A DNA stretch of 64,000 nt, taken from assembly GCF_000255115.2 (NCBI RefSeq), contig NC_018068.1, positions 4,807,977 to 4,871,976 on the forward strand. The letters run 5' to 3'. The notes under the pieces were generated by a model. The model did no database searches, was not told where the DNA came from, and saw only the letters and a list, made by a program, of their open reading frames with translations. Origin of the DNA: Desulfosporosinus acidiphilus SJ4. GTDB lineage: Bacteria > Bacillota > Desulfitobacteriia > Desulfitobacteriales > Desulfitobacteriaceae. The first letter of the stretch is position 1, and every line of letters begins with the position of its first letter. A program made the translations under genes and the position numbers. This document shows positions 1 through 64,000 of the stretch, piece after piece.

Positions 1-663
1 AAACGGCCAGCGGACAAAACTATTACTTGCCCCCACTAACTTCATAATTTGAATTTCCCGCCGTTTGGAAAAAACATTCATTTTAACATTAATTGAAATA
101 AGCACAACGGAAGCCGCGGAAAAGGCAGCTACCACACCGAGGCCAATCCATCTCAGCCATTTGGTGAATTCCAGAAGTTTATCCACATAGCCCTGTCCAT
201 AGCGCACTGTATCAATTTCCGGCAATGCTTGTATAGCATCTGCCAACGTCTTTACATCTTGAGGATTTGTAGCTTTTACCGTCAATTTATCCGGGAATGG
301 ATTTGTTCCTCCCAAATCTGTTACAAGATTGCTCTGGGATCCGCCTATGGTCTTTCCGAAATCTGATAAGGCCTGATCCTTTGTAACAAGAGTCACAGAA
401 GCAACCCCTGTCATCCCTTGAATTTGACCCTGCAGGGTTTGGACTTGGTCCGCTGTCGCATCATCTTTAACAAAGGCAGCAATTTCAAGTTGAGATTCAA
501 AAGATTGGGCCATATTGGCTGCATTTGCTAAAAAGAAGACCGAAAAGCCCAAAATAACCAGCGATACCATAACCGTTAGAACGGAAGCAATGCTTAACCA
601 AGGGTTGCGCTTCATCGAATGACCCGTTTCACGCAGAATATAACTGGGAAAATTAAACGTCAT
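1..663 (-). CDS. ftsX: Cell division protein FtsX (3' part outside window)
   Basis: This is the membrane partner of FtsE; FtsEX couples the divisome to peptidoglycan hydrolase activation. The reading frame starts with ATG at 663 and runs off the window at base 1, so about 221 N-terminal residues are visible. They show a basic cytoplasmic N-terminus, a first membrane segment around residues 22-45 (SVLTVMVSLVILGF), an extracellular domain of about 120 residues, and a second membrane segment near residues 172-192. This is followed by the conserved KRREIQIMKLVGAS stretch typical of FtsX/MacB-type permeases. The start overlaps the end of ftsE by 11 bp, so the two are translationally coupled. The C-terminal two membrane helices lie outside the window. 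The identification is firm from the ftsE pairing and the KRREIQIMKLVGA motif. Confidence 0.93.
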   Translation of the reverse strand, partial: MTFNFPSYILRETGHSMKRNPWLSIASVLTVMVSLVILGFSVFFLANAANMAQSFESQLEIAAFVKDDATADQVQTLQGQIQGMTGVASVTLVTKDQALSDFGKTIGGSQSNLVTDLGGTNPFPDKLTVKATNPQDVKTLADAIQALPEIDTVRYGQGYVDKLLEFTKWLRWIGLGVVAAFSAASVVLISINVKMNVFSKRREIQIMKLVGASNSFVRWPF

Positions 664-1339
664 AGCCGTAGCCCCCCATTTCCTCATCCCGCGCAACTCG
701 GCCATTTTCAATGGCAATGACTCGTTTTTGCATTTTATTAACAATTGCCCGAGCATGAGTGGCCATAACGATGGTGGTTCCTCTTTTGTTAATGTTAAAG
801 AGCAAATCCATAATTCCCCATGCCGTCTCCGGGTCAAGGTTTCCCGTCGGTTCGTCCGCAACTAATAAGGCGGGATTGTTAATTATGGCCCGAGCAACAC
901 AAACACGCTGCTGCTCTCCGCCGGATAATTCATTGGGAAAGGCTTTTTCCTTACCCGCAAGTCCGACAAGTTCCAACATGTTCCTTGTGCGGTTACGAAC
1001 CTCTCTTTTTGAGACACCGATCACTTCAAGAGCAAAGGCTACATTTTCATGAACCGTTTTATTGGGCAGTAACTTAAAATCCTGAAAGATTACCCCTATG
1101 CTGCGCCGCAGATAGGGAACTTCTCGTTCTCTCATCCGAACTAAATTTTTACCGTTGATTTGAACCTGTCCCCGAGTCGGAGTTTCATCCCGGTAGAGTA
1201 ATTTTATCAGAGTCGATTTACCCGCTCCGCTTGGGCCTACCAGAAAGACAAACTCCCCTTTGCCAATATTAAGATTGACATCTACGAGGGCCCTGGCACC
1301 ATTCGGATAAATCTTGGATACATTTTTTAACTGAATCAT
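653..1339 (-). CDS. ftsE: Cell division ATP-binding protein FtsE
   Basis: FtsE is the cytoplasmic ATPase of the FtsEX complex at the division septum. The 228-residue protein has Walker A GPSGAGKST at residues 35-43, the ABC signature LSGGEQQR at 138-145 and Walker B LLVADEP ending near 164, followed by the D-loop. The length is the family norm of 220-230. An AGGAGGA ribosome site lies just upstream of the ATG at 1339. The gene is the first of an ftsE-ftsX pair, and a divergent GntR operon lies upstream. In Bacillus ftsEX sits close to prfB and secA; here the GntR operon and a split transketolase separate ftsEX from prfB. Confidence 0.97.
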   Translation of the reverse strand: MIQLKNVSKIYPNGARALVDVNLNIGKGEFVFLVGPSGAGKSTLIKLLYRDETPTRGQVQINGKNLVRMREREVPYLRRSIGVIFQDFKLLPNKTVHENVAFALEVIGVSKREVRNRTRNMLELVGLAGKEKAFPNELSGGEQQRVCVARAIINNPALLVADEPTGNLDPETAWGIMDLLFNINKRGTTIVMATHARAIVNKMQKRVIAIENGRVARDEEMGGYGYDV

Positions 1340-1453
1340 ACAGTCCTCCTTGATTTTCGCGAGCCACGCCCTTTTTCTATAACCCTTATTAATTCGACAT
1401 CTCTCGCAATTTTCCTGTTTGCAAATTTAGTCAATGATAGGTTTTACATAATC

Positions 1454-1500
1454 TTGACATCTTCGCTTATACTGTATATACTGTTTATATACAGTATAAG
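1454..1500 (+). promoter_or_regulatory. SigA promoter embedded in a perfect operator palindrome for the GntR-ABC operon
   Basis: TTGACA at 1454-1459 and TATACT at 1477-1482 are separated by 17 bp, which is close to the ideal vegetative promoter. A perfect 15-bp inverted repeat, CTTATACTGTATATA at 1466-1480 and its complement at 1486-1500 with a 5-bp centre, covers the -10 box and the expected start site near 1489. YtrA-type GntR repressors bind such palindromes, so autorepression by the product of the gene at 1712 is the natural reading. The regulator assignment is inferred; the promoter and palindrome are seen directly. Confidence 0.8.
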
Positions 1501-1562
1501 CAACACCATTGTTTACACTATCAGACCCTCATGCCGCCAAGCGGCACCTTCAAAGAAAGAAC

Positions 1563-1678
1563 GTATAACTTTCAGTTGAATACTCCATGAAGAGTTAATA
1601 CGCCCTAGGACAGTGCCTGCAAGGATTCTAATTCGTGAAAAGACCGTGTTCGTGGACGCAGCTAAGTTTTCTTTAGCT
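1563..1678 (+). repeat. Leader copy of a three-copy intergenic element
   Basis: This stretch lies in the 5' leader of the GntR operon, about 75 nt after the predicted transcription start. It shares blocks, in the same order, with the reverse complements of 18026-18116 and 44620-44702: GTATAAC, a spacer, GTTG with TAC/ACT, GAAGAGTTAAT or GAAGGGCTAAT, CTAATTCGTG, AAGAC with GTGT, and AGCTAAGTTTTCTTTA. This copy carries about 33 extra bases between the GAAGAGTTAAT and CTAATTCGTG blocks. The first blocks can form a short hairpin (GTATAAC with GTTGAATAC), and AGCTAA with TTAGCT forms a second one just before the gntR ribosome site. The function is unknown. Confidence 0.5.
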
Positions 1679-1711
1679 CATTAATACTCAAAAGGAAGTG
1701 ACCGTCTTGCA

Positions 1712-2086
1712 ATGAACATCATTATTTCAAATTCTTCTTCAGAACCCATCTATCAGCAAATTGTCATGCAACTAAAGCATCTGATTCTCACCGGAAAACT
1801 TTCCGAAGCCGAAGCACTGCCTTCTATCCGCTCCTTAGCAAAAGAATTGCAAATCAGCGTGATTACTACTAAGAGAGCTTATGAAGACCTGGAAAGAGAA
1901 GGCTATATAGAAACGGTCGCCGGAAAAGGTTCGTTTGTTGCCGCTCAGAATCAAGAATTATTACGCGAACAACGCCTGCGTGTCGTAGAGGAAAAGGTTG
2001 CTGAAGCTATCAATGCTGCTAAAATCGCAGGTTTATCTCGAAACGAGCTTCTCGATATGTTTAAGCTGCTCTATGAGGATAGCTGA
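1712..2086 (+). CDS. GntR family transcriptional regulator, YtrA type
   Basis: This is a 124-residue DNA-binding repressor. Residues 10-77 form the GntR winged helix (PIYQQIVMQLKHLIL, then LPSIRSLAKELQISVITTKRAYEDLEREGYIETVAGKGSFV). Only a short C-terminal helical tail follows (residues 80-124), as in the YtrA subfamily, which lacks a large effector domain. The ATG at 1712 follows an AGGAAG site with a rather long spacing. YtrA-type genes usually head operons for ABC transporters, as here. The operator palindrome at 1466-1500 is the probable binding site, and the same protein would control the two downstream genes. The inducer is unknown; in relatives such operons respond to cell-wall-active antibiotics. 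Confidence 0.92.
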   Translation: MNIIISNSSSEPIYQQIVMQLKHLILTGKLSEAEALPSIRSLAKELQISVITTKRAYEDLEREGYIETVAGKGSFVAAQNQELLREQRLRVVEEKVAEAINAAKIAGLSRNELLDMFKLLYEDS

Positions 2087-2140
2087 TCACCAAGGCCTAT
2101 GCTCCCTCGCCAAACTAAAAATTATTAAGGAGGAAAAGCC

Positions 2141-3016
2141 ATGAATTCAACGGAAGATATCCTTTCCGTTCAAAATTTGACGAAAAGTTTTAAAGATTTT
2201 TCCTTACAATCTGTCAGTTTTAACCTGCCCCGCGGGTATGTAATGGGATTTATCGGGCCCAATGGTTCCGGTAAAACCACCACCCTGAAATTAATTATGA
2301 ATTTGCTTCATAAGGACAGCGGTGAGATAAAAGTTTTCGGGCTTGATCACCAAAAACATGCTCTTGAACTTAAAGAACGCCTTGGCTTCGTTTTCGATGA
2401 AAACCATTTTTATGATGACCTAACTATCCAAGACATGAGTCGTATCGTTGCATCGTTTTATAAGAATTGGCAGCCAAAAACCTTTGCCGGATATTTAAAA
2501 GACTTCAACCTCAATCCTAAGCAAAAGATAAAACAACTTTCCAAAGGAATGAAGATGAAATTTTCCCTGGCCGTTGCCCTTTCTCATCAAGCAGAGCTCT
2601 TAATCATGGATGAGCCGACTGCGGGCCTTGATCCTCTGGTTCGTTATGAGCTTTTAGAAATACTGACAAACCTGATTCAAGATGAGCGGAAATCGGTTTT
2701 CTTTTCCACCCATTTGACTTCCGACCTGGATAAGATTGCTGATTATGTGACGTTTCTTCACAAGGGCAGGGTTGTTTTAAGTTCTCCTAAAGATGATATC
2801 TTAGATAACTATGGAGTAATAAAAGGAGCACGGGAATTGCTGACCAACGAATTGAAAGGCTTATTCATTGGCCTCAAAACGAATCCATATGGGTTTGAAG
2901 GGCTTGTTCGAGACAAAAGGAGCTTACCACAAAGTTTTAAAGAACAGGTAGTCTTGGAAAAACCAACCTTAGAAGATGTTATGCTCTATACGGTAAGGGG
3001 GGTATCCGCATGCTGA
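2141..3016 (+). CDS. ABC transporter ATP-binding protein (YtrB-like)
   Basis: This is the cytoplasmic ATPase of an ABC-2 type exporter. The 291-residue protein shows Walker A GPNGSGKTT at 39-47, a signature LSKGMKMK at 133-140 (K at the third position rather than G, as is common in exporters of the CcmA/YtrB group), and Walker B LLIMDEPT at 153-160. The H-loop sits in FFSTHLTSDLD. A C-terminal part of about 80 residues beyond the core is typical of this group. The ribosome site AAGGAGG precedes the ATG at good distance. It overlaps the downstream permease gene by 7 bp. The substrate cannot be read from sequence. Confidence 0.93.
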   Translation: MNSTEDILSVQNLTKSFKDFSLQSVSFNLPRGYVMGFIGPNGSGKTTTLKLIMNLLHKDSGEIKVFGLDHQKHALELKERLGFVFDENHFYDDLTIQDMSRIVASFYKNWQPKTFAGYLKDFNLNPKQKIKQLSKGMKMKFSLAVALSHQAELLIMDEPTAGLDPLVRYELLEILTNLIQDERKSVFFSTHLTSDLDKIADYVTFLHKGRVVLSSPKDDILDNYGVIKGARELLTNELKGLFIGLKTNPYGFEGLVRDKRSLPQSFKEQVVLEKPTLEDVMLYTVRGVSAC

Positions 3017-3708
3017 ACGTCCTATATTTAGTAAAAAAGGACCTTCTTATTTTAAAACGCTATTTATGGGTGGCAGTTTTCTATGGCTTTTTTGCTCTTT
3101 TTGCATTTAACTACCTTCAAGAAGGAGCCCTGAGCGCCGCTTTAGTTGGAGTATCCTATACTCTGATTTCCCAAGCCTGCGCTCAAGACGATAAAAACAG
3201 ATCGGAAATCATGATGCTTTCCCTGCCGCTCTTGCGAAGGGACATAGTTTTAGCTAAATATCTCTCAATCTTTCTTTACGCGATCATTGGCCTGTTCTCT
3301 TATCTTTTGGCGCAAACACTCGTGTCAGTTACAGGAATGCCCATCAACGCAGCAAAAATAACCCTTCCTGGGATTTTAGGGGCCTTTTCCGCGCTAATCA
3401 TTCTTGTTTCCATTTATTTTCCGCTATACTTTAAATTAGGATATCTACGCTCCAGAATGATTGGTATGTTGGTATTCCTTGCCTGTTTCTTTTTGATCCC
3501 CTTTGTATATGGACTAATTACTCACTCCCCCGGTACAGGGCATAGTTTACTGCTGCAAACTTTATCAACAGCCTTGCATAGATTAGCCGGCTGGTTACAA
3601 TCTCAAGCGAATTGGCAAATTGCCATTTATCTCGGAGCTTTAAATCTTTTCTTGCTCAGCTTGTCAGCCGGAACTTCTCTGAAGTTTTATGCTCGGAGAG
3701 AATTTTGA
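3010..3708 (+). CDS. ABC-2 type transporter permease
   Basis: This 232-residue integral membrane protein is the partner of the ATPase encoded upstream. It has about six hydrophobic segments, beginning at residues 18-35 and ending at the C-terminus (IYLGALNLFLLSLSAG). Between the first two segments lies a region with CAQDDKNRSEIMMLSLPLLRRDIVLAKY, the typical pre-TM loop of ABC-2 permeases of the YtrC/YhcG kind. The start codon overlaps the end of the ATPase gene, with GGGGGGT as the ribosome site. A terminator follows at 3801. It probably exports a lipid, peptide or antibiotic, but this is not shown by the sequence. Confidence 0.85.
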   Translation: MLNVLYLVKKDLLILKRYLWVAVFYGFFALFAFNYLQEGALSAALVGVSYTLISQACAQDDKNRSEIMMLSLPLLRRDIVLAKYLSIFLYAIIGLFSYLLAQTLVSVTGMPINAAKITLPGILGAFSALIILVSIYFPLYFKLGYLRSRMIGMLVFLACFFLIPFVYGLITHSPGTGHSLLLQTLSTALHRLAGWLQSQANWQIAIYLGALNLFLLSLSAGTSLKFYARREF

Positions 3709-3800
3709 GCAGGCAGGGGCCCTGCCTCCACAGAAGAGATAAAGTATTTCCTACTAAAAACAAGAAACCTTAGATGAGAATATACCCCTAGAAAAATACC

Positions 3801-3840
3801 GGGCGTAACAAAACACTAAGTTTTATTACGCCCTTTTTGT
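3801..3840 (+). terminator. Bidirectional rho-independent terminator between convergent operons
   Basis: GGGCGTAA followed by AAAAC pairs with GTTTT and TTACGCCC across a short ACTAA loop, and a T-run follows at 3834-3838. The A-rich stretch on the other side gives a U-run for minus-strand transcription. It ends the GntR-ABC operon and probably also the transketolase operon that converges on it. Confidence 0.85.
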
Positions 3841-3858
3841 TTATCTTTATAAGCCGGA

Positions 3859-4797
3859 TTACTTTTTGGACAGCACTTCGCGAACGGCTTTAACGAGGTC
3901 TTCTTTCGTTAGACCATATTTTTCAAGAAGTTCATAAGGACGTCCGGATTCGCCAAAGGTATCCTTAAGCCCAACACGTACCATGGGTGTCGGCAGCTTT
4001 TCTCCCAGTATTTCCGCAACGGCGCTGCCCAAGCCCCCGATAATATTGTGTTCTTCGGCGGTGACGACGGCTCTTGTCTCCTTGGCAACCCGCAGGATGG
4101 TTTCTTCATCAATAGGTTTTACTGAAGAAACATTAACTACGCTGACGTTAATTCCTTCTGCTGCCAGCAGCTCGGCAGCTTCCAGGGCGCAGGCCACCAT
4201 TAAGCCATTAGCCATAATAGCAGCATCGCTTCCCTCTTTAAGAACCTTAGCCTTGCCAATTTCAAAATGGTAGTTTTCATCAAAAATCACAGGCACTTCT
4301 AATCTTCCCATCCGGATATAAACGGGACCCTTGTAATCAGCAGCTGCTAAGACCATCTGGCGGGTTTCTTCTCCGTCAGCAGGGACCAAAACCGTCATAT
4401 TAGGGAGGGCCCGCATGATAGCGACATCTTCTATGGCCTGATGAGAACCGCCGTCTTCTCCGACGGAAATTCCTGCATGGGTTGCCGCAATCTTCACATT
4501 TAATTTTGGATAGGCAATGGAATTGCGAATTTGCTCAAAGGCCCGCCCGGTTGCAAAAATGGCAAAACTGCTTGCAAAGGGGATTTTTCCGCCAACTGCC
4601 AGCCCAGCCGCAGTTCCTAAGAGGTTCGCTTCAGCTATACCCATATTAAAGAAACGTTCAGGATAATTCTTGCCAAATTCGGCTGTTTTCGTCGACTTTG
4701 ATAAATCAGCATCTAAAACAACTACATTAGGGTTTTCCTTCCCTAACGTCAGAAGAGCTTTGCCATAAGCATCTCGCGTTGCAACTTTATTCGCCAA
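3859..4797 (-). CDS. tkt: Transketolase, C-terminal (pyrimidine-binding plus C) subunit
   Basis: This is the second half of a split transketolase, which moves two-carbon units between sugar phosphates in the pentose phosphate pathway using thiamine diphosphate. I chose TTG at 4797, giving 312 residues, because AGGAGGG lies nine bases upstream and the product then begins with the family start (ANKVATRDAYGKALLTLG). A longer open frame upstream is coding sequence of the other subunit read in another frame. The Glu that activates the cofactor sits in NMGIAEANLLG. The C-terminal domain ends with DTFGESGRPYELLEKYGLT, a clear match. The start overlaps the N-terminal subunit gene by 11 bp, so both are made together. 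Confidence 0.93.
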   Translation of the reverse strand: MANKVATRDAYGKALLTLGKENPNVVVLDADLSKSTKTAEFGKNYPERFFNMGIAEANLLGTAAGLAVGGKIPFASSFAIFATGRAFEQIRNSIAYPKLNVKIAATHAGISVGEDGGSHQAIEDVAIMRALPNMTVLVPADGEETRQMVLAAADYKGPVYIRMGRLEVPVIFDENYHFEIGKAKVLKEGSDAAIMANGLMVACALEAAELLAAEGINVSVVNVSSVKPIDEETILRVAKETRAVVTAEEHNIIGGLGSAVAEILGEKLPTPMVRVGLKDTFGESGRPYELLEKYGLTKEDLVKAVREVLSKK

Positions 4798-5620
4798 GGG
4801 ATAAACCCTCCTCTCGTAATTCTTTGAGGGCCTGTTCAGCTTGCTCAGCATTCGGTGCATTGCCATGCCAACCGGCTTGATCTTCCATAAAGGAAACACC
4901 CTTGCCTTTCACAGTTTTGGCAATGAGAATCGTTGGTTTTCCTTTAACTTGTTTGGCTTCGGCAAAGGCCTTTTGCAGGGCCTCAATATCATGGCCGTCA
5001 ACTTCAATGACATTCCAGCAAAAAGCACGCCACTTATCGGTTAGTGGTGCGGTTGACATGACACTATCCGTCGTTCCGTCAATCTGCAAACCGTTAAAGT
5101 CTAAAATGGCCGTAAGATTATCCAGCTTATAATGTGCAGCAGCCATTGCTGCTTCCCAAATCTGTCCTTCAGCCATTTCTCCGTCACCAAGCAGCGCATA
5201 AACATGATAGTCTTTCTTCTCAAGCTTTCCTGCTAAAGCGATGCCATTGGCTACGGAAAGACCCTGCCCTAAGGAACCTGAGGACATATCGACTCCGGGA
5301 GTCTTTTTCATATCCGGATGTCCCTGCAGCATACGCCCCGTTTGGCGCAGCCCTTGAAGTTCCTCCTTGGGGAAATACCCTTTTTCAGCAAGCGCTGCAT
5401 AGAGAACCGGTGCCGCATGACCTTTGGATAAAACAAAACGGTCTCGATCGGCCCAATTGGGTTCTTGTGGATTTATTCTCATTTCTTGGAAATAGAGAGT
5501 TGCCACAATATCGGCTGCCGATAGGCTTCCCCCGGGATGGCCTGATTTTGCAGGTACCAGCATAGAAATAATGTCTTGACGAATGAGATTCGCTTTCCGT
5601 TTTAATTCAACAGTGGTCAA
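4787..5620 (-). CDS. tkt: Transketolase, N-terminal (TPP-binding) subunit
   Basis: This is the thiamine-diphosphate-binding half of the split transketolase. The chosen start is TTG at 5620, seven bases after AAAGGAGG, giving 277 residues, the usual length for this subunit. SGHPGGSLS lies at residues 26-34, and the cofactor motif begins with GDG at 145-147 and closes with Asn176 in LDFNG. A longer frame upstream (to 5680) lacks a ribosome site and family similarity. The pair is transcribed toward the terminator at 3801. Split transketolases are typical of clostridia and archaea. Confidence 0.94.
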   Translation of the reverse strand: MTTVELKRKANLIRQDIISMLVPAKSGHPGGSLSAADIVATLYFQEMRINPQEPNWADRDRFVLSKGHAAPVLYAALAEKGYFPKEELQGLRQTGRMLQGHPDMKKTPGVDMSSGSLGQGLSVANGIALAGKLEKKDYHVYALLGDGEMAEGQIWEAAMAAAHYKLDNLTAILDFNGLQIDGTTDSVMSTAPLTDKWRAFCWNVIEVDGHDIEALQKAFAEAKQVKGKPTILIAKTVKGKGVSFMEDQAGWHGNAPNAEQAEQALKELREEGLSLGE

Positions 5621-5695
5621 GTGATTCCCTCCTTTAGATCTCACCCAGGTATGGTGGTCAAACATTCGCTCAATAAACACGGTTCATTGGTCAAT

Positions 5696-6803
5696 CTAAT
5701 GAACCGTTTTGGTTTTCTGCAGATAGGCGGCAATAAATGAATCGATTTCCCCATCCATCACAGAGGACACGTTTCCCGTTTCAACATTCGTTCGGTGGTC
5801 CTTTACCATACTGTAGGGATGAAAGACATAAGAACGAATCTGACTGCCCCAAGCAATCTCTTGTTGTTCACCCCGCAGTTCCGAAATCTCATTTTCTTGT
5901 TCTTTACGTTTTAATTCTAATAATTTTGCCTGCAAAACCCGCATGGCCGAAGCTCGATTTTGAATCTGGGACCTCTCGCTCTGACATTGGACCACAATGC
6001 CCGTGGGAATATGAGTAATTCGTATGGCTGAATCCGTCTTGTTAACGTGTTGCCCTCCGGCCCCACCGGATCGGTAGGTATCTACCTTCAAGTCTTCCGG
6101 ATCTATTGCTATTTCCTGATTATCCTCGGCTACTTCCGGAATAACATCGACGGAAGCAAAGGAAGTATGCCGGCGGCCGGACGCATCAAAAGGAGAAATT
6201 CTCACCAGCCTGTGGACGCCTTTTTCCGACTTTGCATATCCATAGGCATTTTCGCCGCTAAAGGACAAGGTTGCACTCTTAATGCCTGCTTCCTCGCCTG
6301 GCAAGAAATCCAACGTTTCGACTTTATATCCGTGTCGCTCCCCCCACCGGGTATACATCCGGCAAAGCATTTGCACCCAATCTTGCGCTTCAGTGCCCCC
6401 CGCGCCGGCATGGAGAGTAACAATGGCATTGTTCCTGTCATAGGGTCCTGATAAAAGAAGTTCCAGTTCCAGGGCGTCGAATTTATCTAACAGCGCTTTA
6501 ATTCCTTGTTCGACTTCCGGCTCAAGAGTCACATCATCTTCTTCCACCGCTAACTGCCAAAGTGTTTCCGTTTCTTCTAAGTCCTTTTTTAATTCCTCAT
6601 AGAGTTTTACCTTTCCCTGGTGAAACGCTAAGTCTCGCATAATCTTTTGAGCTAGATCCGGATCATCCCATAAATCCGGGCGATGAAATTCTATCTCCAG
6701 AGCACTGATCTTATCGATTCTCTGAGTAACGTCAAAGAGAAACCCTCAAATCTGCCAGGCGCACATTTAAAGTTTCAAGATCCTTTTTCCAATCAGAAAG
6801 CAC
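5696..6803 (-). CDS. prfB: Peptide chain release factor 2, with programmed +1 frameshift
   Basis: RF2 reads UGA and UAA stop codons and releases the peptide. The gene is in two frames. A 23-codon first part runs from GTG at 6803 to CTT at 6735, then an in-frame TGA stands at 6734-6732. Skipping one base continues with [13 protein letters not shown] in the second frame to 5696, giving 368 residues, the family length. SPF, the stop-codon recognition tripeptide, falls at about 203-205 and GGQ at 249-251. GTG was chosen because AAGGGTG lies eight bases upstream; a TTG at 6809 is an alternative. RF2 controls its own level through the frameshift. It lies 70 bp after secA, as in Bacillus. Confidence 0.96.
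6732..6746 (-). promoter_or_regulatory. RF2 programmed +1 frameshift site
   Basis: On the minus strand the codons read AGG GTT TCT CTT TGA C. CTT TGA C is the canonical slippery site of bacterial prfB. A purine-rich TTGAGGG just upstream acts as the internal Shine-Dalgarno-like stimulator. When RF2 is scarce, the ribosome pauses at UGA and slips by one base into the main frame. Confidence 0.92.
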
Positions 6804-6873
6804 TGCCAATTCACCCTTCCAAATCTGATAATGGTTTAATTAAAACGTCTCTGTGGCTTCTTGGGTTCCGAAA

Positions 6874-9375
6874 TTACTTTTTTTCTGCCCCGCAGCACTT
6901 CTTATATTTTTTCCCGCTTCCACAAGGGCAGAGGTCATTCCTGCCAATCTGATCCCCTGTATGGACCGGTGCGCTTGGTTCTCCTTCATAGCGGTTTTCC
7001 GTGACATTGCGCGGCTGCTCTGGAGCCTCTTCTCGAACTTGTGGGGTTACTCTCAGAACATAGCGAATAATGTCGTCTTGAATAGAATCGATCATAGCCT
7101 GGAACATCTCAAATCCTTCTCGACGGAATTCAACCAAGGGATCCTTTTGACCATAGGCCCGCAGACCAATCCCTTCACGCAGCATATCCATAGCATCGAG
7201 GTGATCCATCCATTTGCTGTCCACGACTTGCAGCATAACGGCACGCTCGATTTCACGCATTAGATCTGCGCCGAACTCATCTTCGCGCTTTTGATAAAGT
7301 TCTGTGGCTTTATCCAGCAGGAGTTCTTCGATTTCTTCGCCGGAGAGATCAGCCAGTGTTTCGGGGTCCAAATGGTTTCCCGGCAGATAAAAGTTCTCAA
7401 CATAGTCGGCTAAACTCGCTAAATCCCATTCCTCAGGAAAAGGACTGTCCCCGCTAAACATAGCAATACTGTTTTTAACGGCTTTCTCCAGCATATCCGT
7501 TATGTTATCCTTAAGGTTTTCACCCATTAAAACAGCTCGCCGCTGCCCATATATGACCTCACGCTGCTGGTTCATGACATCATCATAATCAAGTACATGT
7601 TTCCGTATATCAAAGTTGCGGTTTTCGACGCGGCGCTGAGCAGACTCTATGGATCGGGAAATCATACGGGAAGCAATGGGTACGGAATCGTCCATCCCCA
7701 ATTTGTCCATAATGCCCATAATGTTTTCCGCGCCAAACATCCGCATCAAATCATCTTCTAAGGAAATAAAAAACTGAGTCGAACCGGGGTCCCCCTGACG
7801 TCCTGCCCGACCTCGCAATTGATTATCGATCCGGCGGGATTCATGTCTCTCTGTACCAATGATATGCAGTCCGCCGAGTTCGGCAACGCCCTCACCAAGA
7901 ATAATATCCGTTCCGCGGCCGGCCATATTCGTAGCAATGGTCACCATTCCAAGCTGCCCTGCTTGAGAAACAATCTGGGCTTCTTTTTCATGATATTTGG
8001 CATTCAGAACCTGGTGTGGGATTCCCCGCCTCTCCAGCATAGCACTGAGATGTTCGGATTTCTCTACCGAAACGGTTCCGACCAGAAGGGGCTGACCCTT
8101 TGAATGACGTTCAATGATGTCTTCTACTACGGCAAGAAACTTACCTTTTTCCGTGCGATAGATGACATCAGGCTCGTCCTTTCTGATAGCTGGCTTATTA
8201 GTAGGTATTTCTACCACATCGAGTTTGTATATTTTACGAAACTCCGGTTCTTCGGTCATGGCTGTTCCCGTCATACCGGCTAGCTTCTTGAACATCCTAA
8301 AGTAATTTTGGAAAGTGATGGTGGCTAATGTTTGGGATTCTTTTTCTACTTTCACGCCTTCTTTGGCCTCAATCGCTTGATGAAGCCCTTCACTATAACG
8401 ACGGCCAAACATCAACCGTCCGGTAAATTCATCAACAATAATAACTTCCCCGTCTTTAACCACATAATCGCGATCGCGTTTGAAAAGAGTATGGGCTTTT
8501 AAAGCCTGGTTAACATGATGTGCCAACTCTGTATGGATATCTTCATAGAGATTTTCTACGCCCAACATACTCTCTACTCGGCTTACCCCTTGTTCTGTCA
8601 GCGTAACAACATGCTCTTTTTCAATAACCTTGTAATCCTCTTCCGGCTTCAAACGGGGGATAACCATAGCCACTCTGAAATAGAGTTCTGTCGGCTTGTC
8701 CGCCTCACCGGAAATGATTAAGGGGGTTCTGGCTTCGTCAATCAGGATTGAGTCAACCTCGTCAACAATGGCATAATTTAAATCCCGCTGCACAAGACCA
8801 TCCGGACGTGTAACCATATTATCCCGCAGGTAGTCAAAACCGAACTCATTGTTAGTCCCATAGGTTATATCCGCACCATAGCTGCTGCGCCGCTCCTCAT
8901 AATTCAAACCATGAACAACAAGACCGACTGTTAAACCCAGAAAACGATGGATTTGACCCATCCACTCGCTGTCACGCCGGGCTAAGTAATCGTTAACTGT
9001 TACCACATGGACTCCCAGCCCTGTCAAGGCATTCAGATAGGACGGCAGGGTTGCAACAAGGGTTTTTCCTTCCCCAGTACGCATCTCTGCAATACGGCCA
9101 TCATGAAGAACCATTCCTCCAATAAGCTGTACGTCATAGTGTCTTTGACCGATAACCCTCCGGCTCGCCTCACGTACAACCGCAAAAGCTTCCGGCAGTA
9201 TGTTATCCAAACTTTCCCCTTTATCTAGGCGTTCTTTAAACTCAGTCGTCTTTCCTCGCAGTTCATCATCACTTAACGCCTCGATTTGCGGTTCAAGGCT
9301 ATTAATTACATCAACGCGTTTCTGATACTTCCTGATTTCCCGCGCATTATCATCAAACAAATTTAAAAGCCCCAT
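6874..9375 (-). CDS. secA: Preprotein translocase ATPase SecA
   Basis: SecA is the motor that pushes preproteins through SecYEG. The product is 833 residues from ATG at 9375. A GTG nine bases earlier lies inside the ribosome site GAAGGGTGG and is less likely. Walker A GEGKT is at about 101-105, the DEVD box lies in [16 protein letters not shown], and the helicase motif [11 protein letters not shown] is present. The C-terminus carries the zinc-binding SEC-C motif [14 protein letters not shown]. The length matches single-SecA Firmicutes. Neighbours hpf upstream and prfB downstream follow the Bacillus order. Confidence 0.98.
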
Positions 9376-9481
9376 GATATCCACCCTTCTTCAATCTTGC
9401 TTGTGTCTTCATAATTTTAACATTCCAGAGAACCCACTGCAACTGAAGCGGGCGATTTGTCAATGGGATAATTTTACTTCA

Positions 9482-9506
9482 CATTAAAAGGCCCGCTCAG
9501 CGGGCC
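9482..9506 (-). terminator. Terminator after hpf
   Basis: Read on the minus strand, a perfect GGCCCGCT/AGCGGGCC stem with a TG centre at 9490-9506 is followed by TTTTAAT. It separates hpf from secA, so the two are independent transcripts or secA has its own promoter in the 100 bp that follow. Confidence 0.8.
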
Positions 9507-9598
9507 TGCGCTTGGTAATTAACCTTATCACTTCATAAAAACTTTACGATGTTTCTCTTTGAACGTATGCTGATTTTACTTGAGGTCTCGATAAACTC

Positions 9599-10123
9599 CT
9601 AAAATTGGGGCTGAAGCAGACCATAGTCTCCACTGTTTCGCAGATAAACTACGTTCATCTCTTGAGTTTCAGAATTGGTAAATACGAAGAATGTGTGTCC
9701 GATCAGATTCATTTGCATAATAGCCTCTTCAACAGACATTGGCTTCACTGGGAATTTCTTTTGTCTTACAACTTCCTCCCGCGGCTCTTCGGTGGCTGTA
9801 GCAGGTTGCTCATGATCCTTCATAACTTTGGAACGCATACGTTTATTAATTCGCGTTCGGTATTTATCAATTTGACGTTCCAACTTTTCTACAACCATAT
9901 CGATTGACGAATACATATCCTCTGTTTCTTCTTCGCCGCGTAAAATTATCCCATGGATCGGTGCTGTTACCTCAACACGATGACGATCTCTCTCGACAAG
10001 CAAGGTAACTTGAACATCCATAAACTCGTCAGAAAATTTTTCAAGCTTTCCAACCCGTTTTGTGACATATTCTTTCAATGCGTCTGTTAGTTCAATATGT
10101 TTACCACGAATAATGATATTCAT
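9599..10123 (-). CDS. hpf: Ribosome hibernation promoting factor, long form
   Basis: Long HPF dimerises 70S ribosomes into inactive 100S particles in stationary phase. Residues 1-100 are the S30AE domain (MNIIIRGKHIELTDALKEYV at the start, KRVGKLEKF, and the KYRTRINKRMR basic end). A linker of about 20 residues follows, then the C-terminal dimerisation domain (VVRQKKFPVKPMSVEEAIMQM to the end). The 174-residue length is that of the long form. The start is ATG at 10123 with a GGGGGTT-type site. In Bacillus this gene (yvyD) is under SigB and SigH control; no such promoter was identified here. Confidence 0.96.
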   Translation of the reverse strand: MNIIIRGKHIELTDALKEYVTKRVGKLEKFSDEFMDVQVTLLVERDRHRVEVTAPIHGIILRGEEETEDMYSSIDMVVEKLERQIDKYRTRINKRMRSKVMKDHEQPATATEEPREEVVRQKKFPVKPMSVEEAIMQMNLIGHTFFVFTNSETQEMNVVYLRNSGDYGLLQPQF

Positions 10124-10221
10124 ATTTCAACCCCCTTATAGCTGATCTATATGTAACATTCCCGATTTCTCCGAAAAATCCTGCTGATTTACAACTTTAT
10201 TAAAGATATTTTTGTTTTAAC

Positions 10222-10254
10222 CTAAAGAGAGAATCGTTTTAAATAAAACGATTC
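10222..10254 (-). terminator. Terminator after the cold-shock gene
   Basis: GAATCGTTTT at 10231-10240 pairs with AAAACGATTC at 10245-10254. On the minus strand the stem is followed by TCTCTTT. It lies 26 bases past the stop codon of the cold-shock gene at 10281. Confidence 0.8.
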
Positions 10255-10280
10255 CTTCTCTAAACAGGTTAAAACCTCTC

Positions 10281-10478
10281 TTATCGAACCATTACGTTCG
10301 AGGCCTGTTCCCCCCGAGGGCCATGGACAATATCAAACTCCACATTTTGACCTTCTTCGAGAGTACGAAAGCCTTCCCCAACAACAGATTGAAAATGGAC
10401 AAAAACATCCTGACCATTCTCTTGTTCGATAAAACCGTAACCTTTCTGCTTGTTAAACCACTTGACTTTACCTAACAC
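10281..10478 (-). CDS. Cold-shock protein (CspA family)
   Basis: This is a single-stranded nucleic-acid-binding RNA chaperone. The true start is most likely GTG at 10478, with AAGGAGGGTG just upstream, giving a 65-residue protein. A longer frame to 10523 adds 15 residues unlike the family. RNP1 (KGYGFIEQ) and RNP2 (VFVHFQSV) are both present, as is the family start [10 protein letters not shown]. The gene stands alone between the hpf operon and the repeat block that starts near 10585, so its promoter must lie in about 100 bp just upstream. Confidence 0.95.
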
Positions 10479-10584
10479 AAAAAATACACCCTCCTTGATT
10501 ATTATGGCTCTTTTTGGGGCCATGATACACTTACCTTTAGGAGGATACCCAAGTTTGGGGGAGTCTAAACGTCCGGGAACTTGT

Positions 10585-10985
10585 GGGACTTGTATGACAC
10601 ATCGTTCTGTCTTACGACGCAGAGCAAACTAACGTTCAAGCTCCTGGCTTTGGGGAGCGGGGTGCCCGCCATATGCGCCAGCAGGGTACTATGCCATCCT
10701 TGGCGTACCCTGCACTAGGCACATCCTGTGCCGTCGTCCCTGGCGCAATGGCGGCAGCGCACGTCCGAAGGCCATGGATGGCCGAGTGTCCCCGGAGCCA
10801 TGGATGGCGAGAGGGGACCTATGCGCAGCCCCGTATCTGGGGTCAGTCGCTTTCACGAAGTTTGCTGGGCTGCTTACGTAAAAGACGTCACGCTGTTGTC
10901 ATACTGCGTCCCAATCTTGGGTCCGGGGAACGAGGGGGGACGTAGATTGGGTGACGGCACATTTCATGTGCACACGTCTATTTTG
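10585..10985 (+). repeat. Palindrome-rich intergenic repeat, copy A
   Basis: Bases 10585-10911 are homologous to the reverse complement of 50716-50985, with long identical stretches (for example CTTACGAC, AGAGCAAACTA, GGGGAGCGGGGT, GGCGCAATGGCGGCAGCGCAC, CCCCGTATCTGGGGTC). Copy A holds about 57 extra bases near 10762-10826, including two direct copies of GCCATGGATGGC at 10771 and 10797. Strong hairpins occur: GCAGGGTAC with GTACCCTGC, and GGCACA-TCC-TGTGCC. Past 10911 a further CCCAATC/GATTGGG inverted repeat and a GGCACA hairpin continue to about 10985. Open frames inside are not shared in a coding sense with copy B and are judged non-coding. Confidence 0.85.
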
Positions 10986-11011
10986 GGAGTAGGGGCCTTC
11001 GCAGCCATAAA

Positions 11012-11384
11012 AAAACATCAATGTAAGAAGCGCTGTCTTCCACATGCTCAGCGATGCAGCAGCATCAGGTGGGGTTATTATCGGGGGCATTATAATAATC
11101 TTTACTAAATGGTATATCATTGACCCTATTCTTAGTATTTTGATTGCTCTGTTAATCGCAGTTGGAGCATGGAGAATTATTAAGCAAACAGTAAATTTTT
11201 CATTTAATGGAAGGGACTCCCTCTGGAATCGAAATAGAGGGAATGCAGAATCTACTCAGAGCTATTGAACAAAATTGGCTCATCTTGGTATAGGACACGT
11301 TACAATTAAACCAGAAGATAAGACTAACCCTTGTGATAGGGCAGTTTTTTGCGGAAATGATTATGCTCAGTGTCATAAACATTA
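11012..11384 (+). pseudogene. Decayed cation diffusion facilitator (CDF) transporter fragment
   Basis: Three successive frames give pieces of one CDF protein. The first reads KNINVRSAVFHMLSDAAASG, the hallmark NLNVRxAFLHVLGDALGS segment, and two hydrophobic helices (IIGGIIIIFTKWY, IDPILSILIALLIAVGAWRIIKQTVN). After a shift near 11207 comes MEGTPSGIEIEGMQNLLRAIEQ. After another shift near 11275 comes HLGIGHVTIKPEDKT with a Cys/His-rich tail (CDRAVFCGNDYAQCHKH) ending at a TAG. Upstream, the frame is closed by a stop in an A-run, and the N-terminal half is missing. The intact gene would have exported zinc, cadmium or cobalt. The remnant directly follows repeat copy A. Confidence 0.85.
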
Positions 11385-11445
11385 GAGGCCAGTCCCAAAG
11401 ACAAATACTTCTTTAGCTTTAGGCTCTGCTAATGTAATTTATTCA

Positions 11446-11479
11446 TATTAAAAGAACCGCCAACAAGCGGTTCTTTTGC
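11446..11479. terminator. Bidirectional terminator
   Basis: AAAAGAACCGC at 11450-11460 and GCGGTTCTTTT at 11467-11477 form a perfect 11-bp stem with a CAACAA loop. T-runs occur on both sides. It lies between the CDF remnant and the end of the amino-acid ABC ATPase gene at 11603 and could serve both. Confidence 0.85.
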
Positions 11480-11602
11480 ACTACAAATTTTCAGTACCAT
11501 TGCATTATTCTTCTGCATAAAAATATTTAATACATATCTTTACGTTTTTAAGCCTCTGAACGGAGCGCCTCGGGTATATGCCTAAACACGCATAAAATCA
11601 TT

Positions 11603-12322
11603 TTATAGGATTTTACTTAAAAATGACTGGGTTCTTGGATTTTTAGGATTTGAGAATACCTCGTTAGGTTCTCCCTCTTCCATAATAATCCCCTCGTCCA
11701 TGAAAATGACTCGATCTCCAACTTCACGGGCAAAACCCATCTCATGGGTTACGGCCACCATGGTCATGCCTTCACGAGCCAGGTCTTTCATAACTGCGAG
11801 CACTTCTCCCACCATTTCCGGGTCTAAGGCTGATGTTGTCTCGTCAAAGAGCATGACTTTCGGTCTCATGGCTAAAGCCCTGGCGATGGCAACCCGTTGC
11901 TGCTGTCCGCCTGAGAGACGGTCCGGATATTCATTGGCTTTATCGGAAAGTCCAACTTTAGCCAGAAGCTCCATGGCAATTTTTTCTGCCTCAGCTTTAT
12001 CCATATTTCGTACAATTACAGGGGCCAAGGTAATATTTTGGATCGCTGTCATATGGGGAAACAAGTTAAATCGCTGAAAGACCATTCCTACTTCACGGCG
12101 AATTGCATTGACATTTACCTCGGAATTCAGCGGTATGCCATCGATAATGATTTCCCCTTTTGTAGGTTCCTCTAACTTATTAAGGCAGCGCAAAAAGGTG
12201 CTCTTCCCGGAACCGCTTGGCCCGATGACTACGACAACCTCTTTTTCGCGAATGTGACAGTCTATTCCTTTAAGGACTTCCAGCTTCCCATAGGATTTAT
12301 GCAGGTTCTTAACGTAAATCAT
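11603..12322 (-). CDS. Polar amino acid ABC transporter ATP-binding protein
   Basis: This is the cytoplasmic ATPase of an importer of the GlnQ/ArtM/HisP group. The 239 residues contain Walker [10 protein letters not shown] near 32-40, signature LSGGQQQR, and a Walker B region [12 protein letters not shown]. In most relatives the Walker B end reads DEPTSALDP, so Thr replaces Pro here; the catalytic Glu is kept. It overlaps the permease gene by 14 bp. The predicted ArgR site upstream of the binding-protein gene points to arginine or a related cationic amino acid as substrate, by inference. Confidence 0.94.
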
Positions 12323-12986
12323 TCTTGCCTAACCTCCTCTCCATATACGCAACCCATTGAGAAATTAACTGAGTCATCACAAGATAGTACAATGCAGCTG
12401 CTATATACATGGGGATCGGTTGGAACGTACGTCCTGCAATAATCTTTGAACTATAAAAAAGTTCTTCAATCGCAATAATTGATAATAAGGACGAATCTTT
12501 CAATAAGGCAATGAACTCATTTCCTAAAGGTGGGATGACACGTTTGAATGCTTGCGGAAGGATAACATGACGCATGGACTGAGAGTGGGTCATACCTAAA
12601 GAACGTGCAGCCTCGGTTTGTCCCCGGTCAATGGATTGAATTCCGGCCCTAAAAATCTCCGCAATATATGCCCCTGAATTAAGCCCCATGGCGACAATAC
12701 CCGCTATATATTGATAGTTGTCAGGGAGTTCCTGCCAGTGGAGAAGTTTAGGAATTAAAAAATAAACTAAAAAGATTTGGACCAACAAAGGGGTCCCTCG
12801 AAAGAAATCTATGTAAGCGATGGCAGCCCCTCGCAGAATTTTCGCACTAGACAACCGTCCCAAAGCCATAATTAATCCAATGACAACCCCGATGGCAACG
12901 GCCCCGGCTGTTAATTCCAGTGTGAGCAGAGCTGCACGATTTAACACAGGGATGCTCTCAATCGCCGCATTCCAGTTCAATCCCAC
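12309..12986 (-). CDS. Polar amino acid ABC transporter permease
   Basis: This is a membrane subunit of the HisM/GlnP type with 225 residues and about five transmembrane segments. The EAA loop that contacts the ATPase is clear: [22 protein letters not shown]. The N-terminal helix region [21 protein letters not shown] and the [16 protein letters not shown] segment are family hallmarks. It is the second gene of the transport operon, 338 bp after the binding-protein gene, with a hairpin in that gap. Confidence 0.94.
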
Positions 12987-13120
12987 GAAAAATCCTCCTT
13001 AATTTTATTTTAATATAGTGAGCGCAAATCAGATAACTGATAGTTTTTTATGATTTCCGCAATCGCTGTCTAAAATTATACCTATTAGCTTAAATTTATA
13101 CAAGCAAAAATAGGCACTTA

Positions 13121-13156
13121 TACAATGAATACAATTTACACAATTTATACAATTTA
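13121..13156. repeat. Short tandem repeat, four copies of a 9-mer
   Basis: TACAATGAA, TACAATTTA, CACAATTTA and TACAATTTA follow one another without gaps. It lies in the 338-bp gap between the binding-protein and permease genes. The rest of this gap is AT-rich and holds one hairpin at 13203-13227; I see no gene in it. Confidence 0.8.
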
Positions 13157-13196
13157 TACTGGTTAAATAGGGTTTTAAAGAAAGGTTACTTTCAAT

Positions 13197-13227
13197 TCAA
13201 AAGAGAAGGCACTTAATATACCTTCTC
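13197..13227 (-). terminator. Intra-operon hairpin after the binding-protein gene
   Basis: GAGAAGG at 13203-13209 pairs with CCTTCTC at 13221-13227. On the minus strand it is followed by TTTTGAATT. Such partial terminators often lower expression of permease and ATPase relative to the binding protein. Confidence 0.6.
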
Positions 13228-13324
13228 CTTTGTGAACACTTAATTTTCGAAGATGTCCTTTAGGTAAAGTTTCTTCTTGAATTATCAAGAATCAAATCCA
13301 CAATTTAATTAAACTTAATAAAAT

Positions 13325-14134
13325 CTAGAATTTCGGAGCATCTTTCTTAAACCATTTTTTATAGATCTCATTGTAAGTACCATTATCCATCAGCTTCTTC
13401 AAGGAAGCATTGACTTTGTCAGCTAATTCTTTATCTCCCAGTTTCATAGCAATTCCATAATACTCTGGGTCAACATTGGCCGGAACTGATTCAATTTGAG
13501 CCGTTGGATTTTGGGCTTGGAACCAGAGAACAACCGGTGAATCTGCAACAACAGCGTCTACCCCGCCATTGAGCAAGTCATTAAGAGCATCCGGAGTCGT
13601 ATCATATTTCTTAGGGGTAATTCCTTTTGCTTCACAATCAAATTGGCCAGTTGTATTGAGCTGAACCCCTACTCTTTTCCCTTTTAGATCTTCAAGAGTT
13701 TTAAAGTTGGATCCTTTTTTCATAGCAATATACTGCATAGATTTAAAGTACTTGTCACTAAAGGTTACGCTCTTCGCGCGATCAGGGGTAATTGTCATTG
13801 CAGAAATGACGGCATTGTACTTGCCTGCTTGCAGAGCTGTGATCAAACCATCAAAGTTACATGTTTCAATGTTAACTTTATATCCGATATCTTTCCCAAT
13901 AGCTTGAATAAGTTCCATATCAAATCCCGTTGGTTTTTGTTTGTCATCCATAAATTCAAACGGTGCATAGGTAATATCAGAACCGACTTTCAGAACCTTC
14001 TCAGCCGCGGGTGCAGGAGCTGAAGTTGACGAAGATGTTGCTGAAGATGTACTTGTGCTGCCACATCCTGCAAGAGCAAATAAACTTAGACTAAGTAATC
14101 CTGCCAAAATCACACGAAACTTTGGTTTAAACAT
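13325..14134 (-). CDS. Amino acid ABC transporter substrate-binding lipoprotein
   Basis: This extracellular binding protein of family 3 is anchored by a lipid. The signal peptide covers residues 1-23 with a lipobox LAGC and Cys24 as the modified residue. A Ser/Thr/Ala-rich linker runs to about residue 45. The mature part begins LKVGSDITYAPFEFMDDKQKPTGFDMELIQAIG, the SBP_bac_3 signature, and ends with YNEIYKKWFKKDAPKF. The 269-residue length is normal. It is the first gene of the importer operon. A promoter with an ArgR-like box lies 87-115 bp upstream, which suggests arginine or lysine/ornithine as ligand, though specificity is not readable from sequence. Confidence 0.95.
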   Translation of the reverse strand: MFKPKFRVILAGLLSLSLFALAGCGSTSTSSATSSSTSAPAPAAEKVLKVGSDITYAPFEFMDDKQKPTGFDMELIQAIGKDIGYKVNIETCNFDGLITALQAGKYNAVISAMTITPDRAKSVTFSDKYFKSMQYIAMKKGSNFKTLEDLKGKRVGVQLNTTGQFDCEAKGITPKKYDTTPDALNDLLNGGVDAVVADSPVVLWFQAQNPTAQIESVPANVDPEYYGIAMKLGDKELADKVNASLKKLMDNGTYNEIYKKWFKKDAPKF

Positions 14135-14220
14135 TTTAGTTCCTCCCTTTTTAACGTACTGTCCTTGAATAAATATCCTAAGCTAGGTAATCATCCAGGC
14201 AGCTTATCCTTGTGGTTACA

Positions 14221-14249
14221 ATTATACATATACATGCATATTTATTCAA
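14221..14249 (-). promoter_or_regulatory. SigA promoter with overlapping ArgR box
   Basis: On the minus strand TTGAAT (14249-14244) and TATAAT (14226-14221) stand 17 bp apart. The sequence TGAATAAATATGCA at 14248-14235 overlaps the -35 box and matches the Gram-positive ARG box (TGAAT-N4-ATTCA) at nine of ten arm positions. ArgR/AhrC bound here would block polymerase when arginine is abundant. The promoter is well supported; the regulator is inferred. Confidence 0.7.
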
Positions 14250-14525
14250 TACCTATTTTTTTCCTTTCTCAGATCATTTTATTATGTTTTCTGTCCCCTA
14301 ATGTATATAATTAATAAAATTTTTCCAACTAATCTATAACATTTCTATAACTCTCGAGTTACACCTATTGTTGTCCCATAGTTAATGAAATGTATTTTCA
14401 AACTATATTACAATTTAACATATTTTGATAATAATATATTAAGCCCTTCACTACACTTCTAAATGTCGGGAAATTGCATCTGGAACTTACGGAAATAATT
14501 CAGAATTATAAGATATACCTTAAAG

Positions 14526-14600
14526 TTACACACAACCAACTGTGGATAATGTGGATAAGTGTCAAAAAGGCACTTTTTCTCATGAGAAACTTGTGGGTAA
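14526..14600 (-). other. DnaA-box cluster
   Basis: Two perfect DnaA boxes TTATCCACA lie end to end on the minus strand (14558-14550 and 14549-14541). A third, TTACCCACA with one mismatch, is at 14600-14592 in the same orientation. A weaker TTACACACA is on the plus strand at 14526. No dnaA or dnaN is near, so this is not an obvious oriC. It could titrate DnaA or regulate a neighbour. The rest of 14135-14731 is AT-rich with the importer promoter and a terminator; no gene was found. Confidence 0.65.
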
Positions 14601-14658
14601 CTTTGTCGATTCGTTAAAAATCTTATCCGACCGAAATTGCGCACATTCTGCCAGCTAA

Positions 14659-14698
14659 AATAAGAAAAAGCATTGGGCGACATGGTCAACCAATGCTT
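14659..14698 (-). terminator. Terminator after the zinc-ribbon gene
   Basis: AAGCATTGG at 14668-14676 pairs with CCAATGCTT at 14690-14698. On the minus strand the stem runs into TTTTTCTTATTTT, a good U-tract. It lies 34 bp beyond the stop codon at 14732. Confidence 0.85.
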
Positions 14699-14731
14699 GT
14701 AATCTCTTAATTAATTACTAAAGGCTTTAAA

Positions 14732-15034
14732 TTAATATTGTTCGCGAGCAGGACGATGATGTTGATAGCACTCGCGGCAATATACCGGGCGATCGGATGT
14801 CGGTTGGAAAGGTACTTGTGTTTCCACTCCGCAATCCGCACAAACTACAGTAAACATTTCACGTGATCTGCCCTCTTGTGCATTACGGCTTGCTTTACGA
14901 GCGTTACGGCATTCGCGGCAACGTTGTGGTTCATTTTCGAACCCTTTTTCAGCGTAGAATTCTTGTTCTCCGGCGGTAAAAATGAAAGTTGCTCCGCAGT
15001 CCTTACATACTAGTTCTTTGTCTTCAAAGGCCAT
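14732..15034 (-). CDS. Zinc-ribbon protein (zf-trcl type)
   Basis: This is a 100-residue protein with four CxxC pairs at Cys10/13, 39/42, 65/68 and 86/89, enough to bind two zinc ions. The N-terminal half, beginning MAFEDKELVCKDCGATFIFTAGEQ, matches the probable zinc-binding domain found in many anaerobic bacteria. I chose ATG at 15034 because GTAAGGGG lies just upstream and the family starts here; the longer frame would run into comFC. The function is unknown. It follows comFC with a gap of 64 bp. Confidence 0.88.
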   Translation of the reverse strand: MAFEDKELVCKDCGATFIFTAGEQEFYAEKGFENEPQRCRECRNARKASRNAQEGRSREMFTVVCADCGVETQVPFQPTSDRPVYCRECYQHHRPAREQY

Positions 15035-15098
15035 GAAAGATATTCCCCTTACGTAAAAAAATGTAACAGGCTCTGCCCATCCATCTGTTATTATAACT

Positions 15099-15839
15099 CT
15101 AAACAAACTCGGGCACAAGTATTTTTTCTATCCCGGCCGCTAGACATAAGCCATAGACCGTGCTTACACCGCCTTCAAGCAGAACTTCTGCAACTGCATC
15201 AAGCGTTGTTCCCGTAGTTGTGACATCATCGACTAACCACACGCTGCGCCCCTGAAAACGCTCCGGTTCCTGTAACACAAAAGCATCCTTGACATTGATC
15301 AGCCGTTCTTGACGGGAGAGAGAAACTTGAGGCGGAGTCGGTTTAATCCTGGTCACCCCTTGAAAAATTGGCAGCCCCAGTTCCCAATGTAATTGTGATA
15401 CGATGACCTCGGCCTGATTAAATCCCCGCTCTGCTAAACGCGCCGGATGCATCGGGACGGCTAAAATCCCGTCTGCAGGTGGGAGCCAATGAATAGCCCA
15501 GTCTGCAAACGGTGGACCAATTTTGGCGATACGCATAGGGTTTGCTCCAAATTTTGCATCTAATATCAATTCTTTGAGATAACCACTATAATGACCCCAA
15601 GCAATCACCCGTTTAAGGTGCTTGGGACCTCTTCCTTCTTGGCAGTCCAAACAAAGTGTCTTTTCCCTGGCAATCAATTTACCGCATCTCAAGCATCGTC
15701 CTAATTCCGGATGCAGATGGTCTCGGGTACAGCTTTCACAAATTGGAGCACCATTCCCTCCACAGAGTACACATCCGGTTTCCTCCGAGTACCATATGGC
15801 TTGAATAAGTTTTAATCCTTGTTCGAAAAACCTTTTCAT
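15099..15839 (-). CDS. comFC: ComF family protein (ComFC-like phosphoribosyltransferase)
   Basis: This is a competence-associated protein of the phosphoribosyltransferase fold. In other species it helps single-stranded DNA handling during natural transformation. Residues 22-65 carry cysteine pairs (CVLCGGNGAPICESC, CLRCGKL, CLDC) forming an N-terminal zinc module. The PRPP-type loop is VWLVDDVTTTGTT near residue 205. It is 246 residues long, as usual. It lies 10 bp downstream of comFA; comFB, found between them in Bacillus, is absent. Confidence 0.92.
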   Translation of the reverse strand: MKRFFEQGLKLIQAIWYSEETGCVLCGGNGAPICESCTRDHLHPELGRCLRCGKLIAREKTLCLDCQEGRGPKHLKRVIAWGHYSGYLKELILDAKFGANPMRIAKIGPPFADWAIHWLPPADGILAVPMHPARLAERGFNQAEVIVSQLHWELGLPIFQGVTRIKPTPPQVSLSRQERLINVKDAFVLQEPERFQGRSVWLVDDVTTTGTTLDAVAEVLLEGGVSTVYGLCLAAGIEKILVPEFV

Positions 15840-15849
15840 AAAGTCTCCC

Positions 15850-17574
15850 TTACGTCCTTAAGTCAATTAGCCCTTGTTTGAGTGCTAATCGATTTTGATC
15901 CTTTATCCATTGAATAGCTGTTTTCATAGCAGTTGAATTCGAACAAGACATAAAAACAATAGTTCCACTCGGATTTTCTCGAGTTCTTCCCACTCGCCCA
16001 GCCATTTGGACCAAGGCCCGTTCGTCAAATATAGGGTGCTCGGCTCCCAGGACCACTACTTGTATTCCCTCAAGAGTTATACCTCGTTCTAAAATAGTCG
16101 TACTAACAAAAAGATCAAACTTGCCTTGTCTTAGGTCACTGATTTTATCAAAACGTTCCTTGTCTGAACTATAGCTCCCCTCAATCTTCCAATCAGGGAA
16201 ATATCGGCGAAAACAATTGACCCAGGGCTGGATCCAAGATATTTTCGGTACAAAAACTAAGATTCGGCCGGCCTGACGTATCGATTCAAATCTTGCTTTA
16301 TTTAGAGATAGCAGATTACTTTTAGGATCGAATGGATTGCGATACTTCTCGACAACAGGAATTGGCAACGGATAACGGTGATGGCGCGCCGGAAGTCGAA
16401 TTAGCAACATATTCCCCCGGCGAACTTCTTTTAACGCCTCTAACGAGGGAGTGGCGGTTAAGTAAATTAATTTACCTTTAGGACGTAAGGCGTGAGTCAA
16501 CCCCCATTCCAAAGCCTCACTTCCCTGGTAAGGGAAAGCATCCATTTCATCAAGGAAAATTACGTCAAAAGCTTGCCAAAATCTCAAAACTTGATGAGTC
16601 GTTGCTAAGACCAAATTTCCCCTTTGGTATCTAATAGGAACAGACCCGGTTAAGACTTGAATCGGAACCCCGGGAAAATCTCGTTTTAACCTCGGGGCTA
16701 CGTCATGAATGACATCTTGACGGGGCGCCGCAAATAGAACCGATTTTCCTTCTTCTAGAGCCCGGGCCGCAGAGGGGAAACACACTTCAGTTTTTCCGCT
16801 GCCGCATGCCGCCCAAAGAAGGGCTTTGGGCTGTGCAGAATTATTGAGGAAAGCCAAGACTTGTCCGCTGGCTAGATTCTGAGCTTCAGTTAAGGGCCAA
16901 TGTGGATAAAAATTTACGTTTTCCTGACCCTTGAGAAGTGGTCGGTGATCTCTGTAAAAGGCTTCAAGAGATGTGCTGGGACCTAAAGTCTTACAGCTGA
17001 GACAAGTTCCCGCTCTGCCATAATAACTGGGCCATTCTTTAATATTCCTTTCCCCGCAACGTTGGCATTGCCATCCTTTTCCTTGCGGCACAACAGCCGG
17101 AACCCACTCGGCCATATTCCTTTCGACGTTTAGATGGGCAAATGCTAAAATAATCTCCGCTTCACACCTTAGCTCACGAGCTAAGATCTTTAGTTCTCCC
17201 CAAGAAAGCTGTCTGCCCAGAACAAGTTCATCAAAGGCCTGGAACATAAGCTCCCTGCCATCTATTGACGAGGCCAATTGACAGTCTGAAGTTACAAAGT
17301 CCTCTTGACTTGAAAGTTTTGGGACATTCCATTCTTGACCATTGAGTAATCTGCACAACTCCGATTTTACTCTGTCACACTGCCTTTCCTTTAAACCGGA
17401 ACCCCAAAACCTTCCTTTTTTCCTCTTGTTGGTCCAATCTTGGGCATTTTGAATTAACCCTAATGGCAAGGGTCTTTTCAGACAGCAAATTCCGGGAGGT
17501 AACCTGTCCTTCTCTCCAGCGGGGAAGTAACCGACGTCACCATTTTTATTTAACGTCAGAAAAAAGTACATCAT
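15850..17574 (-). CDS. comFA: ComFA-like DNA helicase/translocase
   Basis: This is an SF2 ATPase that in naturally competent Firmicutes helps pull single-stranded DNA into the cytoplasm. Residues 170-194 hold a four-cysteine zinc site (CQRC and CLSC). Walker A CGSGKT is at 257-262 and motif II is DEMD at 342-345. The C-terminal helicase half ends with VQMAGRVGRTRENPSG, motif VI. The N-terminal 160 residues are specific to this subgroup. Presence of comFA and comFC does not prove competence, since many non-transformable clostridia retain them. Confidence 0.92.
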   Translation of the reverse strand: MMYFFLTLNKNGDVGYFPAGEKDRLPPGICCLKRPLPLGLIQNAQDWTNKRKKGRFWGSGLKERQCDRVKSELCRLLNGQEWNVPKLSSQEDFVTSDCQLASSIDGRELMFQAFDELVLGRQLSWGELKILARELRCEAEIILAFAHLNVERNMAEWVPAVVPQGKGWQCQRCGERNIKEWPSYYGRAGTCLSCKTLGPSTSLEAFYRDHRPLLKGQENVNFYPHWPLTEAQNLASGQVLAFLNNSAQPKALLWAACGSGKTEVCFPSAARALEEGKSVLFAAPRQDVIHDVAPRLKRDFPGVPIQVLTGSVPIRYQRGNLVLATTHQVLRFWQAFDVIFLDEMDAFPYQGSEALEWGLTHALRPKGKLIYLTATPSLEALKEVRRGNMLLIRLPARHHRYPLPIPVVEKYRNPFDPKSNLLSLNKARFESIRQAGRILVFVPKISWIQPWVNCFRRYFPDWKIEGSYSSDKERFDKISDLRQGKFDLFVSTTILERGITLEGIQVVVLGAEHPIFDERALVQMAGRVGRTRENPSGTIVFMSCSNSTAMKTAIQWIKDQNRLALKQGLIDLRT

Positions 17575-17605
17575 AACCTCACATATCCAACTCTAAGTAT
17601 AGTCG

Positions 17606-17971
17606 TTATTCGCTATATCTTTGTTGCCCGACGGATATTTCAATATCCGAGAACCTGCGCTGAAGACAAGTTAAGTATTTCTTTCGCGGTTCTTGGGCTA
17701 TAGCTCGATCCACCTCGACCTCAATCCAAAAATGAACCTTATTTTTTTTACTTAGGTGAGGAAATCTCTTTTGCAGACAAGCTAAATCTTTCTCCAGTTC
17801 ATCTTCTTTCAATTCCCTCCGGTCAAAAAGGATCCCCATCGAGTTAGCGCCAAGCTTATTTTTTTCAGCTCGAATAAACTCCTCTAGTTTTTGCGGAATT
17901 CTCCACTCCCAATGGGAATATAGACTCCATAACAAGATAATGAATATTACAATAAGCCCCCATCCAAGCAT
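17606..17971 (-). CDS. Small membrane-anchored protein of unknown function
   Basis: I do not recognise this 121-residue protein. It begins with a hydrophobic segment (residues 3-20, GWGLIVIFIILLWSLYSH), so it is probably anchored in the membrane with the rest in the cytoplasm. The remainder is rich in Lys, Glu and Arg and predicted helical. ATG at 17971 follows GGGAGCGTGAGAG. It lies 31 bp upstream of comFA and may share its transcript. A short but ungapped frame and neighbour-like codon use suggest it is real. Confidence 0.6.
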   Translation of the reverse strand: MLGWGLIVIFIILLWSLYSHWEWRIPQKLEEFIRAEKNKLGANSMGILFDRRELKEDELEKDLACLQKRFPHLSKKNKVHFWIEVEVDRAIAQEPRKKYLTCLQRRFSDIEISVGQQRYSE

Positions 17972-18025
17972 ACTCTCACGCTCCCACTTACAACTTATGT
18001 ATTAAGCAGGAGTTGCGTGAATATT

Positions 18026-18116
18026 CTTTAGGTTAGTTGCACTGATGCTAGATGGCGAGGACATGTCTTCACACGAATTAACTCTTCTTGCAGTAGACAA
18101 CCAATGGTTATACTTT
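18026..18116 (-). repeat. Second copy of the three-copy intergenic element
   Basis: The core at 18059-18113, read on the minus strand, gives AGTATAACC, ATT, GGTTGTCTACT, GCAAGAAGAGTTAATTCGTG and GAAGACATG. These blocks align with 44646-44702 and with the GntR leader at 1563-1678. AGTATAACC and GGTTG-TACT can pair as a hairpin. It lies just past the fabZ terminator. Confidence 0.55.
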
Positions 18117-18121
18117 TCAGA

Positions 18122-18166
18122 TAGTATAATAAAGAGCCAGGAGGCTGCTCTGCTGCTCCCGGCTCT
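18122..18166 (-). terminator. Terminator after fabZ
   Basis: On the minus strand AGAGCCGGGAG pairs with CTCCTGGCTCT (one mismatch) around a 12-base loop, covering 18133-18166, and is followed by TTATTATAC. It ends fabZ transcription 25 bp past the stop codon. Confidence 0.8.
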
Positions 18167-18190
18167 GCTGACTTTATGCAGTTGTTCCCA

Positions 18191-18628
18191 TCAAATAGCT
18201 GCATTCTTCTCGAGAAAAAATTTCAGAGTGCCTTCGACGGCCAATTCTTCCCCTACATAGGCTTTTCCCTTAGCAACGCCAAACGTTTTACGAAGTTTTA
18301 ATACTTCAACTTCTAAACGCAATTGATCGCCAGGGATAACTTGCCTTCTGATTTTCACTTCATCCAAACCGGCAAATAACCCTAAGAACCCAGCGTATTC
18401 AGGCATTTTCAATATTGCAACTGCCCCAACTTGGGCTAAAGCTTCAATAATTAAAACCCCCGGCATAATTGGATGCCCCGGAAAATGTCCTTGAAAGAAA
18501 GGCTCATTAATTGTTACATTTTTTAGCCCTACAGCCCGTTTCCCTTCCTCTAATTCTACGATGCGATCAACCAATAAAAAGGGATACCTGTGCGGAATAA
18601 TATCTTGGATCTCTTGACTTGAAAGCAC
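18191..18628 (-). CDS. fabZ: 3-hydroxyacyl-[acyl-carrier-protein] dehydratase FabZ
   Basis: FabZ removes water from 3-hydroxyacyl-ACP in the fatty-acid elongation cycle. From GTG at 18628 (AAGGAGG seven bases upstream) the protein has 145 residues, the normal size; the frame upstream to 18688 adds unlike sequence. Catalytic His48 lies in GHFPGHP and Glu62 in [21 protein letters not shown] at the start is diagnostic. In Bacillus fabZ (ywpB) likewise lies near mbl, away from other fab genes. Confidence 0.96.
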
Positions 18629-18775
18629 TAAAACTCCTCCTTGAATCTTACCGGATGAAACACTTGCAGAAATGTACATGTTTATCATATGATGAGAATC
18701 AGATATTCTTCTTCATAAGATGAGAGTAATACCTTTGTCATACCTAGTATACCTAAGTTTCTAATTGAAGGGAAG

Positions 18776-19891
18776 ATGAAACGTCCCATGAAAACCTTCA
18801 AAATTTTACATATGATCGGAGGGGGAGAAATTGGGGGAGCTGAACAACATGTTCTAACTCTCCTCCAAAATTTAGACCCATCACAATTTCGCCCCTCTTT
18901 AATCTGTCTAACTCAAGGTCCTTTCGCTGAGCTTGCTGAACCCATCATCCCGACTCAATCCTTCATCATGCGCAACCCTCTTGACCTCTCACTTCTTCCG
19001 AGTCTTATGCACTATCTTCGCCAACAGGGCATTGACCTTATCCACACTCACGGTTCACGGGCTAATTTTCTCGGGCGGATTAGCGCGAAATTACTCAAAC
19101 TTCCTAATGTAACCACGGTGCACAGTTCACTTGCCCATGACTATCTATCCCCTTGGTCAGCACGCTTAGCAATTGGTCTTGACCGGCTGACTCTCCCCAT
19201 GACTTCAAAAATAATTACTGTCTCCCACTATCTCTCTATGGAAGTCTCCTCTCGTGGGGGAAAGCACCTCACTACAATTTATAACGGGCAATCTCCCCTG
19301 CCTTTCATTGACTCTTCAGCTATGCGAGTTCAATTCCGTGAACAATGGGGCATCCCAAAGGATGCCTTCGTTCTGGGGACCATTGGCCGCCTGCATCCTA
19401 CCAAAGGGCATGTATTTTTATGCCGCGCCGCCAGCCAGCTCGTTCAGAGATTTCCCAAACTTCATCTCCTGATTATCGGAGAAGGACCCCTGCGTTCGAC
19501 CCTCGAGGCCGAACTTCAAAACACTTCACTGCCTTATACCTTTGCAGGCTTCCTCCCTCAAGCTTATCGAGCACTCCCGGCCATGGACATTTTTATGCTG
19601 CCTTCTATAAGTGAAGGTATGGGTTTGGTTCTTCTGGAAGCCATGCAAATGGGTGTTCCCATTGTAGCCAGCGAAATCGGAGGAATTCCCGAAGTTGTAC
19701 GCTCTAAGAAAGAAGCCTTACTTGTCCCTCCCGGAAATGTTTCGGAACTTATTAATGCCTGCACTTTGCTGATTGAGAATCCTGAACTGGCAAAATCCCT
19801 TGTTTCGTCAGGGCAACGTCGTTGGCCCTTGTTTTCTGTTGAAGAGATGGTCAGAGCGACTGAAGAAATTTATAAATCCTTACTCTGTTGA
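18776..19891 (+). CDS. Glycosyltransferase family 4
   Basis: This is a cytoplasmic GT-B enzyme that transfers a sugar from a nucleotide donor. The N-terminal domain opens with ILHMIGGGEIGGAEQHVLTLL, the acceptor-side GGAE motif. The C-terminal domain starts near residue 200 (VLGTIGRLHPTKGHVFL), and the donor-binding EX7E motif falls in SEGMGLVLLEAMQMGVPIVASEIGGIPEVV. Its 371 residues fit the family. It is a lone plus-strand gene, divergent from fabZ and convergent with the tagA-like gene. Donor and acceptor are unknown; an envelope polysaccharide is likely because of the neighbour. Confidence 0.9.
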   Translation: MKRPMKTFKILHMIGGGEIGGAEQHVLTLLQNLDPSQFRPSLICLTQGPFAELAEPIIPTQSFIMRNPLDLSLLPSLMHYLRQQGIDLIHTHGSRANFLGRISAKLLKLPNVTTVHSSLAHDYLSPWSARLAIGLDRLTLPMTSKIITVSHYLSMEVSSRGGKHLTTIYNGQSPLPFIDSSAMRVQFREQWGIPKDAFVLGTIGRLHPTKGHVFLCRAASQLVQRFPKLHLLIIGEGPLRSTLEAELQNTSLPYTFAGFLPQAYRALPAMDIFMLPSISEGMGLVLLEAMQMGVPIVASEIGGIPEVVRSKKEALLVPPGNVSELINACTLLIENPELAKSLVSSGQRRWPLFSVEEMVRATEEIYKSLLC

Positions 19892-19919
19892 GATATAGTA
19901 ATAAAATTATAACTTGGGA

Positions 19920-20636
19920 TCAAGATTTTAACCGCTGCCATAGAACCTTAAAAAGGAACCGGGGCAAAACCGTCTGACGCTTCCAGCGCCAGGGTTCTTT
20001 AAGCAAACGATAGAGCCACTCAATATGCAGGTCTTGGAATTGCTTTGGTGCGCGCCTAACGGTCCCTGCAAGGGCATCAAAACTCCCTCCTACACCAATG
20101 CCAACAAATGTTAGGCCCGGATGTTCTGCAAGCCAAAATTCTTGACGCGGAGCGCCTAAACCCACAAGTAAAACATCCGGCCGAAACTCACAAATTTCCT
20201 TTAATATTCCAGACTCTTCATGGGGCTGAAAATAACCATGACTTGTGTGGAAGACAATCCCCGGGTAATCTTCAGCAACTTGTTTAACGGCCTGTTCTGC
20301 AATCCCCGGTCTACCTCCGAGAAAATACATCCGCCATTTCTCAGCATTGGCGATTGGAAAGAGTGACTGTACCAAATCAATTCCTGTCACTCGTTCCTCT
20401 ATTTGAGTTCCCAACTGCCGCGCCGCCCATACTACTCCAATTCCATCTGCTGTGATAATATCTGCAGAATTTATTACGTTCTTAAGCGCCCAGTTGTATT
20501 GAGAAGCGTAAATTATTTCAGGATTTGCAGTAACTACTCTAATCGGCCTTTGGGCAGAAACCGCGAGCTTAATTTTCTCGGCGGTCTCTGACATTGAATA
20601 GGTATCTACTGTGACCCCCAGAATATTTACTCTCAC
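19920..20636 (-). CDS. WecG/TagA/CpsF family glycosyltransferase
   Basis: This GT26-type enzyme adds ManNAc or a similar sugar to a lipid-linked GlcNAc in wall polymer or exopolysaccharide synthesis. The 238 residues begin NILGVTVDTYSM, then show ITADGIGVVWAARQLG, the conserved Asp region, and GLGAPRQEFWL and RRAPKQFQDLHIEWLYRLLKEPWRW at the end, all family signatures. GTG at 20636 follows AAAGGAAGAG. With wecB at 34011 supplying UDP-ManNAc, a ManNAc transferase role is reasonable but inferred. Confidence 0.93.
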   Translation of the reverse strand: MRVNILGVTVDTYSMSETAEKIKLAVSAQRPIRVVTANPEIIYASQYNWALKNVINSADIITADGIGVVWAARQLGTQIEERVTGIDLVQSLFPIANAEKWRMYFLGGRPGIAEQAVKQVAEDYPGIVFHTSHGYFQPHEESGILKEICEFRPDVLLVGLGAPRQEFWLAEHPGLTFVGIGVGGSFDALAGTVRRAPKQFQDLHIEWLYRLLKEPWRWKRQTVLPRFLFKVLWQRLKS

Positions 20637-20757
20637 AAAAACTCTTCCTTTCGATTAAGAAAATCCAAGGCAAGACCTCATTCGAATAAAACTTAATTCG
20701 TAAAAGGCACTCACCTTGGACAATTATTTCTGATTATAAAACTTACTATTAACGGAC

Positions 20758-21738
20758 TTAGAATCCATTTAATACTTTGCCAGTGCCTAAGGCAACACAG
20801 GACACCGGATCTTCCGCTAAACTTACCGGCAGTCCGGTCTCGCGGGAAATACGAGTATCAAAACCATAGATCAATGAGCCGCCGCCTGTCATAATAATAC
20901 CTTTGTCAAGAATGTCTGAAGAAAGTTCGGGCGGAGTACGCTCCAACACTTCCTTAACACCGGAAACAATGGCATCAATTGATTCTTCTAAGGCCACAAA
21001 ACATTCCTGTGAATTTACCTTTACGGTCTTTGGCAATCCGGTTATAAGATCTCGTCCGCGGACATCAATATCTGCTGAGGGTCTGCCCTCCGGTATTGCC
21101 GCTCCAACGGCAATTTTGATTTCCTCTGCAGTACGTTCTCCAATCATCAAATTATGCTCTCTTCGAATATATCGGCTGATAGCTTCATCAAATTTGTCAC
21201 CGCCGACTCGAAGGCTGCGTTTGGCTACAATCCCATTGAGGGATAAAACAGCTATGTCCGTGGTTCCTCCGCCTATATCTACGACCATGCTGCCGGTAGG
21301 ACCGGAAATGTCCAACCCGGCACCTAAAGCCGCTGCATAAGGTTCTTCAACAACTTTGACATCTTTAGCACCGGCCTGATATGCTGCTTGTTTCACAGCT
21401 CGCTGTTCTACTTCGGTAACTCCGGAAGGTATACAAACAACGACACGTGTTCGGAAGAAGGGCCATCGTTTTGCTCCGGCTTTTTCTAAAAAGTATTTTA
21501 ACATGAGTTCAGTTGTCTGATAATCTGCGATTACCCCTTCGCGCATCGGCCTTACAGCAATAATATTACCTGGAGTCCGCCCTATCATGAGGCGGGCTTC
21601 TTCTCCCACGGCAATTCGTTTTGAGGTGCTGCGATCAATAGCGATAACAGAGGGTTCATGCAATACAATTCCTTTACCCTTGGCATATACCAAAACGCTT
21701 GCCGTTCCCAAATCTATCCCCAAGTCAATTCCAAACAT
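20758..21738 (-). CDS. mbl: MreB-like rod-shape protein Mbl
   Basis: This is a bacterial actin that guides lateral wall synthesis and cell shape. Phosphate-1 motif GIDLGTASVLVY, phosphate-2 MVVDIGGGTTDIAVL and the adenosine motif MTGGGSLIYG are present in 326 residues. It is called Mbl rather than MreB because spoIIID precedes it, the same pairing as in Bacillus, and because no mreC/mreD follows. The start is ATG at 21738 with AAAGGGG. Confidence 0.94.
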   Translation of the reverse strand: MFGIDLGIDLGTASVLVYAKGKGIVLHEPSVIAIDRSTSKRIAVGEEARLMIGRTPGNIIAVRPMREGVIADYQTTELMLKYFLEKAGAKRWPFFRTRVVVCIPSGVTEVEQRAVKQAAYQAGAKDVKVVEEPYAAALGAGLDISGPTGSMVVDIGGGTTDIAVLSLNGIVAKRSLRVGGDKFDEAISRYIRREHNLMIGERTAEEIKIAVGAAIPEGRPSADIDVRGRDLITGLPKTVKVNSQECFVALEESIDAIVSGVKEVLERTPPELSSDILDKGIIMTGGGSLIYGFDTRISRETGLPVSLAEDPVSCVALGTGKVLNGF

Positions 21739-21798
21739 TACTGGAAATACCCCTTTCGTTATCTATAGCTTGTCCATTTATAGCCTCAAATATAGCAT

Positions 21799-21833
21799 CA
21801 AATAGCATAATCTCCCTTACGGGAGATATGCTA
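21799..21833 (-). terminator. Terminator between spoIIID and mbl
   Basis: TAGCAT-A-ATCTCCC and GGGAGAT-ATGCTA flank a TTAC loop at 21803-21833; the minus-strand tail is TTTGATG. The weak T-run may allow some read-through from spoIIID into mbl. Confidence 0.65.
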
Positions 21834-21928
21834 GCTTAATCACATAACAATTCGTGATAAAATCTCTAAATCCTTTATCTTTCTCAAATTTTTTACATAT
21901 TCTCGTTAAACATAGTCCTATAATTTTC

Positions 21929-22177
21929 CTAATTTTCCTGATATTTTTTCCTCGTTGCTTCTCCTCCTCTAATATGGCGCTCTGCCTTATTCATTTCAAG
22001 AATGTGCTTGACTTCCATCGATAGTTTTTCGTTGACCAAAGGTAACCGTTCCGTCACGTCTTTATGTACAGTACTCTTTGATACACCAAAAACATCAGCA
22101 GTTTGCCTTACCGTCGCACTCGATTCCAAAATATAGGTTCCTATATCGAGTACCCGTTTACGTATATATTCTTGCAC
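21929..22177 (-). CDS. spoIIID: Sporulation transcription factor SpoIIID
   Basis: This mother-cell DNA-binding regulator switches SigE gene expression and helps start SigK expression. From GTG at 22177, five bases after AGGAGGA, the product has 82 residues, the normal size. The helix-turn-helix is SSATVRQTADVFGVSKSTVHKDVTERL, and the basic C-terminal tail (HIRGGEATRKKYQ) matches the minor-groove-binding helix. Its neighbours, the spoIIQ-like and spoIID genes upstream and mbl downstream, follow Bacillus. Confidence 0.97.
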   Translation of the reverse strand: MQEYIRKRVLDIGTYILESSATVRQTADVFGVSKSTVHKDVTERLPLVNEKLSMEVKHILEMNKAERHIRGGEATRKKYQEN

Positions 22178-22225
22178 GCAGAGTCCTCCTTTCGTCCACA
22201 TGTGTAGTACATTTATATGCATTCT

Positions 22226-22260
22226 CATTGAAAAAAGACATCCATAAATGGATGTCTTTT
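22226..22260 (-). terminator. Terminator between the spoIIQ-like gene and spoIIID
   Basis: A near-perfect palindrome at 22233-22260 (AAAAGACATCCAT paired with ATGGATGTCTTTT) is followed on the minus strand by a TTTTTT run. It separates the spoIIQ-like gene from spoIIID. Confidence 0.85.
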
Positions 22261-22309
22261 GATGGTAAATACTGTGTTCTTAATTAACATATTCCTTTTA
22301 TACCTAATG

Positions 22310-23026
22310 TTATAAATTCCCCTCTTCTGATCCGGACTTCTCAACCTTATTTCCACACAAAACTTCATAGTGTAGCTGGGACTGATTATTTACCCCTTCT
22401 GCCCCTGGAGAAAATCCGACTTGACCGATCAGTCCCTGCATTTCTACAATCTGTCCTGCCTGGACCCTAAGGTTTTCCAAACCTCCATAGACTACTGTCC
22501 AACCTTGTCCGCAATCCAGCACTACCTTCTGTCCTAGAAGAAGATCAGAGCCGGCAAAAATCACCTTTCCCGGATGGGTTGCACGAATAACTGTCCCTTC
22601 AGGTTCTGCAAAATCTTCACCGGGATGAAATAAATAACTTTTAAAAACATCATTGTAATAGTTTTCGATACCCCTCAGGAGCCTTCCCCGAACTGGACTT
22701 GGAAAGTCTTTATTTGTTAATATCACAATATTTTCTGCTGAGTGCGTATTTAAATTTGCCGCTTTTTTTGATTCTGCTACGGTTTTAGGTTCTTTTATTG
22801 CTTTAAGTTGTACGTTTGTTTTCGAATCTTTAGTTAGCCTTTGTTGAACTTTCGTCTCTTTTTGCAGTGCTATTGATTGAATCTCTGAGTTTGTTTTTAA
22901 TGACTCTTTTTCGGAGATAAATTTCAATGATGTATCAAAATAACCAAAACTTAAAATTCCTATCCCAATCATGATTGAACAAAGCCAAACCAAAATCCAG
23001 CTCAGGGATCCTCTCCAACGGATCAT
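22310..23026 (-). CDS. spoIIQ: SpoIIQ-like M23 (LytM domain) sporulation protein
   Basis: In sporulation SpoIIQ sits in the forespore membrane and forms a channel with SpoIIIAH. The product has one N-terminal membrane segment (about residues 12-30), a Lys/Gln-rich linker with coiled-coil character, and a C-terminal LytM domain. The HxxxD zinc motif is present (FHPGEDFAEPEGT), but the first His of the HxH motif is Gln (QLHYEV), so hydrolase activity is doubtful. ATG at 23026 was chosen because GAGGTGAG precedes it. The spoIID and spoIIID flanks support the call. Confidence 0.85.
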   Translation of the reverse strand: MIRWRGSLSWILVWLCSIMIGIGILSFGYFDTSLKFISEKESLKTNSEIQSIALQKETKVQQRLTKDSKTNVQLKAIKEPKTVAESKKAANLNTHSAENIVILTNKDFPSPVRGRLLRGIENYYNDVFKSYLFHPGEDFAEPEGTVIRATHPGKVIFAGSDLLLGQKVVLDCGQGWTVVYGGLENLRVQAGQIVEMQGLIGQVGFSPGAEGVNNQSQLHYEVLCGNKVEKSGSEEGNL

Positions 23027-23182
23027 TAAACTCACCTCAAACCTATACTTGCCGAATCCTCTTTCTTTTAGTCGTTTCTAATCGCAATGGCTTTGAGTGA
23101 GCGGTTATCCCGTTGCTAAACGAATTAATAGTCAAAACTTGCATTTAAGGAACATGAATTGACTTAATATCGTTGTTATCTC

Positions 23183-24121
23183 TTAATTGATTTTAACTTG
23201 CATTATTTTTGTCCCAGGATAAAAATGATATAAAATTTCTTGCGAATTCATTTTTTGACGCGCTAAATCGTTTGCCCCCCATTGAGACATTCCCACAGCA
23301 TGACCCTTGCCATATGCTGTGATGATCAGATAGTCCCCCTGTACAACACCTTCAATATCTGTGGAAGGTAATCCCAACAACCCTCTCAGTTGGGTCGCCT
23401 CATAAACTTTGCCTAAGAGTTTTACAGTCTTAGCCCTTCCTGCTGCCGTTCTGCTCACTATGCTAAAATCCCCTGAAAGAAGCGGGTGTGATAGATTTGT
23501 TATCCCCATTTTTTTAATTATATCTTCTCTGCTGAATTTTAGCGTTTCAACATATCGATCCGGATTCGTCTCACCTGAGCTGACGTTTTGCAAATACGAC
23601 CGGGGAGACCCCCATACATCTTCGGATCGTTCTGTAGGCTTTCTCCCACTGCTGCTATGATAAAATGCATCAATATAATCTCCATTTGCCACCAGTACCA
23701 AACCACGAGTTTCCTGTACTGCCTTTTCCAATTTACTCCGATAACGAAAATAATTAAGCAAGCCCCATTTGTTTCTTAGTTCGCTGTTTGATAACCATGC
23801 CTGAGTTTTGACTGTGGTATCAACATCATACCCCTTATCTGCTGATCCTCGTTTACTGTACTGTTTAACGGCATAGGTCCTAGCGGCAATCGCTTGTGCT
23901 TTAAGCGCTTCAAGTTCAAATTCCGCGGGCATTTCTGCTGCCACAACACCCACCAGGTATCCTTCCAGCGGCATTGACGAAACCTTTCCGTCAGCCATGA
24001 GTACGCGAATTGATATATCCTTTGTGCTAATTTTGCCTTTTTGCCAGTGATCCAAGCTCCAGGGAATTATCAAAACTAATAATGACGAAAGAATAATCAA
24101 CCAGAACAATTCCTTTTTCAT
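23183..24121 (-). CDS. spoIID: Stage II sporulation protein D (lytic transglycosylase)
   Basis: SpoIID cleaves glycan strands during engulfment together with SpoIIM and SpoIIP. The product has an N-terminal anchor (residues 5-23), then VRVLMADGKVSSMPLEGYLVGVVAAEMPAEFELEALKAQAIAARTYA-type sequence holding the catalytic Glu of EMPA. A glycine-rich C-terminal GKGHAVGMSQWGANDLA block follows. Start ATG at 24121 follows GGGGGGA. It has 312 residues, normal length. It sits between murA and the spoIIQ-like gene, as in Bacillus. Confidence 0.96.
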   Translation of the reverse strand: MKKELFWLIILSSLLVLIIPWSLDHWQKGKISTKDISIRVLMADGKVSSMPLEGYLVGVVAAEMPAEFELEALKAQAIAARTYAVKQYSKRGSADKGYDVDTTVKTQAWLSNSELRNKWGLLNYFRYRSKLEKAVQETRGLVLVANGDYIDAFYHSSSGRKPTERSEDVWGSPRSYLQNVSSGETNPDRYVETLKFSREDIIKKMGITNLSHPLLSGDFSIVSRTAAGRAKTVKLLGKVYEATQLRGLLGLPSTDIEGVVQGDYLIITAYGKGHAVGMSQWGANDLARQKMNSQEILYHFYPGTKIMQVKIN

Positions 24122-24212
24122 CGTATCCCCCCACAAGTCCAAGCCTTTTTTTCAGTCTATGCCGGATCAATTTCGAATATGGCAAAAGTGACAAAAAGAC
24201 ACTTCTTTAATA

Positions 24213-24262
24213 CAAAGATGGGGTGATAACAAACAATTACGTTTGTTATCACCCCATCTTTG
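24213..24262 (-). terminator. Very long perfect hairpin between murA and spoIID
   Basis: Arms of 22 bp at 24213-24234 and 24241-24262 are perfectly complementary around a 6-base AATTAC loop; the arm begins CAAAGATGGGGTGATAAC. The tail on the minus strand is only TATTAAAG, so termination may be imperfect. It isolates the constitutive murA from the sporulation-specific spoIID. Confidence 0.75.
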
Positions 24263-24283
24263 AAAGTGCTTACTAAGGAATCT

Positions 24284-25534
24284 CTAATCAACTCGCACTA
24301 TGTTGCCGCCAATGCGTGAAAGCTTTTCTTCCACCCGCTCATAGCCTCGATCAATATGATGAATTCCCCGGATTTCCGTCATTCCTTCTGCAGTTAACCC
24401 CGCGAGTATTAAGGCAGCTCCGGCCCTCAGATCAGTAGCCGTAACAGGGGCTGCACTGAGGCGCTGAATTCCTTGTACCACCGCGCTTCGTCCTTCAATC
24501 TTAATTTCTGCTCTCATGCGTTTAAGTTCATCCACATGCATAAAGCGATTTTCGAAAACAGTTTCAGTTATTAAACCTGTCCCTTTCGCCCTAGTTAAAA
24601 AGGCCATGAACGGAGCTTGTAAGTCTGTCGGGAATCCTGGATGGACTTGAGTTTTTACATCAACTGCAGTATAAATTCCATCGCCTGTGACTCGAATTCC
24701 ATCCCCTTCTTCGGAAATATGAATCCCTGCCTCTTCCATTTTAGCCATCAGGGGTTTAAGATGATCTGCAATAACATTCTGCACAAGTACGTCTCCCCCT
24801 GTCGCTGCAGCCATCAACAAATAACTTCCTGCTTCAATGCGATCAGGAATCACGGTATGAGTAGTACCATGCAGCTCACGAACCCCTTCAATATGAATAA
24901 TGCTCGTCCCGGCACCGCGGACCTTTCCGCCCATCTCGTTAATAAATGTCGCTAAATCCACAATTTCCGGTTCCTGAGCTGCATTTTCTATCAAAGTAGT
25001 TCCCTGTGCTAACGCCGCAGCCATCATAATATTTTCTGTTGCTCCGACACTGGGATAATCCAAATATATCCTAGCACCTTTGAGTCCGTTACACGTGACA
25101 TCGAGAAACCCATGATCCATCTTTACCTCTGCACCTAAAGCTTCTAAACCTTTAAGATGCCAGTTAATGGGACGGGAGCCAATTGCGCATCCTCCAGGAT
25201 GAGAAATACGCACGTGACCTTGTCGCGTTAAAAGCGGTCCCATCGTCACGATGGACGCCCTCATCTGTGATACGAGATCATAGGGGGCCTCTATGCAATC
25301 TATCGAACTAGCTTGAATCTTAAGTGTTGAGCCTTCACGTACAACCTCTGCCCCCAAAGCTGAAATCACTTGATTCATAATATTAACGTCTAATAAATCC
25401 GGAGCATCCTCTAGCCGGATAGGTTCTGCGCTAAGCAAACTCGCCGCTATGATAGGCAGTACAGCATTTTTTGCTCCACTTACCGTGATTGTTCCTTCGA
25501 GCTGTTTCCCGCCGGTAATTATTAGCTTACTCAA
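24284..25534 (-). CDS. murA: UDP-N-acetylglucosamine 1-carboxyvinyltransferase MurA
   Basis: MurA performs the first committed step of peptidoglycan synthesis, adding enolpyruvate to UDP-GlcNAc. From TTG at 25534 (GGGGGTG ten bases upstream) the product has 416 residues. The fosfomycin-reactive Cys is in HPGGCAIGSRP. SGAKNAVLPIIAASLL at the N-terminus and DLRAGAALILAGLTAEG near the C-terminus are diagnostic. It is the only murA in the window; the second copy seen near glpX in Bacillus is absent here. Confidence 0.97.
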   Translation of the reverse strand: MSKLIITGGKQLEGTITVSGAKNAVLPIIAASLLSAEPIRLEDAPDLLDVNIMNQVISALGAEVVREGSTLKIQASSIDCIEAPYDLVSQMRASIVTMGPLLTRQGHVRISHPGGCAIGSRPINWHLKGLEALGAEVKMDHGFLDVTCNGLKGARIYLDYPSVGATENIMMAAALAQGTTLIENAAQEPEIVDLATFINEMGGKVRGAGTSIIHIEGVRELHGTTHTVIPDRIEAGSYLLMAAATGGDVLVQNVIADHLKPLMAKMEEAGIHISEEGDGIRVTGDGIYTAVDVKTQVHPGFPTDLQAPFMAFLTRAKGTGLITETVFENRFMHVDELKRMRAEIKIEGRSAVVQGIQRLSAAPVTATDLRAGAALILAGLTAEGMTEIRGIHHIDRGYERVEEKLSRIGGNIVRVD

Positions 25535-25643
25535 ATTTTGAAGACACCCCCTATTCCAGGTTAATGACAAGCACAGCTAAATATTATTCTCTCTGTCTTG
25601 TAGTTTCTCCTGCTTGATTTCGACTATTTTCCACTCAAATTGA

Positions 25644-26318
25644 TCAAAATTCTTCTAATAATACAGGGATTGCCAAAACGGTTTCTCCTTTTGCAGCTTC
25701 CCCTCGACTGAGTATTTGTATATTTAGCTTGTCCGTCCCAATCTTAACGCTTGGATTGATTAGCTTTTGATAAGCCGCAATAGAAATTAAGTTATCTGAA
25801 ATAGCCCACTGTACCGGCTGAGCATCTATGTGATTCAAATAGGCCGGTATGTCTATACTTTCCGGAACACGTTCATCTAAGTACATCCTGCCGCCGGCTT
25901 TGGCTATTTTCGGCGCCATTATAGTATACCATTTATATACTTTAAGTTCTTCTTTTTTATTTACCAATCCTTCTCCGGAAATGGTACTAGCTCTTCTGCT
26001 ATTTCCTGCCTGCAGATAATTATTTGACCAAGACCAATTCTTAACCGGCGGATTAGTAATTTGCTCAGAGGAGAGTGGCCTATTTGAATCATCAAACCAA
26101 ATCACCATAGTTACCCTAGCTTCGGATGCATCTACAAATTTCGAATTTAAAAGTAAAGGGATTGACTTATTCGAAACCCCATCATCATTCATCGTATTTT
26201 GGGCCATTAAGACATTTGTTTTTAGGCACAGCATCAGAAGAATGCATACTACTAGTATTCCAACGTTACTATGCTTTTTAACTACGTTTTTACCTAAGAT
26301 ATTTATTATTTTTTTCAA
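25644..26318 (-). CDS. YwmB-like protein
   Basis: This protein of unknown function has one N-terminal membrane segment or uncleaved signal (VGILVVCILLMLCLKTNVLMA). I assign it to the YwmB family from position, between the ATP synthase operon and murA as in Bacillus, and from the C-terminal pattern LNIQILSRGEAAKGETVLAIPVLLEEF, which resembles the family ending. The rest is too divergent for a firm match. TTG at 26318 follows GAGAGG; an earlier frame to 26366 lacks a ribosome site. The 380 bp upstream to atpC are AT-rich and hold only the atp terminator. Confidence 0.6.
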   Translation of the reverse strand: MKKIINILGKNVVKKHSNVGILVVCILLMLCLKTNVLMAQNTMNDDGVSNKSIPLLLNSKFVDASEARVTMVIWFDDSNRPLSSEQITNPPVKNWSWSNNYLQAGNSRRASTISGEGLVNKKEELKVYKWYTIMAPKIAKAGGRMYLDERVPESIDIPAYLNHIDAQPVQWAISDNLISIAAYQKLINPSVKIGTDKLNIQILSRGEAAKGETVLAIPVLLEEF

Positions 26319-26605
26319 AACAATTAAACCTCTCTCACGTTTTGGACTTACAGGTAGTTTTGCCAAATCGTGTGAAAGCTAACGTATATCTGTGCTTTAT
26401 TTAACTATATTTTTCATCCTTACCACTCTTTATTATTATAATTTATTCCAGGGTTCATAACCTGAAGAGACCTCCTGATAACTCTTAAGCCTGTAATTGA
26501 GTCTTGAGCTATTACTCAGCGGACTTACTTTACTTTTCCTCTAATTTAATTTAATTTTACTTTAATTTAAGCTTACGGACTACAGATTGTGTTGTCTTGC
26601 ACATA

Positions 26606-26637
26606 ATAAAAAAAAAGGGACCCTCATAGGGTCCCTT
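26606..26637 (-). terminator. Terminator of the ATP synthase operon
   Basis: AAGGGACCC at 26615-26623 pairs with GGGTCCCTT at 26629-26637. On the minus strand a run of nine or more T follows. It lies about 60 bp past atpC. Confidence 0.93.
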
Positions 26638-26698
26638 ATAGTATACATATTAATTTCCTACTGATCAAGGCTGGTTAATATTAATCACTTCGGTTAGC

Positions 26699-27106
26699 TT
26701 ACTTCTTATCTTCAGATGCACTAATCCGAGCCACAGCTTTACGCAGAGCATACTCCGCCCGTTTTACGTCGACTTCACTGGTTGGTGAAGTTAAACGCTT
26801 TGCAGCGCGCTCCTTCGCTGCCAAGGCACGCTGGAGATCAATGTTCTCACTCAGCTCAGCCGTATCAGCAAGAATCGTTGCAGAGTTATCAGCCACTTCG
26901 ACGAAGCCACCCGCTAAGGCAAGGCGTTTGACTGTACCATTGATCGTGTAACGAACAACGCCAATATCAAGTCCCGCAATAAGAGGTGCGTGGTTAGGTA
27001 ATATTCCTAACTCACCGGCTCCCCCAGGAAGCACAACAAACTCTACATCTTCCTTCAGAACGTCTCCATTCGGGGAGACAATGCGCAATCCAAATGTACT
27101 TGCCAT
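26699..27106 (-). CDS. atpC: F1Fo ATP synthase epsilon subunit
   Basis: Epsilon is part of the central stalk of F1 and regulates ATP hydrolysis. The N-terminal beta-sandwich begins TFGLRIVSPNGDVLKEDVEFVVLPGGAGELGILPNHAPLI, the family hallmark. The C-terminal two-helix part (residues 88-135) is complete, with DLQRALAAKERAAKRL. It is the last gene of the operon, 3 bp after atpD. Confidence 0.97.
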   Translation of the reverse strand: MASTFGLRIVSPNGDVLKEDVEFVVLPGGAGELGILPNHAPLIAGLDIGVVRYTINGTVKRLALAGGFVEVADNSATILADTAELSENIDLQRALAAKERAAKRLTSPTSEVDVKRAEYALRKAVARISASEDKK

Positions 27107-27109
27107 GGC

Positions 27110-28522
<1,413 letters not shown>

Positions 28523-28543
28523 TTATTGGGTATTTCCGGCAGC

Positions 28544-29386
28544 TTATTCTAAAGCAGCTGCTCCACCGACAATTTCAGATATTTCCTTGGTAATCGCCGC
28601 CTGCCGGGCTCTATTCATAGCCAGCGACAGTCGGTCAATCATGTCCGTGGCATTATCCGTTGCCGAACTCATAGCCGTCATCCTGGCACCTTGCTCACTA
28701 GCTTTTCCTTCAAGAATTGACCGGAAGATCTGTGTTTCCACATACTTCGGCAATAAGCCGGCAAGGATTTCATCCGGAGACGGTTCAAAAATATACTGTT
28801 TTCCATATTTGCCTTCAGGTTTTTCAATAGGGAGTAATTTGACTTGCGAAGGTCTTTGCGTGATAGCGCTAACGAACTCAGTATACAATAAATATACCTC
28901 ATCCGCTTCACCTTGCTCATAGAGCCGAATTACTTCCTGAGCTATATCTTTTGCTTGATTAAAACTTGGATCATCACCAAGCGCTACAAACTCAGCCAAA
29001 AACTCAATTTTACCACGGCGGAAGAAATCCCGACCTTTGCGGCCTACCGTCACCAACTTAACTTCTTGCGGCGTTTCGGCAATCAAACCGGTCGTCTTCC
29101 GAATCAGGTTCGCGTTATACCCTCCGCAGAGACCACGGTCCGATGTAATTAATACATAAACCACCTTTTGCACAGGCCGCTTGACTAAAAGCGGATGAAC
29201 AGTATCCCCAGCCTGTGATAGGCGCTCCAAGACCCCTTGCAATTGGTTGGCATACGGGCGGGCAGCGATAAGTTTTTGTTGGGCTTTTCTGAGTTTGGCC
29301 GCGGAAACCATTTTCATCGCCTTCGTGATCTGCTGCATATTACGTACGCTGCGGATCCGGCGACGAATATCGCGTACTCCTGCCAC
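28544..29386 (-). CDS. atpG: F1Fo ATP synthase gamma subunit
   Basis: Gamma is the rotor shaft of F1. The family start [32 protein letters not shown] is seen if GTG at 29386 is used (280 residues). An in-frame GTG at 29395 lies too close to the ribosome site AAAGGAG. The C-terminal helix ends with [23 protein letters not shown], which pairs with the N-terminal helix. It lies between atpA and atpD, as usual. Confidence 0.97.
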
Positions 29387-29410
29387 CTCATTCACCTACT
29401 CCTTTTTAAT

Positions 29411-31486
<2,076 letters not shown>

Positions 31487-31490
<4 letters not shown>

Positions 31491-31984
31491 TGCATTTCCC
31501 CTACTTCTTGAATGAATTGATCAATGAGATCCCCTTGACCTTTCAGATCAAGCTTTTGACGAATGATCTTTTCGGCCACCAGAACTGACAGATCTGCGAC
31601 TTGTGCCTTAACCTCTGAAATCGCGCGATCACGTTCACGTTCAATGTCCACAAGGGCAGATTTCTTGATTTTTTCAGCTTCCTCGTGGGATTGAGCCAAG
31701 ATTTCGGCCGCTCGTTCTTCGCTTACCTTGGTGGCTTTAGCGATCACTTCTTGAGCTTCTTGACGAGCCTTACGCATTTCTTCTTGGTATTCGCGTTTTA
31801 TTTGTTCAGCCTGTATTCGTTCACTTTCTGCCTGAGAAAGCATGGATTCAATATGAGTCCGTCGTTCTTCCATGATTTTCATTAACGGGCCCCATGCTTT
31901 CGCTTTTAGCAACCAAACGAGCAGCAGGAATGATAAAATTGTAGCCACTAATGTCCAGTCAAATTGAATAGGATTCCCACCCAA
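31487..31984 (-). CDS. atpF: F1Fo ATP synthase b subunit
   Basis: Subunit b is the peripheral stalk. One N-terminal membrane helix (residues 8-25, DWTLVATILSFLLLVWLL) is followed by a long charged helix that forms a right-handed coiled coil with a second copy. It has 165 residues. The start is TTG at 31984 with GGGGGG upstream. It overlaps atpH by 4 bp. Confidence 0.96.
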
Positions 31985-32096
31985 TGGTCTACCCCCCTCT
32001 CGAGTCTGATTGTCGTCGGGATGATTTTTTTCAAGGGGGAACTTACGTCCCCCCTTGATTAAGATAGGCGCAATCCGTTTAGCCCATCATACGAAC

Positions 32097-32360
<264 letters not shown>

Positions 32361-32422
32361 TTAATAAAAATTATTCCCTCAGTGAACTTCAAAACTTCAC
32401 TGAAAACTAACCCAAGAATTGA

Positions 32423-33184
32423 TTAATGTTCTTCCGAAGGCGAAACAGCCTGAGAAATATAAGCGGTGGTCAAAACAGTAAATACGTACGCTTGGATGGC
32501 ACCGATAAAGATACTAAAGGCCAGCCAAACCACCTGAGGCAACACTCCTGGAAGGACACTAAGCCCCGGAAGCATCCAGATAACTTTGACAAGAATCTCA
32601 CCGGCGAAGATATTCCCGAATAGACGAAAGGCGAGCGTCAATGGCTTAGCCAATAAGTCAATAAAGTGAATAATTGCAAACACCGGATGTGGTTCAACAA
32701 AGTGATGGAAATAATGTGCCCCTTTGGTCTTGATCCCCAGGCTGACTACCAAGATAATTGTTAACAAGGCCAGGGCCATGGTAACATTAATATCTGAGGT
32801 AGGTGCAGCCGAAAAATACTCTTGACGTGCAAAAATCTCATTTAAATGGGCAAAGTCTATGTGAAAATCTTCAAACAGGCCAAATGTTAAGTTTGGGATT
32901 ACGCTGACCATATTGGAAAAGAAAACAAACATAATCAGCGTTAATAAGTAACCCAAAAGCGGGCGTCCTTGTTCATAATTCATATTATCGGATACAAGGT
33001 TCTTAACGAAATCGACAATCCATTCCATGACGTTCTGCATTTTACCCGGCTTGCCGCTTGTTAAATTACGAACCCCTATTAAACAAAATATTAAGACAGC
33101 AGCCATTACCAGCCAAGTATTAATTAATGTTCTTGCGTGAAAGGTCATGCTTCCCAAGTGCCATAATACTGTTTCTTCATTCAT
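32423..33184 (-). CDS. atpB: F1Fo ATP synthase a subunit
   Basis: Subunit a forms the ion half-channels next to the c ring. The 253 residues contain five or six helices. The essential Arg is in LAFRLFGNIFAGEIL. PLTLAFRLFGN is the family signature. It overlaps atpI by 8 bp. Confidence 0.97.
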   Translation of the reverse strand: MNEETVLWHLGSMTFHARTLINTWLVMAAVLIFCLIGVRNLTSGKPGKMQNVMEWIVDFVKNLVSDNMNYEQGRPLLGYLLTLIMFVFFSNMVSVIPNLTFGLFEDFHIDFAHLNEIFARQEYFSAAPTSDINVTMALALLTIILVVSLGIKTKGAHYFHHFVEPHPVFAIIHFIDLLAKPLTLAFRLFGNIFAGEILVKVIWMLPGLSVLPGVLPQVVWLAFSIFIGAIQAYVFTVLTTAYISQAVSPSEEH

Positions 33185-33548
33185 TCTTTTCCTCCCCCCT
33201 TTCTAAATGAATTCTTTGTATTGCAACGGTGATAAATGAGATTATCAACCCCACAGCAATCCCTAGCGCCAAACTTGGAAGCCAGCTTCTATGAAAGCGT
33301 CCAACTGCGGCAACAATCAGAGTAACTACTCCTAACCTGGAAAAAAAGTTCCGTCGCATGCGGCGTATTGCAGTACCAACATCGAGTTCTGAACTCTTCA
33401 GCGTGTCCCGGTAGACCCAAATAGTATAGGAAAACCCAGTCCAATACCCGATTAAGCTCCCCAGGAAAGCTTGATGACCTAAAACCGCAAATCCCAGCAA
33501 AAAACATGCTGTCCCGCCCCAAAAAGCAACAACACTACTTCTTATCAT
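33177..33548 (-). CDS. atpI: ATP synthase protein I (AtpI)
   Basis: AtpI is a small membrane protein that helps assemble the c ring. The 123 residues hold four hydrophobic segments; the second half (RLGVVTLIVAAVG, LALGIAVGLIISFITVAI) is typical. It overlaps atpZ by 14 bp and atpB by 8 bp, so it is translationally coupled in the operon. Confidence 0.85.
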   Translation of the reverse strand: MIRSSVVAFWGGTACFLLGFAVLGHQAFLGSLIGYWTGFSYTIWVYRDTLKSSELDVGTAIRRMRRNFFSRLGVVTLIVAAVGRFHRSWLPSLALGIAVGLIISFITVAIQRIHLERGEEKNE

Positions 33549-33762
33549 CGGTCATCCACTCTTTTAAAGTAATTACCAGATAACTCGCTCCTAAAACCAG
33601 CCCTGTTAACATTAAGCCAATGGTCAGAATCGGCTGAGTATCCCAACGAGCATCCAGATAGCGCCCTAAAAAAAAACCTCCTCCGACGAGCCCTGCCAAT
33701 GTGGTTGCAATACTTGAACCTATTGCCAGCGCTTTTTGCCATGCTTTTAGATTACCCGCCAC
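33535..33762 (-). CDS. atpZ: AtpZ/AtpI family protein
   Basis: This is a 75-residue protein with two membrane helices (residues 16-32 and 46-66) and the conserved GGGFFLGRYLDARWDTQPILTIGLMLTGLVLGASYLV-type pattern. AtpZ with AtpI is thought to act in magnesium or calcium uptake or in rotor assembly. It is the first gene of the ATP synthase operon, with GTG at 33762 and GAAGGAAT as ribosome site. The 248 bp upstream are very AT-rich and carry repeated TATAAAGA words; the operon promoter must be there. Confidence 0.85.
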   Translation of the reverse strand: MAGNLKAWQKALAIGSSIATTLAGLVGGGFFLGRYLDARWDTQPILTIGLMLTGLVLGASYLVITLKEWMTDDKK

Positions 33763-34010
33763 ATTCCTTCGTCCTTTGCTATGTGCTAGTAAATACTTTC
33801 GCGTGACTAATGTAAAATTCCTTCCCTTTTACCGTCGATAGAAAGATTAAATAAAGATTATATAAAGAATAGAAATGCTATATAAAGAGTATTCAAAAGA
33901 TTGTTCACAGATAATGGTATTTGTCTTTTTGTTCCATATTCAATCCTATTGTAACATACTATACCATAACTTTGTGCTTTTTTATACATATTATATTTCT
34001 ATCGCTGAAT

Positions 34011-35132
34011 TCAATTTTTAGTAATAATTTGGGCAATTCTTTCTGCTGCATGCCCATCTCCGTATGGATTACTTGCCATTGACATTTGTTGATAAGCAGC
34101 TTCACTGCTTAGGAGACGTTTAAGCTCGGCTAAGACGCTGTCAAAACCTGTCCCCACCAGGGAAACCGTCCCGGCTTCCACCGCCTCGGGCCTCTCCGTT
34201 GTATCTCGTACTACCAGAACCGGTTTCCCCAGAGAAGGCGCTTCTTCTTGAATCCCCCCGGAATCTGTCAAAATTAGATGCGAACGTGCCATTAGATTTA
34301 CAAATGGTTCATAATCCATGGGCTCAACAAGAAAGACTCGCGAATGAGTACCTAAAATTTCTTCTACGACTTTACGCACCTTCGGATTTTTATGAACTGG
34401 GAAAACTACATAAGTATCCGGGAACAGCTCAAGCATCTTGCTTAACGCCTGGTAAATCTGCCGCATCGGTTCACCGAGATTTTCTCTGCGGTGGGTAGTC
34501 ACCAGAATCATTCGAGATGTTTCGCTTTGCTTAACGATGGATTGGATTTCAGGATCAAGAAAGCGGTAATTTGTTTGAACTGTCGCCAGCAAAGCATCGA
34601 TCACAGTGTTCCCCGTAACAAATATTTTTTCGGGTTCCACTCCTTCGCGCAAGAGATTTTCTTTTGCTCTTTCCGTCGGAGCGAAGTGAAGATCCGTTAG
34701 AACGCCGGCCAGTCTTCGGTTCATTTCTTCCGGATAGGGAGAATATTTATTCCCAGTACGCAATCCTGCCTCTACATGTCCTATGGGTATTTGGGCATAA
34801 AAGGCCGCCAGTGCTGCAACAAATGTCGTCGTTGTGTCTCCATGCACCAGAACAAGATCAGGAGATTCCTGCTGCAACACCTCCCGCAAGCCATTAAGAG
34901 CACGGGTTGTTATGTCCGTTAAGGTTTGCCCCTGTTTCATAAGATTAAGATCAAACTCAGGGGTTAAGTTAAATAATTGGAGAACCTGATCTAACATTTC
35001 CCGATGTTGGGCTGTCACGGCGATCTGGCAGTAAATCGATTCCTGCCGTCTAAGAGCTTGGATAACGGGGGCCATCTTAATAGCCTCCGGACGAGTGCCA
35101 AAGACCACCATTACTTTTTTCTGTCTGGTCAC
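34011..35132 (-). CDS. wecB: UDP-N-acetylglucosamine 2-epimerase
   Basis: The enzyme converts UDP-GlcNAc to UDP-ManNAc for wall polymers. From GTG at 35132 (GAAGGGAG seven bases upstream) it has 373 residues. KVMVVFGTRPEAIKMAPVI at the start, VHGDTTTTFVAALAAFY, EAGLRTGNKYSPYPEEMNR and SDSGGIQEEAPSLGKPVLVVR are family motifs. The TagA-like enzyme at 19920 could use the product. Confidence 0.96.
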   Translation of the reverse strand: MTRQKKVMVVFGTRPEAIKMAPVIQALRRQESIYCQIAVTAQHREMLDQVLQLFNLTPEFDLNLMKQGQTLTDITTRALNGLREVLQQESPDLVLVHGDTTTTFVAALAAFYAQIPIGHVEAGLRTGNKYSPYPEEMNRRLAGVLTDLHFAPTERAKENLLREGVEPEKIFVTGNTVIDALLATVQTNYRFLDPEIQSIVKQSETSRMILVTTHRRENLGEPMRQIYQALSKMLELFPDTYVVFPVHKNPKVRKVVEEILGTHSRVFLVEPMDYEPFVNLMARSHLILTDSGGIQEEAPSLGKPVLVVRDTTERPEAVEAGTVSLVGTGFDSVLAELKRLLSSEAAYQQMSMASNPYGDGHAAERIAQIITKN

Positions 35133-35190
35133 TTGCTTACTCCCTTCGATTGAATCATCCCTCAAGAGATGAAGTGAGGTGAACAAACGC

Positions 35191-35664
35191 TTATTGCTTT
35201 GGAATGTCCTCCTCAAAATGAATCAACTGAAGTCCGGCTTCCTGCGCCATGTCCAAGGACAGTTGATCCGGATAGGGATAACGATAGAACACACGTTTTA
35301 TCCCGACATTAATCAGCAATTTCGTGCACAGCACGCATGGTTGATGGGTTGTATAAAGATCGGCTCCTGTAATCGCTACCCCATGCTTGGCAGCCTGTAC
35401 CAAAGCATTTTGCTCTGCATGCACAGCACGGCAGATCTCATGGCGTTCCCCTGAGGGAACGCTTAAGCTCTGCCGTAAACACCCAATTTGCTCACAATGT
35501 TGAAGCCCCGAAGGGCTCCCATTGTATCCTGTCGTTAAAATTTGTTTGTCCTTAACTATGACAGCTCCAACCTGACGTCGCAAACAGGTTGAACGTCCGG
35601 CAACCACATCAGCCAGTTGCATAAAATAACTGTCCCAGCTTGGGCGTGTTTCCTGTTTCATCAC
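35191..35664 (-). CDS. dCMP deaminase (ComEB-like)
   Basis: This is a zinc enzyme that turns dCMP into dUMP for thymidylate synthesis. HAEQNAL carries the zinc His and catalytic Glu, and PCVLCTK the two zinc Cys; an additional zinc site is suggested by CLRQS and [19 protein letters not shown] is diagnostic. It has 157 residues. Its ATG overlaps the stop of upp. In Bacillus the homologue is comEB, elsewhere. Confidence 0.93.
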
Positions 35665-36290
35665 TTTGTCCCAAACAAACGGTCTCCGGCATCGCCGAGC
35701 CCCGGAATAATGTATCCATGATCATTTAAACATTCATCGACTGCCGCAACAAATATATCAACATCAGCATGTGCATTTTGCACAGCTTTTATACCTTCCG
35801 GCGCAGCAATCAGGCACATTAACTTAATATTCTTTGCCCCTCGCTCTTTTAAAAAGGTAATTGCAGCTGACGCCGAGCCTCCCGTCGCCAACATCGGGTC
35901 AATCACAATAAGATCCCGCTCTGCAATATCGCTGGGCAGTTTACAATAATACTCCACAGGAGAAAGAGTTTCCGGGTCCCGGTACAATCCTACGTGTCCA
36001 ACTTTCGCCGCTGGAATCAGCCGAAGCATACCGTCTACCATGCCCAAACCTGCACGCAGAATAGGGACCAAGCCAACCTTTCGTCCGGAAATTACTTTAG
36101 TTTTGGCAACAGCTACCGGTGTTTGGACTTCAACTTCCTGAAGGGGAAAATCACGGGTTACTTCATATGCCATCAACATCGCGACTTCTTCTACAAGTTC
36201 TCGAAATTCTTTGGAACCCGTCTTTTCGTCGCGAATTAATGATAACTTATGCTGAATGAGAGGATGATCAAGGACTTGAAGTTTTGCCAT
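35661..36290 (-). CDS. upp: Uracil phosphoribosyltransferase
   Basis: Upp salvages uracil to UMP using PRPP. The PRPP loop is [16 protein letters not shown]; the uracil-binding end is [17 protein letters not shown]. The 209 residues match the family. It lies 16 bp after glyA, as in Bacillus and Listeria. Confidence 0.98.
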
Positions 36291-36306
36291 GTTCTGGTCT
36301 CAACTC

Positions 36307-37563
36307 CTAATTTAAATTAGCGTATAAAGGATATTCAGCACATAATGCACTGACAATTCCTTGTGCCTTCGCTAGTTTATCAGGTTCATGGTGTGAGGTC
36401 AAGGCAAGGTCTATAGCGTCGGCGATTCGAGCCATGGCCTGAGGATTCATCCCCCGAGTGGTAACCGCCGGAGTACCGATGCGAATTCCACTGGTTACAA
36501 AAGGACTTTCTGTTTCAAAAGGTATGGTATTTTTATTGACCGTAATACCGACTTCATGGAGGATATGTTCGGCTTCTTTTCCGGTTAAACCTTTCGGTTT
36601 TACGTCCACAAGCATCAGGTGGTTGTCTGTTCCTCCCGATACGAGTCGGAAACCCTTTTCTACTAAGTTTTGGGCCAACGCTTTGGCGTTCTCCACAATA
36701 TGTTTTTGATACTCTTTAAATTCCGGCTGCAGAGCTTCTCCAAAGGCAACCGCCTTGGCGGCAATAACGTGCATGAGAGGGCCTCCCTGAATTCCGGGGA
36801 AAATGGCTTTGTCAATGGCCTGAGCGTATTCCTCCTTGCATAGAATCAGACCTCCTCGCGGACCCCTTAACGTCTTATGAGTCGTCGATGTTACAAAGTG
36901 GGCATAGGGTACCGGAGAGGGATGAAGATCTGCCGCTACTAACCCGGCGAAATGTGCCATATCAACCATAAATAACGCGTTGACTTCGTCAGCAATTTCC
37001 CGCATTTTTACGAAATCAATGATCCGCGGATAAGCGCTGGCCCCTGCAACAATTAACTTCGGCCTGTGTTCCTGGGCCGTTTTTCGAACCTCTTCATAAT
37101 CAATGCGTTCCGTCTGCTTATCAACACCATAAGATACAAAGTTAAAATAGGTTCCGGAGATATTCACTTGACTTCCGTGGGTCAGATGTCCACCATGGGA
37201 CAAATTCATTCCTAACACTGTATCCCCTGGTTTCAACATAGCAAAATAAACCGCCATATTGGCTTGAGAGCCTGAATGAGGCTGAACATTGGCATGCTCT
37301 GCGCCAAAGATTTTTTTCACTCGTTCCCGAGCCAAATTTTCTACAACATCAACATATTCGCATCCCCCATAGTAACGTTTGCCTGGGTAACCTTCCGCAT
37401 ACTTATTGGTCATAACTGAACCTTGAGCTGCTAAAACTGCTCTGCTCACAAAGTTTTCCGAGGCAATCAGTTCAATAGTTTGTCTCTGACGATTTTCCTC
37501 CTGTTCCATCGCTTTGGCAACTTCGGGATCCTGTGGTTTAACCCATTGATTAATATAATCCAT
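36307..37563 (-). CDS. glyA: Serine hydroxymethyltransferase
   Basis: GlyA interconverts serine and glycine and loads one-carbon units on tetrahydrofolate. The PLP lysine is in [31 protein letters not shown] and [13 protein letters not shown] are diagnostic. ATG at 37563 follows TAGGAGC and gives 418 residues; a frame to 37581 lacks support. Confidence 0.98.
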
Positions 37564-37618
37564 GTTACTCGCTCCTATCATTTAGTTTGAAGAATAATTA
37601 TTACTTTTTGCTCCCGGA

Positions 37619-38179
37619 TTATTCGTATCTGGCCCGAGGACCGCCGATAAGGCGCGGGCGAGTCCCGGCTAAGGTAAGATGGGCTTCCCCTAATTCTTTA
37701 ACATGAATCCGAACAGGGATAACAACCGGACGCAAATGCATGCCGATAAACGTGTCCCCTACATCGATCCCGGCATGGCCTTGGATGCGCTCTACCATAA
37801 CCGGCGAGGAAAAGGACTCCCATGCTTTTACAGTCATAGCTCCTCCGGCATGAAGCGCCGGCAGCACTGTGACAACCTCCAAGCCGTAATGTTCTGCGCA
37901 AGATTCTTCTACCACTAAGGCACGATTAATATGTTCACAACCTTGAACCGCTAAATAAATTCCTTTTTGCTGAACCCTTTCCAATAATGGCGGCAACAAT
38001 GTCTCAGCAACATCTAAACTGCTTCCTTGCCCTATACGATGTCCGACTACCTCACTAGTACTGCACCCTAAGACAAGAATTTGCCGTGAACGCAGTGTTA
38101 CTTGTTGAAAAAATTTGTCTAAAATTTCTTCCCACTTAATAGCTAATTCTTGAAGTTTTTGCGCAGCATCCTTTTCCAC
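37619..38179 (-). CDS. ywlG: YwlG family protein (DUF436)
   Basis: This is a conserved protein of unknown function next to glyA in many Firmicutes. It has 186 residues with the family strings VLGCSTSEVVGHRIGQGSS, QGCEHINRALVVEE and HAGIDVGDTFIGMHLRPV. No catalytic role is established. It sits between rpiB and glyA exactly as in Bacillus. Confidence 0.92.
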   Translation of the reverse strand: MEKDAAQKLQELAIKWEEILDKFFQQVTLRSRQILVLGCSTSEVVGHRIGQGSSLDVAETLLPPLLERVQQKGIYLAVQGCEHINRALVVEESCAEHYGLEVVTVLPALHAGGAMTVKAWESFSSPVMVERIQGHAGIDVGDTFIGMHLRPVVIPVRIHVKELGEAHLTLAGTRPRLIGGPRARYE

Positions 38180-38208
38180 GTATAAGGCCCCCCTTCACTG
38201 GACTAATG

Positions 38209-38658
38209 TTATACTCTCTTGCCAAGTTCTATGTCAGTAATCAAATTTATTCGCCTGGCATGTCTGCCCCCGGAAAACTCAGTTTTCAAAAAGATATCCA
38301 CAATGTCAAGGGCAAGGCCAATGCCTATAACCCGACCTCCTAAGGCTAGAACATTGGCATTATTATGTTCCCGGGCCATCCTTGCCGAAAATGTATCTGT
38401 GCAGACGGCAGAACGAATTCCCGGAAGTTTATTGGCCGCCATAGATATACCCTGTCCTGTTCCGCAACAGGCTATTCCTAAATCAGCTTCACCCTTGAGA
38501 ATGGCATTTCCTACGGCAAAACCATACAAAGGATAATCCACCGATTCATTGGAATGAGTCCCTTCATCCCGAACCTCATATCCTTGTGACTCTAGGTGAG
38601 CACGTATGGCCTCCTTAAGCTCATATCCACCGTGGTCTGCTCCCAGAACAACTCTCAC
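38209..38658 (-). CDS. rpiB: Ribose-5-phosphate isomerase B
   Basis: RpiB interconverts ribose 5-phosphate and ribulose 5-phosphate. VVLGADHGGYELKEAI at the start and the active-site Cys in IACCGTGQGISMAANK are clear. It has 149 residues. It would work with the split transketolase and transaldolase of this window in the non-oxidative pentose phosphate pathway. Confidence 0.97.
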   Translation of the reverse strand: MRVVLGADHGGYELKEAIRAHLESQGYEVRDEGTHSNESVDYPLYGFAVGNAILKGEADLGIACCGTGQGISMAANKLPGIRSAVCTDTFSARMAREHNNANVLALGGRVIGIGLALDIVDIFLKTEFSGGRHARRINLITDIELGKRV

Positions 38659-38729
38659 ATTAATTCCTCCATCTTTTCTAAATATTATTCAGTTCTACAA
38701 ATAGCAACAAAATCCCTGCAAAATAAAAA

Positions 38730-38762
38730 ACATACAAAAACTAGCGACAATGTCGCTAGTTT
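38730..38762 (-). terminator. Terminator after the ywlE-type phosphatase gene
   Basis: AAACTAGCGAC and GTCGCTAGTTT (38738-38762) form an 11-bp stem with a very small loop. The minus-strand tail is TTTTTGTATG. It separates the phosphatase from rpiB. Confidence 0.85.
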
Positions 38763-38792
38763 AAGCATCTTTCTTCTGTCTTATGCTCACCT

Positions 38793-39248
38793 CTATGGTT
38801 TCTCGGCTCCCTCATTCAAACGTTCCTTTAATAAATGTAATAACTCTTCTATTTCTAACGCTGTTCGACGATAATCGGCAACCGAGCCCATCCACGGATC
38901 TTGAATATCTCGTCTCTGCTCTCCCCATCTCCCTAAACAGCGTATTTTGGGAGCAAATTCCGGAAAACGCTGTTTGAGGCTGTTTTCCTGAGCTTGGGTC
39001 ATGGGGATAATCCAGTCTGCCTCCGTCATCAGTTCTGTACTAATTTGCTTGGAACGGTGATCCGATAAATCCAAATTTCTTTCTCTAAGAACCTCAATGG
39101 CCTGAACACTTGCCCTTTCACCCTCCCAAGCCGCTATTCCTGCCGAACCGACTTGAACCTCTTCTCCCAAAAGTTCACGGGCAAGCCTTTCGGCCATGGG
39201 ACTCCGGCAAGTATTGCCTGTGCAAATAAATAACAATTTCAACGACAT
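38793..39248 (-). CDS. ywlE: Low-molecular-weight phosphatase, YwlE type
   Basis: The P-loop is CTGNTCRSPMAE at residues 9-20; Thr at the third position, instead of the usual Ile/Leu, is the mark of protein-arginine phosphatases, which undo McsB arginine phosphorylation. The general-acid Asp is in DPWMGSVADY. It has 151 residues. It lies between mntP and rpiB, as in Bacillus. Arginine specificity is inferred from the motif; mcsB is not in the window. Confidence 0.9.
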   Translation of the reverse strand: MSLKLLFICTGNTCRSPMAERLARELLGEEVQVGSAGIAAWEGERASVQAIEVLRERNLDLSDHRSKQISTELMTEADWIIPMTQAQENSLKQRFPEFAPKIRCLGRWGEQRRDIQDPWMGSVADYRRTALEIEELLHLLKERLNEGAEKP

Positions 39249-39260
39249 AATGCCACCTCA

Positions 39261-39845
39261 TCAGAAAAGCAATTTTACGCCGATTAAGAACAAGGCTATA
39301 CCGCCTAATAATTCAGCCTTATCTCCCAAACGTGTCCCTATGATGCGGCCTAAGAACAACCCCAAACCAGTCATCAATCCGGCAATAAGACCCATTACCA
39401 TAACACTGATCAAGATATTGAAGCCAAAGGTCCCAAGCGAAAAACCGACGGTCAAGGCATCCAAACTGACGCTGGCGGCCAACACATACAGGCTCCATCC
39501 CTTATAGGAAATGTCCCTAAATAATTTTCTTTGCAGCATGGCCCTTTTAGCTTCAGCGAAGGAAAATCGTTCTACCGTAGGGCGATAGACTTTATAGAAC
39601 ACATGTCCTCCCAAACCAATAATTATCACGGCACCAATCCAGCTTGCAAATTGACCTAAAATTGCCCCTAAGGCCTGACCCAAGATCATCCCGCCTAAAG
39701 GCATCAGCACATGAAAAGCGGCTACCACTATAATTAATTTCAGCATTAAGCCTTTCCGGATTCCGGATAGGCCAATGGCCAGCGATAAAGAGAACGCATC
39801 CGTGCCTAAAGCAATTGCCACAGCAATAACCCACGCTAAATTCAA
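39261..39845 (-). CDS. mntP: Manganese efflux pump MntP
   Basis: MntP exports Mn2+. The 194-residue protein has six membrane segments and the two internal-repeat motifs with essential Asp, GTDAFSLSLAIG near residue 14 and SLDALTVGFSLG near residue 128. The start is TTG at 39845 with GGGGGG as ribosome site. That site can be trapped in a hairpin (39855-39902), see separate entry. It follows tsaC. Confidence 0.93.
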   Translation of the reverse strand: MNLAWVIAVAIALGTDAFSLSLAIGLSGIRKGLMLKLIIVVAAFHVLMPLGGMILGQALGAILGQFASWIGAVIIIGLGGHVFYKVYRPTVERFSFAEAKRAMLQRKLFRDISYKGWSLYVLAASVSLDALTVGFSLGTFGFNILISVMVMGLIAGLMTGLGLFLGRIIGTRLGDKAELLGGIALFLIGVKLLF

Positions 39846-39854
39846 TATCCTTCC

Positions 39855-39902
39855 CCCCGTTCTCCCTATGTATATGCTGAGGGAAGGGTCTCTTAGACGG
39901 GG
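39855..39902 (-). promoter_or_regulatory. Hairpin that can hide the mntP ribosome site
   Basis: On the minus strand CCCCGT (39902-39897) pairs with ACGGGG (39860-39855), and TCCCT pairs with AGGGA inside it. The ACGGGG arm overlaps the G-run that is the mntP ribosome site. It could reduce mntP translation. No yybP-ykoY manganese riboswitch core was recognised. Confidence 0.4.
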
Positions 39903-39908
39903 TTAAGC

Positions 39909-40958
39909 TTAGAGGAATTCAATCCTTTGCCCGGCCGCCTTCTGCAAGCGGTTCATAATGGCTGCCCCTAGACCGGTTTCTTCTTCCATTCCTTCTGTCA
40001 AAATCAAATCCATACCTTGTTCATCGCAAATCCGCAATCCTTCAAATAAATTTGCCGCTATTTCATGAGGCCGTTCTTTTGACCCTAAAACAAAGAGAAG
40101 ATCCGGAAGCAGATTGTGCAGTAAAGGGGCACTTTCCAGAGTGCAAAGAATCCCAACCTTTTTCAATCGAGCATGCCCGCGCTGGATTTCCAGGCCCATG
40201 CGATGTACAACACGATCTGAAGAACCTACCAGTAAAATCATCTCTCCCTGAGGAGAGTAGTGGCGGTACTTCATTCCCGGTGCTTTAGGGGCTTGGTTCT
40301 CCTTGGGAACATCTACCTCAACCTTCCCCAGGACTTCCTCCAACTGTTCCCTTGTAATACCACCCGGACGCAAAATCGTCGGTATGTCCCCACTTAAATC
40401 AAGAACCGTAGATTCTAACCCAACGGAGCAAACCCCTGCATCAAGAATCAGAGGAATTTTCCCTTTCAGATCACGCCAGACGTGACTCCCATTGGTCGGG
40501 CTTGGCTTTCCGGATAGATTGGCACTTGGTGCCGCGATAGGAAGGCCGGATTCTTCAATTAGGCGCAAGGCCACAGGATGGCTGGGCATCCGCAGCGCTA
40601 TATTCGGCAATCCGGCTGTGACGACATCCGGTATAATCGGTTTTTTTCTAAGCACCAAGGTTAAAGGTCCGGGCCAAAAATGATGAACACATAGCTCTGC
40701 TTCAGCTGTCCATCCATCGGTTAATCTATCAGCCATCTCTCGGCTGCAAATATGAACAATCAGAGGGTTATCCTGGGGTCTGCCTTTGGCAGCGAAAATC
40801 TTGGCGCACGCCGCAGCATCGAGGGCATTTGCTCCTAAGCCATAAACGGTTTCTGTTGGAAAAGCCACAAGTTCGCCTGCGCGAAGCCAATTTGCGCCTT
40901 CAGAAATCAGTTCAGGCTCCGGACATTCCCCATTAATATAGACTCGTTTTGTCTGCAT
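39909..40958 (-). CDS. tsaC: L-threonylcarbamoyladenylate synthase (TsaC/Sua5)
   Basis: This enzyme makes threonylcarbamoyl-AMP for the t6A modification of tRNAs that read ANN codons. The YrdC domain covers residues 20-210 (LVAFPTETVYGLGANA, KGRPQDNPLIVHI, APSANLSGKPSPT). A Sua5 C-terminal domain follows to residue 349, preceded by the linker APGMKYRHYSPQGE. It is 7 bp after prmC. It is ywlC in Bacillus. Confidence 0.96.
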   Translation of the reverse strand: MQTKRVYINGECPEPELISEGANWLRAGELVAFPTETVYGLGANALDAAACAKIFAAKGRPQDNPLIVHICSREMADRLTDGWTAEAELCVHHFWPGPLTLVLRKKPIIPDVVTAGLPNIALRMPSHPVALRLIEESGLPIAAPSANLSGKPSPTNGSHVWRDLKGKIPLILDAGVCSVGLESTVLDLSGDIPTILRPGGITREQLEEVLGKVEVDVPKENQAPKAPGMKYRHYSPQGEMILLVGSSDRVVHRMGLEIQRGHARLKKVGILCTLESAPLLHNLLPDLLFVLGSKERPHEIAANLFEGLRICDEQGMDLILTEGMEEETGLGAAIMNRLQKAAGQRIEFL

Positions 40959-40964
40959 TGATGC

Positions 40965-41816
40965 TCACCTCGCTAAGATCACCCGGTCTCGCCCTGCTAA
41001 ATCCGGGTACACATGAGTCGTAAAACCTTGTTCTTGAAAAATATTACAAACATCGTTTCCTTGATCCCAACCAATTTCCAGCAAAATTTTCCCATCCAGC
41101 TTTAAGAGAGTCCGAGCCTCCCCTGCCAGCCGGCGATAGAACTCCAAACCATCTTGTCCGCCTAAAAAAGCTATGGCAGGTTCCCGAAATATCTCCGGCG
41201 CACATTGAAGGTAATCAGCCTTTTTCACATAGGGAGGATTAGAGATAATCCAATCCCAACGTTCCCCTCTAATAGGGGCGACGAAGTCCCCTTCCCGCCA
41301 ATTCACTTCAACCCCTATGCTGACAGCATTCTGCCGAGCTACCTCTAGAGCCCGAGAGGAAATGTCGGTTCCCACAACCTCTGCCTTTGGACAATAATAG
41401 GCCATGGATATAGCCAGAGCACCGCTTCCTGTACAAAGATCTGCAACTTTTATTTTCTCTTCTTGCCCTTGTTGTTCCTCATCACGGACAATTCTAAGCC
41501 AGGTTTCAACCAATGTTTCGCTATCCGCACGGGGAATCAGCACCCCTTCGTCAACATAAAAGGTCAGCCCCATAAACTCCTGACATTTTAAAATATACTG
41601 AAGAGGCTCGTGTTCCGAACGCCTGGCTATCCAGTTCTTAAAAACGCGTTCCTCTTCCTTGCTTAAGGTGCGCTCCCGCTCAAAATAAAGTTTGTCCCGT
41701 GAGACCTTGAGGATTTCGGCCAGCAACATATCAGCATCAAAACGGGCATTATCAATTTTCTCCGCCAGAAGCTGCGCCTCACCCCAGCGCATTCCTTCCA
41801 GAACATTCAAGACCAC
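40965..41816 (-). CDS. prmC: Peptide chain release factor N5-glutamine methyltransferase
   Basis: PrmC methylates the Gln of the GGQ motif in release factors. The SAM-binding motif is VADLCTGSGALAISMA and the catalytic NPPY is in IISNPPYVKK. It has 283 residues. GTG at 41816 follows GGGAGG. It is 142 bp after its substrate gene prfA. Confidence 0.97.
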   Translation of the reverse strand: MVLNVLEGMRWGEAQLLAEKIDNARFDADMLLAEILKVSRDKLYFERERTLSKEEERVFKNWIARRSEHEPLQYILKCQEFMGLTFYVDEGVLIPRADSETLVETWLRIVRDEEQQGQEEKIKVADLCTGSGALAISMAYYCPKAEVVGTDISSRALEVARQNAVSIGVEVNWREGDFVAPIRGERWDWIISNPPYVKKADYLQCAPEIFREPAIAFLGGQDGLEFYRRLAGEARTLLKLDGKILLEIGWDQGNDVCNIFQEQGFTTHVYPDLAGRDRVILAR

Positions 41817-41958
41817 TAAGACCTCCCGATTCGACGCTTAATGCTCAGCATCAATTTTTTTCAATTTCTTATAATCATGTTCTCAGCAACATTTCAGTCA
41901 AACTAACCAACAAAGATAGAACTACTAAGAACCCGCTTCTGCATTGGTAATAACCGGT

Positions 41959-43029
41959 TTAAGCTATTTCGTTCTTTAATCGTTCGGCTTGATCTGAAGT
42001 AATCAGAGCTTGAATGATTTCCTCCATATCTCCTGCCAGGATTGTTTCCAGGCGATGGAGCGTAAGGCCTATCCGATGGTCCGTTACCCTTCCTTGCGGG
42101 AAATTATAAGTTCGAATGCGCTCGCTCCGGTCCCCGGTGCCAACTTGGCTTCGGCGTTCAGATGCCTGCTCACCCATAGCTTCTTCCTGAGCCTTTTCTA
42201 AAATACGAGCACGTAAAACACGTAAAGCCTTCTCTTTATTTTTAAGCTGTGATTTCTCATCTTGACAAGTCGCAATAATCCCCGTAGGTATATGGGTAAT
42301 TCTTACCGCAGATTGAGTCGTATTAACACATTGGCCTCCGGGCCCGCTGGCGCAAAAGATATCAATCCGCAAATCGTTAGGGTTAATGGAAACCTCCACT
42401 TCTTCAGCTTCAGGCAGCACGGCAACAGTGGCTGTTGAAGTATGAATTCTTCCGCCTGATTCAGTGGTAGGAATCCGCTGGACCCGGTGTACGCCACTCT
42501 CAAACTTCAGCTTGCTATAGGCCCCATTACCTTCGACAATGAAAATCACTTCTTTATAACCGCCAATATCCGTGTAACTGGCGCTTAGGACCTCTGTTCT
42601 CCAGCCTTGCCCTTCGGCATATCGCGTATACATCTTGTAGAGATCCCCTGCAAAGAGTGCCGCTTCTTCTCCGCCTGCCCCTGCACGAATTTCCATAATC
42701 ACATTTTTTTCATCATTAGGATCTTTTGGTAAGAGTAAGATTCTCATAGTCTCTTCAAGCTGTACGGATCGATTTTTTAATTCATCCCGCTCCTGTTCGG
42801 CCATCTCCTGCATCTCAGGATCAAGCTTTTCCTGCAGAAGCTTTTCCGTTTCTTCTAATTCACGCAGAACTTCTTGGTATTCTCGGAAGGCCGTAACAAG
42901 ATTTGTCATACCTGCCTGGGTTTTGGCATATTTTTGCCATTCTGTCTGATTGGAAATTATCTCTGGGTCACTGAGAAGCTCAGTAAGCTCGTCATATTTC
43001 CGTTCTATTTCATAAAGTTTCTCTAACAT
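41959..43029 (-). CDS. prfA: Peptide chain release factor 1
   Basis: RF1 reads UAA and UAG. The stop-codon motif is PTT ([14 protein letters not shown]; PxT family) and the release motif is GGQ in [20 protein letters not shown]. The residue after GGQ is Cys, where many bacteria have His, and the later DSA is QSA. The 356-residue length is normal. It is transcribed ahead of prmC. Confidence 0.98.
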
Positions 43030-43045
43030 TATTTACACCTCAAAA

Positions 43046-43933
43046 TTACGTAAGTTCTTGACCCGAATCCAAAACACCCTTCAAAGCAGCTAAGGCAACT
43101 TCAAGCTGAGAATCATCTGGTTCACGTGTCGTTAATTTTTGGAGCATCAATCCCGGAAGAATAAGCCATCGAAACTGAGGCGATTCCAGATGCCGTGCGG
43201 AAAACTTCAGAATCTCATAAGCAAGGCCAGCAACTACAGGCATTAGCAGCACACGAGAGAGTATACGCCACCATAAAGGATGCAGACCGACAAAAGCAAA
43301 AACAAAGATGCTTACTACAACAACGATGAGCAGAAAACTCGTTCCGCATCGTGGATGGAGCCTGGAAAAAGAACGCGCGTTTTCCACGGTTAGATCTTTC
43401 CCTGCTTCATAGGTGAAAATCGCCTTATGCTCAGCCCCATGGTATTGAAAAACTCTTTGAATATCTTTAAGCCTTGAAATTATCACAATATAGATAAAAA
43501 ATACTGCTAACCGTATTGCTCCCTCTAAGATGTTTTGCCAAAAAGTCCCCGTCACCTTTCCCTGAAACAAGTGAGCCACACCTGTCGGCAAACCGACAAA
43601 CAGCAGCAGACCTAAGCCAAAAGCCAATCCAATGGTTAAGGCCAATTCCCAAAAACCAAGTTCTTCGCTTTCACCACCGTCTTCTTCCCCCATCGAACGG
43701 TTAGCCGAAAACGTTAAGGCCCGTGTCCCGACGACTAAAGAATCTATCAAGGCCACTACTCCCCGAATCAAGGGCAGTTTCCAAATTGGTTTAGTGGCCC
43801 AAGGATGGATTTTTAAACAAGTTACCTCAATCTCACCATTAGGAAGTCTGACCGCAATTGCACTCTCCCGTGGCCCGCGCATCATGACCCCTTCTATGAC
43901 GGCCTGGCCGCCATATTGGACTGGTCTATCCAT
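43046..43933 (-). CDS. YqhQ family membrane protein (DUF1385)
   Basis: This is a 295-residue membrane protein of unknown function. The N-terminus YGGQAVIEGVMMRGP is the family signature. About four membrane segments follow (residues 95-118, 140-155, 205-225 and a last one), with YHGAEHKAIFTYEAG and SRLHPRCGTSFLLIV between them. It lies 16 bp before prfA, a pairing common in clostridia. Confidence 0.92.
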   Translation of the reverse strand: MDRPVQYGGQAVIEGVMMRGPRESAIAVRLPNGEIEVTCLKIHPWATKPIWKLPLIRGVVALIDSLVVGTRALTFSANRSMGEEDGGESEELGFWELALTIGLAFGLGLLLFVGLPTGVAHLFQGKVTGTFWQNILEGAIRLAVFFIYIVIISRLKDIQRVFQYHGAEHKAIFTYEAGKDLTVENARSFSRLHPRCGTSFLLIVVVVSIFVFAFVGLHPLWWRILSRVLLMPVVAGLAYEILKFSARHLESPQFRWLILPGLMLQKLTTREPDDSQLEVALAALKGVLDSGQELT

Positions 43934-44104
43934 CCGCCGCTCTCCTCATGTAATTATTTTTCTTCGGCCATAATAAACTATGCTTTTTAAAAGTATCACG
44001 TGTCATAAGCCGTTACCAAAAAGTTCATCCGAAGGTTCTACTTTCTGCCCCGGAAACTATAGTATCCATTCATCAGTGATGCCGCTCAGCGACATGGAGG
44101 TCCG

Positions 44105-44135
44105 ATAGTGTAAAGAAAACTCGGCTTGTGCCGAG
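44105..44135 (-). terminator. Terminator-like hairpin downstream of rpmE
   Basis: CTCGGC and GCCGAG around a 4-base loop (44120-44135) are followed on the minus strand by GTTTTCTTTACAC. The tail segment TAAAGAAAACT in plus sense also occurs at 44620 in the intergenic element. The remaining part of 43934-44307 holds this and the 44255 hairpin; no gene is seen. Confidence 0.7.
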
Positions 44136-44254
44136 CTTGCGGGGGCATAAGCCATTTGTCCTTTTACGGTAATATTACTGTAGGCCAAATATCGTCGCCT
44201 CCATAGCGAGCATTGTCCGCCCCCATACTAATAAATATTTTCCAATATGCCGCA

Positions 44255-44280
44255 AAGAGCAGAGCTTGCGCTCTGCTCTT
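44255..44280 (-). terminator. Strong hairpin after rpmE
   Basis: AAGAGCAGAGC and GCTCTGCTCTT form a perfect 11-bp stem with a 4-base loop, 28 bp past the rpmE stop. There is no clear T-run, so it may be an RNA-stabilising hairpin or an imperfect terminator backed up by 44120-44135. Confidence 0.6.
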
Positions 44281-44307
44281 CGTTCAGCAACGACCGCAGG
44301 CCGTTGT

Positions 44308-44505
44308 TTACATCCCATATTTCTTTTTAAACCGATCAACCCGTCCGCCAGCATCGACAAAACGCTGTACCCCGGTATAAAAGGGATGGCATTTCGAACA
44401 AATTTCCACTTTGATATCTTTCTTAGTACTTGCTGTGTGAATGACCTCACCGCAAGCACATGTCACAGTGGTTTGTTCGTATTTCGGGTGAATTTTTTCT
44501 TTCAT
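44308..44505 (-). CDS. rpmE: 50S ribosomal protein L31
   Basis: This is the zinc-containing (C+) form of L31. The 65 residues carry Cys in TCACG and in [10 protein letters not shown], matching the zinc-binding set. [19 protein letters not shown] at the start and [12 protein letters not shown] at the end are diagnostic. In Bacillus the rho gene is its upstream neighbour; here 280 bp without a gene replace it. Confidence 0.98.
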
Positions 44506-44619
44506 GTCTTCACCTTCTTTCCCAGTTGGATCGAGGCGCCTTTTTGCCGCACCCGTTCATGACACGATTCCAGTCAACTCTTACTATTTTAACACAAGAA
44601 ATGTTCAAAGGTCAATAGT

Positions 44620-44702
44620 TTAAAGAAAACTTAGCTAGCCCTTGAAGACACTGTCTTCGCACGAATTAGCCCTTCTTGCAGTATACAACCAAAGGTTATA
44701 CT
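44620..44702 (-). repeat. Third copy of the intergenic element
   Basis: Read on the minus strand, the blocks are GTATAACC, TTT, GGTTGTATACTGCAAG, AAGGGCTAATTCGTG, GAAGACAGTGTCTTC and AGCTAAGTTTTCTTTA. They match 18026-18116 and the GntR leader at 1563-1678. GTATAACC and GGTT-GTATAC pair as a hairpin and GAAGACAGTGTCTTC is itself palindromic. It lies 84 bp past the glpX stop and 115 bp before the rpmE start. Confidence 0.6.
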
Positions 44703-44785
44703 TTCTGATCGTATTACAAAACCGCTGCAGCCCAAAGGGCAATATCCGACAGTTATTGAGGTATCTTCTCCTAACTTGAAATGAA

Positions 44786-45772
44786 TTATACGTTTGTATC
44801 AAGACAGCCTTTCATGGCATATTGAGGTTTCTTGTCAAAACGATGCCGGGCTTCGATAAAACGAACGGTCCCCGACTTTCCTCGAATGACAACTGTATGG
44901 GTTAAAGCACCTTTTGGAGTAAAAGTCACCCCTCGTAAAAGTGAGCCCTCTGTGATTCCCGTTGCTGCGAAAAAGACATCGTCACTTCTCACTAAATCAT
45001 CCATTGTCAATAATTTGTGAACATCTTCAATCCCCAAAGCCTTTGCCCGGGCGACATCCTCTTCATTTTCCGGCCACAAGCGTCCTTGCATCTCTCCGCC
45101 CATGCAGCGCAAAGCAGCAGCAGCGAGAACCCCTTCCGGTGCTCCGCCGATTCCCATCATCATATCAACACCTGTATCTTCAAAAGCACAGGCAACAGCC
45201 GGAGAAACATCTCCATCAGTTATGAGGCGTACTCTTGCACCGCAATTGCGCACTTCTTGAATTAATTTTTGATGGCGGGGGCGATCTAAGATAACAACCG
45301 TCATTTCAGCCATACTCTTTCCCAAAGCTTTCGCTACATTGGCGACATTCTCCGCCACAGGTGCATCAATATTAATTTTTCCTGCAGCTGCTGGCCCAAC
45401 CGCAATTTTGTCCATGTACATATCCGGAGCATGCAATAAACACCCTTTCGAAGCAATAGCCACAACAGCAATCGCTCCGGCAACCCCTTTGGCTACAATA
45501 TTTGTCCCTTCCAGAGGGTCTACAGCAACATCCAATTCCGGGCTTTCTCCATTACCCACGCGTTCTCCGATATAAAGCATGGGGGCTTCATCCATTTCCC
45601 CTTCACCGATTACTACTGTCCCATCCATATGAATCGTGTCAAATACCGCCCGCATTGCTTCAACCGCAGCGTTGTCCGCAGCTTCTTTATCCCCTAATCC
45701 TACCCATCTCGCCGATGCCAAGGCCGCAGCTTCAGTTACCCTTGCAAATTCCATGGTAAGTTCACGTTCCAT
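44786..45772 (-). CDS. glpX: Fructose-1,6-bisphosphatase class II
   Basis: GlpX hydrolyses fructose 1,6-bisphosphate in gluconeogenesis. The 328 residues contain GEGEMDEAPMLYIGE, DPLEGTN (metal-binding Asp/Glu set) and GIGGAPEGVLAAAALRCMGG, all family signatures. ATG at 45772 follows AAAAAGGGGG. It follows a transaldolase gene, as in Bacillus. Confidence 0.97.
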   Translation of the reverse strand: MERELTMEFARVTEAAALASARWVGLGDKEAADNAAVEAMRAVFDTIHMDGTVVIGEGEMDEAPMLYIGERVGNGESPELDVAVDPLEGTNIVAKGVAGAIAVVAIASKGCLLHAPDMYMDKIAVGPAAAGKINIDAPVAENVANVAKALGKSMAEMTVVILDRPRHQKLIQEVRNCGARVRLITDGDVSPAVACAFEDTGVDMMMGIGGAPEGVLAAAALRCMGGEMQGRLWPENEEDVARAKALGIEDVHKLLTMDDLVRSDDVFFAATGITEGSLLRGVTFTPKGALTHTVVIRGKSGTVRFIEARHRFDKKPQYAMKGCLDTNV

Positions 45773-45944
45773 TTAAATAGCCCCCTTTTAATAATCCCCG
45801 AAATCTTCGTTAGTTATAATATTCGAAGTCCTGTACGCTTGCCCAAACTTCCAATATGTATCACATTTATGCTCTTGCGTTTTATTGTGACATACTTTTA
45901 GGGGCTTTTCAACCACTACATGCCAGAAGATTAAGGCAAAGTTA

Positions 45945-45992
45945 TACAAAAATGTTGGCATCAGCCAATCATCATTCGATTAGCTGATGCCA
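45945..45992 (-). terminator. Terminator after the transaldolase gene
   Basis: TGGCATCAGC at 45956-45965 pairs with GCTGATGCCA at 45983-45992. The minus-strand tail is ACATTTTTG. It isolates glpX from the transaldolase gene. Confidence 0.8.
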
Positions 45993-46038
45993 CATCTTAC
46001 TTTTTTGAGATCAATTCTGGAATTTTAGCCTAAACCAC

Positions 46039-46683
46039 TTAAGCCTTAAGTTTTTTCCAATCCGCCATAAATTTATCAATCCCTGCATCCGTCAGCGGGT
46101 GCCGGAACAACTGCCTCAAGACGGAGAAGGGCACCGTAGCATAATCTGCTCCTAACTTTGCAGCTTCTGTAACATGGATCGGATTACGAATACTTGCGGC
46201 AATCACTTTCGTATCTATGTCATGTACTTGGAAAATCTCACACAAATCAGCCACCAAGTTAAGTCCATTCTCACCTATATCATCAAGCCGTCCCAAAAAA
46301 GGACTTACATAGGTTGCTCCGGCTCTGGCTGCCAACAAACCCTGATTCGCGGAAAAAATAAGCGTGACATTCGTTTTTATGTTCTCGGCGCTAAGGGTCT
46401 TCACGGCCTTGAGGCCGTCCTCAGTCATGGGAATTTTAACAACAATATTCTTATGAATCGCTGCCAGATCACGAGCTTCCTTAAGCATGCCTTCGTAGTC
46501 AAGCGCGATAACCTCAGCACTGATCGGTCCGTCAATAATTTCAGTCACTGTATGCAGCAGTTCGTAAAAGTCTTTTCCTTCCTTAGCCACTAAACTCGGG
46601 TTAGTTGTAAGCCCTGCGATCACGCCCATGTCCCAAGCTTTTTTAATTTCATCCAAATTCGCTGTATCTAAAAAAAATTGCAT
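46039..46683 (-). CDS. tal: Transaldolase (TalC/FSA-like, short type)
   Basis: Transaldolase moves a dihydroxyacetone unit between sugar phosphates in the pentose phosphate pathway. From ATG at 46683 the product has 214 residues, the short type. The Schiff-base Lys83 is in VVKIPMT, and the family block runs [31 protein letters not shown]. It lies upstream of glpX, as ywjH in Bacillus. Confidence 0.95.
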
Positions 46684-46847
46684 ACTACACCGCCTTCTTA
46701 CAAGATTAAGCTTTCTTACTGCCAAGACCTACTTGAGAATTATTTCTCAGACAGTTTCCCGAGCCGATCCGAGCATTTTACGAGGATCTTATCTCTTTAG
46801 GATTTTCCTCCGAAGATTTTCAGAATTCTTCTCAAAATCCCGCGAGA

Positions 46848-47534
46848 CTAACGCCACTTTTCTTCCTCCTTATTTGTTTTAGAAAGAGGCTGCCCACGTA
46901 AAGGGCTGTTAATTCTCCAAGTCTTATTTTCTTCCAAATACATTGAGTTTATGCCTTCAACTTGTCGAACATTATCCGAGCTGTCTGCATAAATAACTCC
47001 CACAGCCTCACAGCATTCACAGTATAGTTCAATTCGATCAGGTAACAACTCAAACGATAATTGATGATTGCCGCAAGCGCAGCCCAAATCTCCTTGCTTG
47101 GCTAAAGAATGAAGATGATCTAAAATCCGAAGCATAACTTCTGGGTTTTCAAATTCTTCTTGATAACCCAGTTCCACAGCCAATTCCCCAATGGATTTTT
47201 CACGTTCATGACATGCCTGTGTAACTTTCTGCTTGGGGCCAATATATCCTACGGAAGCCTCCACTGTAGGACAAACCAGAGGCAAAGCCTCTTTTCCCCA
47301 AATGGCACGACGGTTTAATTTTAAATAATGAGTCTGCCCACAGTAAGCGCAAGCATAACTGATATTGAACTGTTGACGGTTCCGGCTGGCTACTGAAATC
47401 AATTGCAAACCGCAACCACAATGCAGATTCTTTCGTCCTTGTTGAGAAAATGCAAAGAGAGAGAGGGCATGAAATTCTAGCTCCCCACATTTGGGACACT
47501 GAATTGCTATGGTCGAGTTCGTTGTTAGAATCAT
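46848..47534 (-). CDS. Cysteine-rich protein of unknown function
   Basis: I do not recognise this 228-residue protein. It has several cysteine pairs: CPKC near residue 13, CGCG near 39, CAYC near 62, CACG near 152 and CECC near 172, enough for two or more zinc sites. Residues 111-135 are helical and acidic. ATG at 47534 follows AGAGGTGGG. It stands where ywjG and fbaA would be in Bacillus, between spo0F and transaldolase, but it does not look like either. A role linked to sporulation control is only suggested by position. Confidence 0.75.
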   Translation of the reverse strand: MILTTNSTIAIQCPKCGELEFHALSLFAFSQQGRKNLHCGCGLQLISVASRNRQQFNISYACAYCGQTHYLKLNRRAIWGKEALPLVCPTVEASVGYIGPKQKVTQACHEREKSIGELAVELGYQEEFENPEVMLRILDHLHSLAKQGDLGCACGNHQLSFELLPDRIELYCECCEAVGVIYADSSDNVRQVEGINSMYLEENKTWRINSPLRGQPLSKTNKEEEKWR

Positions 47535-47701
47535 ATTTCCCACCTCTTCCTACAGCTTATATTTCGTCATATAAGAAGATTTTCCTGCCATTACCTCAAC
47601 AAAAAAAGTGATAGGCGAGAGCAGATACTCCCGCCAAACTTAGCTGGCACTTATAACGCTTGCACCTTTTGACCTTTGCTAACCATAGCAAAATAATAGA
47701 C

Positions 47702-48064
47702 TTATATAGTTTTTAAGATCGCTCGCACTCGCTCTCTTAATTCAAATAAGTCAAAGGGTTTCCCCATATAGCAAAGGATTCCTAAGTCCTTTGCTTGTTC
47801 CATATTTTGAATATCACCATAAGCTGTCATCATAATTACTCCTACCTGACGATTTAAGGCACGAATCTTCTCTAACGTTTCCAAACCATTCATTCCGGGC
47901 ATTTTCATATCCATTAAGATGAGATCAGGTCCAAACGATTCAAACAAACGAAGGGCTTCTACTCCATTTGCAGCCATTTCAACCTCATGTTGATCCTCCC
48001 GAAAGGTCTCAAAAAGCAGGCGTCTAACCCCGAGCTGATCATCGACAATAAGAATTCTAGCCAC
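47702..48064 (-). CDS. spo0F: Sporulation response regulator Spo0F
   Basis: Spo0F is a stand-alone receiver domain that relays phosphate from sensor kinases toward Spo0B/Spo0A in bacilli. The phospho-acceptor is Asp52 in LMDMKMPGMNG, the acidic pair is in ILIVDDQLGVRRLLFETF, and the switch Thr and Lys are in MMTAYG and MGKPFD. It has 120 residues with no output domain. MTAYG and KPFD are as in Bacillus Spo0F. Many clostridia lack Spo0B, so its partner here is uncertain. Confidence 0.88.
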   Translation of the reverse strand: MARILIVDDQLGVRRLLFETFREDQHEVEMAANGVEALRLFESFGPDLILMDMKMPGMNGLETLEKIRALNRQVGVIMMTAYGDIQNMEQAKDLGILCYMGKPFDLFELRERVRAILKTI

Positions 48065-48083
48065 ATGCTACATCCCTTTCCCA

Positions 48084-49295
48084 TCAAGTTTCTGTCATGG
48101 AGGAATATTCTGTATATAGCGGTAAAACTCCTTCTTTTATAACCCGTTTTGACAATATTTGTTCATCTTGTCGATATATTCTGGGTATCCGAGGATTTGC
48201 TAACGTGCGGCGCAAGGGTATTTTGACCTCATCCCCTAAGACACAGTTCTCATTGCCAATATCCAAAACCGTTAACTGCATACCTATTTTTCCCGCAACT
48301 CGAATGGATCGACCTTTCAGCACTACCCTTTCTTGACCAAGAGTTATTCCCAATAAGGCCGCAAAATTCTTTATAACAATTTTAATAAAGTCAATGAGGC
48401 CTTGAGGTACAAAATGGGGGGTTACGCCAAAGCCATCTGCATAACCCACAGGAATAACCGCTAACTGCGTCTCCGATTTCGTTCGAAAAATGCTCTGATA
48501 TCCTACAAATGTTCCTTTAGGAACCTTCCGCAATTGTACAACTCGGCTTTTCGCAGTCCACGGATCACGTAAATTTATCCTCCCGGCAAAGCCTTCACCG
48601 GGATAGTGTCCTACCAGCAATGTCCCAATTCGCACAAAACTATGATGCCACTCGGGATAATCCAAGAACGCTGCGCTGTTGCAAACATGTTGCCAAAGAG
48701 GGGAAATTCCCAAATCTCTTAAACAAGTTAAGGACTCCTGAAAACGCTTATATTGTTCCAAAGTATACCTCTTGTCCCTTTGCGCCGCTCGGGCAAAATG
48801 AGTATAAGCTCCCACAACTTCAATGTGAGAAGCCCGTCCCAAAACCTTGGCCAACCCCTCCAGCTCCGCCGGCCAAAATCCCGTTCGCCCCATTCCTGTC
48901 TCAAGCTTAAGATGAACCTTTACTTGCGGGAAACCTTCCTCTTCCATGCGTGCACTTGCAGCATTCAGCTCGTCTACCCAGGAAATTTCAGAAAGCGTCA
49001 ATTGTAATTCCGCTTTTATAGCCTGCTCCCACTCTTCTTTAATCGTCGGCCCTAATACCAGAATAATTCCTTTAATGCCATGCTCCCGCAGGACAAGCCC
49101 TTCTTCTACTTTCGTAACAGCAAAGGCTTCACAGCCCTCTCGCTCTAAGGCTCTGGCCACTTCAACCGCACCTAAACCATAACCGTCAGCCTTAACAACT
49201 GCCATACATCGTGCCCCAGGTCGAAGCTGTTTTATAATTTCGCGATAATTACCCACAACAGCATCCAGATCGACCTCAATCCAGGTTCCTGTCAT
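48084..49295 (-). CDS. alr: Alanine racemase
   Basis: This PLP enzyme makes D-alanine for peptidoglycan. The PLP Lys is in MAVVKADGYGLGAVEVARAL near residue 39, and the second catalytic Tyr region is YQSIFRTKSETQLAVIPVGYADGF. ATG at 49295 follows GGAGGGGATGAGG and gives 403 residues, slightly long. A C-terminal tail of about 20 residues goes beyond the usual end. It starts 4 bp after the FemX-like gene ends. Confidence 0.95.
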   Translation of the reverse strand: MTGTWIEVDLDAVVGNYREIIKQLRPGARCMAVVKADGYGLGAVEVARALEREGCEAFAVTKVEEGLVLREHGIKGIILVLGPTIKEEWEQAIKAELQLTLSEISWVDELNAASARMEEEGFPQVKVHLKLETGMGRTGFWPAELEGLAKVLGRASHIEVVGAYTHFARAAQRDKRYTLEQYKRFQESLTCLRDLGISPLWQHVCNSAAFLDYPEWHHSFVRIGTLLVGHYPGEGFAGRINLRDPWTAKSRVVQLRKVPKGTFVGYQSIFRTKSETQLAVIPVGYADGFGVTPHFVPQGLIDFIKIVIKNFAALLGITLGQERVVLKGRSIRVAGKIGMQLTVLDIGNENCVLGDEVKIPLRRTLANPRIPRIYRQDEQILSKRVIKEGVLPLYTEYSSMTET

Positions 49296-49299
49296 GTCC

Positions 49300-50382
49300 T
49301 CATCCCCTCCGCCTTTGCCGCATCTTACCGATAACTCCTTTAACCACATCAGAATAAATCGGTTCTAAATGATTCCATAAGGAATAAATCAGGGGGCGAT
49401 AAACCAAATCCCATTCCCCAATAAATTCCGTATATTCCCCATTAAAGCCCTTCTTAAATCGATAAAGCCCATAGAGCGGATTATCCTCGGTCAAATGTCC
49501 CGGAACCCCCCGGAAATCATACAAAGTACAGTCCAAGGACTTCGCCCAGCGAATCATTTCCCATTGAATTAAGTAATTAGGCATAACATTTCGGTGGGAA
49601 TTCGAAGATGCCCCATATATGTACCAGGCTTTATTGCCAATCACAAAGGCCAACGTTCCGGCGATAATCTTCCCTTCAAATTCGCCGATAAACAATTCTC
49701 CTAATCCTGCCGGAACTAAAGAGTCATAAAGATCTTCAAAATAAGAATAAGCACGTACCAAGAATTGGTCGCGCTCAGTTGTCTCTTTTAAAACACGATA
49801 AAACTCCGGCAAATCCTCTCGTGTTCCTCGTCGAATCACAACTCCCTTTTTCTGAGCCAAACGAATATTATAACGCGTTTTTTGCTGCATATTCGCTAAC
49901 AGCTCATCCTCAGCGGGGGATATATCCAAACGAAACACATATTTCGGCTGAACCCCCTCAAATCCCTTTCCAGTCTCCGCAGAGCGGAACCCACGAGACA
50001 CCAAAAATTGTTCCAGCTCTTTTTCTAAAGAAGGAACATCCGGATCAACTTTAAGGAAAATAGCCCCCCTTTTCTTCGCTAACTTCCGAATCTCCGCCAG
50101 CACAAAGTCAAACAGAGCAGTATCTTCCAAATCAAGAACAGGCCCCCGGGAAGCGTAAAAAATGGGAATACCCACAACCGGAATCTTACGTTCTAAAATA
50201 GAAACCGCTGCAACGATCTCCCCGTCTTCTTCAACAACCAGCCTCCAAGGTTCCCACTCAGTATGGTTCTTGATTTCTCCCCATTCCCAAGACTGGAGCA
50301 CATGTCCTTTTTTATGACCGGCTAAAAACGTATTAAAACGCGATCGCTCGCTCTGATCAATCCAACGTGCCACATAAGCCAT
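49300..50382 (-). CDS. FemX/FemAB-like peptidoglycan interpeptide transferase
   Basis: FemAB proteins use aminoacyl-tRNA to add amino acids to the lipid II stem peptide. The 360 residues include two GNAT-like domains; FLKVDPDVPS, KPKYVFRLDIS-like QPKYVFRLDISPAEDEL, MQQKTRYNIRLAQKKGV and YDFRGVPGHLTEDNPLYGLYRFKKGFNGE are strong family marks. No coiled-coil insertion is seen. It is followed by alr, so both concern wall precursors. The amino acid added is unknown. Confidence 0.93.
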   Translation of the reverse strand: MAYVARWIDQSERSRFNTFLAGHKKGHVLQSWEWGEIKNHTEWEPWRLVVEEDGEIVAAVSILERKIPVVGIPIFYASRGPVLDLEDTALFDFVLAEIRKLAKKRGAIFLKVDPDVPSLEKELEQFLVSRGFRSAETGKGFEGVQPKYVFRLDISPAEDELLANMQQKTRYNIRLAQKKGVVIRRGTREDLPEFYRVLKETTERDQFLVRAYSYFEDLYDSLVPAGLGELFIGEFEGKIIAGTLAFVIGNKAWYIYGASSNSHRNVMPNYLIQWEMIRWAKSLDCTLYDFRGVPGHLTEDNPLYGLYRFKKGFNGEYTEFIGEWDLVYRPLIYSLWNHLEPIYSDVVKGVIGKMRQRRRG

Positions 50383-50491
50383 TCGTCAACTTCCCCCCTC
50401 TTTCCATTCTTGCCATGGTTCCCTTTAGCTAATCAAACGAGGCAAACTTATGCAAGGAGAGTACGTGCGATCCCCTTAAATCGAGGCGGGC

Positions 50492-50552
50492 GAGACAGAG
50501 GGACGGGTCTCTTGTCTCATCAAAAGGAGACAAGAGACCCGTCCCCCCTGTC
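50492..50552. repeat. Long near-perfect inverted repeat, REP-like
   Basis: Arms of 18 bp at 50501-50518 and 50527-50544 (core GGACGGGTCTCTTGTCTC and its complement) are perfect around an 8-base loop. Pairing continues outward through GAGACAG and CTGTCTC with few mismatches. Such GGGACGG(T)TCTC..TTGTCTC palindromes resemble REP elements scattered in clostridial genomes. No T-run follows the stem on either side. It lies 110 bp upstream of the FemX-like gene. Confidence 0.7.
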
Positions 50553-50638
50553 TCCTCAGCTTATCTCGGGCAAAAGAATCATCCCATATCTAAATTCAGA
50601 CGAATGCGCATGAAATGTGTCATCTCCAGGGCTCTTCA

Positions 50639-50715
50639 AAGCGTGTCAAAAGGACCGTCCCCAAAATGTTATTCAAAGCGTCTCCAAAGAACGACCCCAA
50701 CACGTCTCGAAACCA
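50639..50715. repeat. Degenerate tandem modules flanking repeat copy B
   Basis: Three related units follow each other: GCGTGTCAAAAGGACCGTCCCC, GCGTCTCCAAAGAACGACCCC and GTCTCGAAACCAGGACG. The first resembles one arm of the palindrome at 50501-50544. They adjoin repeat copy B and look like decayed REP half-sites. No gene is seen in 50383-50985. Confidence 0.5.
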
Positions 50716-50985
50716 GGACGCAGTGTCACGCAAGCGCGAAGTCTCTTACGTAAGCAGAAAAGCAAACTCCGTGAAAGCGACCCCAGATACGGGGCAGCGC
50801 ACAGGGATGTGCGCTGCCGCCATTGCGCCTGGACGACGGCACAGGATGTGCCTAGTGCAGGGTACGCCATGGATGGCATAGTACCCTGCGGGCGCATATG
50901 GCGGGTACCCCGCTCCCCAGAGAAAAGAGCTTGAACGGTAGTTTGCTCTGTGTCGTAAGACTGAGCGCTGTGTGACACAAGTCCC
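50716..50985 (-). repeat. Palindrome-rich intergenic repeat, copy B
   Basis: This is the reverse-complement homologue of 10585-10911 without about 57 internal bases of that copy. GCAGGGTAC at 50857-50865 pairs with GTACCCTGC at 50881-50889 around GCCATGGATGGC (50866-50877). GGCACA and TGTGCC form a second hairpin. The repeat stops at the base next to the pyrG stop codon at 50986, so pyrG transcripts run straight into it. Confidence 0.85.
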
Positions 50986-52596
<1,611 letters not shown>

Positions 52597-52626
52597 TCAG
52601 ACCTTAAATATAGACCGCACTGAAAC

Positions 52627-52670
52627 ACATAAATAAAGCTAGTCTGCAAGTTGCACTAGCTTTACTTTAT
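52627..52670. terminator. Hairpin between rpoE and pyrG
   Basis: AAAGCTAGT at 52635-52643 pairs with ACTAGCTTT at 52655-52663, with TGCAA/TTGCA inside. T-rich tails occur on both sides (TTTATTTATG on the minus strand). It could terminate rpoE transcripts or attenuate pyrG; C-rich leaders of pyrG are known for CTP control, but none is recognised here. Confidence 0.6.
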
Positions 52671-52752
52671 CACGCCAAAAGAACTTATTGACACAAAGAA
52701 TCGTGTCAATTTGTTTCCTTTCTCGTATCTTATTCATCTATTTTAGCTAGAC

Positions 52753-52786
52753 TGCCAAAGGATGTCAAGCCGGACATCCTTTGGCA
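52753..52786 (-). terminator. Perfect 14-bp hairpin after rpoE
   Basis: TGCCAAAGGATGTC and GACATCCTTTGGCA flank an AAGCCG loop, 25 bp past the rpoE stop. The minus-strand tail GTCTAGCT has few T residues, so it may be a weak terminator. Confidence 0.6.
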
Positions 52787-52810
52787 AGTGTTGTTCATAC
52801 TTCCTTATTC

Positions 52811-53341
52811 TTACCATTTTTCTTCAGACTGTGCTTCGGACGTCTCTGCAAAATCCTCTTCTTCGCTATCAAGGGAATCCTCATCTAAGGGATCATATTC
52901 CAGATCCTCAGCATCAACGTCTAGTTTATTATCGTCGTCTTCCTCATCCTCCGCAATCTTATTCATCAATGTAATTGCAGAGGAACGCCGGGTGGCTTTT
53001 GGCGGTTCCCAAACCTTTAACCCCCATTCACCACGCCCATGAAATGTAAAGCGGGTGTCGAGGTTAATCTTAGTCAGCGCTTCAGCAATCCGTACAGCCT
53101 CCTTGGAAATCCCCAAACGTTGTAAGACTTCCTCTATTAAAATCTGATAATGCATAGGGTTACCCTGGGACTTTAGAACCTCATAAGCAATATCTGCTTC
53201 TGTTGGTTTATCCTTTTTACTTAAAGAGTGGCTCAAAGCTCCACCGCCCTTCGTCGTTTTGAATACCACTATATTCGGTCCACCCCTAAATATTTCCTGC
53301 CAACCATTATTTAAATCGAAAAAATAATCTGAGAACCTCAC
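52811..53341 (-). CDS. rpoE: RNA polymerase delta subunit (RpoE), with extra N-terminal segment
   Basis: Delta is a Firmicute RNA polymerase subunit that speeds recycling and raises selectivity. The HARE-HTH domain is at about residues 46-112 (EADIAYEVLKSQGNPMHYQILIEEVLQRLG to GRGEWGLKVWEP). The tail from 130 to 176 is strongly acidic (EDEEDDDNKLDVDAEDLEYD), as in delta. The first 45 residues (SDYFFDLNNGWQEIFRGGP and on) come before the usual start, and no alternative start codon near the HARE domain was seen. GTG at 53341 overlaps the argS stop by 4 bp. Confidence 0.9.
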   Translation of the reverse strand: MRFSDYFFDLNNGWQEIFRGGPNIVVFKTTKGGGALSHSLSKKDKPTEADIAYEVLKSQGNPMHYQILIEEVLQRLGISKEAVRIAEALTKINLDTRFTFHGRGEWGLKVWEPPKATRRSSAITLMNKIAEDEEDDDNKLDVDAEDLEYDPLDEDSLDSEEEDFAETSEAQSEEKW

Positions 53342-55017
53342 ATCTTTTCCGGAGCTGACACCCCGAGAATACCTAATGAATTGGCGATAATTTGCTTGAC
53401 TGCCCGGACAAGACCAAGACGGGCTCGACGCAATGATTCATCCTCAATCAGTACCCGTTGACTATTATAAAACGTATGGAATAATCCTGCCAGATCCAAG
53501 ACATAACGGGCTAAACGATGGGGTTCCAGCAATCGAGCCGCAACCATAATCTCGGAGGGAAAATCCGCCATTTTCTTCAGGAGATCCCGCTCCTCCGGAG
53601 AAATTAATAATTTCAGATCTTCTTCACTAGGATCGCCGGTATCTCCCAGTTCATGAGCTTGCCTTAAAATACTGGATAAACGTGCGTGAGCGTATTGAAC
53701 ATAGTACACCGGATTATCCGATGATTGTGCCTTCGCTAAATCCATATCAAAATCTACCGTAGAATCTGGGTCGCGAAGATTAAAGAAGAAACGAGCCGCG
53801 TCTTTGCCAACTTCCTCCATTAACTCCCGTAAGGTAATGTATTGTCCGGAACGCTTGGACATTTTAACAACTTCACCGCCCTGTATCAGGCGTACAAGCT
53901 GCATCAAAATAATTGTCAAATTATCCGCATCATACCCTAAAGCTGACATTGCCCCCTTCATCCGGGCCACATGTCCATGATGATCGGCTCCCCAAACATT
54001 AATGACGTTGTCAAAGCCACGGTCAAACTTATTGCGGTGATAAGCAATATCTGCCGCAAAATACGTAGGGGTTCCATTGCTTCTGACAACGACTTCGTCC
54101 TTTTCATCTCCGAAAAGGGTTGACTTAAGCCAGAGGGCCCCTTCTTTTTCATAGATATATTCTTTCTTTTGAAGCTCTTCTAACGTCGAACGCACGGCAC
54201 CAGAATCGTGGAGAGATTGTTCACTGAACCAAACATCATAAGTAACACCAAAATCCTCCAGAGTCTCACGGATACTCCGCATTTTTTCATCAAGAGCATA
54301 CCTTACCAGAAGCTCCCGCCTCAAACTGGGGTCCACCGCGAGATATTTATCCCCCACTTTGGAGATTAAGCCTTTTACCGTCGTAATTAAATCTTCCCCG
54401 TGATAACCGCCTTCCGGAAAAGGAGCGTCTTGACCCAATTGTTGCAAATAGCGGGCTTCTAAGGACAAGGCAAAGTTGTGTATTTGATTTCCGGCATCAT
54501 TAATATAGAATTCGCGGGAAACTTCATATCCCGCCATAGCAAGTAAGGATGCAAGACTGTCTCCCAGAGCTGCCCCCCGGGCGTTGCCCATGTGTAATAG
54601 ACCGGTGGGATTAGCACTGACAAACTCAACTTGTACTTTCTTCCCTTTACCCAGATCAACCTGCCCATAGCGCTCCCCTGCTTGAAGTACTTCTCTTATA
54701 ACACCCGTAAGCCATAGTGGATCTAAACGAAAGTTAATAAAACCAGCCCCGGCAATCTCCGAGCTTTCAATCCATGTACCTGTTTTATCCATGTGTTGAA
54801 TGAGCGTTGCAGCAATCTCCCGCGGAGAACGTTTTGCTTGTTTAGCCATCACTAAAGCTAAATTCGTAGCCAAATCTCCGTGCTGACGTTCCCTTGGCTC
54901 CTCTAACACATAGCCGGGAAGTTCCTCGAAGTTTAAATCTCCTTTTGCTTTGGCACTGTTTGCAGCCTGTTCTAATTGACAAATAATTTTACTTTTAATT
55001 TCTTCATAGAGACTCAT
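53338..55017 (-). CDS. argS: Arginyl-tRNA synthetase
   Basis: ArgS charges tRNA-Arg. The HIGH-like motif is HMGNARGAALGDSL near residue 135, the KMSKS-like motif is VVKMSKRSGQYI, and the C-terminal anticodon domain ends with VRAVKQIIANSLGILGVSAPEKM. It has 559 residues. It overlaps ywiB by 4 bp and rpoE by 4 bp. No T-box leader is present, because it is internal to the operon. Confidence 0.98.
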   Translation of the reverse strand: MSLYEEIKSKIICQLEQAANSAKAKGDLNFEELPGYVLEEPRERQHGDLATNLALVMAKQAKRSPREIAATLIQHMDKTGTWIESSEIAGAGFINFRLDPLWLTGVIREVLQAGERYGQVDLGKGKKVQVEFVSANPTGLLHMGNARGAALGDSLASLLAMAGYEVSREFYINDAGNQIHNFALSLEARYLQQLGQDAPFPEGGYHGEDLITTVKGLISKVGDKYLAVDPSLRRELLVRYALDEKMRSIRETLEDFGVTYDVWFSEQSLHDSGAVRSTLEELQKKEYIYEKEGALWLKSTLFGDEKDEVVVRSNGTPTYFAADIAYHRNKFDRGFDNVINVWGADHHGHVARMKGAMSALGYDADNLTIILMQLVRLIQGGEVVKMSKRSGQYITLRELMEEVGKDAARFFFNLRDPDSTVDFDMDLAKAQSSDNPVYYVQYAHARLSSILRQAHELGDTGDPSEEDLKLLISPEERDLLKKMADFPSEIMVAARLLEPHRLARYVLDLAGLFHTFYNSQRVLIEDESLRRARLGLVRAVKQIIANSLGILGVSAPEKM

Positions 55018-55448
55018 TGAGGGTTATCCTCCTTTATGGTTACCCACAGCAAATTATGACTTACAAAATTATCATCGACAAAAAGGTCATATTCTAGACT
55101 AATACGTCCCCCCTGTGCTGTCAAGTCACACTCTACACGTTGCGGCAAAACACTCAGCCACATTTTTCCGTAGCGAGTAACATACTTGCTGGAGCTCCGA
55201 ACACCAACCTGAAACTCCTGTGCCAGATCGACGGCCCCTTTGCGGTTTAGCGCCACACGATCCTTTTTTAATGTTAAAAACGTTGTTACCCCTTCAAACC
55301 CGCTAACGCTCTCAGGTTCCTTATAAACAGCATAGAAGGCATTGTTCTTTTCATAATATGTTCCCGGAACAGACAGTTCCTGCCGTTCATCCTGGCCCTC
55401 AGAGTATTTTTGCGTGCCCAAAATTTGAATGGTCACTTTCCTTTTCAA
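55014..55448 (-). CDS. ywiB: YwiB-like protein (DUF1934)
   Basis: This is a calycin-like beta-barrel protein of unknown function. The 144 residues show the family pattern: KVTIQILGTQKY at the start, LSVPGTYYEKNNAFYAVYKEPE, TLKKDRVALNRKGAV and a beta-rich C-terminus. The start is TTG at 55448. It precedes argS in many Firmicutes, including Bacillus. Confidence 0.9.
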   Translation of the reverse strand: MKRKVTIQILGTQKYSEGQDERQELSVPGTYYEKNNAFYAVYKEPESVSGFEGVTTFLTLKKDRVALNRKGAVDLAQEFQVGVRSSSKYVTRYGKMWLSVLPQRVECDLTAQGGRISLEYDLFVDDNFVSHNLLWVTIKEDNPQ

Positions 55449-55558
55449 ACGAAATACCCCTATCTTTTAAAATAATAATGCCTATTCTCGTTAGTCAGGG
55501 AAAACTCCTCTATTTGCTTTAATAAAATCCCTCATCCAATAGACTTCTCATAGTCAAC

Positions 55559-55588
55559 ATAGCGAGAGGGATCGGTCCCTCTCGCTAT
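55559..55588. terminator. Hairpin downstream of ypeB
   Basis: ATAGCGAGAGGGA and TCCCTCTCGCTAT form a 13-bp perfect stem with a TCGG loop. It stands between the ypeB stop at 55635 and the ywiB start at 55448. The minus-strand tail is GTTGACTATG, so it may act more as an RNA end-stabiliser than a classical terminator. Confidence 0.65.
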
Positions 55589-55634
55589 TTATAAACTTAA
55601 TCTTTCCTTTCAGGTAAATAAACAAGCAGTTCCA

Positions 55635-56999
55635 TCACTGAAGGTACTCCCCACGCGGCGTTTTAATAATTCGCTGAATTTTCTCTTCGCTGCCATTTTG
55701 GGCATTAAGATAAATGAGATAGTCTTCACCCTGATATCGTCCTCGAAACTCATAAGCATAGACTTCCTGGTTTCCGCTTTTGGCTATGACAGCCAGGCGG
55801 CTCTCTTGGATTTTAAAATTGGTACGTAATTTTTGAACAGCTTGGTTCAGAGAAATCTTTGCCGGGAAGGTTCTCGTATGATGAAAAGCATAATAGGGTG
55901 CAGCATCAAGACCCACCAACTGTCCGTTATCCAATGCCACCATTAATCTAACTTTATCCGGATAAAGTCTCACCCCATCCTGTTCGGCAACTGCATCAAA
56001 TTCCACATAGGAACCGAAATCCTCACTTGATGTTATCACGAGGTTCCAGCCAAGGGTCTTTAAAATCGCTTTAGCCTTTTGTGAGGCATCATCGACGCTC
56101 AAGGTTCGTTGATTAATGGATCGTTGATCCCGATAAAATGTTACAACTCCCCCTTGACGGCTAACCTCCATGTACGCGTCTTTATAGTTCCACGAATATC
56201 CTTTGAAATCACCATTAATATCTCCGGCAAATTTCGGAGCTGCATCAGCATAACCGACTTTTGCTAAAAAGCCTTGGGCAGCGCTTTGAGCTTGGGCTTT
56301 GTCCACCTGTCCGGAGGGAAGACCCAGCGGTTTCTGAACAACCCGTGCTGAATACTCCCCGGTATAAGTAAAGGGAGGCAATTTTTGCAGACTTGCATCC
56401 AACTGATCTAATCCCGATCGAACCGATTTAGTGGGAGCCTCCGAACCATCAGCAGCCGCCTCAGCGATTTGCGGGCCACCTAAACCCAATCGTTGTCTCA
56501 GAGACGGAGCCGGATCTGTCCAGGCTAAATTCTCGGTATCCATTCTGGTCATGAGTGTTTGAACCTTCTGATTAACAGGTATTAAATCATTGTGCATCTC
56601 TTGAAGGGTTTTCGCCTCATCATTAGTGATAGTCCCTCCCCCTGCCACTTTCTGGGCTAAGGTCCTGGCAAAATCACCCGATTGCGTCAAGAATTGGCCA
56701 ATGTAGCTAAGACCTGCTTGTTCAGCCGGAAGCTGCGCAAAATCCTTGAGCGCACCTTCGCTTTTACTTGATACCTGGCTCAAGTATAATACCTGCTGGT
56801 TTGGACTATTTGCTACGTTACCCTTGGCCATGACCGTCTCCATTTGATCAAGATGGCTTGCAAAGTCGCTGAATGCCCTGCGGCTATTGTTCTCTGAAGC
56901 AAGGCGATAATCTCCAGCCTGACGATATTCGTTGATTCCCCAGCCTAAGGAGAGCAAAAAAGCCGCGGCTAAAGCTCCAATCCATAATCTTCTATGCAT
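55635..56999 (-). CDS. ypeB: Germination protein YpeB
   Basis: YpeB stabilises the cortex-lytic enzyme SleB in the spore. The 454-residue protein has an N-terminal anchor (residues 5-20), a helical region to about 200, and PepSY-like repeats toward the C-terminus (ARLYPDKVRLMVALDNGQLVGLDAAPYYAFHHTR, then VYAYEFRGRYQGEDYLIYLNAQNGSEEKIQRI). It follows sleB with an 11-bp gap, the pair known from Bacillus. Confidence 0.95.
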   Translation of the reverse strand: MHRRLWIGALAAAFLLSLGWGINEYRQAGDYRLASENNSRRAFSDFASHLDQMETVMAKGNVANSPNQQVLYLSQVSSKSEGALKDFAQLPAEQAGLSYIGQFLTQSGDFARTLAQKVAGGGTITNDEAKTLQEMHNDLIPVNQKVQTLMTRMDTENLAWTDPAPSLRQRLGLGGPQIAEAAADGSEAPTKSVRSGLDQLDASLQKLPPFTYTGEYSARVVQKPLGLPSGQVDKAQAQSAAQGFLAKVGYADAAPKFAGDINGDFKGYSWNYKDAYMEVSRQGGVVTFYRDQRSINQRTLSVDDASQKAKAILKTLGWNLVITSSEDFGSYVEFDAVAEQDGVRLYPDKVRLMVALDNGQLVGLDAAPYYAFHHTRTFPAKISLNQAVQKLRTNFKIQESRLAVIAKSGNQEVYAYEFRGRYQGEDYLIYLNAQNGSEEKIQRIIKTPRGEYLQ

Positions 57000-57010
57000 G
57001 ACTCTTCCCC

Positions 57011-57703
57011 CTACTTCGTAAAAATATGATTCCCAATCTTCGTTAGCTCAGGTCGGGACCAAATATATTTGTTCGTGGTCTTCGCAGGGTTAAAAAAGAA
57101 GAGCGCTCCTTTTGAAGGATCAACCCCGCTTGCTGCCTCTTGGGCTGCACGAATGGAGGAAGCACTAGGCGTTAAATTAATTTGCCCATCATTAACACTG
57201 GAAAAAGCCCCCGGCTGATAAATAATGTCAGCAATTGTTTTGGGGAAAGCCGGATCCGCAATGCGGTTGAGAATAACCGCGGCAACCGCCACCTGTCCTA
57301 AATAGGGTTCACCTCGAGCCTCACCGTTCACCGCATGGGCTAGAAGATTAATATCAACATTCTTATACCCAATAGCCTTTCCTGCAGCATTGGTACTTTG
57401 ACCCGTTAATCGTTTTAGTTCACTGATAGTTTTGGTTCCTGCCAACCCATCAATCTTAAGGCCGTGATCCTTTTGGAAACTGCGGATTGCTGTCTCAGTT
57501 TTGGGGCCAAACGCCCCATCAATAGGTCCAACACCATAACCTAACTGGACCAGCCTGCTTTGCATTTCTTTTACATCAGCACCCCTGCTCCCCCTGCTCA
57601 GCGTGCGGTCCCCTAATGCTCCGTAAGCAATCCCTGTCAAGGCAATACTTAAAATTACTCCCGCGATGAGAACAATCCACCGAGGTCTTTGACGTAATTT
57701 CAT
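57011..57703 (-). CDS. sleB: Spore cortex-lytic enzyme SleB
   Basis: SleB cleaves cortex peptidoglycan during germination. A signal peptide or anchor spans residues 10-27. A peptidoglycan-binding domain (LSRGSRGADVKEMQSRLVQLGYGVGPIDGAFGPKTETAIRSFQ) is at 34-90. The hydrolase_2 domain begins NLLAHAVNGEARGEPYLGQVAVAAVILNR, with catalytic Glu in GEARGE, and ends with KGALFFFNPAKTTNKYIWSR. It has 230 residues. It heads the sleB-ypeB operon. Confidence 0.97.
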   Translation of the reverse strand: MKLRQRPRWIVLIAGVILSIALTGIAYGALGDRTLSRGSRGADVKEMQSRLVQLGYGVGPIDGAFGPKTETAIRSFQKDHGLKIDGLAGTKTISELKRLTGQSTNAAGKAIGYKNVDINLLAHAVNGEARGEPYLGQVAVAAVILNRIADPAFPKTIADIIYQPGAFSSVNDGQINLTPSASSIRAAQEAASGVDPSKGALFFFNPAKTTNKYIWSRPELTKIGNHIFTK

Positions 57704-57934
57704 ACCCTCACCTCACTTATTTAATAGTCTTTAGTGTGGCAAAAGAGCATAAAAATTATCCGGCATTATCCTCAATATCTTAAAACTTAAAAATTAAAAC
57801 CTTATAAGTTATTAAATACTGGTTATATACTATAACGCAGTGAATAAGTAATCATTAATTATGCGGAATAGGAAGGTACTTACTCAGAACTTGTAGAAAG
57901 AATACATAATTAACCAACTTTAGGAGGGGATACT

Positions 57935-58810
57935 GTGCATTATGAAGGGATTCTATACCGACCACCCAGTGAGGCGAAAAGCGTCATCCTTCAGATCACG
58001 GTGGGATGCCGTCATAACCTCTGTACCTTCTGCACCATGTATAAGGAAAAAACCTTTCGAATTAAATCACGGTCCGAAATTATGGCTATGATCAAGGAAG
58101 CCCAGGACTACAACCCTGGGGCAGAACGAATCTTTTTAGCAGATGGGGATGCTCTGGCAATTGATACATCCTTGCTTCTCGAAATTCTTTCTCAACTTTA
58201 TGCCAGCTTTCCCCGCCTCCTACGCGTTGGCATTTACGGAGGCCCCAAGGATATTCTTGCCAAAACGCCGGAGGATCTGGTCTTACTAAAAGCCCATGGT
58301 TTAACCATCGTCTATTTAGGAGTAGAAAGTGGTAATCCTGAAGTTCTGAAATCTGTCTGTAAGGGAGTTACCCCGGAAGAAATGATTTCCGCAGGCCAAA
58401 AGCTTAAGGCAAGTGGTTTAATTCTTTCTTGTACAGTCATTATCGGTCTGGGAGGAAAGTCTTTAAGCCAAGCCCATGCCCTCAATACTGCTCAAGTCAT
58501 CAGCAAAATTGATCCCCAATATTTAGGGGCCTTAACCCTAATGGTTGATCCGGAAGCACCTTTAGCCAAACTTATTCAGCGGGGTGAATTTCAGCTTCTT
58601 GATCCCTGGGAGTCGTTATCTGAACTCAAATCCATGTTGGAAAACTTGGAAGTATCCCACTGTGTTTTCCGCAGCAATCATGCCTCCAATTACTTACCTC
58701 TTCGCGCCACACTTCCTGAAGATCGTACACAGCTCCTGACAACCCTCGATAGAGTCTTGAAAACCTCTGCCCTTGAAGAATTGCGCCCGGATTACTGGCG
58801 AGGACTTTAA
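57935..58810 (+). CDS. Radical SAM protein with a CX4CX2C cluster motif
   Basis: This protein probably binds a 4Fe-4S cluster and S-adenosylmethionine. The cluster cysteines are Cys25, Cys30 and Cys33 (VGCRHNLCTFCTMYK), so the spacing is CX4CX2C instead of the usual CX3CX2C. The SAM-binding GGE-like and Gly-rich loops are in RIFLADGDAL and IYLGVESGN-like VYLGVESGNPEVL. It has 291 residues. GTG at 57935 follows AGGAGGGG. It is a lone plus-strand gene ended by the bidirectional terminator at 58816. The substrate is unknown. Confidence 0.88.
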   Translation: MHYEGILYRPPSEAKSVILQITVGCRHNLCTFCTMYKEKTFRIKSRSEIMAMIKEAQDYNPGAERIFLADGDALAIDTSLLLEILSQLYASFPRLLRVGIYGGPKDILAKTPEDLVLLKAHGLTIVYLGVESGNPEVLKSVCKGVTPEEMISAGQKLKASGLILSCTVIIGLGGKSLSQAHALNTAQVISKIDPQYLGALTLMVDPEAPLAKLIQRGEFQLLDPWESLSELKSMLENLEVSHCVFRSNHASNYLPLRATLPEDRTQLLTTLDRVLKTSALEELRPDYWRGL

Positions 58811-58855
58811 AATAAAAGGCAAAGAATCTTTTTAACCGATTCTTTGCCTTCTGTT
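58811..58855. terminator. Bidirectional terminator overlapping a coding end
   Basis: AAGGCAAAGAATC at 58816-58828 and GATTCTTTGCCTT at 58838-58850 form a perfect 13-bp stem. The stop codon of the glucosyltransferase gene is in the loop (58832-58834), so its last codons are part of the stem. Minus-strand tail is TTTTATTTTAAAG. Confidence 0.88.
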
Positions 58856-59983
58856 CGACGCTTCCACTAAATGCAGCATTTCTTCAACCGCTCGTTCGGT
58901 AGAGTGACCTGCTGAGGCTAACGCCGCTTTACTACGCATCCTTTCAATCATATCCGGATGTTCTAATAAATGGATTAACAGGCGATCTAATTCTTCTTCA
59001 CTCTCCGCAACGTATCCTGCCCCTACCTCTCTGACATATTGTGCATTTTCCTCCTCTTGTCCGGGAATGGGCCTAAAAATTATCAAGGGCAAATGTTTTG
59101 TTAAAGCTTCGGAGACTGTTAATCCTCCCGCTTTCGTAATAATAACATCGGAAACGGACATCAATTCCTCGACATTATGAACGAACTTATACCGGACTAA
59201 CGGGTTTCCGGCCTGAGCAACAACCTCGTCCAAGGAATTATACAGTTTTTCATTATGACCGCATACAACAAGGCATTGAACCGGAAGAGGATAATCCGTT
59301 AGTTTTTGATAAATTCTCTTTATGCTTTCTGTAACTCCGAATGTTCCCCCCATAAACAAGAATGTGGGAAGGCCCGACCTTAAACCTAACTTTTCCGTCA
59401 AAGAAAGCCGATCCTCTTTAAATTCAAACCTTGGACTAACCGGAATACCTGTTACATGAATATTTTGGGCTTGTATGCCCCAGAACACTAGTAGTTCTTT
59501 AACTTTAGCACAAGCAACAATGTAACAATCGACTCCCGGATGAACCCAATGGCTATGCACCGTATAATCTGTAATAACTGTAGCTAGCGGGACAAGGAGA
59601 ATTTGCTTAACTCTCAATTGAGCAAGAATTGAGGAGACAGTGGGGTATGTGCAGACAATTAAATCCGGTTCGAATTTCTGAATGTAATTCAGAAAATTAC
59701 TCCGCCCCAATTGGTTCAATAACCGTTGACTCATGGATTGCGGGTGGACCTTACCCGTTTTATAATAAAAACGGCCCCAAAGCTTGGGGGCTCTGCGCAA
59801 AAGCTTACTATAAAAATCTTTTATGATAGTATTAACCCGGATATTTAGAAATGCGCCGAAGTCCAAGTGAATGATATTGGCAGAAGGCACCTTTATCCGT
59901 ATTCCTTCGATAACTGCTTCAGCCGCTCTTACATGACCGTTTCCAAAGGACGCCGAAAATACGAGAACCCTAAGTTCCTTCAA
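58832..59983 (-). CDS. Diacylglycerol glucosyltransferase-like GT28 enzyme (MGDG synthase/UgtP family)
   Basis: The protein resembles processive diacylglycerol glucosyltransferases that make membrane glycolipids and lipoteichoic acid anchors. The N-terminal domain has LVFSASFGNGHVRAAEAVIEGI, the MGDG_synth signature. The C-terminal GT28 domain starts near residue 200 (PTFLFMGGTFGV) and has DVIITKAGGLTVSEALTKHLPLIIFRPIPGQEEENA for donor binding. It has 383 residues. TTG at 59983 follows GAGGGAGGG. Substrate specificity is inferred. Confidence 0.9.
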   Translation of the reverse strand: MKELRVLVFSASFGNGHVRAAEAVIEGIRIKVPSANIIHLDFGAFLNIRVNTIIKDFYSKLLRRAPKLWGRFYYKTGKVHPQSMSQRLLNQLGRSNFLNYIQKFEPDLIVCTYPTVSSILAQLRVKQILLVPLATVITDYTVHSHWVHPGVDCYIVACAKVKELLVFWGIQAQNIHVTGIPVSPRFEFKEDRLSLTEKLGLRSGLPTFLFMGGTFGVTESIKRIYQKLTDYPLPVQCLVVCGHNEKLYNSLDEVVAQAGNPLVRYKFVHNVEELMSVSDVIITKAGGLTVSEALTKHLPLIIFRPIPGQEEENAQYVREVGAGYVAESEEELDRLLIHLLEHPDMIERMRSKAALASAGHSTERAVEEMLHLVEASNRRQRIG

Positions 59984-60153
59984 AGTTGGCCCTCCCTCTT
60001 AATGGCTAACATGATTTGAACCATTTCCTAGTGTTTCCTGTCTCTATTATAGGGATTACTCCAAGAAAAAGAAAGCGAATAACCTTAGCAACGTTAAAAA
60101 GCGAATTGCTATCCCCAAAAAAGAATACCATAACAAAGGTGGACTAAAACTTT

Positions 60154-60633
60154 ATGCGAAAAACTAATGCAGCCCGTATTCTTGACCAAATGAAACTGTC
60201 TTATGAGCTCAAAGAATATCCCGTTGATGAGTCGGATTTATCAGCCGTTGCCGTAGCCCAAAAAGTCGAGCTTCCCGTCCAACAAATCTATAAGACCATA
60301 GTTGCTCGAGGCGACAAAACCGGAGTTATTGTTGCCTGTATCCAAGGTGATCTTGAGCTCCATCTTAAAGGGCTTGCCGCATTGAGCGGAAATAAAAAAG
60401 TAGAGGTCGTCCCTCTCAAAGAAGTTCAACCTCTAACCGGATATATTCGAGGAGGCGTATCCCCCCTTGGCATGAAAAAATCATATCCAACCTTCATTGA
60501 CTCAGCCGTTACTTCACAAGAAAAAATTTCAATCAGCGCTGGCTTACGGGGACTTCAAATCTTCTTGCGTCCATCCGACTTAATCATGGCCGCAAAAGCC
60601 CAAGTAGGCAAAATAGCGACAGAACCAAGCTAG
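60154..60633 (+). CDS. ybaK: YbaK/EbsC-type aminoacyl-tRNA deacylase
   Basis: This editing protein removes wrong amino acids from tRNA, usually Cys from tRNA-Pro. The 159 residues begin TNAARILDQMKLSYELKEYPVDESDLSA, the family signature; the catalytic Lys is in IYKTIVARGD, and GGVSPLGMKKSYPTFID with SAGLRGLQIFLRPSDL completes the fold. It is a single plus-strand gene. A hairpin terminator follows. Confidence 0.93.
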   Translation: MRKTNAARILDQMKLSYELKEYPVDESDLSAVAVAQKVELPVQQIYKTIVARGDKTGVIVACIQGDLELHLKGLAALSGNKKVEVVPLKEVQPLTGYIRGGVSPLGMKKSYPTFIDSAVTSQEKISISAGLRGLQIFLRPSDLIMAAKAQVGKIATEPS

Positions 60634-60682
60634 TGAACCGGCGCTCTCATTGAATTCTCATTTATATTTAACTAATCTATAG

Positions 60683-60731
60683 AAAGGCGTTCTCAGCCCA
60701 CTATAATTCAATAGTGTTGTAGAACGCCTTT
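60683..60731 (+). terminator. Terminator after the ybaK-type gene
   Basis: AAAGGCGTTCT at 60683-60693 pairs with AGAACGCCTTT at 60721-60731, and an inner CACTAT/ATAGTG stem extends it. The gap then holds a second nested palindrome at 60799-60836 (TTCGGCGA and TCGCCGAA with TGTCCT/AGGACA inside), which may end glnS transcription; nothing else is seen in 60634-60894. Confidence 0.75.
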
Positions 60732-60894
60732 AGCTATTTGCAACCGTATTGGACACGCCACAGTGAACTCGTTTTCATCTAAAGCTGAACATCGGGACTT
60801 CGGCGACGGAAGTGTCCTTAGGACAGTTTCGCCGAAAGCGCCTAGCCAATAACAAATGCTATGACACCGAAGGATGAACTCTACCCTCTCCTTT

Positions 60895-62553
60895 CTAGCT
60901 CTTAGGAAGCTCGAAAGAACTTTTCAGGGACACAATTCGGTTAAACACAAGATGATCTGAAATTGAATATAACGGATCAACGTTAAAATACCCATGTCTA
61001 AAGAATTGGAATTTATCTTGAGGCTTAGAAACCTTCATGGTCGGTTCCACATAACCATGGACAATCTCCAGGGAGTTTGGATTAATATGCTCTAAGAAAG
61101 AACCGCTATCATCCGTATCATCTTCTAAAATTAAAGGTTCATATAAGCGAAACTCGGCCGGGATAGCTTGCCGGGCCTCTACCCAGTGAATTGTACCTTT
61201 AACTTTTCTTCCTGTAAAACCTGTACCGCTTTTAGTTTCCTGATCATAAGTGCAGTGAAGTTCAAGAACTTTGCCTGATTCATCCTTAACAATTTCGTTG
61301 CATTTAATGAAATAAGCATTTTTCAAACGAACTTCATTGCCCAGATAAAGTCTATGATACTTCGGCGGCGGATTCTCCGCAAAGTCATCTTGTTCAATAT
61401 AAATTTCTCTGGAAAAAGGGATCGAACGACTCCCCATCTCCGGGTTTTCGGTATTGTTTTCTGCTTCCAGCATCTCTACTTGGTCTTCAGGATAATTGGT
61501 AATGATTACTTTCAAGGGCCTTAAGACCGCCATAGTACGGGGGACTTTGAGTTTTAGGTCTTCTCGAATGAAATGTTCCAACATTTTAGTATCAACGACA
61601 CTATCTGCTTTGGCAACTCCTATTTCCCGAGCAAAATTGCGCATAGCCTCAGGAGTATACCCCTTTCTGCGCAGTCCGGAAATAGTTGGCATCCGCGGAT
61701 CATTCCAACCATCAACAATCTTGTCCTCAACGAGCTGTTTTAGCTTCCGCTTACTCATAACTGTATTCGTCAGATTTAAACGAGCAAATTCATATTGTTG
61801 GGGGACATTCTCCATTTCACATTCCCGTACAATCCAATCGTACAAAGGCCTATGGTCTTCAAATTCCAAGGTGCAGATTGAGTGAGTAACCCCTTCAATA
61901 GCATCTTCCAGTGGATGGGCAAAATCGTACATGGGATAGATACACCATTTGTCCCCTGTATTATGATGGGAGGCATGAGCAATCCTATAAAGAACAGGGT
62001 CCCGCAAATTAATATTCGGAGAAGCCATGTCAATTTTAGCTCTCAGGACCTTTTCACCATCTTTAAAAATCCCACGTCTCATGCCTTCAAAAAGCTCGAG
62101 ATTTTCTTCTAGGGACCTGTTTCGCCAGGGACTTGGTTGACCCGGTTCTGTCAACGACCCTCTTGTCTTTCTGATCTCTTCTGCTGACAAGTCACAAACA
62201 TAGGCCTTGCCCTTTTTAATCAGCAGTACGGCACGGTTATACATCTCCTCAAAGTAATTTGAGGCAAAGAACAATTCATCCCATTCATACCCCAACCACT
62301 GAACATCCTCTTTAATGGACTGAACATATTCTGTATCTTCTTTAGTTGGATTCGTATCATCAAAACGCAAATGGGTTTTCCCTTTAAATTCATCAGCTAA
62401 TTCAAAATTAAGAATAATGGATTTGGCATGTCCAATATGTAAATAGCCATTAGGTTCCGGCGGAAATCGTGTAACAATATGATCAACTTTACCCGACTTA
62501 AGATCTTCAAGTATAATATTTCGCAAAAAATTCGAGGAGGATTTATGTTCCAT
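60895..62553 (-). CDS. glnS: Glutaminyl-tRNA synthetase
   Basis: GlnS charges tRNA-Gln directly. It has [15 protein letters not shown] with HIGH at residues 39-42, the KMSKS-like motif in [13 protein letters not shown], and a C-terminal beta-barrel anticodon domain ([36 protein letters not shown]-like sequence, [22 protein letters not shown]). It has 552 residues. Most Firmicutes use the GatCAB route instead, so a glnS is notable. No T-box leader is seen upstream. Confidence 0.97.
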
Positions 62554-62849
62554 TAATGATCAACCTTTCTCGCTTTTGTGATCCTTTTTGTTCCTATTTA
62601 TCCTTGTTCTAAATAATACCGCATAGCCGGCAAGAGTTCAACTTTAAGCTCTCCAGAGCGAACCTCTGATTGCTGAGTGAACGCTATGGGGAAGCTACGC
62701 AGCAGCATGGGGTCGAATAGTAGAAAAAACAGAAGGCTATTCATATTCATGCCCCCTGTCTTTCTTCTGTGGCCCGAACGTATAATTCGGCTAATTACTC
62801 TTCCGAAGCACCAGTTCACCAAAGCAGCTAAGAGACCGCTGGTCACGAC

Positions 62850-62943
62850 GATAAGCGGACGAGCTTATCGCCACACTGCAACTTTTGACGCATACTCTTG
62901 CAGTGTGGATTGACCGAGTGTCTCTGGAGCCATGGACCATCAC
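62850..62943 (+). repeat. Partial relative of the palindromic repeat, copy C
   Basis: Bases 62914-62936 match 10782-10804 of copy A at 21 of 23 positions (CCGAGTGTC..GGAGCCATGGA). Two strong hairpins precede them: GATAAGC with GCTTATC, and CCACACTGCAA (62871) with TTGCAGTGTGG (62898). Like copy B, it lies right at the 3' end of a gene, here 2 bp from the htrA stop. The rest of 62554-62849 shows no convincing gene. Confidence 0.55.
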
Positions 62944-62944
62944 T

Positions 62945-64000
62945 TTATTGCGTTTTTATTTCAGTCAGAGTAACAGATACATCCAGATTTTTATTTTTAC
63001 GGAATATTGTAACGGTTACCTTATCGCCCGCTTTATATTTGAACAATTCGTGGGTTAATTCCAAAGAACTCTTAACTTCTTTGCCGTTAATCTTGGTGAT
63101 AACATCCCCTGCTATAATTCCGGCACGCTGGGCCGGTCCCCCCAGAACGACTTTGGAAACGTAGGCTCCGGCAGGCCATCCTCTTTGACTGGCATACTCC
63201 GCCGTATATCTCGGATCAATTTGAACGTTCAGGCCCGCATGGCTTGCGTATCCTTTCTCAATCAATTGCTCAATAGTCGGCAAAGCATCTGAAATAGGAA
63301 TCGCAAATCCCATTCCCTCAAAACCTTGTTCCTGATTTTTGGCTGAATTTATGCCGATGACTTGACCTTGATAGTTTACAAGGGGCCCCCCGCTGTTTCC
63401 GGGATTAATAGCGGCATCTGTCTGAATAAGGTTAAAACTTGATTCGCCGGGAATATCTAAGATACGATTGGTTGCCGATACGACTCCCGCCGTAACTGAA
63501 CGGGCAAATTCCTGCCCACCCGGGTTACCGATAGCTACCACCGGTTCTCCAACTTGAAGTTTGTTGGAATCCCCTTCTTGGGTTGCCGTTAATTTGCTGG
63601 TATCACTAATCTGAACCACAGCCAAATCCGTACGATCATCGGCACCAACCAGCTTGGCATTGAGGTTGCGCCCATCGGCCAGACTGACCACCAGTTTTTC
63701 CGCCCCCGTCACAACGTGATTATTGGTAACGATATAGCCGTGCTGCGCATCAATAATAAAGCCTGAACCGCTGCCTGCTTCTGTTAAACCGCCGCCGCCA
63801 AACAACGAGCCTTGAGATTGAAAATTGGCAATCCCTACAACAGCCGGTCCAACTGCTTTCGCGATCTGCACCACCGGAAAATTAGTCGTGCTGTCCGTTT
63901 TGACCACTGGGGTTGTCCCCTGGGCATTCAAAATAACCTGATTCGCAGGTGCTGCTTGTTTATTACCATACACAGAAGGAATTAAAGCAACTGCGATAAA
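62945..64000 (-). CDS. htrA: HtrA/DegP-like serine protease (N-terminus outside window)
   Basis: This is a membrane-anchored quality-control protease of the cell envelope. The catalytic triad is His in TNNHVV, Asp in DDRTDLAVV and Ser in NPGNSGGPLV. A PDZ domain follows near the C-terminus (PAGAYVSKVVLGGPAQRAGIIAGDVITKINGKEV). The frame stays open to 64000, where FIAVALIPSVYGNK continues a hydrophobic segment, so the start lies outside the window and a GTG at 63973 is internal. The gene ends next to repeat copy C. Confidence 0.95.
   Translation of the reverse strand, partial: FIAVALIPSVYGNKQAAPANQVILNAQGTTPVVKTDSTTNFPVVQIAKAVGPAVVGIANFQSQGSLFGGGGLTEAGSGSGFIIDAQHGYIVTNNHVVTGAEKLVVSLADGRNLNAKLVGADDRTDLAVVQISDTSKLTATQEGDSNKLQVGEPVVAIGNPGGQEFARSVTAGVVSATNRILDIPGESSFNLIQTDAAINPGNSGGPLVNYQGQVIGINSAKNQEQGFEGMGFAIPISDALPTIEQLIEKGYASHAGLNVQIDPRYTAEYASQRGWPAGAYVSKVVLGGPAQRAGIIAGDVITKINGKEVKSSLELTHELFKYKAGDKVTVTIFRKNKNLDVSVTLTEIKTQ

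What the first reader, a model, noticed from the sequence alone, without database searches (positions are those of the whole stretch)
1563..1678. Three-copy intergenic element with a conserved hairpin, found in a 5' leader and after two minus-strand genes
The same ordered blocks (GTATAAC, GTTG..TAC/ACT, GAAGRGYTAAT, CTAATTCGTG, AAGAC, AGCTAAGTTTTCTTTA) occur at 1563-1678, in reverse at 18026-18116 and at 44620-44702. A GTATAACC/GGTT..TAC stem can form in each copy although the bases differ, which hints at RNA structure. One copy lies in the GntR operon leader, the others lie past fabZ and glpX. It is not any riboswitch class I recognise. It may be a small mobile repeat or a structured RNA. The alignment was by eye.
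Basis: partly seen in the sequence, partly recalled or inferred. Interest (0 to 1): 0.7.

Follow-up and report, generated by a model that had tools for sequence, protein, structure and literature searches.

The report
Mobile repeat that lands behind terminators
A short, protein-free piece of DNA has spread to more than a hundred places in this bacterium's chromosome and occurs in nearly all sampled relatives, mostly landing just behind the stop signals of genes and carrying a stop-signal-like end of its own; how it moves is unknown.

Summary
The three look-alikes are real and are the tip of a large family. A covariance model from 26 copies finds 128 matches (E<=0.01) in the own genome and matches in 42 of 45 family genomes. 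The genus is Desulfosporosinus by named hits. The element has no conserved ORF, is usually 94 or about 140 bp (up to about 214) and is modular: TACTATC, a 5' hairpin, one or more cores (GCAAGAAGRNYTAAYNCGTG plus the palindrome CGAAGACAGTGTCTTCG), an optional spacer and a covarying 3' hairpin ending TTTTCTTTA. Its 5' end sits directly behind a hairpin plus T-tract in 69 of 115 copies, against 1.9% of random intergenic points; its own 3' end meets the same rule in 70 of 115, and tandem copies begin there. Four filled/empty comparisons at three sites fit clean insertion without target duplication. The mobile-repeat reading holds; the regulatory-leader reading fails. It is not a classical MITE (no terminal inverted repeats or duplication), REP or group II intron, though introns in relatives use similar landing sites. 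No mobilising enzyme was identified. An IS1111-type insertion sequence sits at one identical internal point in four copies.

The parts
1550..1675 (+). Copy 1 (decayed, two core-like units, 3' end AGCTAAGTTTTCTTTA), 36 nt before the GntR gene; opposite to the leading-strand orientation of most copies
   Evidence: R1 match 41.4 bits, E 3.3e-9; sequence
1515..1549 (+). ACACTATCAG followed by a palindromic module (CCCTCATGCCGCCAAGCGGCACC); a TATCAG-start with a similar CCCCCCATG module lies behind two other copies in the held sequence
17985..18127 (-). Copy 2, 5' half intact, 3' half lost or diverged
   Evidence: R1 match 76.6 bits, E 2e-20; sequence
18131..18166 (-). Terminator-like hairpin and T-rich tail behind the FabA-like (fabZ) gene; copy 2 begins directly behind it
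   Evidence: AGAGCCGGGAG..CTCCTGGCTCT then TTTATT, read; flank also
44621..44714 (-). Copy 3, short form (94 bp), both ends intact
   Evidence: R1 match 89.3 bits (in the training set); sequence
44714..44740 (-). Weak hairpin and TTTTG stretch between glpX and copy 3 (GCCCTTTGGGC..GGTTTTGTA)
   Evidence: folded
18191..18688 (-). FabA-like (fabZ) gene upstream of copy 2
   Evidence: Pfam PF07977 E 1e-33
44786..45772 (-). glpX fructose-1,6-bisphosphatase gene upstream of copy 3
   Evidence: Pfam PF03320 E 6e-148
1712..2086 (+). GntR-family regulator gene downstream of copy 1
   Evidence: Pfam PF00392 E 9e-14

Best explanation
It is a small non-autonomous mobile element of Desulfosporosinus and its family. 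It inserts precisely, in fixed orientation and without detectable target duplication, mostly just 3' of intrinsic terminators (hairpin plus T-tract). Shown here: dispersal, presence through the family, the landing rule, clean insertion in four comparisons at three sites, modular build and a covarying 3' hairpin. Inferred: it is moved in trans by an enzyme that recognises a folded hairpin followed by a T-rich strand. I think a hairpin in single-stranded DNA, as on the lagging-strand template, is likeliest (about 0.45), an RNA intermediate of group-II-intron kind less so (about 0.2), with the rest left to an unrecognised route. Because the element's own 3' end is a terminator-like hairpin with a T-tract, an insertion leaves the upstream gene's terminator in place and makes a new landing site, which would explain tolerance by the host and the tandem copies.
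For: Copies: 128 matches in the own genome; 42 of 45 genomes of the family, 8 of 9 genera; 29 of 29 genus genomes by BLAST; all 32 named stretches with the relatives' core are Desulfosporosinus. Landing rule: hairpin plus T-tract directly before 69 of 115 copies, against 1.9% of 4080 random intergenic points, and 1 of 115 on the opposite strand at the other end. In the 52 left flanks with an exact TACTA, a T-run and then A (56%) or G (35%) precede it. Own 3' end meets the same rule in 70 of 115, and in 28 of the 28 best copies. Tandem copies begin at that end. Filled versus empty: the alaS T-box terminator in G006 against G003 and G012; the same terminator in G014 against G023; G006 67109 against G003 and G012; G006 4178255 against G012. 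All fit an inserted unit TACTA..CTTTA (TACAG..TCTAA in one). About 4 of 46 copies examined in three other species share a site with one of the 115 own copies. 3' hairpin: 13 of 14 pairs with changes on both sides, 88.2% of cells paired.
Against: No enzyme was found; copy number correlates significantly with neither Y1 transposase hits (rho 0.23, p 0.13) nor reverse transcriptase hits (rho 0.26, p 0.08) (copy numbers capped at 72 per genome). 46 of 115 copies fail the strict terminator rule; 26 fail a relaxed one, which also passes 17 of 115 at the other end. 25 of 115 overlap a crude ORF call of 70 aa or more by over half. The empty site of G006 4178255 has no clear terminator, and the third relative there (G003) does not align cleanly. 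Poly-T tracts leave a base or two of the junctions ambiguous, the G014/G023 pair differs by one T, and at 67109 a duplicated TA cannot be told from none. Leading-strand excess over genes is slight (104 of 115 against 271 of 329; Fisher p 0.05, binomial p 0.02; terminus assumed at 2.6 Mb). One copy in G004 (rplT) lies on the strand opposite to the terminator.
Confidence: 0.85

Rival explanations
1. A cis-acting regulatory RNA (riboswitch, leader or attenuator) present in many operons.
For: Conserved core and covarying hairpins; one copy lies in the GntR leader and one in an alaS T-box leader.
Against: Downstream gene same strand in 70, opposite in 39, none called in 6; close relatives lack the element in the same conserved leader; no Rfam family matches. 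Gene functions of the neighbours were not surveyed.
Confidence: 0.04
2. A small RNA or 3'-UTR module kept by selection at gene ends (for example a backup terminator or mRNA 3' protection), spread by ordinary recombination.
For: 3' end is terminator-like; the rplT site is filled in G003, G006, G012 and in the own genome.
Against: Most positions compared are not shared between species; the core palindrome is conserved as sequence with little covariation, which a terminator does not need; internal module loss is seen between near relatives.
Confidence: 0.08
3. A non-autonomous element moved by an IS200/IS605-type or RAYT-type HUH transposase (a special case of the single-strand route).
For: No target duplication seen, subterminal hairpins, one orientation; Y1 matches in 37 of 45 family genomes.
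Against: 8 of 45 genomes have no Y1 match and all 8 carry copies, G010 with 63; copies near the long Y1 gene in 1 clear and 1 weak of 20 loci; no fixed four- or five-base left target (the target rule of these elements is recalled).
Confidence: 0.25
4. A retro-moved RNA that uses a group II intron reverse transcriptase in trans (a bacterial SINE-like element).
For: Group II introns in the same family start directly behind similar terminators in 4 of 6 loci looked at (L317, L318, L321, L322); no target duplication; RT matches in 43 of 45 genomes.
Against: The own genome's only RT match is an intron protein that by my reading has an HNH-like end and a shortened start, although 28 copies there are 91% identical on average; G042 has copies and no RT match, but that genome is 76% complete; no group II match in the element.
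Confidence: 0.2

Closest known systems
YPAL/RU-2 of Yersinia (about 168 bp)
   Same: Intergenic, similar size, internal inverted repeats, targets that span or lie next to dyad symmetry, recent mobility inferred from filled and empty sites (passages of PMC2229807)
   Different: YPAL makes 3-26 bp target duplications and its ends lack TA; here none was found and the unit begins with TA. No sequence comparison was made
BCR repeats (bcr1) of the Bacillus cereus group
   Same: 100-400 bp, up to 130 copies, group-restricted, mobile by a possible recombination-like route (passages of PMC6542083)
   Different: BCR mobility is tied to repeated TTTAT motifs; here the landing rule is a terminator hairpin plus T-tract. 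No sequence comparison was made
Group IIC introns
   Same: Insert at DNA motifs of intrinsic terminators (passage of PMC4424553); group II introns behind terminators were seen at 4 loci of the family
   Different: Ribozyme with reverse transcriptase, about 1.9 kb in L322; the element has neither
REP/REPIN elements with RAYT transposases
   Same: Intergenic palindromes thought to be mobile in trans; REPs too are targeted by an IS1111-type insertion sequence (passages of PMC3733652 and PMC11187229)
   Different: REPs are 20-40 bp with a GTAG or CGTC tag; no link to RAYT-like genes was found
MITE-like repeats (RUP, Correia/NEMIS, ERIC)
   Same: Under 200 bp, no protein, TA at the ends (passages of PMC2229807)
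   Different: No terminal inverted repeats and no target duplication found

Membership tests
MITE | Terminal inverted repeats | tested here: not met
   5' TACTATCAG and 3' TTTTCTTTA are not inverted copies of each other (alignment of 26)
MITE | Target site duplication | tested here: not met
   Four filled/empty comparisons at three sites; a TA duplication stays possible at one (67109)
MITE | Small, non-coding, multi-copy, mobile | tested here: met
REP/REPIN | 20-40 bp palindrome with GTAG or CGTC tag | tested here: not met
   Multi-hairpin unit of 94 bp or more
REP/REPIN | Copies flank a RAYT gene | tested here: not met
   1 clear and 1 weak match in 20 loci around long Y1 genes, by my rough estimate no more than copy density gives
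Group II intron (IIC) | Insertion behind an intrinsic terminator | tested here: met
   69 of 115 by the strict rule
Group II intron (IIC) | Domain V ribozyme and reverse transcriptase | tested here: not met
   No Rfam match in the window at gathering score; in L007 only the stretch upstream of the element matched anything at E<=10; the unit is too short for an RT
IS200/IS605-derived element | No target duplication, subterminal hairpins | tested here: met
IS200/IS605-derived element | Fixed tetra- or pentanucleotide target at the left flank (recalled) | tested here: not met
   T-run then mostly A or G, in 52 flanks
IS200/IS605-derived element | Y1 transposase present where the element moves | tested here: inconclusive
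   8 genomes with copies have no Y1 match, but loss after movement is possible
Riboswitch or cis-regulatory leader | Constant position ahead of genes on the same strand | tested here: not met
   Downstream gene 70 same, 39 opposite
Known Rfam family | Match to a curated model | tested here: not met
   0 in the window at gathering score; none over the element in L007 at E<=10
YPAL/RU-2 | Sequence homology to YPAL | not tested
   No YPAL sequence was fetched

The most novel reading that the evidence does not exclude
A bacterial parasite family with its own mobility route: a protein-less element that reads a structural signal (terminator hairpin plus T-tract), inserts without duplicating bases, and rebuilds the same signal at its end, so that each copy is both an insertion and a new landing pad. 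In its strongest form it is a SINE-like element moved through an RNA or single-strand intermediate by an enzyme not yet tied to any known transposon class, and is in turn the programmed target of an IS1111-type insertion sequence.
Probability: 0.3. Interest if true: 0.8.

Novelty: new variant of a known kind. Interest (0 to 1): 0.6.

Why it matters
It suggests that intrinsic terminators are a shared niche for unrelated mobile DNA (group II introns and this element, in the same bacterial family) and that an element can carry its own copy of the niche. It gives a countable system of filled and empty sites in a genus with cultured species, in which the mobilising activity of orphan small repeats, an old open question, could be tested. 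For annotation, it accounts for more than a hundred mostly intergenic hairpin regions in this genome and tens in many relatives that could otherwise be taken for regulatory RNAs.

Tried and rejected
Riboswitch or leader: rejected on gene orientation and empty sites. Known RNA family: none. RAYT link: 20 loci around long Y1 genes hold 1 clear and 1 weak copy. Y1 or RT copy number as predictor: no significant correlation in 45 genomes. An autonomous long form: among the copies I read, the only protein-coding insert was the IS1111-type element, which sits at one fixed internal point and so looks like an invader, not the engine. IS110-like movement of the repeat itself: no duplicated core at the 4178255 junctions. 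Spread by plasmids or phages: no match in 72,556 plasmid and 50,697 phage records or, by exact pattern, in viral contigs (records near the window's genome may be left out there). Strand bias as proof of replication-linked insertion: too weak over gene bias. A strict automatic terminator finder found 43 of 115 (0.7% expected) and missed many by eye; I then used the hairpin-energy plus T rule, run on controls as well. TA as a target duplication: possible at 67109, not at 4178255. The guide-RNA reading of the IS is weak: one 10-base exact match to the target, reached by 1 of 300 shuffles, and no more than chance on the other strand.

Literature: ten searches listed no paper on this repeat that I recognised; they cover open-licence PMC papers only, and I opened passages of five, so this is not proof that none is in print.

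Counts: the 115 copies are the rows with at least 30 bits; weaker rows of the 128 were left out, among them the alaS copy of the own genome. A few of the 115 are halves of one IS-split copy or overlapping opposite-strand matches (2227546/2227601, 3319911/3319946), so distinct copies are somewhat fewer. Gene calls are simple ORF calls of mine. The background is 16 of the 20 random 20-kb stretches drawn (four were left out to fit the cap) plus the window. The 46 foreign copies are the best-scoring ones, not all, of three genomes. Alignment A2 is fitted to model R1, so its pair counts lean towards the structure; one of its 66 rows is a weak antisense match. The 26 rows of A1 and the 64 sources were chosen by me. 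Copy numbers are limited to 72 scored candidates per genome. The 43 of 44 palindromes come from sequence mostly fetched around copies.

Full report
What is there. BLAST of copy 3 against the own genome gave 66 matching pieces at E<=10, many far below 1e-10, and the 13-base core pattern gave 42 hits against 2 for the reversed control. A covariance model (R1, 140 positions, 37 pairs) built from 26 copies finds 128 matches at E<=0.01 in the own genome. They include the three window copies, at 1550-1675 (+), 17985-18127 (-) and 44621-44714 (-). Copy 3 was in the training set; copies 1 and 2 were not. The genome is 4,991,181 bases in contigs of 4,926,837, 60,447 and 3,897. From recall these sizes fit Desulfosporosinus acidiphilus; no call names it. 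The genus rests, where all 32 named stretches that carry the relatives' form of the core are Desulfosporosinus, and, where all 29 genus-mates carry copies.

Anatomy. The unit runs from TACTATC to TTTTCTTTA. In order it has a 5' hairpin (AGTATAACC..GGTTGTATACT here, AGTATAAAC..GTTATATACT in relatives), a core GCAAGAAGRNYTAAYNCGTG with the palindrome CGAAGACAGTGTCTTCG, a spacer such as TCTTCTAGCATAAGTGCAACT, and a 3' hairpin followed by TTTTCTTTA. Long forms are about 140 bp; single copies reach 193 and 214. The 94 bp short form lacks the spacer and most of the 3' hairpin. At rplT, G003 has a 176-base form with two cores, while its near relatives G006 and G012 have 94 bases at the same site; deletion between the two cores would explain the short form. 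Cores can be tandem (L309, L310). In the held 686 kb, mostly fetched around copies, 43 of 44 exact palindromes lie in R1 matches. On 66 matches, nearly all from other genomes, the pairs fit far better than slid or shuffled controls; 13 of 14 pairs of the 3' hairpin changed on both sides. The core palindrome hardly varies, and the helix drawn around the core is weak, with 52.7% of cells paired.

Where it lands. In the own genome, 69 of 115 copies are directly preceded by a hairpin and a T-tract on the same strand, against 1.9% of 4080 random intergenic points and 1 of 115 on the opposite strand at the 3' end. Among the 28 best copies it is 21 of 28. A stricter finder gave 43 of 115 against 0.7% expected. 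In the 52 left flanks with an exact TACTA, a T-run and then usually A or G precede it. The upstream gene has the same strand in 85 copies and the opposite in 29; the downstream gene 70 and 39; 25 copies overlap a crude ORF call. Orientation follows the leading strand in 104 of 115, while 271 of 329 genes do so, so most of the bias is that of the genes.

Mobility. Of 46 copies examined in G006, G010 and G028, about 4 share a neighbourhood with one of the 115 own copies; a fifth, at alaS, meets a weaker own copy. Filled and empty sites: (1) the terminator of the alaS T-box leader reads GAGATTATTTTTTTTATTGAA in G003 and G012 and GAGATTATTTTTT[TACTATTAG..TTTCTTTA]TTATTGAA in G006; alaS there is 98-99% identical. 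(2) The same terminator is filled in G014 and empty in G023, one T apart, with flanks 97-99% identical. (3) G006 67109 is filled, G003 and G012 empty; G003 fits exactly, and a duplicated TA cannot be excluded here. (4) G006 4178255 is filled and G012 empty, here without a clear terminator; G003 does not align cleanly. No duplication is needed in any. The alaS terminator is also filled by other variants in G010, G019 and the own genome, so this site was probably visited repeatedly. A fifth group, around G006 1673004, has filled and empty members but consists of paralogous loci, so I do not count it.

Own landing site. By the same rule, the element's own 3' end is a hairpin plus T-tract in 70 of 115 copies and in 28 of the 28 best. 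Tandem copies start directly at that end, for example 3865956 behind 3866047 and 42088 behind 41977. I infer that each insertion can make the next landing site and leaves the host gene's terminator intact.

What moves it. Not known. Group II introns in the same family start directly behind similar terminators in 4 of the 6 RT loci I looked at (L317, L318, L321, L322; not seen in L319 and L320). Rfam confirmed intron parts in L320 and L322, the only two of these six that I scanned; the class C label is mine, and the literature says IIC introns choose terminators (passage of PMC4424553). But the own genome has one RT match only, an intron protein with a domain V behind it and, by my reading, an HNH-like end and a shortened start. 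Y1 transposases are missing from 8 of 45 genomes, all of which carry copies, G010 with 63; long Y1 genes are not flanked by copies. Neither gene class tracks copy number significantly. I lean to recognition of a hairpin in single-stranded DNA, because the rule is structural and no bases are duplicated, but this step is inference.

A guest in the guest. The same insertion sequence sits at the same internal point (CTAGCATAAG^TGCAAC) at four places: both junctions were read near 3.035 and 4.515 Mb, one junction each near 41 kb and 2.930 Mb. Its protein is a DEDD transposase of the IS110 family, with subterminal inverted repeats and a long downstream noncoding region, as described for IS1111 types whose seekRNA picks the target (passages of PMC11187229). 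A 10-base stretch of that region is complementary to the target, which 1 of 300 shuffles reached; the other strand shows nothing above chance. This is suggestive, not proof.

Relation to what is known. It works like a MITE, like YPAL in targeting dyad symmetry, and like a IIC intron in its choice of site, but it fails defining tests of MITEs (terminal inverted repeats, duplication), REPs (size, tag, RAYT link) and introns (ribozyme, RT). I therefore call it a new variant of a known kind: a small non-autonomous mobile repeat with a terminator landing rule and a self-made landing site. Papers were seen as passages only (PMC11187229, PMC4424553, PMC3733652, PMC2229807, PMC6542083); others only in search listings.

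Noticed in passing
own genome C3 about 41 kb, 2.930 Mb, 3.035 Mb, 4.515 Mb (loci L076, L107, L110, L131 with L024): IS110-family (IS1111-type) insertion sequence at one identical point inside four copies of the repeat (both junctions read in two, one in each of the others); a possible guide match in its downstream noncoding region; one copy (3.03 Mb) has a broken transposase gene.
   Followed up: partly
L317, L318, L321, L322: Group II introns starting GTGCG directly behind intrinsic terminators in the same bacterial family (4 of 6 RT loci looked at).
   Followed up: partly
own genome 104919, 817928, 1573048, 2243866, 2275664, 2404593, 4637126, 4675893: Copies whose 3' half is replaced by other repeated modules (variants of GATAAGCGGACGAGCTTATCG and of GTGTGGATTGGC..GTGTCTCT), which look like a second mosaic repeat family.
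   Followed up: no
window 1515-1549; own genome 3262241(-), 3348535(-): A module beginning CCCCCCATG or CCCTCATG joined to the same TATCAG start as the repeat, at three places in the held sequence.
   Followed up: partly
L272 (G004, rplT): A copy inserted on the strand opposite to the rplT terminator, between the stop codon and the hairpin: an exception to the orientation rule.
   Followed up: no
L309, L310: Core units in tandem (up to three) followed by a GT-repeat, suggesting slippage within copies.
   Followed up: no
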